Source: Anaerolineales bacterium (GTDB lineage Bacteria > Chloroflexota > Anaerolineae > Anaerolineales > Villigracilaceae). Taken from it: a stretch of 34,698 nucleotides of DNA. The stretch's first letter is position 1. Every line of letters starts with the position of its first letter. The stretch is from contig JAVBXV010000066.1 in the NCBI GenBank assembly GCA_030824405.1, positions 1-34,698 of the forward strand, given 5' to 3'. The position numbers and the translations under genes were made by a program. Below, in pieces: positions 1 to 34,698 of this stretch. Under the pieces are notes generated by a model, which searched no databases, was not told the DNA's origin, and saw only the letters and a list, made by a program, of their open reading frames with translations.

Positions 1-333
1 GCTCTGACGCATCATCACCCAAAGCATTATGTATACAAAACCGATCAACAGCAGGACAAAAAAAATCGTGAGCGGAATTTCACCCGCTTTATAGATCAAC
101 CAAAACAAGACAGCCGATAACCAGGATTGATACACAACAGGTGCGCCCGCCTGTATCGAGCTAAAAGTATCCACGGTCGGGACGGCGCCAGTCTGTAAAA
201 TATCCTTCCCTAAACGTAGATACCACCAGTAATCATGCGGCTGGATGGGCAGCATGGCCGCGATCATCAATAATGGGAAAAGCCCAATGCCCAGCCAGAG
301 AAAATCATAAGAGCGGAGATTGCGACCTTGCAT
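1..333 (-). CDS. Membrane protein, N-terminal part (glycosyltransferase/mannosyltransferase-like), cut by window edge
   Basis: An open frame begins with ATG at 333-331 and runs to base 1 without a stop (111 codons), so only the N-terminus is seen. It opens with a short cytoplasmic stretch (MQGRNLRSYDF), then a hydrophobic segment at about residues 11-28, a polar loop containing QPHDYWWYLRLGKDIL and TVDTFSSIQAGAPVVYQSW, and two more hydrophobic stretches. The loop pattern D-x-W-W-x-L-R-x-G ... P-x-x-D-x-F-S is, from general knowledge, common in bacterial polytopic membrane proteins related to lipid-linked sugar transferases (GT-C-like). The ATG lies 3 nt after the stop of the upstream glycosyltransferase gene, so the two are probably one operon for surface glycan synthesis. 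Function is inferred from family resemblance and context. Confidence 0.75.
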   Translation of the reverse strand, partial: MQGRNLRSYDFLWLGIGLFPLLMIAAMLPIQPHDYWWYLRLGKDILQTGAVPTVDTFSSIQAGAPVVYQSWLSAVLFWLIYKAGEIPLTIFFVLLLIGFVYIMLWVMMRQS

Positions 334-336
334 GAC

Positions 337-1341
337 TCAATCCTCCAGCAGGACTTTCAAATAGGAATCGACCATTTGATCGAGACCGAAATTATCTTCA
401 GCACGCTTCCGCGCGGACCCGCGAAACTGGTCCTGTTTCTCAAGCACTTCCCCAGCCGATGCAGCCAGCGCGGAAATGTTCGGCGTTTCCAACTTCCACG
501 GGTTGGTGCCGTAGGAAACTACACACCCCGCCTCTTCTGTTACCAATTCCTTGAGCGAGCCGCTGTCAAAGCCAATGACAGGTAAGCCGCAGGCCAGCGC
601 CTCGATGACAGAATTCGGGCAGGGCGGGTTGACCTCGGCACAATACATCATGTGCGACGATCTCGCGAGCTGTGGAATTTGTTCACGCGCCACGGTGCCC
701 AAAAATTTGACAGGTACTTTGCTTTGCAAACTGCGCTGGGTGGCTTCGTCCACTTTGCCAGCGACGATGACTTCGATGGGATATTTTTCGGCAAGTTTCT
801 CAGCCACAGCAACCCCGTGAAACAAGCCCGCGTTTAATCCGCCTGCAAGACTGCCTTCGAGTAATAACATGCGGTACATGTCTGCGGGGCGTTCATTTGT
901 GCCTTCTGGAGAATAGACATTCAGATCCACGCCATTGATAATGACGGAGGCGGGCGCTTTGGCAACCCCGTACCAATCCTCCCACCATTTGCGAATGAAT
1001 TGACTCTGGTAAATGACACGATCTGCAAAACGGGCGCGGATCAGCGAAAGCATAAAGTTGCCATACTCCGCGCGGACGTGATAGCGCGGGCCTGTCCAAC
1101 GCACGCGCTGCACCCAGTTGACGCCGTCCAATCTTTGGACGATGCGAATGCCGCGCTGGCGTGCCCTGTTCAGGCTGGGCAGGAAGCGTGTGCCTGCGAT
1201 GACAAGAACTGCGTCCGCGTTTGCAGAAAGATCGTAGGTTACGTCGATGCCGCGTTTTTTTAATCCCTGTTCAAATTTCAAGCGGAAGGAGGCCATGCCG
1301 CCTGTCCCTTGCACGAAGGGCGTGATGCAAATTCGTTTCAT
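337..1341 (-). CDS. GT4-family glycosyltransferase
   Basis: A predicted retaining glycosyltransferase of GT-B fold, transferring a sugar from a nucleotide-sugar donor, probably during glycan or glycolipid assembly at the cytoplasmic membrane. The start MKRICITPFVQGTGGMASF gives the N-terminal Rossmann-like domain with a glycine-rich loop. The C-terminal half has the classic GT4 signature: PNSVIEALACGLPVIGFDSG, with the Glu of the E-x7-E-like region, followed by ELVTEEAGCVV. The frame stays open further upstream with a GTG at 1386, but the ATG at 1341 fits both the family N-terminus and a TATAAT lying 6 nt in front of it. About 334 residues, close to the usual GT4 length. It overlaps nothing and runs divergently from the kinase at 1432. 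Acceptor and donor cannot be read from the sequence. Confidence 0.88.
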   Translation of the reverse strand: MKRICITPFVQGTGGMASFRLKFEQGLKKRGIDVTYDLSANADAVLVIAGTRFLPSLNRARQRGIRIVQRLDGVNWVQRVRWTGPRYHVRAEYGNFMLSLIRARFADRVIYQSQFIRKWWEDWYGVAKAPASVIINGVDLNVYSPEGTNERPADMYRMLLLEGSLAGGLNAGLFHGVAVAEKLAEKYPIEVIVAGKVDEATQRSLQSKVPVKFLGTVAREQIPQLARSSHMMYCAEVNPPCPNSVIEALACGLPVIGFDSGSLKELVTEEAGCVVSYGTNPWKLETPNISALAASAGEVLEKQDQFRGSARKRAEDNFGLDQMVDSYLKVLLED

Positions 1342-1347
1342 AAATTT

Positions 1348-1353
1348 ATTATA
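1348..1353 (-). promoter_or_regulatory. -10 element TATAAT, 6 nt before ATG (leaderless start)
   Basis: On the minus strand TATAAT is followed by AAATTT and then the ATG of the GT4 gene. With transcription starting about 7 nt after the -10 box, the first base of the RNA would be the start codon. No Shine-Dalgarno sequence and no clear -35 box are seen. Confidence 0.6.
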
Positions 1354-1431
1354 TCGTAGGGATGCGGCGCTCCTGCGGGGGCGCACAATTATGGTATCCT
1401 TGCCTTAACATTTTTTTGGGAGCATTCGTTC

Positions 1432-2076
1432 ATGTATGTAGCTATTGAAGGGGTCATTGGTGTTGGCAAGACCACGCTTGCACGTCTTCTGCAATCCACA
1501 TTCGATGCAGAGGTATTGTTGGAAGTGTTTGAAGAAAACCCGTTTCTTTCCGATTTTTACGCAGACCGCGCACGCTACGCTTTTCAGACCCAGATCTTTT
1601 TCCTGCTCAGCCGCTATCATCAACAGAACAACAACGTGCCCAAGATCCTCAGCGCGGGCAAAAATCTTTTGTCTGATTACACCTTCGCGAAGGACGCGCT
1701 CTTTGCGGGCATCAACCTCAAAGGGGATGAGCTGGCCATGTACGACAAGGTGCATGAGGCGCTCGGCGAGAAAATTCCCAAGCCAGACCTGCTGGTGTAT
1801 TTGCAAGCCAGCACAGACACACTGATGAACCGCATTGCCTTCCGTGACAGGCCGTACGAAAGAAAAATGGAACGCAGTTATATTGATGAGCTCAATCAGG
1901 CATATGAAGAATTCTTCTCCAAGCCATTTGACCATACCCCGGTCTTGAAAATTGACTCGAACGACTTGAACATCATCCAAAACACCGAGCATATCAAACT
2001 GGTTGAGAATCGCATCCGCGAGACGTTGGGACTGCCTCCGTTTCAACAGAGTTTCCCCATGCCTGTGGAGAAATAA
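1432..2076 (+). CDS. Deoxynucleoside kinase (dNK/dGK family), D-Y-T variant
   Basis: Phosphorylates a deoxynucleoside at the 5' position with ATP, the first step of dNTP salvage, in the cytoplasm. Seen: P-loop GVIGVGKTT (residues 7-15), the substrate-site acidic region with E31 and ENPF, D82-Y83-T84 at the position where many family members have D-R-S, and an arginine-rich lid RDRPYERKME. At 214 residues it has the usual length of bacterial dNKs. GGGAG about 9 nt upstream supports the ATG at 1432. A nucleotidyltransferase gene follows after 9 nt, so they are probably co-transcribed. A second paralogue with the D-R-S motif lies at 7923-8588; the two may divide substrates as the dGK and dAK/dCK pairs of Firmicutes do. 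Which base it prefers cannot be read off. Confidence 0.9.
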   Translation: MYVAIEGVIGVGKTTLARLLQSTFDAEVLLEVFEENPFLSDFYADRARYAFQTQIFFLLSRYHQQNNNVPKILSAGKNLLSDYTFAKDALFAGINLKGDELAMYDKVHEALGEKIPKPDLLVYLQASTDTLMNRIAFRDRPYERKMERSYIDELNQAYEEFFSKPFDHTPVLKIDSNDLNIIQNTEHIKLVENRIRETLGLPPFQQSFPMPVEK

Positions 2077-2085
2077 GGAAAGCCC

Positions 2086-3096
2086 ATGCGCGTTACTAAA
2101 GAATCCCTCATTCGCATTGCCAAAGAGACCACGCAGGAACGGGTGTATAACGACCCCGAGATCATCGCCGCCTATCTGACGGGTTCGCTGTTGAACGCGG
2201 AGCCCATGCTCGGCGGCACAGCCGATATTGACATTGTGTTTGTCTACAAGAACCTGCCAGCCAAAACTCGTGAGTTCGTCAAATTGACGCCTGATTTTCA
2301 CCTGGATATCAGCCGCCGCACAAAGGATGAATTCAAATCGCCGCGAGAACTGCGCGCCGATCCCTGGCTCGGCTATGAAATGTACGCGCCTGTGCTGTTG
2401 TATGAACGCGAAAAATTCTTCGATTTCGTACAAGCCAGCCTGCGGGCAGGCTTTGACTTTGAACAGCCGCCGCTCATGCTTCAACGCTGCCGCAAACTCC
2501 TCTCTCATGGCCGCGGCATCTGGATGGATATCTCTGAGTTGGATCACCCTGCGGGGCCAAAAGAAATAAAAAAATATATGAAAGCCCTGTTCCACGCGGT
2601 CAATGCTGTGGCAGAGATCAGCGGCCCGCCCATTCAGGAACGCAGGCTGTTGCTTGAATTCCCTGCGCGAGCCGAAGCCGTGCAAAGAACTGGCATGGTG
2701 GCGGGCGCATATGGTCTGCTTGGCGCAAACAATGTGGACGCAGAAAAAATAAAAGGCTGGGTTTCAGATTGGAAATCAGCTTTCGGCCTTGCAACCGCAC
2801 ATTCCAATGTGGATATGCGTATTCACCCCGCACGATTGAACTATTACGAGAAAGCCATCAAGGCCATGCTCGAAGGTGACACACCAGTAGCGGCACTTTG
2901 GCCGCTCGTACACACATGGACCATGTGTGCCGAAGTTCTTGAGAACGATCATTACCAATTCTGGGAAAGCGCCATGAAAGAGTTGGGGCTGTTGGGCGCA
3001 GGCTTTGAAGAACGTGTGCAGGGGTTGGATCATTTCATTGATGAGATCGAAATTCTGCTGGAACAGATTGCCTCTGAAAATGGGGTCACAGAGTAG
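2086..3096 (+). CDS. Nucleotidyltransferase-fold protein
   Basis: The N-terminal domain carries the nucleotidyltransferase signature G-S at about residues 32-33 followed by D-I-D about a dozen residues later (TGSLLNAEP then GTADIDIVFV), with a third possible acidic residue in FHLDISRR. This is the polymerase-beta-like catalytic triad that transfers a nucleotide to a small molecule, protein or RNA. The rest (about residues 110-336) is largely helical and not recognised. AAGGAAAG precedes the ATG and the gap to the kinase gene is 9 nt, so the pair probably forms an operon. The substrate is unknown: aminoglycoside-type, protein AMPylation and nucleotide-salvage roles are all possible. Its link to a nucleoside kinase is suggestive only. 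Confidence 0.75.
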   Translation: MRVTKESLIRIAKETTQERVYNDPEIIAAYLTGSLLNAEPMLGGTADIDIVFVYKNLPAKTREFVKLTPDFHLDISRRTKDEFKSPRELRADPWLGYEMYAPVLLYEREKFFDFVQASLRAGFDFEQPPLMLQRCRKLLSHGRGIWMDISELDHPAGPKEIKKYMKALFHAVNAVAEISGPPIQERRLLLEFPARAEAVQRTGMVAGAYGLLGANNVDAEKIKGWVSDWKSAFGLATAHSNVDMRIHPARLNYYEKAIKAMLEGDTPVAALWPLVHTWTMCAEVLENDHYQFWESAMKELGLLGAGFEERVQGLDHFIDEIEILLEQIASENGVTE

Positions 3097-3153
3097 TTTT
3101 TCGTATAAGCGTACCTGGTAAAGAAGAAGGCGGTAAGAATTCTCCGATATAGG

Positions 3154-3163
3154 CCATATATGG
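3154..3163. repeat. Second copy of CCATATATGG
   Basis: The same 10-bp palindrome found at 3306-3315 occurs here, also followed by GGGG. The two copies bracket the DnaA-box array at 3207-3277. A related GCATATGG occurs near 3477. Confidence 0.5.
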
Positions 3164-3206
3164 GGGGCATTGTCTAGTCAACATATTGAGGGCAAACGAC
3201 CTGCCC

Positions 3207-3277
3207 TGTGGATAACTAGGGTAAAACTGTGGATAAACACTTCCATCTGTGGACAATAGGCACATTTGTTCGGATAA
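3207..3277 (-). repeat. Phased array of four DnaA boxes
   Basis: Four 9-mers in the same orientation begin at 3207, 3228, 3248 and 3269, spaced 21, 20 and 21 bp, about two helical turns. The first two are perfect copies of the DnaA consensus (TTATCCACA on the minus strand), the third has one mismatch and the fourth two. Same-face spacing would let DnaA molecules contact each other. Confidence 0.75.
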
Positions 3278-3293
3278 TCATCGGAAAGCTCAA

Positions 3294-3327
3294 AAAACGC
3301 GACCCCCATATATGGGGGTCGCGTTTT
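3294..3327. repeat. 34-bp perfect palindrome with CCATATATGG core
   Basis: The arms 3294-3310 and 3311-3327 are exact reverse complements with no spacer. The centre is GACCCCCATATATGGGGGTC, flanked by CGCG and A/T runs. As RNA it could form a stem of about 15 bp with a short loop and U-runs on either strand, so it may be a bidirectional terminator shielding the origin. As DNA it could be a dyad protein site. The core CCATATATGG recurs at 3154-3163, also followed by a G run. Confidence 0.7.
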
Positions 3328-3504
3328 GAATAAACCGATATGTGGAAAGCAGGGTTTGAGCGCCTGTTTTGGGGAAAATTTGTGGAGAGTTTGTCCGGGA
3401 TCTTTCCACAGCGTGGCGAATGCATGAACACAGAGCCAGACAGTAGGTTTGGGGTGAAGCGCATTGAGTCCCCCTGCATATGGTGGTTAATTATTTTTGT
3501 ACAC

Positions 3505-3535
3505 ATATCCACAGGCCCTACTAATATTACTATTC
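3505..3535 (+). other. DnaA box + GC tract + DnaA-trio-like triplets (basal unwinding element)
   Basis: ATATCCACA (3505-3513, one mismatch from TTATCCACA) is followed by GGCC (3514-3517) and then CTA CTA ATA TTA CTA TTC (3518-3535). The complement reads 3'-GAT GAT TAT AAT GAT-5', which largely fits the DnaA-trio rule (3'-[G/A]AT-5'). The trios lie on the 3' side of TTATCCACA, the known orientation. AT-rich DNA continues downstream, as expected of a duplex unwinding element. Confidence 0.65.
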
Positions 3536-3557
3536 CATAACTATCCTTTAACTATAC

Positions 3558-3586
3558 TTGAATTGATTAAGTGAATCCTGTACAAT
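3558..3586 (+). promoter_or_regulatory. Promoter for spoVS (TTGAAT-17-TACAAT)
   Basis: TTGAAT at 3558-3563 and TACAAT at 3581-3586 are separated by 17 bp, a good sigma70-type promoter. Start of RNA would be near 3593, leaving a leader of about 42 nt with GGGAGG before the ATG at 3635. The promoter sits in the AT-rich part of the putative origin. Confidence 0.6.
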
Positions 3587-3634
3587 CCATTTAAGTACAT
3601 CACACCCCATCTTAGCCAACCTTGGGAGGTTGCC

Positions 3635-3913
3635 ATGGATATGATCAAAGTTTCAGCCAACTCCCGTACTTCTGCAGTTGCTGGTGCAATTGCAGGTGTT
3701 ATTAGAGAACACAAACGGGCAGAAGTTCAAGCCATTGGAGCAGGCGCAGTGAACCAGGCCGTTAAGGCTTTGGTACTTGCGACCAGTTATTTGAAAAATG
3801 ACGGCATCAACGTGGTCTGCGTGCCTGAATTTGTGGATGTTGAGATCATGGATGCGAACAACGAAAACCCCGCTGTTCGTACCGCCATTCGGCTTGTGAT
3901 CGAACCTAGATAG
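3635..3913 (+). CDS. spoVS: Stage V sporulation protein S homologue
   Basis: A 92-residue protein matching the SpoVS family along its length: IKVSANSRTSAVAGAIAGVIRE, then VQAIGAGAVNQAVKALVLATSYL, then a C-terminal strand-rich part ending VRTAIRLVIEP. SpoVS is a small cytoplasmic protein related to the Alba nucleic-acid-binding fold and is found in many non-sporulating bacteria as well as sporulators; in Bacillus it affects septation and sporulation. No other sporulation gene is visible here, so a sporulation role should not be assumed. GGGAGG 7 nt upstream fixes the start at 3635 rather than the second ATG two codons on. It is monocistronic, with its own promoter and terminator, and lies directly beside the putative origin. 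Confidence 0.95.
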   Translation: MDMIKVSANSRTSAVAGAIAGVIREHKRAEVQAIGAGAVNQAVKALVLATSYLKNDGINVVCVPEFVDVEIMDANNENPAVRTAIRLVIEPR

Positions 3914-3920
3914 AACTTCA

Positions 3921-3952
3921 AAAGACGGTCTGCCTTCGCGCGGGCCGTCTTT
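3921..3952 (+). terminator. Rho-independent terminator after spoVS
   Basis: AAAGACGGTC (3921-3930) pairs with GGCCGTCTTT (3943-3952) with one G-T wobble, around a 12-nt loop, followed by AATTTGTT. It lies 8 nt after the spoVS stop. Confidence 0.8.
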
Positions 3953-3983
3953 AATTTGTTAGACATGTGAACATAGGGTGGCG

Positions 3984-3989
3984 TATAAT
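3984..3989 (+). promoter_or_regulatory. -10 element for the DUF11/lamin-tail gene
   Basis: A perfect TATAAT lies about 100 nt before the ATG at 4092. The only -35 candidate is TTAGAC at 3959-3964 with a long 19-bp spacer. This implies a leader of about 95 nt, in which no clear Shine-Dalgarno sequence is seen. Confidence 0.4.
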
Positions 3990-4091
3990 TCACGCAGGAT
4001 TTCACCGCTGGGATGATGGATGAAAACCGCGCTTCACACTGCGCGTTGAGTTGATTCTCTTCCCAGGCAATATCCCATTTGACAATTTCTC

Positions 4092-7000
4092 ATGCAACGT
4101 AGACACCTTGTCCCACGCCTGGTATTGATGCTGTCCATGCTCTCTGGAGTTGTGGGAAGCGTCTTTACGCCCGCATGGGTGACAGAGGATGTTAAAGCGG
4201 CGCCCTTACAACAGGCGGCTACGAATATTGTTATCAGTGAGTTTAGAACGGTAGGGCCATTAGGCGGGAATGATGAGTTTATTGAACTATATAATCCAAC
4301 TTCATCTTCAATTGATATAAGCGGATGGCAAGTTTGGGGCTCTAATAGTAGTTCTTCTACAAGTAATAGAAAAACTATTCCGTCTAGCGCTACTTCCAAT
4401 ATTCCTCCTGGTGGACATTATTTAATAACCCATACTGGTAGTACTTATGTTGCCAGTGCAGATACAACTTATGTATCTGGTATCACCAATGATGGCGGCA
4501 TAGCGATTTTTGCTTCTACAGATTTGATTAATCCTGTTGATCAAGTAGGTATGAGTGCAGGGGCAGCTTATAAAGAAGGCACTGTCTTAACACCTTTGAG
4601 TGTATCTACAAACCAAAGTTATGAACGAGACGCGGGTGGATTATTAGATAGTTGTGACGATACTGGTAATAACTTAGCTGATTTTCAATTAATAAATCCC
4701 AGTAATCCTCAAAGCTCTACCTCTCCCCGCAGGTTATGTGGGGTTGCTTCTGATTTAATCATAACTATGGATTCAAACGGCTCAACCAGCATAACACCAA
4801 CTGTAGGCACCACCATTACTTTCACAATCAACATCACCAATAGTGGACCAAATGATGCAACCAATGTCACTGTAAAAGATGACCTTCCTACAGGATTGAC
4901 CTATGTATCTGATACTGGAACTGGGGCGTTTAACAGCGGCACAGGTATTTGGACAATTGCTTCCCTGCCAAGCGGTTCTTCTGCAACATTAGAGATCACA
5001 GCTACTGTGGCTTCTGGGGGAACAAAAATAAATCAGGCTGAAGTTTGGAGTGCAGATCAAATTGACTCAGATTCGATTGCAGGAAACAACTCCACAACCG
5101 AAGATGATAACGCCAGTGTCACGATAACTCCTCCCACCTTCGGGTCTGCAGATTTGAGCCTGACAAAAACTGTAAACAATTCATCCCCAGTCGTTGGGGA
5201 TAATATTGTATTTACCCTCACGGTTAATAACGCGGCAGGTCCTGACAACGCAGAAGGCATTCAAGTGAAAGACTTAATACCTGATTTATTGTCTGCGGGC
5301 TTAGTCTATGTTTCAGATGATGGTTCAGGGGTATATAACAGCGTCACAGGAATTTGGAACGTGGGGACATTGGCAGTTGGTGCCAGTGAGATATTGAAGA
5401 TCACTGCCAAAGTCACAACCATCGACCCGAAGATAAACACTGCCACAATAACGCAGTCCTATCAGGCAGATACTAACTCTTCCAATAATTCAGCCAGTGT
5501 TACTGTCACACCTTCAGGTGGAGTGGCAGACCTAAGCTTAACAATGGATATGAATAAAGCAGTCCCAGGCGTTGCGGGAACCGTGGTGTTCACTATCACG
5601 GTCACCAATACAGACCCTCTTTATGATGCCACAAATGTGGAAGTAAAAGACCTCTTGCCTACTGGGTTAACATATGTATCAGACTCGGGCAGTGGAACCT
5701 ATAATAAAACAACGGGCATTTGGTCTGTTGGTACTCTTGCAAAAAACAGCAGCAAGGTCTTGAACATCACAGCAAAAGTGGATTCCAGCGGAACCAGAAC
5801 AAACCTGGCAGAGATATGGGATGCAGATCAGACCGATCCTGACTCGACCGCAGGCAACAGCTCCACAACCGAAGATGATGATGATAGTGAAGATGTGCAG
5901 GTGGCAGACCTGAGCCTCACCAAGACCATGAGCAACGTCAACCCGAGTGTGGGGCAGTCAGTTGTATTTGAGATCACAGTCAGCAATTCCAGTGCCTATG
6001 ATGATGCGACCAATGTACAGGTCAAAGATTTGCTGCCTTCCAGTTTTACTTATGTATCAGATAACAGTCTAAGCATAGGAACATCATATAATCCCTCCCC
6101 AGCCTCAGGCATCTGGAATGTCGGTACTCTGGCCAGCGGCACAAGCAAAACCTTAACGATCACCACCACGGTGAACTCGAGCACGCTCATCATCAATCAG
6201 GCTGAGGTCTCTCAGTCCGATCAAATTGACCTGGACTCTGTCCCCAACAATGACTCAAGAGTGGAAGATGATGATGCCAGTGCGCCATCTGCTGATCTGT
6301 CCCTGACACATTCCGTGAACAATGAGAACCCGGACATTAATGACAATGTGGTTTTCACGATCACAGTGACAAATAATGGAATTGGCGGAACCACCAATGT
6401 ACAGGTGAAAGACCTGCTGCCCTCCGGGCTAACCTACGTGTCAGACACTGGAAGTGGAGCATATAACAAAACAACAGGGATATGGACCGTGGGTACCCTT
6501 TCCAACGGCACCAGCGAGGTGTTAAGCATCACTGCCAAAGTAACCACCAGCGGCATCAAAACCAATTCAGCCGAGGTATGGAAGTCGGACGAATCAGACC
6601 CTGACTCGGTCCCTGGGAACGGGTCCACAACAGAGGATGATGACGCCAGCGCTACTGTCACCTCCTATCGCTCCATTATCATCAATGAGGTCGCCTGGGC
6701 TGGGACGGGGTCGTCTGCCAGCCTTTTGAGCGATCAATGGATCGAACTTTACAACCCAGGCACCACCTCCATTAATATTACAGGCTGGACCTTGAAATCC
6801 ACTTCTGGTTCCATCAATATCACTTTGTCTGGAACGATTAAGGCGGGCGAATACTTTTTGCTTGAACGTGATGATAATTCCACGGTTTCAGATATCACCG
6901 CAGACCAGATCTACACAGGCGCACTCTCTGTGAGCGGAGAAGTCCTCACCCTGCGGGATGGACTGACAAATTTCATCGATACTGCCAATGGCAATGGCGG

Positions 7001-7841
7001 TAGTTGGCCGAAAGGAAACTCATCCACGTATGGAACGATGGAAAGGCTTGGAACGTCTGCTGAAAGTGATTCAACGTGGGCAACGAACACAGGCGTTAAG
7101 AAAAATGGTAAGAACGCAAATAGTGAGGCCATTCTGGGTACCCCGAGGGGTGTAAATTCCACGGGTGCTACTCCAACCGCTACACCCGTTCCGATCAACC
7201 CAACTTCATCAACATTGGTTGGACGCCCCATTATTAACGAATATCTCGCGCGCCCCGGCTATGACTGGAATCAAGATGGCGTTGTGGATGTCTTTGATGA
7301 ATTCATTGAGATCAAGAACATCGGCCCCGTGGATATCAACCTGAACGGCTGGAAATTGGACGATGAAGATGGCCTTGGCTCCGCTCCATTTACGATCTCT
7401 GATGTCACGCTCAAGCCTGGCGAACGAGCTGTATTTTACGGCCTTGAGACAAACATCCTCCTCAGCGATGGCGGGGACACTGTCCGCTTGATGAATGCGA
7501 GTAATAAAGTCTATGATGCGCACACATACGCCATCGCAAAAGTGGAAGATGAATCCTGGTGCCGCCTGCCCGATGGTAATGGCAGTTGGTTCGAGGATTG
7601 CACGCCCACTCCCAACTTAACCAACACCCGTGAGGGACAGGCTCCCACCATGCCCAGCGGAGATGATTTTGAATCTCCCGTCTGCAGCCTGCCAGATACA
7701 TTACCAGAAGATTTTCTACTGGCTGAGTGTAGAGGCTATGGAGCGAATATCTGGCGCTCCATGTACTGGGACGAGACTGGCTGGCAGGGGGATCAATTTG
7801 TCCCCTCCAATAGAAGCAAGCAGGCATCGTTTGTAGAATAA
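4092..7841 (+). CDS. Secreted multidomain protein: lamin-tail domain, five DUF11 repeats, two lamin-tail domains
   Basis: A 1249-residue exported protein. Residues 1 to about 38 form a signal peptide (MQRRHLVPRLVLMLSMLSG, cleavage probably near VKAAP). A lamin-tail-like domain starts at about 45 (NIVISEF ... DEFIELYNPTSSSIDISGW). Five DUF11 beta-sandwich repeats start at about 221, 353, 478, 604 and 734, sharing D-L-S-L-T, VKDLLP, LTYVSD, GIW-VGTL and, in most, an acidic end such as STTEDDD that could bind calcium. Lamin-tail domains follow from about 861 (IIINEVAWAG) and 1044 (GRPIINEYLARPG), joined by a TPTATPVP linker. No sortase motif or C-terminal membrane segment is seen. The protein is probably a surface adhesin or structural protein, by architecture. 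The first third of the gene is clearly more AT-rich than the end. Confidence 0.9.
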   Translation: MQRRHLVPRLVLMLSMLSGVVGSVFTPAWVTEDVKAAPLQQAATNIVISEFRTVGPLGGNDEFIELYNPTSSSIDISGWQVWGSNSSSSTSNRKTIPSSATSNIPPGGHYLITHTGSTYVASADTTYVSGITNDGGIAIFASTDLINPVDQVGMSAGAAYKEGTVLTPLSVSTNQSYERDAGGLLDSCDDTGNNLADFQLINPSNPQSSTSPRRLCGVASDLIITMDSNGSTSITPTVGTTITFTINITNSGPNDATNVTVKDDLPTGLTYVSDTGTGAFNSGTGIWTIASLPSGSSATLEITATVASGGTKINQAEVWSADQIDSDSIAGNNSTTEDDNASVTITPPTFGSADLSLTKTVNNSSPVVGDNIVFTLTVNNAAGPDNAEGIQVKDLIPDLLSAGLVYVSDDGSGVYNSVTGIWNVGTLAVGASEILKITAKVTTIDPKINTATITQSYQADTNSSNNSASVTVTPSGGVADLSLTMDMNKAVPGVAGTVVFTITVTNTDPLYDATNVEVKDLLPTGLTYVSDSGSGTYNKTTGIWSVGTLAKNSSKVLNITAKVDSSGTRTNLAEIWDADQTDPDSTAGNSSTTEDDDDSEDVQVADLSLTKTMSNVNPSVGQSVVFEITVSNSSAYDDATNVQVKDLLPSSFTYVSDNSLSIGTSYNPSPASGIWNVGTLASGTSKTLTITTTVNSSTLIINQAEVSQSDQIDLDSVPNNDSRVEDDDASAPSADLSLTHSVNNENPDINDNVVFTITVTNNGIGGTTNVQVKDLLPSGLTYVSDTGSGAYNKTTGIWTVGTLSNGTSEVLSITAKVTTSGIKTNSAEVWKSDESDPDSVPGNGSTTEDDDASATVTSYRSIIINEVAWAGTGSSASLLSDQWIELYNPGTTSINITGWTLKSTSGSINITLSGTIKAGEYFLLERDDNSTVSDITADQIYTGALSVSGEVLTLRDGLTNFIDTANGNGGSWPKGNSSTYGTMERLGTSAESDSTWATNTGVKKNGKNANSEAILGTPRGVNSTGATPTATPVPINPTSSTLVGRPIINEYLARPGYDWNQDGVVDVFDEFIEIKNIGPVDINLNGWKLDDEDGLGSAPFTISDVTLKPGERAVFYGLETNILLSDGGDTVRLMNASNKVYDAHTYAIAKVEDESWCRLPDGNGSWFEDCTPTPNLTNTREGQAPTMPSGDDFESPVCSLPDTLPEDFLLAECRGYGANIWRSMYWDETGWQGDQFVPSNRSKQASFVE

Positions 7842-7866
7842 AATAGGTAGAATAAAATTTTTCATT

Positions 7867-7907
7867 AAAACAAAAAGTGAACGTCAGAGGCGTTCACTTT
7901 TTGTTTT
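7867..7907. terminator. Bidirectional terminator between convergent genes
   Basis: Perfect 17-bp arms (7867-7883 and 7891-7907) surround the loop TCAGAGG. A-runs on one side and T-runs on the other let it work for the plus gene ending at 7841 and the minus gene ending at 7923. Confidence 0.9.
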
Positions 7908-7922
7908 GTATACTTTTTGAAA

Positions 7923-8588
7923 TTAATCTTCCGCAGCTCTGGCCATTTCCTCGGGCTCAAAGACCACTTCTTCCTTGCCAGTTAATTTATCGTCCACTTT
8001 TTTGACGATCAATTTTAAGTGTCCCGAATGTGCCACATAATCCAGGTCATCTGCAGGGACGGCCAGTACCGGGCAGAGCGTGAAGTTCTCGATCCATGAT
8101 TCATACAGATCGTTCAGGTTGGTCAAATATTCAGGGGTGATCTTGCGCTCGTAATCACGTCCACGCGAGTTGATGCGATTCATCAGCGTGGGTATAGATG
8201 CGCGCAAGTAGATCACCAGATCGGGCGGCGGCAGGAACTGCACCGCGGTTTCGTACAACTCGCGATAGGTCTTGTAATCGCGGTCCTGAATATTTCCCTG
8301 CTGATACAAATTATTCGCAAAGATCTCGGCATCTTCATAGACACTGCGGTCTTGAATGACCGAGTTGGGATGCTGCGCCAGATTGAAGTGCGAACGCAGG
8401 CGGTGCGTGAGAAAGAAGACCTGCGAATGAAATGCCCATGCAGACATATTCTGGTAAAAATCCGCCAGGTATGGGTTCTCGGTCACCGGCTCGTAGAACG
8501 GGTCCCAGCCCATTTGATCACATAACATTTTGACAAGCGTGGATTTTCCCACGCCAATATTGCCCGCAATAGCCACGAATTTTTTCAT
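7923..8588 (-). CDS. Deoxynucleoside kinase (dNK family), D-R-S variant
   Basis: Phosphorylates deoxynucleosides with ATP (dNTP salvage, cytoplasm). Seen: P-loop GNIGVGKST (residues 9-17), YEPVTENPYLADFY in the substrate pocket, the D80-R81-S82 motif (QDRSVYEDAEIF) typical of the family, and an arginine-rich lid RGRDYERKI. The 221 residues are a normal length, with a short acidic C-terminal extension (about 205-221: EEVVFEPEEMARAAED). GAGGG lies 4 nt before the ATG. It is related to but clearly different from the kinase at 1432-2076. The DRSVYED form resembles bacterial dAK/dCK-type enzymes, but specificity is an inference. Confidence 0.92.
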   Translation of the reverse strand: MKKFVAIAGNIGVGKSTLVKMLCDQMGWDPFYEPVTENPYLADFYQNMSAWAFHSQVFFLTHRLRSHFNLAQHPNSVIQDRSVYEDAEIFANNLYQQGNIQDRDYKTYRELYETAVQFLPPPDLVIYLRASIPTLMNRINSRGRDYERKITPEYLTNLNDLYESWIENFTLCPVLAVPADDLDYVAHSGHLKLIVKKVDDKLTGKEEVVFEPEEMARAAED

Positions 8589-8724
8589 GCGTCCCTCACA
8601 AAGGCTGGATGGTTTTTTTTATGATCAGCCGTGCGTATGATACCAAATAATTTTCATTTCCCCCGTTCTGTTAATGTTAATAAATTATTCAACGCCCCAA
8701 CGATTCCCTCTGTGAGATCTGCGT

Positions 8725-8761
8725 TAAAAAAACTCCCCTGCAAAATTAATTTTGCAGGGGA
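8725..8761 (-). terminator. Palindromic terminator of the DsbA-like gene
   Basis: Perfect 30-bp palindrome (arms 8732-8746 and 8747-8761, core CAAAATTAATTTTG). Read on the minus strand it ends GGGGAG followed by TTTTTTT, a strong Rho-independent terminator. It lies about 20 nt after the stop at 8784. Confidence 0.9.
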
Positions 8762-8783
8762 GACCTGTTTATTTCTGTACGAA

Positions 8784-9581
8784 CTACTGGGGAATTTCGC
8801 CAGCCAGTTCCTTGTCGATCAACTGCTGGAAACTTGTCAGCGGCTGAGCGCCCACAATCGCCAATCCATTGACGAAGAAAGTCGGTGTGGATTGCACCCC
8901 GAGGTCGAGGGCAAAATTCATATCTTCCTGAATGAACGCATCGTGGCTGCCATCGGTGAGACAGGCGGTGAAGGTCTCCACGTCCAGGCCCAGATCGGTG
9001 GCGTATTGGATGTAGGTCGCTTCATCGAGAGTATCACTGCTGAACAGCTTGGCGTGATAATCCCAATAGGCATCCTGATCATTGGCGCACAGAGATGCAA
9101 TTGCAGAAGGCATCGCGGCGGGGTGAATTTGTGTCAACGGCAGGTTGCGGTACACGAAACGGATCTGGCCCGGGTAGGCATCCAACAAGGCCTGATAGGT
9201 TTCATCATGGAAGCGGCGGCAGAACGGGCACTGGAAATCGCTAAACTCCACAATGGTGATCGGAGCATCATCCGGCCCAATGCTTGGATATCCTTCTGTG
9301 GGGACATCGTAACGGGTATACGGAGATTGAGTAGGTTGAGGCGCTTCAACAACCGCGCCCGAAGGCTGGTTTGCGGCTGGCGCTGCGGCAGGTGCCGCCA
9401 CTGTGACAATGGTGTCACGTCCCCAGGCTACATAGCCAACGAGGATGCCGACTGCAAAGGCCAGCACGACCAACACAGAGTAAAAGTGACTTTTCTTGAA
9501 GGTTATGGAATCATCGTCGATGGTCTCGATGACTTCCTCTTCTTCGATAATAGGGGTGGATTTTTTAGTTTTTGTAGGCAT
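8784..9581 (-). CDS. Membrane-anchored DsbA-family thiol-disulfide oxidoreductase
   Basis: An extracytoplasmic disulfide oxidoreductase or isomerase. The order is: acidic cytoplasmic N-terminus (IIEEEEVIETIDDD), one membrane anchor at about residues 34-53, an Ala/Pro-rich spacer (about 61-90), then a thioredoxin fold of DsbA type (Thioredoxin_4, BdbD-like). The active site is C118-P-F-C121 in FSDFQCPFCRRFHDE, and the cis-Pro loop is STPTFFVNG. An inserted helical domain contains one further Cys pair region (SLCAND ... TACLTD), which may form a structural disulfide. The start is the ATG at 9581; the in-frame TTG at 9587 is less likely because TATAAT lies 7 nt before the ATG. No DsbB/VKOR partner is next to it. 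Confidence 0.9.
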   Translation of the reverse strand: MPTKTKKSTPIIEEEEVIETIDDDSITFKKSHFYSVLVVLAFAVGILVGYVAWGRDTIVTVAAPAAAPAANQPSGAVVEAPQPTQSPYTRYDVPTEGYPSIGPDDAPITIVEFSDFQCPFCRRFHDETYQALLDAYPGQIRFVYRNLPLTQIHPAAMPSAIASLCANDQDAYWDYHAKLFSSDTLDEATYIQYATDLGLDVETFTACLTDGSHDAFIQEDMNFALDLGVQSTPTFFVNGLAIVGAQPLTSFQQLIDKELAGEIPQ

Positions 9582-9588
9582 GGGCAAA

Positions 9589-9594
9589 ATTATA
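9589..9594 (-). promoter_or_regulatory. -10 element TATAAT, 7 nt before ATG (leaderless start)
   Basis: Minus-strand TATAAT is followed by TTTGCCC and the ATG of the DsbA-like gene. No Shine-Dalgarno sequence fits in the gap, so the transcript should start at or next to the start codon. Confidence 0.55.
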
Positions 9595-9683
9595 GCCTTT
9601 CTAGAGGATTTTGGTAGAGTACATAAGTAGGAAAGCCGTGCATCGTTTCATTCTTTTGGGCGTATATCTTTTCGGAGGATCAA

Positions 9684-9911
9684 ATGACAACCGAAAAAAG
9701 ATCACATACACCCTGGTTCCTGTGGCCGTTCGTTGCGTTGTGGAAATTGCTCGCAACCATTGTTGAGTTGACTGGCCGATTCGTGGCCATGCTGATCGGC
9801 ATCGTATTTATCGTCATCGGCATCATCGTCAGTTTGACCATTGTCGGCGCCATCGTTGGGATTCCGCTGGCCATCATCGGCTTGCTGTTGTTTTTACGCG
9901 GCATCTTTTAG
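9684..9911 (+). CDS. Small hydrophobic membrane protein (75 aa)
   Basis: GGAGG lies 5-6 nt before the ATG, strong evidence that this short frame is translated. The protein has a basic N-terminus (MTTEKRSHTP), a Trp-rich amphipathic stretch (WFLWPFVALWKLL) and two long hydrophobic segments at about 33-54 and 56-73 rich in Ile, Val and Gly. No enzyme motif is present. Such proteins are often assembly or stress factors of the membrane, but no function can be assigned. A same-length frame on the opposite strand is a shadow. A structured terminator follows. Confidence 0.75.
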   Translation: MTTEKRSHTPWFLWPFVALWKLLATIVELTGRFVAMLIGIVFIVIGIIVSLTIVGAIVGIPLAIIGLLLFLRGIF

Positions 9912-9959
9912 AAAAAATAAAAATACACCAAGCCAAATATTTACCAGAAGATTTCAATC

Positions 9960-10010
9960 CCGAAGGGATGTCATGGATTTTTTATCTGTGACAGCCCTTC
10001 GGTGCTTTTT
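9960..10010 (+). terminator. Terminator after the small membrane protein
   Basis: CCGAAGGG (9960-9967) pairs with CCCTTCGG (9995-10002); an inner TGTCA/TGACA pairing extends the stem, and TGCTTTTT follows. It lies before the convergent msrQ stop at 10017. Confidence 0.75.
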
Positions 10011-10016
10011 AGTAGT

Positions 10017-10688
10017 TCAACTCTGCTCGGGTTGTGGATCCTGCTTTTTGCGTGGAGACAGGTAGCGGCTTGAGAAGGAAGCGATGGCTTTTTTAATCGG
10101 GGGAATGCGGAAGATCAAAAAGATGACGACGATCAATCCATATATCATCGGCTTTAATACTTCGCCTTGCAGGGAGAGCAGATCGCCTTTTTTGCTCCAC
10201 ACATAATGAAGCACCACCAGCGGCACAATTAAATAGACCAATTGATGCAGACGTTTCCAGTTTTTGCCGAGGCGTTTTTTCCAGATATCGAAGGAAGTGA
10301 TGCCGAGGGGGATCATCAGAAGAAATGCGAATGCGCCAACGATCAGGCGCGGCTTCTCAAGAATATTCTCGTAGATGGAACTCCAGGCCAGCCCGTAATC
10401 GAGGTCCATGTAAATGATCACGTGGATGGTGGCATACAGCAGGGCATATAGCCCAAGTGCGCGGCGGCGTTTGAGCGGCTCGCTCCATTTGAAAATGGTG
10501 TGGATCGGTGTGCATAAAAGCGACAGCACGAGCAGGGTGATGGCGTGCCTGCCTGTGCGTTGTTCAAGATCTTGAATGGGGTTCGGGGAAATATTGCCTG
10601 TTAAAAGATCGAAGATCAATAAGACAATACCAGACCATGCATAAATAATGATTGCAATTTGTAACGGAGTGTAGGGAAATTTTTTCAT
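10017..10688 (-). CDS. msrQ: MsrQ-like heme membrane subunit of the MsrPQ methionine sulfoxide reductase
   Basis: An integral membrane b-type cytochrome of the ferric-reductase-like family that passes electrons to MsrP for repair of oxidised methionines outside the cytoplasm. About six hydrophobic segments are seen. Candidate heme-ligand histidines lie in the helices TGRHAITLLVLSLLCTPIH, ATIHVIIYMDLD and LHQLVYLIVPLVVLHYVW, the usual MsrQ arrangement. The 223 residues match the family, with a basic C-terminal tail (SPRKKQDPQPEQS). It follows msrP by about 52 nt on the same strand, separated by a long hairpin. GGAAAAGAA lies upstream of the ATG. Confidence 0.92.
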   Translation of the reverse strand: MKKFPYTPLQIAIIIYAWSGIVLLIFDLLTGNISPNPIQDLEQRTGRHAITLLVLSLLCTPIHTIFKWSEPLKRRRALGLYALLYATIHVIIYMDLDYGLAWSSIYENILEKPRLIVGAFAFLLMIPLGITSFDIWKKRLGKNWKRLHQLVYLIVPLVVLHYVWSKKGDLLSLQGEVLKPMIYGLIVVIFLIFRIPPIKKAIASFSSRYLSPRKKQDPQPEQS

Positions 10689-10698
10689 AAATTTCTTT

Positions 10699-10735
10699 TC
10701 CGCAGATTCGGAGGCATTGCCTCCGAATCTGCGGA
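10699..10735 (-). repeat. Inverted repeat between msrP and msrQ
   Basis: 18-bp perfect arms (10699-10716 and 10718-10735) with a 1-nt spacer lie between the msrP stop and the msrQ ribosome-binding site. There is no T-run on the minus strand after it (GGAAAAGAAATTT follows), so it is not a typical terminator. An RNA processing or stabilising hairpin, or a REP-like element, fits better. Confidence 0.8.
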
Positions 10736-10740
10736 GCGGA

Positions 10741-11694
10741 TTAATAATTCACTTGCAGGTTCATGTCTTCATAAAGAGAAGCGACCTGTTCGCCATAGCC
10801 GTTGAAGGCAATGGTGGGTCTGCGGTTGAGTTCGCCGATGCGACGCTCTGAGGCCTGTGACCAGCGCGGGTGATCAACATCAGGATTCACGTTTGCATAA
10901 AAACCATATTCATTGGGAGCAATGGTTTCCCACATGGTTTCAGGTTGTTCACTGGTGAGCTCGATTTTCACGATAGACTTGATCGATTTGAAACCATATT
11001 TCCACGGCACTACCAGGCGGATAGGCGCACCGTTTTGGGTTACGTTGGGTTCGCCGTATAAGCCAGTGGCAAGCAGGGTCAGGTCGTGCATGGCTTCATC
11101 AAGACGCAGTCCTTCCTGATAAGGCCAGGGATAGAATGGGCTTTTTTGCCCGGGCATTTCCTCGGGGCGGTAGACGGTTTCGAAGCGCACATATTTTGCA
11201 TCGGAGGTGGGCTCCACTTCCTTGAGCAAACTTGCCAGCGTGAACCCTGTCCACGGGATGACCATGCTCCATGCTTCGACACAGCGCAAGCGGTAGATGC
11301 GTTCTTCCTGTGTGAATTTTTTGGTCAGGTCTTCGATGCCGAAGGTCTGCGGCTTGTTGACCAGACCGCTGACTTCGAGAGTCCATGGGCTGGTGTTGAA
11401 ATCCTGTGCGAGGCCCGCCACGCCCTGTTTGTCTGTGGTGAATTCGTAATAGTTGTTGTAATTGGTGATGTCTTCGTACGTGTTGACGGCATCGCCCAAT
11501 TCATCAGTTGCACCAGATACGGGAGCGGGCGCAGCGTTCTGTGCCGCTTCTTCGGCAGACGGGGCACATGCGGCCAGCAATGCCGCTCCGCCAACAACCG
11601 AGGCGGCCTTCATGAAATCACGGCGTGAAAGATATACATCTTTGGGCGTGATCTCATACGAACGAACGGGCACAGACTTAAACGGGTGGGTCAT
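10741..11694 (-). CDS. msrP: MsrP-like molybdopterin methionine sulfoxide reductase, probable Tat lipoprotein
   Basis: Reduces methionine sulfoxide in envelope proteins using a molybdenum cofactor. The N-terminus has a Tat motif S23-R-R-D-F-M-K29, then a hydrophobic stretch ending in a lipobox-like L-A-A-C43, so the mature protein is probably lipid-anchored after folding and Tat export. The oxidoreductase molybdopterin-binding domain follows; the Mo-ligand cysteine is C138 in [17 protein letters not shown]. The region [28 protein letters not shown] is strongly typical of the family. The 317 residues are normal. AGAGGAGAG precedes the ATG. It is the first gene of an operon with msrQ. Assignment as MsrP rather than another sulfite-oxidase-like enzyme rests on sequence pattern plus the msrQ neighbour. 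Confidence 0.95.
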
Positions 11695-11874
11695 GGTTCT
11701 CTCCTCTATGATTGCAAATTAAATAATAAGACTTAAGCGGTATTTGATTACCTCTCTGATGTGACCATTCTATGGAAACTTTCTTACGAAAAGCTTATAT
11801 ATGCCTGAGAGTTTATTAATAATGAGAGCGGCTATTGAACATGGATCATTCCCTCTTTATAGTTCGCGTGGATA

Positions 11875-13098
11875 TTAATCCAGTTTTCGAATGGCGGGGT
11901 GTAATAATGGCAGCGCGCAGAATACGGTGGAGAGCACCCCTGCGCCAATGAACACAGTGGTCACGCCGATGCTGTCTATGAGCCAGCCAGTGAGCGCAAA
12001 CCCAAGCGGCAATAGAACGAACGAGCCAAGCATGTCCACACTGGAAACACGTCCCATTTTTTCGGGCGGGACAAGTTCCTGAAGCAGGTTCATCCAGATC
12101 AGCCCGACAATTTCCAAGGCGGCGCCGTTAAATAATGCAGCAATCACCAACACGGCAAATGGAACTTTGAATCCGAAGAGTCCCAGCCCGACGCCAGCGA
12201 TGATACTGGCAATATAAAAAGTAAGTCCACGATGGCGGTATTTGGAGAAGGTTCCCATCACTAGGCTTGCAATGGCGAATCCAATTGGAAAAATGGAATA
12301 GATCAAGCCAAGCATTTTTTCATCACCGCCCAGTTGTTCCTTGATGAGAAAAGGCATGCCCACACTATACGGCCCAGACAGGGTAATGTTCGTGAATGCA
12401 AAAACGAGGATGCTTACCCAAAGAATGGGCGAGGCAAAGATGGTCTGAAACCCTTCGCGCAGGTCTGCGAAAAAATGCTTGAGTGTGAGATCTGTTTCTT
12501 GATGGCGAACAGGCGCGGGCAGGGTCAGAAGCGGAATTACCGTCAACGCGCCGATGAAGAAGGAGATGGCGTTCAATCCAAATGCAACGCCGGTGCCGCC
12601 CAACCCTGCTGCGAGACCGCCGATGGCGGGGCCAGCCACACGCCCGAATTGCATGCTCAAACTGTTGATCGAGTTTGCGCTGGGCAGGTCTTCTTCGGGA
12701 ATGATCTGTTGAATGATGGCGTTGTAGGCGGGCAGAAAAAACGCATCTGCAAAACCGAAGCAGATCGCGATGATGTAAATTCCCCATAGTTCAAGCCGAT
12801 CTGTGAATGCGAGCCATGAACCGATTGCCATGATCAGGCAGCGCGCCGCATCTGAACTGAAAAGTAAAATGCCGCGCGGCAATCTATCCACGGCCACGCC
12901 GCCGATCAGCGCGAAGATAACGGTGGGCAGCATGCTGAAAAAAAGAACCGTGCCCATTTTTGTGGCGGAGCCTGTTTTTTCAAGCACCCACCAGGCCATG
13001 GCGATCTGAAAAAGAAAATCGCCAACGCGTGAAAGGGTTTGCCCAACCAGAAGCACGGCGAATTGGCGGTGTTTTAATGCGCGGAAGGATGAATTCAT
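11875..13098 (-). CDS. MFS transporter, DHA3/EntS-like efflux type
   Basis: A 12-helix major facilitator permease. The N-terminus FRALKHRQFAVLLVGQTLSRVGDFLFQIAMAWWVLEKTGSA and the loop GGVAVDRLPRGILLFSSDAARC are typical of the MFS_3/DHA3 family (macrolide or siderophore exporters), which work as proton-driven efflux pumps. A second family feature is the long central PEEDLPSANSINSLSMQFGRVAGPAIGG. The 407 residues match the usual length. The ATG at 13098 is the natural start; only a weak ribosome-binding site (AGGTT) precedes it. The gene stands alone on the minus strand. The substrate is not predictable. Confidence 0.92.
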   Translation of the reverse strand: MNSSFRALKHRQFAVLLVGQTLSRVGDFLFQIAMAWWVLEKTGSATKMGTVLFFSMLPTVIFALIGGVAVDRLPRGILLFSSDAARCLIMAIGSWLAFTDRLELWGIYIIAICFGFADAFFLPAYNAIIQQIIPEEDLPSANSINSLSMQFGRVAGPAIGGLAAGLGGTGVAFGLNAISFFIGALTVIPLLTLPAPVRHQETDLTLKHFFADLREGFQTIFASPILWVSILVFAFTNITLSGPYSVGMPFLIKEQLGGDEKMLGLIYSIFPIGFAIASLVMGTFSKYRHRGLTFYIASIIAGVGLGLFGFKVPFAVLVIAALFNGAALEIVGLIWMNLLQELVPPEKMGRVSSVDMLGSFVLLPLGFALTGWLIDSIGVTTVFIGAGVLSTVFCALPLLHPAIRKLD

Positions 13099-13119
13099 GG
13101 TTAACCTATAAAATAAAAT

Positions 13120-13166
13120 TCACCGTCTTTTCCTTCCGCATGATTATCAAGAGTGAAAGACGGTGA
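13120..13166. terminator. Terminator after the STAS gene
   Basis: TCACCGTCTTT (13120-13130) pairs with AAAGACGGTGA (13156-13166) around a 25-nt loop. T-rich runs lie on both outer sides (ATTTTATTTTA on the minus strand), so it can end the STAS transcript before the MFS gene. Confidence 0.65.
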
Positions 13167-13185
13167 GTGATAATTTTTTTACAAT

Positions 13186-13560
13186 TCATTCATTGAATGA
13201 ATCAAGAGCGCTTTGCAGGCTGTCAAAATCTGGAATGTTTAGCAGGATGCCCGTCACTCCCAATATTTGATGGATCTGTTCGGGTGCATTGCATAATTTT
13301 ATATGAGCCACTTTAAGTCGATCTTCTACGGGGGTAAATAATTTGTATGTTTTTTGAATGGCGCGCATGCCTGCGCTGGTCAGAAACTCCACTTCGGCGA
13401 GATCGAGCAGCAAAAATCTTTCGCCGTTGTTGTAGGCTTCCCGCGCTGTGGCGAGCAGGTGTTCTTCGATCTTTGAATCCAGCCAGCCGCGCAGATGAAA
13501 CACAGTGATCGTGGACTGGTTCTTCAACGTTTCTTTTGTTACCGTTAAGATGGCATCCAT
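13186..13560 (-). CDS. STAS-domain protein (anti-sigma factor antagonist-like)
   Basis: A single-domain STAS protein of about 124 residues. FHLRGWLDSK gives the first strand, and LLDLAEVEFLTSAGMRAIQK is the helix-cap motif with S62 at the position that is phosphorylated in SpoIIAA and RsbV. In that family the unphosphorylated form binds an anti-sigma kinase and frees a sigma factor. No anti-sigma kinase or sigma factor is adjacent, so the partner is unknown. The start MDAILTVTKE at 13560 is chosen over an upstream start at 13587 because TGGAG lies 5 nt before it and a TATAAT lies 18 nt before it. Confidence 0.88.
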   Translation of the reverse strand: MDAILTVTKETLKNQSTITVFHLRGWLDSKIEEHLLATAREAYNNGERFLLLDLAEVEFLTSAGMRAIQKTYKLFTPVEDRLKVAHIKLCNAPEQIHQILGVTGILLNIPDFDSLQSALDSFNE

Positions 13561-13578
13561 ACGCGCTCCATTTTTTTT

Positions 13579-13584
13579 ATTATA
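13579..13584 (-). promoter_or_regulatory. -10 element for the STAS gene
   Basis: Minus-strand TATAAT 18 nt before the ATG at 13560 leaves a leader of about 11 nt holding the TGGAG ribosome-binding site. The -35 region is weak. Confidence 0.5.
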
Positions 13585-13590
13585 CAAGAT

Positions 13591-14274
13591 TTAGATTGAG
13601 AAAACCGCGCCTCGTTCGTGGACCTGTACCTGCTCCCCGCAATAGACAGTTACCGCGCCTGCGCCATATACCCGCCAGACCCCATCCGCTTCGTGGATCA
13701 TGGCTGTGCCTTCGTCTATGCCGAGCAGGGTTGTGCTGGGTAATGATCTTTTTAATGAATGTGTCCAGGTCTTTCCAAAATTATTATGATGCGGAAGTAC
13801 GCAGGCATTGGAGATCAAGTTCAACCCGCGCAATACTTTCTTTTCAGACGGGTCGTAATAATGTTCGCATAAGACCATCGCGCCTGCGCTGGAGCCTGCG
13901 ATGACCGCACCTTCTGCGTATGCATCCAGCGCGGCTTGCCAGCAGATGCTGTTGGCGAGCGTCTCTCCCAAATAGCGGGGAAACCCTCCCAGTAAATAGA
14001 TCAGGCGTGCGGCGCGGATGGAAGCGGCGAGAGCGGCATCATTTGCGGAGGCTGAGTCGATCACATCCACAGCGAAGACATTTTTTGCGCCGAGGCTTTT
14101 GAACCAGCGAATGCCATTGCTGCCCGCACGTTTGTGATTATGATCGAGCGCCGCCGCGGTGGGAAGGATGCAGATGGGCGCATCTGTGCCGCCTGACAGT
14201 TCAATGGCCTGCAGATCAGATTCAGACATGCGGCCGCTAAATTCTGCGCCGCCTTGCAGTACAAGATTTTTCAT
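13591..14274 (-). CDS. Cyanophycinase-like serine peptidase (family S51)
   Basis: A predicted serine hydrolase of peptidase family S51 (cyanophycinase, peptidase E), which acts on Asp-containing dipeptides or cyanophycin. The nucleophile elbow is G127-S-S129-A-G-A in AVIAGSSAGAMVL. A preceding strand ends LIYLLGGFPRYL, matching the family GG-x-Q region but with Pro-Arg in place of the common N-Q. The HHNNFG motif about 40 residues on may supply the histidine. The start MKNLVLQGGAEFSG (14274) fits the family; AAAGGA lies 8 nt upstream. At about 227 residues it is closer to peptidase E-like than to long cyanophycinases. The partner gene at 14290 starts divergently only 15 nt away. Confidence 0.82.
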   Translation of the reverse strand: MKNLVLQGGAEFSGRMSESDLQAIELSGGTDAPICILPTAAALDHNHKRAGSNGIRWFKSLGAKNVFAVDVIDSASANDAALAASIRAARLIYLLGGFPRYLGETLANSICWQAALDAYAEGAVIAGSSAGAMVLCEHYYDPSEKKVLRGLNLISNACVLPHHNNFGKTWTHSLKRSLPSTTLLGIDEGTAMIHEADGVWRVYGAGAVTVYCGEQVQVHERGAVFSI

Positions 14275-14283
14275 GGGTATAAT
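14254..14283 (+). promoter_or_regulatory. Promoter TTGCAG-18-TATAAT giving a leaderless mRNA
   Basis: TTGCAG (14254-14259) and TATAAT (14278-14283) are 18 bp apart. The ATG at 14290 starts 6 nt after the -10 box, so RNA should begin at the start codon. The promoter overlaps the 5' end of the divergent S51 gene, which might couple their control. Confidence 0.6.
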
Positions 14284-14289
14284 CCTTTT

Positions 14290-14955
14290 ATGCAAGATAA
14301 TTTGGAACCAACTTCTTCCGCGAACAGACCGATGCTGCGCTGGGTCTTGATTGTACTGATTATTTTGCTGCTTTGTGTTTGTGTTGTTTTCTCAAGCGGA
14401 TATATTTACAAATTTGGGCAGGATATGGCTGTTGAATTTTCTGCTGTGGATACGTCCACACCGCAGGCTGAAACTTTTACACCCGTGCCTGCAACCATTA
14501 CACCCACGTTCGTGCCGGTAGCCACCAACACATCCATCTTCTTTATCCCTTCTGTAACGCCGACAAGAATTCCGTGGGTGTCCTGCCCTGGGATCGTCGT
14601 CACTGCTCAAAAGACTGAGAAGGGAAATATGATCCACATTTTGCGCTGCTCAGATCAATTGGAATATGATCTGGGTCCGCTTTCACAGGGGACGTACGCG
14701 GTTTCGCCTGGGGATGAGTTTTTTGTCTACGCGAGTGTGGATGGAATGTTATACGCCGCGCGCATTGGCGACACCACTTTGACTGTGGTCATGAATATGA
14801 AACGCGACGGCAATTTGACCGCCTTCAATAAAAAAGTGAACCCCGTTTTTGAGTTGAGTTTCATCGGCGAACGCCCCTACGTGCTGGAAGTGTACGAATC
14901 TTATTACGGGCAAAACATGCCTGTGCGAATGCCAAACTGGCTTTCAAGTGAGTAA
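14290..14955 (+). CDS. Membrane-anchored extracytoplasmic protein with Thr/Pro-rich linker
   Basis: A 221-residue protein with one membrane anchor at about residues 18-41 (VLIVLIILLLCVCVVFSSGYIY), a spacer rich in Thr and Pro (TPQAETFTPVPATITPTFVPV) and a beta-rich C-terminal domain starting near VSCPGIVVTAQ. Two cysteines of this domain (SCPG and ILRCSD) could form a disulfide. The C-terminal domain is not recognised. The start is placed at 14290, not at the TTG further upstream, because the promoter lies right before it. No conserved partner gene; surface or envelope location is inferred from the anchor and linker. Confidence 0.8.
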   Translation: MQDNLEPTSSANRPMLRWVLIVLIILLLCVCVVFSSGYIYKFGQDMAVEFSAVDTSTPQAETFTPVPATITPTFVPVATNTSIFFIPSVTPTRIPWVSCPGIVVTAQKTEKGNMIHILRCSDQLEYDLGPLSQGTYAVSPGDEFFVYASVDGMLYAARIGDTTLTVVMNMKRDGNLTAFNKKVNPVFELSFIGERPYVLEVYESYYGQNMPVRMPNWLSSE

Positions 14956-14997
14956 AAAAAACAACCCCGCGAAATTAATTTCGCGGGGTTGTTTTTT
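14956..14997. terminator. 42-bp perfect palindromic terminator
   Basis: Arms 14956-14976 and 14977-14997 are exact complements with core CGCGAAATTAATTTCGCG and A6/T6 ends. It begins within the plus-strand stop codon (14953-14955) and serves the convergent lipoprotein gene as well. Confidence 0.92.
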
Positions 14998-15008
14998 GCT
15001 GTAGTTAA

Positions 15009-15659
15009 CTATTCGCCGATCTTTGTGACGACAAAGTCATCGAAGAGAACGCTTGTGCCAGTTTGAATATCATCGCTGGCTGCGAAGAGACCGATCACGC
15101 CAGTGGTATAGGTTGAATCGCTGACCGTGTCGATCACCTGTCCATTGGCATACAGGGTCATGGAACCGTTTTGACAATCCAGGCCGAGGTTCATTTCGAT
15201 CGGGTTGGAAGAGATCACATCTGAAGTGCCTTCCTTAAGGAAGACATCATCCGCGGCAATGCTGGATTTGATAAATGCATAATAGCCATCGGGAGAAACA
15301 CCCACATAATAAAAATTATTCGTGGTTCCCACTTCATTGCAGATGAAGCCAAACAAGGCTTCGGGGTCAGTACCCTGATTTGTTACTTTAACGTCCATGT
15401 GAATGTTTTCGTAATAGGTGGTGTCAGGCGCAGACCAGGTCACATAGTAAGGCTCGTAGACGATCATTTGCAAACCATCGTTTGCGTATTCCACAGATTT
15501 ATAGCTGTCTGTGCCGGTGCCCCAACCACTGCTGCTTGAAGAAAAATCATCCTTGGGCAATGGGTTGAGCAGTGCATTGATATCCGGTGTGGCACAGGCC
15601 ATTGCGGCCAGAGCCAGTACAACAGTGCTGATAAAAAATTTCCAACTATTAATTTTCAT
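15009..15659 (-). CDS. Lipoprotein with a concanavalin-like beta domain
   Basis: A 216-residue lipoprotein. The signal peptide ends with the lipobox L-A-A-M-A-C (Cys at about 22). Then comes DDFSSSSSGWG ... YENIHMDVKVTNQG, and the end LFAASDDIQTGTSVLFDDFVVTKI. These patterns (opening D-D-F-S, late G-V-I-G-L-F and FDDF-V) recall LamG/DUF1080-type jelly-roll domains that bind sugars or act as surface modules. No catalytic residues can be named. AAGGAG precedes the ATG. The gene stands alone, convergent with the anchored protein at 14290. The lipobox assignment is firm; the fold is a family-level inference. Confidence 0.85.
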   Translation of the reverse strand: MKINSWKFFISTVVLALAAMACATPDINALLNPLPKDDFSSSSSGWGTGTDSYKSVEYANDGLQMIVYEPYYVTWSAPDTTYYENIHMDVKVTNQGTDPEALFGFICNEVGTTNNFYYVGVSPDGYYAFIKSSIAADDVFLKEGTSDVISSNPIEMNLGLDCQNGSMTLYANGQVIDTVSDSTYTTGVIGLFAASDDIQTGTSVLFDDFVVTKIGE

Positions 15660-15734
15660 AAATATTCTCCTTGTTTATAATGACGCGTATTTTATAGTAG
15701 AAGAACTGTTCATGAAAGGGTACATTACTCCCAT

Positions 15735-18095
15735 TTATTCTCCGCGTTCCACTTCCACACGCATGGCGGTTCCATCTGTGGCTATCGAGATCCATCCATT
15801 TCGGTCGGTTCGCAAAAATGAATAGCCATCCAATGCTTCGAGCACGCTCTGGGCGGGCAGCCCGTCTGGGTCACCTGCGGCAACGCTGAGTACTACCAAC
15901 TGCGGGTTCACATTCTCGATAACATCAGGCGGGTTCGAAGGCGCGTATCCTGAATCTGCCAGCAGAAGAACATCCACATTGCCGATCACATTTCCATATT
16001 CAAGCGACTCCAAAGTCCCTTCGCCAATGCCGATGGGAAGCAGAGTGCGGAAATTTCCATATTGGATCAAGAGCACGCTTCCTCTTGGACCTGCGGCCTG
16101 TACCTCAATAAATGCGCCATCACCCAGCTCGAGCCTTTGTCCCACTTCTGCGCGGCTGACGGGGAGATTCTGTTCCGCAAAATATTTATCCAGCGTTTGC
16201 GCCGAGAAGGATGCTTGAATGTTTCCGCTCCATAAAATATTTTTAGGCGGGTATCTTTCGAGCACGCGCGGCAATGCAGACAGGTCCTCTTCATTTGTGG
16301 AGGCGATGATGAGCCAGTCCAGTTTGTGTGAGAAAAGCGGCAGTCTTCGTCCCAGCTCATCGGAAAGCTCGCTTGTGCTGGGGCCGCCGTTGATGAGCAC
16401 ACTTCTGCCTTCGGGGGTTTGGATCAAGACTGCGTTGGCTGAGCCCACATCCAAAAATGTGATGTGCAGCTGGCCATCTCCACTGTTGGCTGTGCCGCGC
16501 CAGACGAGGATCATGCAAATGAACATGAACGTGAGAGTTGCTGTCAACGCGATGGCGCGCATGCGAGTGCCCAAAGCGAGGACCATTTCTTTTAAACGGG
16601 ACCAGCTAAAAGTTATGGAAAGAAGCGCCGCATAAAAGGCGATCACCCACCAGATGGAAGAGTCGCCAAGAAAGATCGTGCCGTGCGGCACCTGGTTAAA
16701 TAATTCCACAAGACGAATGGTGTAGGCGGCGAAAGGCCACGCCGCCCATGCGAATAGTTGGCCGAGTGGAAAGATGACCAGGCTGGTGAAGACAGCCGCC
16801 CCGCTGGCGATCATCACTGCGGGTTGCACCGGCAGAATGAACGGGTTGGCGATGAAGGAGATCAGGGAGATGCGTTTGAAATGATAGGCCATGATGGGTA
16901 TGGTGGTAAGTTGGGCGGCGAATGTGAGCACGACATTGTCGTTGATGATCTTTGCGAACGTGCTGAGATCGTGCTTTGAAAATTTTGCGATCAGGTTTCT
17001 GGTGAAGGCTGAAAAAGGTTCCGCGTATAAAATGAGGCCGAGTGTGGCGAAGAATGAAAGTTGAAAACCCACATCCCAGACGTAGAGCGGATTCCACAGA
17101 CACATCAGCAGGGCAATTCCGAGCAAGGTATTAAGCGACCATTGTTTTCTGCCGACCATGCGTGCAAACAAGGCAACGATGCCCATTGCTGCGGCGCGCA
17201 CCACGGCGGCTTCCGCTCCCACGAGGACAGTATAAAAGATAACGCCAATGATGGCTATCAATGCGCCGCGCCGTTCGCCAAGAATATTTTTAAATGTTGA
17301 AAAAAATACGTTTGCAATGATGGCAATGTTGAATCCGCTGATGGCGATGATGTGTGCGGTGCCTGTATTCTTGAAGGCGTTTTGCAGATCTTTGGTGAGG
17401 CCGGTATCCACGCCAAAGAGGATGCCCGCCAGCAGAGAGGCTTCGGGATCGTTGAAGAGACGGTAGGTGTTGGCAACAAGTTTTGCTTTGAGTTTATACA
17501 CTGCTGAAAAATAAAAATTTCCCTCATTGCCGGTCAGCCGCGTCACTTCAGCCTTGGACATGTAGGAGTGGATGCCTTCACGCGCAAGATAATCACGATA
17601 TGAAAACTCGTCATTTTCGGGAGGGGTCTTGAGCAAGCCGCGAACGCGGATGCGCTCTCCATATTCGTACAATTCGTTTTTTGCTACACGCAGTAATAAT
17701 AAGCCCGAGGCTGGCAGATCCCCACTGCCGCTATCAACCGCTTCCACTTTGATCTTGAGGTTGGTGTATGTATCTCGATAATCGGGAGCTTCTGCCAGTG
17801 TGCCGGTGACCAATATGTCATACGTGCGGTCGTTGTAGAAGGCAACGTGGAAGGCGTCGATATTTGGTTGGGCGATCTGATATCTCCATGCACCTAGAAA
17901 GAAGGCTGGCAGGAGAACGAAATAGAGCACTGGAATAGTGAAGGATGTGACCCTGGGGGCAATGAAGATTTGAACAACGGCAAAAACGAGGATGGAAAGC
18001 GCTGTCAGCAGCAGCCATGCCCAGACGGGCAAAACCAGAAGGCTGGCAAGAATGACCCCGGTAATAAAGGATAAAGAGAGCCACAATAATGTCAT
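15735..18095 (-). CDS. comEC: ComEC/Rec2-family DNA-uptake channel with degenerate C-terminal domain
   Basis: A 786-residue polytopic membrane protein that in competent bacteria carries single-stranded DNA across the membrane. Order: N-terminal helices (1-65), an OB-like DUF4131 region (about 80-170, VTGTLAEAPDYRDTY and GERIRVRGLLKTP), the Competence domain (about 215-510) with the hallmark TAHIIAISGFNIAII, and a C-terminal metallo-beta-lactamase-like domain (about 550-786). The last has lost the expected metal ligands: LDVGSANAVLI for LDVGQGD, LINGGP for LIDGG, IASTNEEDLSAL for SHxDxDHxGGL. The start MTLLWLSLSF (18095) is chosen over an upstream start because TATAAT lies 6 nt before it. No comEA or comF gene is nearby. 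Confidence 0.92.
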   Translation of the reverse strand: MTLLWLSLSFITGVILASLLVLPVWAWLLLTALSILVFAVVQIFIAPRVTSFTIPVLYFVLLPAFFLGAWRYQIAQPNIDAFHVAFYNDRTYDILVTGTLAEAPDYRDTYTNLKIKVEAVDSGSGDLPASGLLLLRVAKNELYEYGERIRVRGLLKTPPENDEFSYRDYLAREGIHSYMSKAEVTRLTGNEGNFYFSAVYKLKAKLVANTYRLFNDPEASLLAGILFGVDTGLTKDLQNAFKNTGTAHIIAISGFNIAIIANVFFSTFKNILGERRGALIAIIGVIFYTVLVGAEAAVVRAAAMGIVALFARMVGRKQWSLNTLLGIALLMCLWNPLYVWDVGFQLSFFATLGLILYAEPFSAFTRNLIAKFSKHDLSTFAKIINDNVVLTFAAQLTTIPIMAYHFKRISLISFIANPFILPVQPAVMIASGAAVFTSLVIFPLGQLFAWAAWPFAAYTIRLVELFNQVPHGTIFLGDSSIWWVIAFYAALLSITFSWSRLKEMVLALGTRMRAIALTATLTFMFICMILVWRGTANSGDGQLHITFLDVGSANAVLIQTPEGRSVLINGGPSTSELSDELGRRLPLFSHKLDWLIIASTNEEDLSALPRVLERYPPKNILWSGNIQASFSAQTLDKYFAEQNLPVSRAEVGQRLELGDGAFIEVQAAGPRGSVLLIQYGNFRTLLPIGIGEGTLESLEYGNVIGNVDVLLLADSGYAPSNPPDVIENVNPQLVVLSVAAGDPDGLPAQSVLEALDGYSFLRTDRNGWISIATDGTAMRVEVERGE

Positions 18096-18101
18096 GCGAA
18101 A

Positions 18102-18107
18102 ATTATA
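18102..18107 (-). promoter_or_regulatory. -10 element TATAAT, 6 nt before ATG (leaderless start of comEC)
   Basis: Minus-strand TATAAT then TTTCGC then ATG. No Shine-Dalgarno sequence. Transcription should start at the comEC start codon. Confidence 0.6.
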
Positions 18108-18120
18108 CGTCCTATTAATG

Positions 18121-18149
18121 AAACAACCACCCTGCAAGAGTGGTTGTTT
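18121..18149. terminator. Stem-loop between the lamin-tail lipoprotein gene and comEC
   Basis: AAACAACCAC (18121-18130) and GTGGTTGTTT (18140-18149) form a 10-bp stem with a 9-nt loop, flanked by T6 on the plus side. It follows the minus-strand stop at 18164 and precedes the comEC promoter, so it probably ends the upstream transcript. Confidence 0.65.
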
Positions 18150-18163
18150 TTTCTTTGGAATTT

Positions 18164-19189
18164 TTACTGATAAGGGCCGTCGCCTGGTGTGCCGTTGCGT
18201 ACGCTGTTCCAGTTGGAGACCGAGTCTGGTTTGTGCGGGTCGATCCTTTCGGCAGCTTCACATTCGCTCAGGTAGAGCGGCAGGTTGTCCACGTGATTGT
18301 CGTCAATGTCTAATGGATGTGAACCGCCAATGGCTGGCGTGCCGTACGTGTCGATGACCAGATCGATCACTGTGGGGCCGCCGATATAAAGCGTGACGGT
18401 ATCGTAGCCGTCTTCAGAGCTGATGATCCCGAAGAAATCATCGCCGAGGGTCTGGCTGGATTCGGCGGTCAGGATCACTGTCCCGGCTGGGAAGTTGTAG
18501 GGCATGCGCTCGTTTACGTCACTCTCTGTGTACAGCGGAGGGAGAATGACGGCGAAGCCGCGGGCTGGGATCACTGTCGAAGTGGTGACCAGAGACGAGT
18601 TAAGCTGCGAAGCGGATCTTGAGTTCCAGGCAACGAGATGGTCTGGCGTGCCGGCTTCGCCTTCGTCAAAGAGCCACCAGTAGCCCACGTCTATGGGTTG
18701 ATCGCCGTAATTGTAGAGCTCCACGTATTGGTTGTATCTACGCGAGTTCAGGTCGCCGCATGGATTGCCCATCACTTCGCTGATGACCACGCTGTAAAAA
18801 GTTTGTTGTGTTGAAACGGGTGGAGCAGATTCGATGGCTTCAAGGATTCTGCAAATGACCGTGAGTGTGTCACTGGTGGTTTTTATGCCCGGTGTGATGG
18901 TGGCTGTGATCACATCCTCGCCGATCACACTTGGGGCTGTGTAGGTGGCGCTGAAGCCCTGCGCGTTTTCAACGATGCTGCCGCTTCTGGCCTGCCATGA
19001 AACACGCGCGTTCGGTGCGATATCTCCATTGAGGGTCAGACCGATCTGTCCGGTGGTGTTCACTTCGCAGGAAGTTGGCAGGATCGTCAGCGGCTGGCTG
19101 GGCGTTGGAGATGCGCAGGAAACCATTGCCATCGAGGTATAGATGGCAATGGTTGTGGTGATGAAAAATGGATGATGAACGTTTGACAT
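18164..19189 (-). CDS. Lipoprotein with a lamin-tail domain
   Basis: A 341-residue predicted lipoprotein. The signal region ends in S-M-A-M-V-S-C (Cys near 25). An Ig-like or beta-sandwich stretch follows (about 30-115, ARVSWQARSGSIVENAQG, typical of bacterial Ig-like folds). The lamin-tail domain then begins with YSVVISEVMGNPCGDLNSRRYNQYVELYNYGDQPIDVGYWWLFDEG and ends near SVSNWNSVRNGTPGDG, both hallmark ends of the LTD family. Lamin-tail domains in bacteria are surface or nuclease-associated modules; no catalytic site is seen. It follows the membrane protein gene at 19201 after 11 nt, so they are probably co-transcribed. No strong ribosome-binding site. Confidence 0.85.
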   Translation of the reverse strand: MSNVHHPFFITTTIAIYTSMAMVSCASPTPSQPLTILPTSCEVNTTGQIGLTLNGDIAPNARVSWQARSGSIVENAQGFSATYTAPSVIGEDVITATITPGIKTTSDTLTVICRILEAIESAPPVSTQQTFYSVVISEVMGNPCGDLNSRRYNQYVELYNYGDQPIDVGYWWLFDEGEAGTPDHLVAWNSRSASQLNSSLVTTSTVIPARGFAVILPPLYTESDVNERMPYNFPAGTVILTAESSQTLGDDFFGIISSEDGYDTVTLYIGGPTVIDLVIDTYGTPAIGGSHPLDIDDNHVDNLPLYLSECEAAERIDPHKPDSVSNWNSVRNGTPGDGPYQ

Positions 19190-19200
19190 GCTTTTTCTAC

Positions 19201-19848
19201 TTAGGGTGATTTCACTTTTACTTCAAGTGAAAAGATGGAGGTTTGACTGCAAAAATTTTGACTCCCCACAAAAGTGAGGAAACTGCTTCCGCCTCGGTCA
19301 CTAAATTTGATGTTGATCTGACATCCCGATTTTTCTCCCAGCGTTTCAAAGGCTGGTCCCACGTATTCCCACGAAATGCACGAGAGCAGCGCGTTGGGGT
19401 CGGGAGATTTTGCCGCTATGGACAGAGACTGGTTTGGCGAAACTTCCAACACGGTCAGCGGTTCGTAGCGTGTTTGTGAGCCAACCACTTCAAAATAAAC
19501 GGCTTGCGGAGGCTGGCATCTGGGCGAATACAACCAGAATCCCACGGCAGAAATGGCTGTGCAAAAGAATAATAGCCAGAGCGGCAAACCTGCGATGTAT
19601 CTCTTGATGTTATCCATGTTGGTGACTTTGAACACGGAAAGTTCAATGCCGCCGCGTGCCAGTACAAGCAAAACGCCGCTCACGAACAGACTAAAAAAAA
19701 TGAGCGCCATCTGCGGATTGTAGCTGGCGCTCAACCATACTGCGAATTGACCGGGCGAGAAGCGCAGGGCAATGCTGGTACCGATGAGCGCCGCGACCAG
19801 AAAATAGATCGCCAGCCCGGAGATGAAGTCTACAGGTTTTCTGTCCAT
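19201..19848 (-). CDS. Membrane protein with three predicted helices and an extracytoplasmic domain
   Basis: A 215-residue protein not assigned to a family. Three hydrophobic segments lie at about 10-28, 45-65 and 91-109. A C-terminal domain follows, probably outside the cell, with cysteines in SPRCQPPQ, LLSCISWE, SGCQIN and NFCSQ that could form two disulfides. The start MDRKPVDFISG (19848) is preferred to an upstream start at 19923 because TATAAT lies 6 nt before it and the upstream residues are atypical (KRPNCKGAGKYC). It is the first gene of a likely two-gene unit with the lamin-tail lipoprotein, which suggests a joint surface role. Confidence 0.75.
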   Translation of the reverse strand: MDRKPVDFISGLAIYFLVAALIGTSIALRFSPGQFAVWLSASYNPQMALIFFSLFVSGVLLVLARGGIELSVFKVTNMDNIKRYIAGLPLWLLFFCTAISAVGFWLYSPRCQPPQAVYFEVVGSQTRYEPLTVLEVSPNQSLSIAAKSPDPNALLSCISWEYVGPAFETLGEKSGCQINIKFSDRGGSSFLTFVGSQNFCSQTSIFSLEVKVKSP

Positions 19849-19854
19849 ACAGAA

Positions 19855-19860
19855 ATTATA
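19855..19860 (-). promoter_or_regulatory. -10 element TATAAT, 6 nt before ATG (leaderless start)
   Basis: Minus-strand TATAAT then TTCTGT then the ATG at 19848. There is no room for a Shine-Dalgarno sequence. Confidence 0.6.
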
Positions 19861-19958
19861 GTTTTGAATGTAAAAACAGTACTTTCCAGCCCCTTTACAG
19901 TTTGGTCGTTTGCTGTAAGGCATGTTTTTTCCGTGACAATCGGATCTCTTTGAAGGCG

Positions 19959-19964
19959 TATAAT
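19959..19964 (+). promoter_or_regulatory. -10 element TATAAT, 10 nt before ATG
   Basis: TATAAT followed by CGAATTAATC and the ATG at 19975. The leader would be about 4 nt, with no Shine-Dalgarno sequence. Serves the SDR gene pair. Confidence 0.5.
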
Positions 19965-19974
19965 CGAATTAATC

Positions 19975-21441
19975 ATGACTGACTCAAAATTAATTCTTGT
20001 TACCGGGGCAACCGGCTACGTGGGCGGGAGACTCGTCCCTAAACTTCTTGAAAAAGGCTATCGTGTGCGCTGTCTCGTACGGGATGTGTCCCGTTTACAG
20101 GGACGTTCCTGGCTCGAACAGGTGGAAGTGGTTGAAGGCGATGCGCTTCTGACCGAGAACCTCACAGAAGCCATGAAAGGCGTTTCGGCTGCCTACTATC
20201 TCATCCACGGGAAGCAGGGCGGGAAAACAAACGCCGAACGTGATCTGCAGGTGGCGCGTAACTTTGCCCAGGCCGCCGAGGATGCCGGCGTCGAAAATAT
20301 CATCTACCTCGGCGAATTGGTAGACCCTGCAGCAGACCTTTCCCCATATCTTCGCTCACGCCATGAAACTGGATATTTACTGCGCTATGGCAGGGTCCCG
20401 GTCACTGAATTGCGCGCAGGCATGATCGTTGGCTCAGGGTCTGCTTTATTTGAAATGATCCGTTACCTCACCGAGCGTGAACCGTTACTGGTTTGCCCAG
20501 CCTGGTTCTATTCGCAGGCGCAGCCGATCGCGATTCGGGATGTGCTTTCTTATTTATTGGCTGTGCTTGAAACACCCGAAAGCGTTGGGCGTGTGATCGA
20601 GATCGGCGGCCCCACCCGCCTCACCTATGCGGATATGTTATTGGGCTACGCACAGGAACGGGATCTAAAACGTAAACTGATCGGCACTCCATTTTTTGCC
20701 CCGCGTCTTTCGGCATATTGGGTTCACATGCTGACACCCATTCATTGGCGTGTTGTTCTGCCGCTGATCGAAGGCTTGCGAGCCAACCTGGTGGTTCGGG
20801 ATGACGCCGCGAAAAAACTTTTTCCAAAGATCCAGCCGATCGATTTTCAAACCGCTGTCCATTACGCGGTTGGGCGTGTTCAAAGAGATAATGTTGAAAC
20901 CAGTTGGGCAGATGCGCTTGTGATCGCCATGGGTGATTTCAAACCGTACGCATTCAAAGTGGAAGAAGGCATGTTCATTGAGCGCCGTCAGGTTCTCATG
21001 GATATTGCTCCCGAGGCCGTCTTCCGTGCATACAGCGGCATTGGCGGCGAGCGCGGCTGGCTTTATATGGATTGGTCGTGGGCGCTGCGCGGTTGGATGG
21101 ATAAAGCCATCGGCGGTGTAGGTCTGCGGCGCGGACGCCGTCATCCCGATGAAGTGCATGTTGGCGAAGCGCTTGATTTTTGGCGCGTTGAAGCCGTTGA
21201 GAAAAACAGGCGCATGTTATTGCGCGCTGAAATGTTCGTGCCTGGCAAAGCCTGGCTGCAATTTGATTCACAACCGCAGGAAAATAAAACCCTCTTTACT
21301 GTCACCGCTTATTTTGAGCCGCACGGCCTGAGCGGATTTTTATACTGGTACGCCATGTGGCCCTTCCATAAATTTATTTTCGATGGTCTCGCCCGTCAGC
21401 TTGCCTCACGCGCGCGCGTTCTGGCACATTCCTATGGGTAG
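19975..21441 (+). CDS. SDR-family NAD(P)-binding protein fused to DUF2867 (first of a tandem pair)
   Basis: A 488-residue cytoplasmic protein. Residues 5 to about 300 form an atypical short-chain dehydrogenase (NmrA/NDUFA9-like) with nucleotide-binding loop T10-G-A-T-G-Y-V-G17, an early LVRD after the second strand (suggesting NADP preference, by analogy), and YLGELVDPAADLS in place of the usual catalytic Y-x3-K region. From about 330 a DUF2867-type domain (START-like) begins (MFIERRQVLMDIAPEAVFRAYSGIGG), with GWLYMDWSWALRGWMDKAIGGVGLRRGR and the end PHGLSGFLYWYAMWPFHKFIF. The lost Tyr-Lys pair suggests binding, quinone chemistry or regulation rather than classic dehydrogenation. Its stop codon overlaps the start of the paralogue. 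Confidence 0.88.
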   Translation: MTDSKLILVTGATGYVGGRLVPKLLEKGYRVRCLVRDVSRLQGRSWLEQVEVVEGDALLTENLTEAMKGVSAAYYLIHGKQGGKTNAERDLQVARNFAQAAEDAGVENIIYLGELVDPAADLSPYLRSRHETGYLLRYGRVPVTELRAGMIVGSGSALFEMIRYLTEREPLLVCPAWFYSQAQPIAIRDVLSYLLAVLETPESVGRVIEIGGPTRLTYADMLLGYAQERDLKRKLIGTPFFAPRLSAYWVHMLTPIHWRVVLPLIEGLRANLVVRDDAAKKLFPKIQPIDFQTAVHYAVGRVQRDNVETSWADALVIAMGDFKPYAFKVEEGMFIERRQVLMDIAPEAVFRAYSGIGGERGWLYMDWSWALRGWMDKAIGGVGLRRGRRHPDEVHVGEALDFWRVEAVEKNRRMLLRAEMFVPGKAWLQFDSQPQENKTLFTVTAYFEPHGLSGFLYWYAMWPFHKFIFDGLARQLASRARVLAHSYG

Positions 21442-22819
21442 ACTTATCCTCGTAACAGGCGCCACGGGATATATCGCCAGCAGACTCATTCCCCAGCTTT
21501 TGGATCACGGCCACACTGTCCGTGCTCTGGCGAGGAAACCGCATCAACTCGCGCCTCGAGCATGGTCCTCCAAAGTGGACATTTTCCAAGGTGACGTGAT
21601 GACTCCGTCTTCGCTGGTGCCTGCGTTGAAGGGTGTGCACACCGCCTATTATTTGATCCACAACATGTCTTCCGGACATGGATACACCGAACTCGAAATT
21701 GAAGCTGCGCGCAATTTTGCCAAAGCGGCAGAACAGGCAAAGGTTCAGCACATTATTTATCTCGGCGGTTTGGCCGATGCTGAACAATCGATTGCGCCGC
21801 ACATGCGTTCGCGCATCGAGACTGGGGTCACATTACGCGAAGGCGCAGTGCCCGTCACAGAATTTCGCGCGGGGGTTGTGGTGGGCTCTGGAAGTATTTC
21901 ATTTGAAATGATCCGTTTCATGACCGAGTTACTTCCTGTCATCCCTGCCCCAAAGTGGGTGACGAACAAATCCCAGCCAATCTCCACGCAAAATGTTGTT
22001 GATTATCTTTTAGCAGCGCTCGAAAACTGGGACGGGCATGGGCAGGTCTTTGAGATTGGCGGCCCGCACATCACCACCTACCGTGAATTGATGCTCAAGT
22101 ATGCACAGATTCGCGGACATAAACGCAGCTTTCTTGTATTGCCATACATTCCGATCTGGTTCATGGCGTTTGGCATTGGCTTGACCACCCCAGTCCCATA
22201 CCCGATCGCGTATGCGTTGGTGGGCGGCTTATCCAGCGACAGCGTTGTGATGCACGACACCGCAGGAAAAACCTTCCCTGAGGTAAAGCTTGTTGATTTT
22301 GAATCAGCTGCCAGCGCGGCCCTGAAGCGTTTGCATCCTCATAAGATTGAACGGGTTTGGGAAGATATCCAAAGTGAGATGAAAGCCCTGAAGCACGAGG
22401 GCTTTTTTATTGATCACCGCTGCGTGCAGGTGAATGCCGCTCCTGAAAAAATGTTTGCAGTGATAAAAAATATGGGCGGAAAAAATGGCTGGCCTTTTGC
22501 AAATTGGCTCTGGAAATTGCGTGGCTATTTTGGGATTAGAAAATTCACCGCAAACTCTGGCTATGATTACTACACCATTGATGCCATCGAAGAAGATCGC
22601 TTCCTGCTTTTACATTCACAGCTCAAAGCCCCCGGCGAAGGTTGGATGGAATGGCGTGTGAGCCGCACAGAAAATTCTACAACCTTAACGCAAACCGCTT
22701 ACTTTGCCCCGCATGGTCTCGGTGGTTTTTTGTATTGGTATCTGTTGTATCCACTGCATGCTTTTGTCTTTCGCGGTTTGATCCGCGCGGCCGCCAAACT
22801 TGCGAATTCTGCGCAGTGA
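21434..22819 (+). CDS. SDR-family NAD(P)-binding protein fused to DUF2867 (second of the pair)
   Basis: A 461-residue paralogue of the preceding protein with the same two-domain plan: MGRLILVTGATGYIASRL at the N-terminus, SRIETGVTLREGAVPVTEFRAGVVVGSGSISFEMIRFMTE in the middle, and a DUF2867-type domain ending PHGLGGFLYWYLLYPLHAFVFRGL. Here the nucleotide loop reads T-G-A-T-G-Y-I-A, with Ala for the last Gly. The ATG at 21434 overlaps the upstream stop by 8 nt (ATGGGTAG), so translation is probably coupled. An earlier in-frame start at 21383 would overlap the first gene by 59 nt and adds a poor N-terminus. The pair may form a heterodimer; the substrate is unknown. Confidence 0.87.
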   Translation: MGRLILVTGATGYIASRLIPQLLDHGHTVRALARKPHQLAPRAWSSKVDIFQGDVMTPSSLVPALKGVHTAYYLIHNMSSGHGYTELEIEAARNFAKAAEQAKVQHIIYLGGLADAEQSIAPHMRSRIETGVTLREGAVPVTEFRAGVVVGSGSISFEMIRFMTELLPVIPAPKWVTNKSQPISTQNVVDYLLAALENWDGHGQVFEIGGPHITTYRELMLKYAQIRGHKRSFLVLPYIPIWFMAFGIGLTTPVPYPIAYALVGGLSSDSVVMHDTAGKTFPEVKLVDFESAASAALKRLHPHKIERVWEDIQSEMKALKHEGFFIDHRCVQVNAAPEKMFAVIKNMGGKNGWPFANWLWKLRGYFGIRKFTANSGYDYYTIDAIEEDRFLLLHSQLKAPGEGWMEWRVSRTENSTTLTQTAYFAPHGLGGFLYWYLLYPLHAFVFRGLIRAAAKLANSAQ

Positions 22820-22906
22820 ACTCTCGAAAAAACTCTCCTATTAAAACATCATCCATGATAAACTTAATCCTGTTCAGGCTGGATCGTTGACATATTTGGA
22901 GAAGAG

Positions 22907-23242
22907 ATGGAAAACAAACTCTATGTGGGCAACCTGCCCTACTCAGCCACTGAAGCCGATATCACAACTCACTTCAGTAAAGCTGGTACCGTCACATCCG
23001 TTGCGCTCATCACTGATCGCGCCACCGGCAGAGCCAAAGGTTTCGGCTTTGTTGAAATGTCCAGCGCTGAAGAAGCCCAAAAGGCCATCAGCATGTTACA
23101 CGGTCAGGATTTCATGGGCCGTGCCATTACAGTAAACGTTGCACGCCCGCGTGAAGAACGACCCCAGCGCAGCTTCGGTGATCGCGGCGACCGCGGTGGT
23201 GATCGTGACCGACGCGGCGGCGGCGGACGGCGTAGTTTCTAA
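22907..23242 (+). CDS. RNA-binding protein with one RRM domain and RG-rich tail
   Basis: A 111-residue protein with one RNA recognition motif: RNP2 L5-Y-V-G-N-L10 and RNP1 K44-G-F-G-F-V-E-M51, both complete with their aromatic residues. The tail (about 79-111) is rich in Arg, Gly and Asp (RGDRGGDRDRRGGGG). Such small RRM proteins are known in cyanobacteria and other bacteria as cold- or stress-induced RNA chaperones. GGAGAAGAG precedes the ATG. The gene is monocistronic, with a terminator behind it. RNA targets are unknown. Confidence 0.95.
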   Translation: MENKLYVGNLPYSATEADITTHFSKAGTVTSVALITDRATGRAKGFGFVEMSSAEEAQKAISMLHGQDFMGRAITVNVARPREERPQRSFGDRGDRGGDRDRRGGGGRRSF

Positions 23243-23266
23243 AAAGACCTCCAGCCTTGAACAACC

Positions 23267-23290
23267 ACAGCCTCGCATGCGCGGGGCTGT
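23267..23290 (+). terminator. Terminator after the RRM gene
   Basis: ACAGCCTCGC pairs with GCGGGGCTGT (one T-G wobble) around the loop ATGC, followed by TATTATTA. The T-rich end doubles as the -10 region of the next gene. Confidence 0.7.
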
Positions 23291-23296
23291 TATTAT
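23291..23296 (+). promoter_or_regulatory. -10-like TATTAT, 6 nt before ATG
   Basis: TATTAT then TACAAA then ATG at 23303, the same spacing as the other leaderless starts in this window. It directly abuts the preceding terminator stem. Confidence 0.4.
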
Positions 23297-23302
23297 TACA
23301 AA

Positions 23303-23893
23303 ATGAAACGCATTCTCCTGCTCGGCCCCATTCTTTTTGCCGCTGTTACCTTTGCGCTTACCATCGTCAAATATGATTATTTGCGCGGGCTTGGCTGGCA
23401 CCCCATCAACGATCCCACTTTCGATTGGCCCAGCGGACTCGCTCTTGGCCCATACGGAATCATCATGACCGCGACATTTATCATCAGCGGATCACTCATG
23501 GCGCTTCTGGCTCTGCGCCTCAAAGTGGACCTCAAGCCTGCTCCCGTTTCGAAGGCAGGTTCCACGCTGTTGGTGTTGGCGGGCCTTGCGCTTGCTTCGC
23601 TGGCATTCACCACAGACCCCACCATCCGCTCCACCCCCGCCACCTGGCATGGACGTTTGCACGACCTGTCTTTTGTTTTGCTGGGGTTGAGTCTCATGCC
23701 ATCCATGCTGGTTCTTGGTAGGGCTTTTTATAATGATCCCCGCTGGAAAAATTTTGGCATCTATACATGGGCGACTGCCGCGCTTGCCATTCCCACCTTT
23801 GCATTGAAAGGCGCTGCATTTTATATATTTCTATTTGCCGTGTTATTATGGACTGAATTGATCGCCTGGAAATTGGTGAAGGCAGATCGATAA
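23303..23893 (+). CDS. DUF998-like membrane protein
   Basis: A 196-residue membrane protein with about six hydrophobic segments. The opening LLLGPILFAAVTFALTIVKYDYLRGLGWHPIND, then WPSGLALGPYG, and TWHGRLHDLSFVLLGLSLMPSMLVLGRAF match the DUF998 family, whose function is not known. The conserved W-H-G-x-x-H-D segment may hold a functional site. Its stop overlaps the start of the Nudix gene by one base (TAATG), so both are probably translated as a coupled pair. Confidence 0.8.
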   Translation: MKRILLLGPILFAAVTFALTIVKYDYLRGLGWHPINDPTFDWPSGLALGPYGIIMTATFIISGSLMALLALRLKVDLKPAPVSKAGSTLLVLAGLALASLAFTTDPTIRSTPATWHGRLHDLSFVLLGLSLMPSMLVLGRAFYNDPRWKNFGIYTWATAALAIPTFALKGAAFYIFLFAVLLWTELIAWKLVKADR

Positions 23894-24417
23894 TGCCGCT
23901 CTTAACAGAGATCCATCGCAGCGCAGGTGTACACGTCCACGGAAAGACGATCTTCCGCGAAGCTGTGCGCGCAGTCATCTTGCGTGGACAGGAATTGCTG
24001 ATGGTCTATTCTCCCGTCAATGGCGATTACAAATTCCCTGGTGGTGGCGTGAATAGCGGCGAGACTCATGAACAGGCACTGATCCGCGAGGTTCGCGAAG
24101 AGTGCGGCGTGAATACAGTCAGCGTTCTGGCGGAATGCGTGGGTTCGGTCATTGAATATGATTTTCCTGATGAGGTGGATTTCGATGTCTTCAAAATGAC
24201 ATCCTATTATTATGTATGTCAGGTGGAAGATGGCTTTGACGCACAGGCGTTGGAAGGCTATGAACAGGATCTGAATTTCAAGCCAATTTGGGTGGATATC
24301 AACGCGGCCATTTTAAATAACAAACAAGTTTTGCAGAACAATGCCCAAAAATTTCCCGAATGGCTCAGGCGCGAAATATTTATGTTGGAATATGTAAAAC
24401 AACATCTGCTGAAGTAA
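23893..24417 (+). CDS. Nudix hydrolase
   Basis: Hydrolyses a nucleoside diphosphate linked to another moiety, in the cytoplasm. A complete Nudix box is seen at residues 51-73: G51, E57, R65-E66, E69-E70 and G72, exactly G-x5-E-x7-R-E-U-x-E-E-x-G-U. The surrounding fold (REAVRAVILRGQELLMVYS before, then SVIEYDFPDEVDFDVFKMTSYYYVCQV) fits. Length is 174 residues. The substrate cannot be told. It starts in the TAATG overlap with the DUF998 gene; its stop is inside a palindrome shared with the convergent HAD gene. Confidence 0.93.
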   Translation: MPLLTEIHRSAGVHVHGKTIFREAVRAVILRGQELLMVYSPVNGDYKFPGGGVNSGETHEQALIREVREECGVNTVSVLAECVGSVIEYDFPDEVDFDVFKMTSYYYVCQVEDGFDAQALEGYEQDLNFKPIWVDINAAILNNKQVLQNNAQKFPEWLRREIFMLEYVKQHLLK

Positions 24418-24460
24418 CAAAAAGGTCGTACTTTTATAAGTACGACCTTTTTGTTACTTC
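24411..24460. terminator. Palindromic bidirectional terminator containing both stop codons
   Basis: 23-bp perfect arms (24411-24433 and 24438-24460) around the loop TTAT. The left arm contains the Nudix stop TAA (24415-24417) and the right arm the HAD stop (24454-24456, minus strand). Both proteins therefore end in the same residues, LLK. Confidence 0.93.
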
Positions 24461-25116
24461 AATAAATCAACCAGTTTGGTTGTATCTTCCACGATCTCAT
24501 CTGCCCCCATTTTTCTTAATTCAGGTTCCTCACCGAAGCCGCACAAGACTCCCACTGTTTGTGCTCCCGCTGATTTTCCTGCGCGAATGTCCACTGTGGT
24601 ATCGCCGATCATCAGGCAGTTTTCAGGCGCCACGTTCATCTTTTGCGCGGCCAACAGAATGGGGTCGGGATAGGGTTTGGTGTGTTTGGCAGAAAGCCCT
24701 GTGACGACCACATCAAAATATTTTACGAGGCCAAATTGTTCGAGAAATTTCATCGTGCCATTCTCATCCCGTGCGCTGACTACGGCCATGGGATAGCGCC
24801 CGTGTAATTGTTTGAGCATCTCGTCCACACCGGGCACGAGCAGAAATTCCTTGCTTGAATGTTTTTGGTGGCGGGAAAGCCAATTGACCACCGCAACCAT
24901 CTCGTCATCCAGGTGGAGCTTGTCTGCAAGGCCAAGCAGGGCGTTGCCGGGCGCTTCCATCCACATCACTAGGCGGCGGGCGGCGTGGTCACGATCTTTA
25001 AACAGAAAGTTGGGCAGAAATTTGGCGGCTTTTTGTGAATACAGGTCATCTGTGTCACTGAGGGTGCCGTCAACATCGAAACAGAGGGCGCGAATACGCG
25101 AAGGGTCTAGAGGCAT
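24454..25116 (-). CDS. HAD-superfamily phosphatase (phosphoglycolate phosphatase-like)
   Basis: A phosphohydrolase of the HAD superfamily with a helical cap (subclass I). Motif I is D14-V-D16 in CFDVDGTLSDTDD, motif II is AVVSARDENG, the Lys motif is HTKPYPDPILLA, and the acidic pair lies in MIGDTTVDIRAGKSAG. The 220 residues are standard. Closest by pattern to Gph/pyrophosphatase-like HADs; the true substrate is open (sugar phosphate, phosphoglycolate or a nucleotide). A TACAAT lies 6 nt before the ATG. It is convergent with the Nudix gene and divergent from the histidine kinase gene. Confidence 0.92.
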   Translation of the reverse strand: MPLDPSRIRALCFDVDGTLSDTDDLYSQKAAKFLPNFLFKDRDHAARRLVMWMEAPGNALLGLADKLHLDDEMVAVVNWLSRHQKHSSKEFLLVPGVDEMLKQLHGRYPMAVVSARDENGTMKFLEQFGLVKYFDVVVTGLSAKHTKPYPDPILLAAQKMNVAPENCLMIGDTTVDIRAGKSAGAQTVGVLCGFGEEPELRKMGADEIVEDTTKLVDLLK

Positions 25117-25122
25117 GGCGCA

Positions 25123-25128
25123 ATTGTA
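25123..25128 (-). promoter_or_regulatory. -10 element TACAAT, 6 nt before ATG (leaderless start)
   Basis: Minus-strand TACAAT then TGCGCC then the ATG of the HAD gene. No Shine-Dalgarno sequence; same spacing as the TATAAT-N6-ATG starts. Confidence 0.5.
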
Positions 25129-25198
25129 CCAAAGGGTGTTTTTTTTCTGCTTTTGCGGGGTACGGCAAAGTGACTCTCACATGATGCGTATAGCGTTG

Positions 25199-25204
25199 TA
25201 TAAT
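25199..25204 (+). promoter_or_regulatory. -10 element TATAAT, 10 nt before ATG
   Basis: TATAAT then TTGATTAATT then ATG at 25215. The leader would be about 4 nt. The arrangement (N10, ATGACTGA) closely matches that of the SDR gene at 19975. Confidence 0.5.
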
Positions 25205-25214
25205 TTGATTAATT

Positions 25215-27338
25215 ATGACTGAAGATCGCAGCCGTGCTTTGTTGGAATTATTAATAAATGTTAGCCGTGAGGTGGCCACTGCGCTGGACCTGCGAACGGT
25301 TTTACAGCGTCTTTTGTTTGCTGCAATACAACATGTAGGCGGCGAGCGCGGCAGTATTGTTGTGATGGACGACCTTGGGCGGCCAGTGGATGCAACCATT
25401 GTGTACGGAAAACAATTGCATGAACATACCACCCAGCAATTAAAAGATACGGTGGAGCGCGGTCTTGCAGGGTGGGTGGTGCAAAACCGTAAAGCTGCAC
25501 TTGTCCCCGATACAAGCAAGGATGAACGCTGGTTGCGCCGTGCAGATGACACCCCCGAAAAGACGGGCGCCAAGTCTGCGGTTTGCGTACCATTGATGAC
25601 ACGTGAGCGTTTGGTGGGAGTTCTCACACTTGTCCATTCTGTTCCCAATGTTTTTGATGATGAACATCTTGAATTAATGCAGGCCATTGCCGATCAGGCA
25701 AGCGTGGCTGTGCTGAATGCCCGTTTATATACAGAGAGTCAACGCACGGCGCGGGTAATGACCGCGTTGGCAGAAGGCGCTGCAGCGATGAATACATCGT
25801 TGGAGCTGCAGGATGTCTGGCGGCGGATTCTTAATCAGACCATGCAGGCTTTGCAAGTGGAAACAGTTGCTCTAGCCTTGATCGATCATGCCACCAGTGA
25901 CCTGGTCTTTCATGCTGCGGCTGGGCATAACTCCGGTAATATTCCCGGCAGGCATATTCGTGTTAACGAAGGGCTTGCGGGGTCAGTTGTCAATGAGGGA
26001 CATGGGTTGATCGTTCCCGTTGTCGGCGAGGATCAACGCTATGGCGAAGTGGACAAGTTCGGCGGCATCCAGATGCGTGCCGTTGCGATCGCGCCGATCC
26101 AATCACAGGGAAAAGTCATCGGTGTGTTGGAGGCGATCAATCCGATCTCGGGTTCATTTGATCCTGATGCCATGCTGGTGATGACCGGGTTGGGCAGCCT
26201 TGCAGGAACCACCATTCAGAATGCCCAGATATTGGAACGTCTGCAGGCCGCTCATCAACGCTATCGTGAGTTGTTCGAAGACAGTGTGGATCCGATCCTG
26301 ATCACGGATTGGGAAGGCAGAATTCTGGAAGCCAACCGTCAGGCTGTTGCGCTGAGCGGTTACTCAAATGAAAAACTTCATACCATGAGCATCGACCAGT
26401 TGCATAAGGTCAATTGGAATCGAACGGGTTTGAATTTTGAAGCGTTGAAACAGAACGATACATGCAATTACGAATCTGTGCTGCACATGGAAAATGGCGG
26501 CACCCTGCCGGTGGAAATACATGCGCGCCGCGTGGAATTTGAAGAAACCGATTCCGCTCAGTGGATCATGCGTGACATCACCGAACGCAAGGAGTTGGAT
26601 GCCTTGCGGGACGATATGACCGCCATGATCTATCATGACTTGCGCTCCCCGCTTGGCAACATTGTTTCAAGCCTCGATATGATGGGCACTCTCCTGCCTA
26701 ATAATGATGATTCGCTTCATGTGATGCTTTCGATCGCAAATAGTTCCACTGCGCGCATTCAGCGCCTGATCAATTCACTGCTGGATATCAGCCGCCTGGA
26801 AGCGGGACAGCAAATTGTGGACCAGCAGGCCGTGGACCCGATCGCCTTGATCAATGAGTCGATTCGCGATGTGCTTCCGAACGCCAACGGCAGAAACCAG
26901 ACTCTTGAGAAAAAAGTGGTCTCCATCCTTCCGCTGATCTGGGTGGATGTGGATATGATCCACCGCGTATTGATCAACCTATTGGAGAACTCAGTCAAAT
27001 TTACTCCTGTGGGTGGGCGCGTTGAAATTGGTGCGCAGACAGATGGCATTCTGGTAAAGTTTTGGGTGCGCGATAACGGCCCGGGCGTCCCGGAATCAGA
27101 ACGAGAGCGTATCTTTGAAAAATTCACACGCTTGCGCGGAAGAAACAGACCAGGCGGCCTTGGGGTGGGGCTGGCATTCTGTAAGCTTGCGGTGATCGGT
27201 CATGGTGGAAATATCTGGGTGGAAAGCGAGCTTGAGAAGGGCACAACCTTCTGGCTTACCCTGCCTGTTGCACAGAAAAAAGCCACCGGTCAGCTTAAAC
27301 GCCAGACCGGGCGTTTGATGATGAAACCTGACAGATAA
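25215..27338 (+). CDS. Soluble sensor histidine kinase, GAF-GAF-PAS-HisKA-HATPase
   Basis: A 707-residue cytoplasmic two-component sensor without membrane segments. Two GAF domains (about 20-165 and 180-340) carry GGERGSIVVMDD and VCVPLMTRERLVGVLTLVH, and the linked IAPIQSQGKVIGVLEAINP. A PAS domain (about 350-460) has ELFEDSVDPILITDWEGRILEANRQA. The dimerisation domain holds the phospho-accepting H474 in YHDLRSPLGNIV. The ATPase domain has the N box LINLLENSVKFTP, the G1 box RDNGPGVPE and GGLGVGLAFCK. No response regulator is adjacent, so it is an orphan kinase. The ligands could be redox, light or small molecules. It starts at 25215 with almost no leader. Confidence 0.93.
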   Translation: MTEDRSRALLELLINVSREVATALDLRTVLQRLLFAAIQHVGGERGSIVVMDDLGRPVDATIVYGKQLHEHTTQQLKDTVERGLAGWVVQNRKAALVPDTSKDERWLRRADDTPEKTGAKSAVCVPLMTRERLVGVLTLVHSVPNVFDDEHLELMQAIADQASVAVLNARLYTESQRTARVMTALAEGAAAMNTSLELQDVWRRILNQTMQALQVETVALALIDHATSDLVFHAAAGHNSGNIPGRHIRVNEGLAGSVVNEGHGLIVPVVGEDQRYGEVDKFGGIQMRAVAIAPIQSQGKVIGVLEAINPISGSFDPDAMLVMTGLGSLAGTTIQNAQILERLQAAHQRYRELFEDSVDPILITDWEGRILEANRQAVALSGYSNEKLHTMSIDQLHKVNWNRTGLNFEALKQNDTCNYESVLHMENGGTLPVEIHARRVEFEETDSAQWIMRDITERKELDALRDDMTAMIYHDLRSPLGNIVSSLDMMGTLLPNNDDSLHVMLSIANSSTARIQRLINSLLDISRLEAGQQIVDQQAVDPIALINESIRDVLPNANGRNQTLEKKVVSILPLIWVDVDMIHRVLINLLENSVKFTPVGGRVEIGAQTDGILVKFWVRDNGPGVPESERERIFEKFTRLRGRNRPGGLGVGLAFCKLAVIGHGGNIWVESELEKGTTFWLTLPVAQKKATGQLKRQTGRLMMKPDR

Positions 27339-27415
27339 TCAGTTATATTCAAAAGGCGGGAATATAAAAAATGTCAGTGGTATGTAAATTTGCTATTCGT
27401 TAATTCAGGAGCAGT

Positions 27416-28276
27416 ATGCAGGAAATTACAAAGAACGTTTATATCGAAGACCAATATCCCGGGGTAACGCTTGGCGTGATCTCCACACCACGCGGCCTTA
27501 TTCAAATTGATGCCCCGCCTTCGCCGGAAGATGCCCGTTCCTGGCGTGCTGCGTTGATGAATCTCGGCGGCGGAATGGAACGTGTGCTTATTAATCTGGA
27601 TGCTCATCCAGACCGAACCCTTGGCGCGCGCGCCATGGATTGCACAGTGATCGCCCATGAAAATACCGCGATCACCTTCCGTATGCGCCCCAGCACATTT
27701 AAAGCGCAGGGTGAAGAAACTGGTGCGGATTGGGAATCGATTGCTGGGTTGGGCAGTGTACGTTGGGCGCCCCCTGAGATCTCATTTGTAGATCAGATGA
27801 CCATGTATTGGAGTGACTCAGCGGTGGTGCTCGAACATCATCCTGGTCCTGCCAGCGGTGCCATGTGGGTGGACCTGCCCGAGGAAAAGATCCTTTTCAT
27901 CGGTGATACGGTTCTCAAGAATCAACCGCCCTTCCTTGCAGGCGCCAACTTAAAAGACTGGCTCTCTTCATTAAATGTTTTGCTGGATGTTAAATATAAA
28001 GGTTATACCTTTGTCAGCAGCCGCGGCGGCATTATCACCACCAGCACGATCAAAACGCAATATGATTTTCTCAAGCACGTGCATGACAAGTTGGATAAAT
28101 CGACAACAAAGAAGCCGAATCCAGCCGCTATTGAGAAACTTGTCACTTCCCTGTTGACCTGGTTCAAGGCCCCGTCTGCACGACAGAAGCAATACGCTCA
28201 ACGTCTGCGCTATGGCCTGCTTCATTACAATTCAAAACAAACCCTGTCTGTTGGACAGGCCTCTCACGAGGAATAA
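27416..28276 (+). CDS. Metallo-beta-lactamase-fold protein with degenerate metal site
   Basis: A 286-residue protein with the metallo-beta-lactamase fold: start strand KNVYIEDQYPGVTLGVISTPRGLIQIDAPPSPED, and FIGDTVLKNQPP near the middle. The main metal motif H-x-H-x-D-H is changed to D-A-H-P-D-R (in LDAHPDRTLGA), keeping one His and one Asp. The later EHHPGPASGAMWV and the D of FIGD are kept, so a one-metal or altered site is possible. The C-terminal part (about 215-286) is helical and basic. CAGGAG precedes the ATG. It overlaps the asparaginase start by one base (TAATG), so the two are translationally coupled. The substrate is unknown. Confidence 0.78.
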   Translation: MQEITKNVYIEDQYPGVTLGVISTPRGLIQIDAPPSPEDARSWRAALMNLGGGMERVLINLDAHPDRTLGARAMDCTVIAHENTAITFRMRPSTFKAQGEETGADWESIAGLGSVRWAPPEISFVDQMTMYWSDSAVVLEHHPGPASGAMWVDLPEEKILFIGDTVLKNQPPFLAGANLKDWLSSLNVLLDVKYKGYTFVSSRGGIITTSTIKTQYDFLKHVHDKLDKSTTKKPNPAAIEKLVTSLLTWFKAPSARQKQYAQRLRYGLLHYNSKQTLSVGQASHEE

Positions 28277-29340
28277 TGACCCGCTCCCTGCCCATTCTTG
28301 AAGTAATGCGGGGAAGTATCGTTGAAGCCGTGCACGAAGGCTCCATCGTGGTTGTGGACTCGAACGGAAAAATTTTTGCAAGTTATGGCGACCCTCACAA
28401 GGTCGCCTTTTTGCGCTCTTCCGGGAAACCCTTTCAGGCTTTGCCTTTTGTAGAGCATGGCGGCGTTGAGCATTACGGATATACCGCCAGTGAATTATCC
28501 CTCGCATGTGCATCGCATGATGGCGCGCGCATTCACATTGACGCTGTCAAAGCACTGCAAGCTAAAGTAGGCATTGCAGAGAATAACCTGCAATGCGGCG
28601 GACACCTGCCCAACGACCCGCAAATGCTGCGTGAGCTCATCTGTAATGAAATTAAGCCAACGCATAATTACAACAACTGCTCGGGCAAACACACCACCAT
28701 GCTGGCGCATGCAAAGATGCGCGGCTTTCCCCTTGAAAACTATCTTGACATCAACCATCCCATTCAACAGGAAATTCTTTCCACGCTGGCTGAGATGTGC
28801 AGCATTGAAAAAGAAAAGATCGTGCTGGGCGTGGATGGATGTTCCGCCCCGAATTTTGCACTGCCTCTTTACAACGCCGCGCTGGGAATGGCGCGTTTTT
28901 GCGACCCTCATGAATTAAGTGACACGCGCGCCGCTGCCTGCAAAAAGATCACCTCTGCCATGGCGGCACATCCTGAAATGATCAGTAACCATGGCGAATT
29001 TGATTGTGAATTGATGAAAGCCTGCGAAGGCAAAGTGATCACCAAACGCGGCGCAGAAGGGTTTCAGATCGTTGGCATTCTGCCAGGTGTGCTTGGTAAA
29101 GATTCCGCTGGCTTGGGCATCGCCTTCAAAGTGGAAGATGGCGACACCTCTCACATGGATGACACGCTCGTATCCAACACACGTGTGCGCCCCGCGGTTA
29201 CACTGGAAATCTTACGACAGCTTAACGTTTTGAATGAAGCGCAATTGAAATCTCTTTCAAAATTTGGCCCCGTAAAAACGCTCAAAAATTTTGCAGGTCT
29301 GGTAACAGGAAGATCAAACCCCGTTTTCAAACTTGCCTGA
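28276..29340 (+). CDS. L-asparaginase II family (ReAV/AnsA type)
   Basis: Predicted to hydrolyse L-asparagine to aspartate and ammonia; this family is unrelated to the E. coli AnsA/AnsB enzymes. The full set of residues described for the Rhizobium etli enzyme is seen at the same numbers: S48 and K51 in RSSGKP, C135 and K138 in CSGKH, D187 and C189 in GVDGC. The 354 residues match the family length. The ATG overlaps the stop of the metallo-beta-lactamase-fold gene (TAATG), with GAGGA upstream. A stem-loop follows. Cytoplasmic, no signal peptide. Whether it acts on free asparagine or on a peptide is not shown. Confidence 0.9.
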   Translation: MTRSLPILEVMRGSIVEAVHEGSIVVVDSNGKIFASYGDPHKVAFLRSSGKPFQALPFVEHGGVEHYGYTASELSLACASHDGARIHIDAVKALQAKVGIAENNLQCGGHLPNDPQMLRELICNEIKPTHNYNNCSGKHTTMLAHAKMRGFPLENYLDINHPIQQEILSTLAEMCSIEKEKIVLGVDGCSAPNFALPLYNAALGMARFCDPHELSDTRAAACKKITSAMAAHPEMISNHGEFDCELMKACEGKVITKRGAEGFQIVGILPGVLGKDSAGLGIAFKVEDGDTSHMDDTLVSNTRVRPAVTLEILRQLNVLNEAQLKSLSKFGPVKTLKNFAGLVTGRSNPVFKLA

Positions 29341-29372
29341 TCTTTTCGCACCACTCATGTTCTGACTCTCGT

Positions 29373-29399
29373 ATCGCCCGGCTGATCAAGCTGGGCGAT
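29373..29399 (+). terminator. Stem-loop after the asparaginase gene
   Basis: ATCGCCCGGCT pairs with AGCTGGGCGAT (one mismatch) around GATCA. It lies 33 nt after the stop, with only a weak T-rich tail (ATTGGATTT). Possible terminator. Confidence 0.45.
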
Positions 29400-29520
29400 A
29401 TTGGATTTATGAACGCCTCCCATCTTAACGGAGAATTGACCAGCCTCGAACAAACTCTCCCACCCGACGATATACGCTACAATCGAATAAGTTGAACCGT
29501 AAAATTTACAAGGTGAAAAT

Positions 29521-30186
29521 ATGAAAGACTTGCAAAAACGCGCGATAAAGATACATGAAACCCTGCTAAACGCTTTTGGCGAACCGATCTGGCGCAACCC
29601 TTTGCCCGCCGTGGACGAATTGGTTTCCACCATCCTTTCGCAAAATACAAATGATGTCAACCGCGACCGTGCCTTTGAATTGTTGCGCGCCAAATTTCCC
29701 ACATGGGAACAGGTTCGTGACGCGAAAGAAAGTGATGTCATCGACGCCATTCGGCCTGCCGGGTTGGCCAATCAAAAAGGTCCGCGCATGCAGCAGGTGT
29801 TGAAGTCCATCACCGCGGAGCGTGGCTCGCTGGATCTAAGTTTTCTGGCAGAGATGCCGCTTGAAGAGGCACGCAGTTGGTTGATGAAATTCAACGGTGT
29901 GGGCCCAAAGACTGCCGCCATCGTGTTATGTTTTTCATTGGGCAGACCCGCCTTTCCCGTGGACACACATGTCTATCGCGTCACGGGACGGATCGGTTTG
30001 CGCCCCGAAAAGATGACCGTGGAACAGGCGCACCCGCATCTTGAATCTGTCTTTCCGCCAGAAACCTATTACGCCGCGCATTTGAATATCATTCGCCTGG
30101 GACGTGAAGTGTGCAATGCGAGAAAACCGCTTTGCGCGAATTGCCCTATTGTTAAATTATGTGATTACAAGGATAAGAATTTATAA
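29521..30186 (+). CDS. nth: Endonuclease III-like DNA glycosylase with Fe-S cluster
   Basis: A base-excision repair glycosylase/AP lyase. The helix-hairpin-helix is FNGVGPKTAAIVL with the catalytic Lys; the catalytic Asp is in FPVDTHVYRV. The [4Fe-4S] cluster cysteines are C198-x6-C205-x2-C208-x5-C214, exactly the Nth pattern. The 221 residues are standard. AAGGTG precedes the ATG. A YbaK-family gene follows after 2 nt, so they are probably co-transcribed. Which lesions it prefers (oxidised pyrimidines, UV dimers) cannot be read from the sequence. Confidence 0.93.
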   Translation: MKDLQKRAIKIHETLLNAFGEPIWRNPLPAVDELVSTILSQNTNDVNRDRAFELLRAKFPTWEQVRDAKESDVIDAIRPAGLANQKGPRMQQVLKSITAERGSLDLSFLAEMPLEEARSWLMKFNGVGPKTAAIVLCFSLGRPAFPVDTHVYRVTGRIGLRPEKMTVEQAHPHLESVFPPETYYAAHLNIIRLGREVCNARKPLCANCPIVKLCDYKDKNL

Positions 30187-30188
30187 CC

Positions 30189-30659
30189 ATGGAACAACCA
30201 CCCATCAGCATTGCTCTCGAAAAAATAAATATTCCGCACACGGTTTTTCTTCACGAGAAACCTGTCCACTCTTTTGAGCAGGCCGCCGCAGACCGTGGAC
30301 AAAGACCCAGCCAGATCATTCGCAGTATCCTCTTCCGCGTGGACGAGGATGAGTATGTGATGGCACTGGTTGCAGGGCCTTCTCAAATTTCATGGAAACT
30401 TTTACGCAAGTATCTTGCTCAATCACGCTTGACCATGGCAACAGAAGAGGAAGTGCTGTTGGTCACGGGCTATCGCATCGGGACGGTGGGGCCGTTCGGA
30501 TTGCTGAAGCAGGTTCGAGTGTTGGTGGAGGCGGGCGTGCTGCTCGAAGAGGAAATTTCCATCGGGTCGGGAATGCGCGATAGGGCGGTCATCCTGAAAA
30601 GTGCAGACCTCATCCGCGCGCTTGAAAATGCAGAAGTGGTGAAATTGCTTGGGGAATAA
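30189..30659 (+). CDS. YbaK/EbsC-family aminoacyl-tRNA deacylase
   Basis: A 156-residue single-domain member of the YbaK/ProX superfamily, which hydrolyses mischarged aminoacyl-tRNAs in trans (for example Cys- or Ala-tRNA-Pro). The family pattern is seen in HEKPVHSFEQAAADRGQRPSQIIRSILFR, then YVMALVAGPSQISWKLLRKYL, then GYRIGTVGPFGLLKQVRVLVE. Here S-I-L-F replaces the common K-T-L-V, so the charged Lys is absent. It starts 2 nt after the endonuclease stop without a clear ribosome-binding site, which suggests coupling. Confidence 0.85.
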   Translation: MEQPPISIALEKINIPHTVFLHEKPVHSFEQAAADRGQRPSQIIRSILFRVDEDEYVMALVAGPSQISWKLLRKYLAQSRLTMATEEEVLLVTGYRIGTVGPFGLLKQVRVLVEAGVLLEEEISIGSGMRDRAVILKSADLIRALENAEVVKLLGE

Positions 30660-30733
30660 TACAAAAGTACCAGCTTTGCCACCAAACATAATAAAATGGG
30701 TTATAAAAGAATATCTTATTGGATGAGGTGATC

Positions 30734-31705
30734 ATGAATTCACGAGACCTGCTGCGTATTACAAGCCGAACATTTGCAATTGGAATTGAACGCCTGCCGG
30801 GTATTCTTTGTGAGGCGACCACGGTGGCGTATTTGCTGTTACGGGTTTCCGATTACCTTGAAGACAATGAAGAAATGGAAACAGATGAAAAGATCGCGCT
30901 GCTGAATCAGTGGGTGAATGTGCTGCGCGAGGAACGCACTGTGGATGAGATCGTGGCGCGTGTGGCGAATGCCGATGCCAGCAACCCGGATGCGATCGTG
31001 ACCCAGCATGCGAAGGAAATTTTGCAGCACCTGCATTCACTGCCGTATGCGGTTCAGGAGATCATTGTTCGTCATGTGATCAACAGCACGCAGGGCATGG
31101 CGCGCTGGACAAAGATCGGGCCGAATGTGAACGATGAAGCCGAGCTGGATGATTACATGTTCGAGGTGGCGGGGCGTGTTGGATATTTGATGACGCAGTT
31201 GTTTGCGTGGTATTCGTTGTTCATTCGCCGCAGGGTAAATGAGATCATGCCTTTGGCGCGTGAGTTTGGGCTCGGCTTGCAAACTGTGAATGTGATCCGC
31301 GGGATGCGCGAAGATTTTGACCGCGGCTGGGTTTATATTCCAAAGAAATTTCTGGCCGCGATTGGCATTTCATCTGAGCAGATGTTCGACCCCGCGCACC
31401 AGCAGGAAGCTTTGAAGGTTTTGGATCTGATGACAGACAAAGCCGAACGCCATTTGCGCGAGGCGTTGAAATATGTAAAATCTCTGCCGTGGTGGCTGCA
31501 TGGAATTCGGCTCGGCTGTATTTTCCCGCTCATGTTCGCGATCCGCACGCTGGCGGTCAGCCGCCGCAATGCGCAGGTCTTCGAGAGCGAAGCAAAGATC
31601 ACGCGTGACGAAGTGAAGAAGATCGTCTTTGACTCAACGATGTGGGGCTGGTCGAATAGCTGGCTGGATCGGTATTATCAGGAATTGAGCGTGGTGAAAA
31701 AATAA
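30734..31705 (+). CDS. Squalene/phytoene synthase-family protein
   Basis: A head-to-head prenyl transferase family protein of about 323 residues (isoprenoid branch: squalene or phytoene from two prenyl diphosphates). The first Asp-rich motif is R-V-S-D-Y-L-E-D in AYLLLRVSDYLEDNEEM. Family regions YMFEVAGRVGYLMTQLF and GLGLQTVNVIRGMREDFDRGWVYIP follow. In the second motif the usual R-D-x-x-E-D reads R-G-M-R-E-D, so the first Asp is Gly. The start MNSRDLLRITSRTFAIGI (30734) has GAGGTG 4-5 nt upstream and is preferred to a TTG at 30719. The product is uncertain. No other isoprenoid gene is nearby. Confidence 0.85.
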   Translation: MNSRDLLRITSRTFAIGIERLPGILCEATTVAYLLLRVSDYLEDNEEMETDEKIALLNQWVNVLREERTVDEIVARVANADASNPDAIVTQHAKEILQHLHSLPYAVQEIIVRHVINSTQGMARWTKIGPNVNDEAELDDYMFEVAGRVGYLMTQLFAWYSLFIRRRVNEIMPLAREFGLGLQTVNVIRGMREDFDRGWVYIPKKFLAAIGISSEQMFDPAHQQEALKVLDLMTDKAERHLREALKYVKSLPWWLHGIRLGCIFPLMFAIRTLAVSRRNAQVFESEAKITRDEVKKIVFDSTMWGWSNSWLDRYYQELSVVKK

Positions 31706-31718
31706 ATTTGCCACAGAT

Positions 31719-31752
31719 AAAAAGAGCACAGAGTTTTCTCTGTGCTCTTTTT
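31719..31752. terminator. Bidirectional terminator between convergent genes
   Basis: 15-bp perfect arms (31719-31733 and 31738-31752) around TTTT, with A5 and T5 ends, between the isoprenoid gene and pyrF. Confidence 0.92.
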
Positions 31753-31754
31753 GT

Positions 31755-32594
31755 TTACTTCTTTTGCAGTTCACGTCTTATATAGATCATCTCATCGCGG
31801 ATCTCTGCTGCAGCTTTGGCGGGATTTTTTGCCCGCGAAATTCCACGCGAGATCGGGATCAACATTCCGCTTCCATCTGCCCTGAGGCCTGCTCTCAAAA
31901 CCGATTCCAATTCGCCGCCTTGAGCACCGACTCCAGGCGCGAGGAACCATAACTTCGGCGCGGCCTTGCGGATGCGCTGCATGGCGTCCAGATGGGTGGC
32001 GCCCACCACGAGGCCGATGTTGTTTTTGGTGTTCCACGCCTGCGCGAGGCTGGCAACATGCTCATAAAGATAGACTGTGGACGATTGTCCATTGTCTGTG
32101 GTCACGTGCAGATCCTGCAAATCTCCCGAGCCTGGGTTGCTTGTTTTGCACAGCAGAAAGACTCCCTTTTCTGAATGTTGAAGAAAAGGATCGATCGAAT
32201 CTTTTCCAAGGTATGGGCTCAACGTGATGCAATGTGCGCCGAGAGTTTCAAAGGCTGCCCTGGCGTAGGCTTCGGCTGTGGACGAAATATCTCCACGTTT
32301 GGCATCCAGCACCACGGGAATCATCGAGCCGAGTCGTTTTGATTCCGCATCGATAGCTTCAATGACCTGCTTGAGCGCGGTCCAGCCTTCGGCGCCGAAA
32401 ACTTCAAAGAACGCGGCGTTGGGTTTGAATGCCGCAGCGTAGGGAGCTGTCTGCTTGATCAGAGTCAGGCAGAAATCCAGCGCGGAAGCGGCAGTGTGTT
32501 CTTTTAAGTCAGAACTGTGCGGGTCGAGTCCAACGCATAAAAGCGAGGAGCAATCATCGACGCGTTTTTCGAGAAAAGAAAAAAAAGATTCCAT
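31755..32594 (-). CDS. pyrF: Orotidine 5'-phosphate decarboxylase (type 2 PyrF)
   Basis: Final step of UMP synthesis: decarboxylation of OMP, in the cytoplasm. The catalytic Asp-Lys pair is in VVLDAKRGDIS (D97, K99, D102), and the phosphate-binding end lies at LIPISRGIS. The start CVGLDPHSSDLKEHT and the 279-residue length fit the longer type 2 family (found in mycobacteria, Chloroflexota and others) rather than E. coli PyrF. AAGGAG lies 5 nt before the ATG. It is the second gene of a pyrB-pyrF unit, with a hairpin between them. Confidence 0.95.
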   Translation of the reverse strand: MESFFSFLEKRVDDCSSLLCVGLDPHSSDLKEHTAASALDFCLTLIKQTAPYAAAFKPNAAFFEVFGAEGWTALKQVIEAIDAESKRLGSMIPVVLDAKRGDISSTAEAYARAAFETLGAHCITLSPYLGKDSIDPFLQHSEKGVFLLCKTSNPGSGDLQDLHVTTDNGQSSTVYLYEHVASLAQAWNTKNNIGLVVGATHLDAMQRIRKAAPKLWFLAPGVGAQGGELESVLRAGLRADGSGMLIPISRGISRAKNPAKAAAEIRDEMIYIRRELQKK

Positions 32595-32606
32595 GTAAAC
32601 TCCTTT

Positions 32607-32644
32607 GTAACAGAGACGCAGAAAAAACTCTGCGCCTCTGTTAC
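32607..32644 (-). repeat. Inverted repeat between pyrB and pyrF
   Basis: About 15-bp arms (GTAACAGAGACGCAG and CTGCGCCTCTGTTAC, one mismatch) surround an A-rich loop. It lies between the pyrB stop and the pyrF ribosome-binding site. The T-run is before, not after, the stem on the minus strand, so an RNA processing hairpin or REP-like element is more likely than a terminator. Confidence 0.75.
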
Positions 32645-32650
32645 AAAAAA

Positions 32651-33631
32651 CTAAGCCTTGCCGAGCACCATCGCGAGCAATGCCATTCTCACATACAAAC
32701 CATATTCCATCTGACGGAAATACGCGGCGCGTGGATCGTCATCGAAGTCTGTGCTGATCTCGCCCACACGCGGCAGTGGATGCATCACGATCATGTCCTT
32801 CTTGGCGTGCTTCATAATTTCGGGGTCGATCACGTACGCGCCTTTTACTTTTTCATAATCAGCGGGGTCTTCGAAGCGTTCCTTTTGTACGCGCGTTACA
32901 TACAACACGTCGGTTTCAGCCAGCACTTTATCGAGTGATGAATGTTCGGTCTGTGGCACATTCTTTTCGCCGACCTCATCCATCACTTCCTTCGGCATCT
33001 TCAAAATATCTGGCGAAACATAATTTAATTTGACGTTGGTAAAGTTCGTCAGCAGGCGTGCCAGCGAATGAACGGTACGGCCGTATTTCAGATCGCCGAG
33101 CATGGTCACGGTGATGTTATCGAGCCGTCCCAATTCTTCCATGATTGTAAATGTATCGAGCAAAGCCTGCGTAGGATGTTCGCCCACGCCGTCGCCCGCG
33201 TTGAGCACGGGCTTCTTCGCCGCCTTCGCCGCGATGGCCGCCGAGCCCGTTTCAGGATGGCGCAGCACGATCACATCCGCATAACATTCGAGCGTGCGGA
33301 TCGTGTCGGGCAAACTCTCGCCCTTCGACACCGATGAATATTTCACCTCGTTGATCGAGATCACACTTCCGCCGAGCCGTTCCATCGCTGCAATGAACGA
33401 TGACGATGTACGTGTGGATGGTTCGTAAAAAAGATTCGCAAGAATTTTCCCCTTCAGCAGATCGAACGTCCCAATGCGCTCGACCATGCCACGCATCTCA
33501 TGCGCCACACCGAACACATACTCCAGGTCTGCGCGGCTAAACTGTTTGACGGACAAAATATCTTTCCCGTACCAATCGGCTTGTTTATTTTCGCCAAACG
33601 GCAGGTGGGGGTTGAGGGTTGGGGTAGGCAT
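32651..33631 (-). CDS. pyrB: Aspartate carbamoyltransferase catalytic chain
   Basis: Second step of pyrimidine synthesis: carbamoyl phosphate plus aspartate to carbamoyl aspartate. The carbamoyl-phosphate loop is [12 protein letters not shown] (S72-T-R-T75). [11 protein letters not shown] and [10 protein letters not shown] supply the conserved binding residues, and the end [20 protein letters not shown] is typical. The 326 residues are slightly longer at the N-terminus than E. coli PyrB. AAGGAG precedes the ATG. No pyrI gene is next to it, so regulation by a regulatory chain is not evident. First gene of a probable pyrB-pyrF operon. Confidence 0.96.
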
Positions 33632-33804
33632 TTTTTATTCTCCTTGAGTTGGTTGATATTCGTTATTTGGAAATCGGGCTTGTATCATTTGAATCGGGAC
33701 TCTGTTCCACGCTCGAACATTTTCCGTCTTCCAAAACATACTTCCCGCTATTTCATTTTTCTGTCCGCTTCTTTCCACGGGTGAAGCTGATACTGTTTCG
33801 AACT

Positions 33805-34698
33805 TTATTTTTCTTCCTCATGCCCATGTCTGTGATGAATATCGGGCATGTGATCGTGACCATGTTCTTCAGCGGAATGTTCGTGCTCATGAGAGTGGAT
33901 TCCCTTTGAGTCGTCACCGTGTCCATGTGCGGGGTCATTGTGGCTGTGACTGTGATCGTGGATCAACGCGGTGTGGAGATGTGTGTGCTCATGATTTTCA
34001 TTGACGAGTAGCAGCGCGCCGCCGATCATTAAGATCGCGGCGATGATAAACAGGAACGATGGAAATTCGCCAAAGATGAAAATTGAAAGCAGCACGCCCG
34101 CCAGCGGAGCTGTGCCATATAACGCGCTGGTGCGTGCTGCGCCCAACCCGCGCATGGAGCGGATGAATAATAATGTGCTCAATCCGTAGCTGATAAATCC
34201 CAAAAGCAATGTGTACAGTATCGTTGTGAATGACGGCAGTGAATTGCCGAGAAACAACGCGAGGAAGAATGAGAACGTGCCTGCGACCAATCCCTTCCAT
34301 GCCACGATGGCAAGCGGGTCTTTGCCTGAGATATTGCGCGTGAAATTATTGTCCACGCCCCAGAGCACACAGGCGAGGATAATTCCCAGCGCACCGAGAG
34401 AAAGCCCGAAGCCCGCGCTGAAATTGGTGGAGAGGAAAATGCTGGCCAGCGTAATGACAATGATGGCTGTCCACGCGCGGCGGCTGATGGCTTCCTTGAA
34501 AAACAACAGGGCGATCAGCGTTGTGCCCACGCCTTCGAAATTCAACAACAACGAAGCTGTGGACGCAGGTGTGTTCTGCAAACTGATCATCAAAATAATG
34601 GGCGCCAGAATTCCGCCTGAGATGATCGCGCCCGCCAGCCATTTCAAATCTACGGGTTTGATGCCCGCTTCTGTCTCTTTCGACGCGGCTCTCTGTGC
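33805..34698 (-). CDS. EamA/DMT-family permease with histidine-rich C-terminal tail (5' end outside window)
   Basis: The frame is open to the window edge, so the N-terminus is missing; the in-frame TTG at 34647 is not the likely start because residues before it (KETEAGIKPVDLKWL) read on smoothly. The seen part has about eight hydrophobic helices with the two EamA repeats: LLLNFEGVGTTLIALLFFKEAISRRAW and ARTSALYGTAPLAGVLLSIFIFGEFPSF. EamA proteins export metabolites such as amino acids or nucleotides. The last 65 or so residues hold 21 histidines in H-x-H patterns (HEHTHLHTALIHDHSHSH and DHMPDIHHRHGHEEE). Such tails bind Zn, Ni or Co in metal transporters and are unusual for EamA. No terminator is clear behind it. 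Confidence 0.88.
   Translation of the reverse strand, partial: AQRAASKETEAGIKPVDLKWLAGAIISGGILAPIILMISLQNTPASTASLLLNFEGVGTTLIALLFFKEAISRRAWTAIIVITLASIFLSTNFSAGFGLSLGALGIILACVLWGVDNNFTRNISGKDPLAIVAWKGLVAGTFSFFLALFLGNSLPSFTTILYTLLLGFISYGLSTLLFIRSMRGLGAARTSALYGTAPLAGVLLSIFIFGEFPSFLFIIAAILMIGGALLLVNENHEHTHLHTALIHDHSHSHNDPAHGHGDDSKGIHSHEHEHSAEEHGHDHMPDIHHRHGHEEEK

Follow-up and report, generated by a model that had tools for sequence, protein, structure and literature searches.

A predicted chromosomal replication origin with a basal unwinding system upstream of spoVS and apart from dnaA in an Anaerolineales bacterium

The closest described counterpart of the locus presented here is the basal unwinding system (BUS) of bacterial origins, which the relevant sections of PMC8287927 delimit as a DnaA box with at most two mismatches to TTATCCACA, an adjacent, less conserved box with at most four, a GC-rich spacer of 0-16 bp (about 4 bp on average) and a run of at least three consecutive 3'-NAN-5' trios. 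Predicted origins have been used for other Chloroflexi, according to the part of PMC4070872 concerned. For the genus studied here, our literature searches found no published origin (DoriC, which lay outside these searches, may hold predictions), and the portions of PMC12102498 and PMC7203096 that combine oriC with a Chloroflexota or Anaerolineae term contain nothing on such an origin.

The window, i.e. the whole stretch of 34.7 kb that was analysed, starts at the first base of contig C401 of a 3.84-Mb draft genome. An earlier note on this DNA had described a DnaA box, ATATCCACA, followed by GGCC, six trios and AT-rich DNA to about position 3600, and all of these are present as described. They lie upstream of spoVS in a gap of 538 bp, whose left neighbour is an ORF of 336 aa (2086-3096) without a Pfam match. 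The features of this region, of which the three reverse boxes, the partner box, the palindromes and the naming of spoVS go beyond the earlier note, are as follows:

3097-3634, no strand: proposed oriC region, between the 336-aa ORF and spoVS; a conserved footprint in a 30-locus alignment
3153-3164, no strand: palindrome P1, GCCATATATGGG, one mismatch to CCCATATATGGG
3207-3215, minus strand: DnaA box TTATCCACA
3228-3236, minus strand: DnaA box TTATCCACA, 21 bp from the 3207 box
3248-3256, minus strand: DnaA box TTGTCCACA, 20 bp from the 3228 box
3294-3327, no strand: palindrome P2, with its core CCCATATATGGG at 3305-3316, inside an inverted repeat with 15-bp arms
3497-3505, plus strand: degenerate partner box TTGTACACA, two mismatches to TTATCCACA, overlapping the 3505 box by one base
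3505-3513, plus strand: DnaA box ATATCCACA, one mismatch to TTATCCACA, beside the trios
3514-3517, plus strand: GC-rich spacer GGCC, 4 bp
3518-3535, plus strand: six consecutive DnaA-trios CTA CTA ATA TTA CTA TTC, reading 3'-NAN-5' on the bottom strand
3518-3610, no strand: AT-rich DNA unwinding element, 70% AT
3558-3586, plus strand: promoter-like TTGAAT-17-TACAAT, presumably for spoVS, within the unwinding element; largely conserved in the 30-locus alignment
3635-3913, plus strand: spoVS (PF04232, E 1.8e-31), encoding an Alba-superfamily protein; a neighbour of the proposed origin that is conserved in the lineage

Each component of a BUS, as defined in those sections of PMC8287927, has its counterpart in this list: the main box differs from TTATCCACA at one position and the adjacent box at two, the spacer of 4 bp has about the average length, and the trios are six in number. 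The partner box of the window is weaker and 1 bp closer than those of its relatives, in which the forward boxes mostly abut. The AT content of 70% at 3518-3610 compares with 50% for the whole window, and the 90-mer starting at 3518 ranks in the top 0.4%. To the left, the reverse boxes at 3207, 3228 and 3248 are helically phased, each two helical turns from the next, and a DnaA-box cluster and an AT-rich unwinding element are thus found together in intergenic DNA, as is expected of an oriC. A promoter scan taken alone did not rise above chance (two promoters found, with a shuffle mean of 1.5). The placement of SpoVS in the Alba superfamily follows PMC11621453, in the part that deals with this protein, and a relative with a solved structure is 2eh1. 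Two deoxynucleoside kinase genes (PF01712; 1432-2076 and 7923-8588 of the window) flank the proposed origin within about 5 kb.

Conservation was assessed in 49 genomes of the same genus (the host genome and 48 others); the 43 with a spoVS match were examined and the six without one were left out. Upstream of spoVS the element was present in all 43 when the box was allowed two mismatches and in 39 when it was allowed one, with the IKVS codon of spoVS always 125-172 bp downstream of it. Runs of four trios predominate (34 loci), followed by runs of five (6) and six (3). At 40 of these loci the box is directly adjoined by a partner with no more than one mismatch, the window being among the three exceptions, and the triple of reverse boxes, spaced by 21 and 20 bp, is kept at 43/43. 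Besides the boxes and the palindrome, the conserved blocks of the 30-locus alignment comprise the motif CCCTACTA.TATTAC and the hexamers of the promoter-like sequence that precedes spoVS. A scan of a contig database for the trio pattern returned 61 loci, partly from the same species as the sampled genomes. A DnaA-type box stands just 5' of the trios at 49 of them, and at 46 of these 49 a spoVS-like start follows at a distance of 115-254 nt; the remaining 12 are boxless and all belong, by their record titles, to other phyla. Among named records, similar loci come chiefly from MAGs of Anaerolineales or Chloroflexi, including one with the label Candidatus Villigracilaceae.

Other families were searched as well. 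None of 19 spoVS-upstream regions from them (371-1500 bp each; in a few, the assumed start was displaced by as much as about 45 bases) contains TT[ATG]TCCACA or TGTGGA[TAC]AA; at one further locus (L312 of G065, also from another family) the start of spoVS was unrecognisable. A stringent genome-wide pattern of the element gave a single match, in one of 32 other-family genomes, compared with nine matches in total for the reversed control. This lone match is chance-like, and the pattern may miss diverged boxes. Linkage to spoVS as a rule for the whole order was rejected, since none of these 19 regions from other families has the element upstream of this gene, and the spoVS address appears, as far as tested, to be specific to this group.

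Strand asymmetry was measured in three relatives (G020, G025 and G031) only, because the draft host genome is 85% complete and split into 458 contigs, and all fits assume a terminus opposite the origin. Raw skew was mixed near the locus, with the wrong sign in places; with 20 stretches per genome, the permutation fractions were 0.003, 0.160 and 0.093 for the best origin anywhere and 0.003, 0.076 and 0.014 for an origin fixed at spoVS. As this was only suggestive, we used coding-corrected third-position GC skew in 40 stretches of 20 kb per genome. For G020 the best-fit origin then fell at 540-550 kb, the locus being at 556 kb; for G025, with the locus at 505 kb, it fell in several ranges from 390 to 1100 kb, and for G031, with the locus at 1229 kb, in either 1240-1310 or 1450-1470 kb. 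The coefficient at the locus was reached by 1, 16 and 17 of 1000 permutations in G020, G025 and G031, respectively; at dnaA, the coefficients were 0.004, -0.025 and 0.005. In all three genomes the locus lies just outside the band of residuals within 2% of the best, the nearest in-band position being 6 kb (G020), 65 kb (G025) or 11 kb (G031) away, and further in-band ranges occur up to about 600 kb (G025) and about 240 kb (G031) from it. For G025, placing the origin opposite dnaA gives a slightly lower residual (851.3) than placing it at the locus (856.1). The skew signal is weak; it is compatible with an origin at or near the spoVS locus and not at dnaA. In G020, the GC-skew check proposed in the earlier note puts the switch no more than 20 kb from the locus; in G025 and G031 its result is loosely compatible with the locus. 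Cumulative GC skew within the window, lowest near 2-2.5 kb, was set aside as evidence, as just 3 kb of the window lie on the left side.

A parS site near oriC is usual, though not obligatory. Six parS-like sites with at most two mismatches were found in the 2.4 Mb sampled from the three relatives, G020 having three, G025 two and G031 one, and each lies 14-30 kb from the locus; the 34.7 kb of the window contain none at up to three mismatches. These sites are at L231 15455-16858, L254 10607-11312 and L269 about 361, and those of L231 and L254 lie in or beside genes that by eye resemble ABC-transporter or membrane proteins.

An adjacent dnaA gene, which is common at oriC and not obligatory either, is absent here, in agreement with what had been noted from the letters of the window. 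The dnaA of the host genome is on a different contig, C152, and the distance between dnaA and spoVS amounts to 0.93 Mb in G020, 1.84 Mb in G025 (the short way round) and, assuming closure of its 4.74-Mb contig, 1.56 Mb in G031. The dnaA locus was itself considered as the origin and rejected, since none of 34 dnaA loci (31 of the same genus) has an unwinding element and the skew coefficient there is about zero or negative. At one dnaA locus (G016:C2:870456-871762) the gene appears as two matches that overlap, which may reflect a frameshift or a sequencing error.

Among the alternatives to an origin, the one that survives best is that the boxes and trios only regulate spoVS through DnaA, the true origin being elsewhere. 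It could draw on the conserved promoter-like sequence directly after the trios. However, the 19 spoVS genes of other families do without such boxes upstream, and the geometry of tandem boxes and trios, the skew and the parS-like sites all indicate an origin; we regard mere regulation of spoVS as very unlikely.

Another candidate for the origin is a denser cluster of DnaA boxes. Exact copies of TTATCCACA number 75 in the host genome (G000), 46 in G020, 61 in G025 and 70 in G031, while the reversed pattern, taken as a control, gives 23, 16, 10 and 18, respectively. In the three relatives, a dense cluster with all or nearly all of its boxes on one strand is located 237-355 kb from spoVS:

Second cluster, by genome: host contig C192:8780-9026; G020 at 792.7 kb; G025 at 150.4 kb; G031 at 1559.6 kb
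Second cluster, by locus: L313 (G000:C192:7000-9938) at about 1781-2027, nine boxes; L240 at 12608-12862, eight boxes; L279 at 9481-9757, ten boxes (each with at most one mismatch)

That this cluster (C192:8780-9026 in the host) is the real origin would be suggested by its density (in each of the three scanned copies, 8-10 boxes with no more than one mismatch fit into about 250-280 bp, at most one of them on the opposite strand) and by the fit with 20 stretches, which was slightly better than at spoVS in G025 (473.9 vs 485.6) and G031 (402.1 vs 418.5). With 40 stretches, however, the residuals at the cluster are worse than at spoVS in each relative (651.6 vs 587.8 in G020, 932.5 vs 856.1 in G025 and 815.5 vs 774.5 in G031). 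Moreover, the cluster has an AT content of only 51-54% and extends into the end of a coding gene, ten loci of the cluster and its neighbour gene contain neither trios nor the element, and the parS-like sites are near spoVS instead. An origin at the cluster is, in our view, even less probable than the regulation of spoVS alone.

The cluster looks, from its sequence, like a titration site of the datA type, i.e. a dense group of DnaA boxes outside oriC without an unwinding element. On C192, nine boxes with at most one mismatch share one strand within about 250 bp of 51% AT, spaced for the most part by about 21 bp or by a multiple of about 11 bp. The C192 and G020 clusters occupy the same place, between two flanking genes that resemble rmlD and neuB. 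A small gene adjoins the cluster in G020; of 16 matches to it (L282-L297; two further weak ones, L298 and L299, were left out), nine have boxes and seven do not, the host copy being one of the seven and located on C316, apart from the contig of the host cluster. The likeness to Escherichia coli datA, as far as the relevant part of PMC4585315 describes it, consists in a dense DnaA-box cluster away from oriC; unlike datA, C192 has its nine boxes on one strand, within one mismatch and at the spacings given above.

A single DnaA box means little in this DNA, because the window as a whole shows no enrichment of box-like 9-mers (73 matches to TTWTNCACA with at most one mismatch, against a shuffle mean of 67). 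The element as a whole was therefore scanned for by a pattern that follows the published architecture and is stricter on box and trios: a box with at most one mismatch, 0-16 bp, and at least four NTN trios, at least three of them [CT]TA. It matched the window once, at 3505, and none of 60 Markov copies. In G020, G025 and G031 (120 stretches of 20 kb, 2.4 Mb) it matched the spoVS-upstream locus alone, once per genome; three of the stretches span this locus by design, and the other 117 gave no match, so that the motif cluster did not recur elsewhere in this sample, a check which the earlier note had also proposed. Neither this check nor that of GC skew, both run in relatives, refuted the earlier reading. 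The combination of box and trios is not chance: single DnaA boxes are common enough, as the 75 exact copies in the host genome attest, but a fortuitous assembly of a box and AT-rich triplets is hardly conceivable given the empty randomised windows and the retention of the element at all 43 loci of the genus.

The order of the elements, the fact that they are conserved and rare, the fit of skew in relatives and the nearby parS-like sites lead us to consider that 3097-3634 is very probably the chromosomal oriC, with 3497-3535 as its basal unwinding system. The conservation and rarity of the element, together with the skew and parS-like sites of the relatives, also support the earlier reading of this site as the place where the chromosome origin melts. 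In the mechanism that we propose, DnaA-ATP would bind both the reverse boxes (3207-3256) and the forward pair (3497-3513). A DnaA filament starting at the 3505 box would cross GGCC onto the bottom-strand trios (3518-3535), the AT-rich DNA would melt up to about 3610, and the helicase would be loaded there. As the spoVS promoter probably lies within the melted stretch, transcription may help the opening. The locus would place the origin, with testable sequence landmarks, for a species-rich genus (48 relatives searched), and it could serve as an anchor for growth-rate estimates from metagenome coverage.

The proposed oriC contains one more conserved component, the palindrome. As DNA, P2 folds with -19.6 kcal/mol (z -8.0). 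The motif C[CA]CCATATNTGG is found at the central position, that of P2, in 36 of the 43 same-genus oriC loci and anywhere in the region in 37, and every one of the 43 has one to four sites within two mismatches of CCCATATATGGG, whereas 0.02 would be expected per 620 bp. A second location is upstream of dnaA: CCATAT[AG]TGG lies 296-363 bp upstream of the assigned dnaA start at 28 of 30 dnaA loci of the genus (30 of the 44 dnaA matches were read). In the host genome, CCCATATNTGGGG occurs at four places, namely oriC, upstream of dnaA, 5' of a gene similar to those for glutamine synthetase, and inside an ORF. G025 has it twice at oriC, and also upstream of dnaA and in two further places. The form CCCATATATGGGG is present in seven of eight genomes searched, at 11 places (three at oriC, seven 332-369 bp upstream of dnaA and one other); its reversed control is absent from the same eight. 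Palindrome sites were also seen at L001 about 1154 and, about 300-360 bp upstream of dnaA, at L138-L145 and L315-L336. The palindrome is a real conserved element. Its interpretation as a terminator was rejected, as there is no terminator call in 3050-3700; nor is there a T-run behind it in the host dnaA copy or in the dnaA consensus.

The restriction to these two locations is not strict. In G020, a looser form of the palindrome gives 23 strand hits, mostly pairs around arrays of repeats of about 11 bp, which argues against exclusivity. These arrays belong to small dispersed elements, in which two CCCATAT-type palindromes 105-145 bp apart flank direct repeats of about 11 bp (TCAACACATG or CAGTGTGTAGG); L158, L172, L175 and L178 are of type A, and L169 and L181 of type B. 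The single extra palindrome site of G004 looks similar to them. Outside the family, the palindrome 13-mer is present in 12 of 32 genomes. Three other-family genomes with a known dnaA differ from one another, with the palindrome 387 bp upstream of the gene in G060, elsewhere in G069 and absent in G073; a further such genome, G057, has it at a distance of 2.4 kb from spoVS.

The two palindromes of the proposed oriC (3153 and 3305) do not represent DnaA sites; they probably bind a putative second factor, which would act upstream of dnaA as well. Whether this factor is a dedicated regulator at CCCATATATGGG(G), with sites nearly restricted to oriC (1-4 copies) and to a position about 350 bp upstream of dnaA in most genomes, and whether it ties firing to DnaA supply, seems to us evenly balanced between yes and no. 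If so, one switch would couple origin firing and DnaA supply at loci about a megabase apart. It is speculation that the origin-linked Alba-type SpoVS has a role at the origin, although it might be named as one candidate participant in the control of initiation. E. coli SeqA (GATC) and mycobacterial MtrA act at both oriC and dnaA. The present palindrome resembles them in that one class of sites is common to the origin and the dnaA promoter; CCCATATATGGG is unlike the known SeqA or MtrA motifs. A palindrome shared by oriC and the dnaA-upstream region makes the timing of initiation in these bacteria directly testable.

The mechanism proposed here is a known one; what is new, as far as literature searches show, is the address, unlinked to dnaA and linked to spoVS, and the palindrome of oriC and dnaA. 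Compared with the BUS of the Bacillus subtilis oriC (boxes 6/7 and DnaA-trios, in the sections of PMC8287927 devoted to it), the locus is alike in its box pair, its short GC-rich spacer and its trios in the same orientation, followed by AT-rich DNA. Unlike the B. subtilis oriC, it adjoins spoVS and not dnaA, the partner box of the window is degenerate, and 34 of the 43 loci of the genus have four trios only. Its separation from dnaA is shared with the E. coli oriC, for which the same sections of PMC8287927 give a relatively weak BUS score, whereas the trio motif is strong here. The locus would add an origin that is not linked to dnaA and has its basal unwinding system intact.
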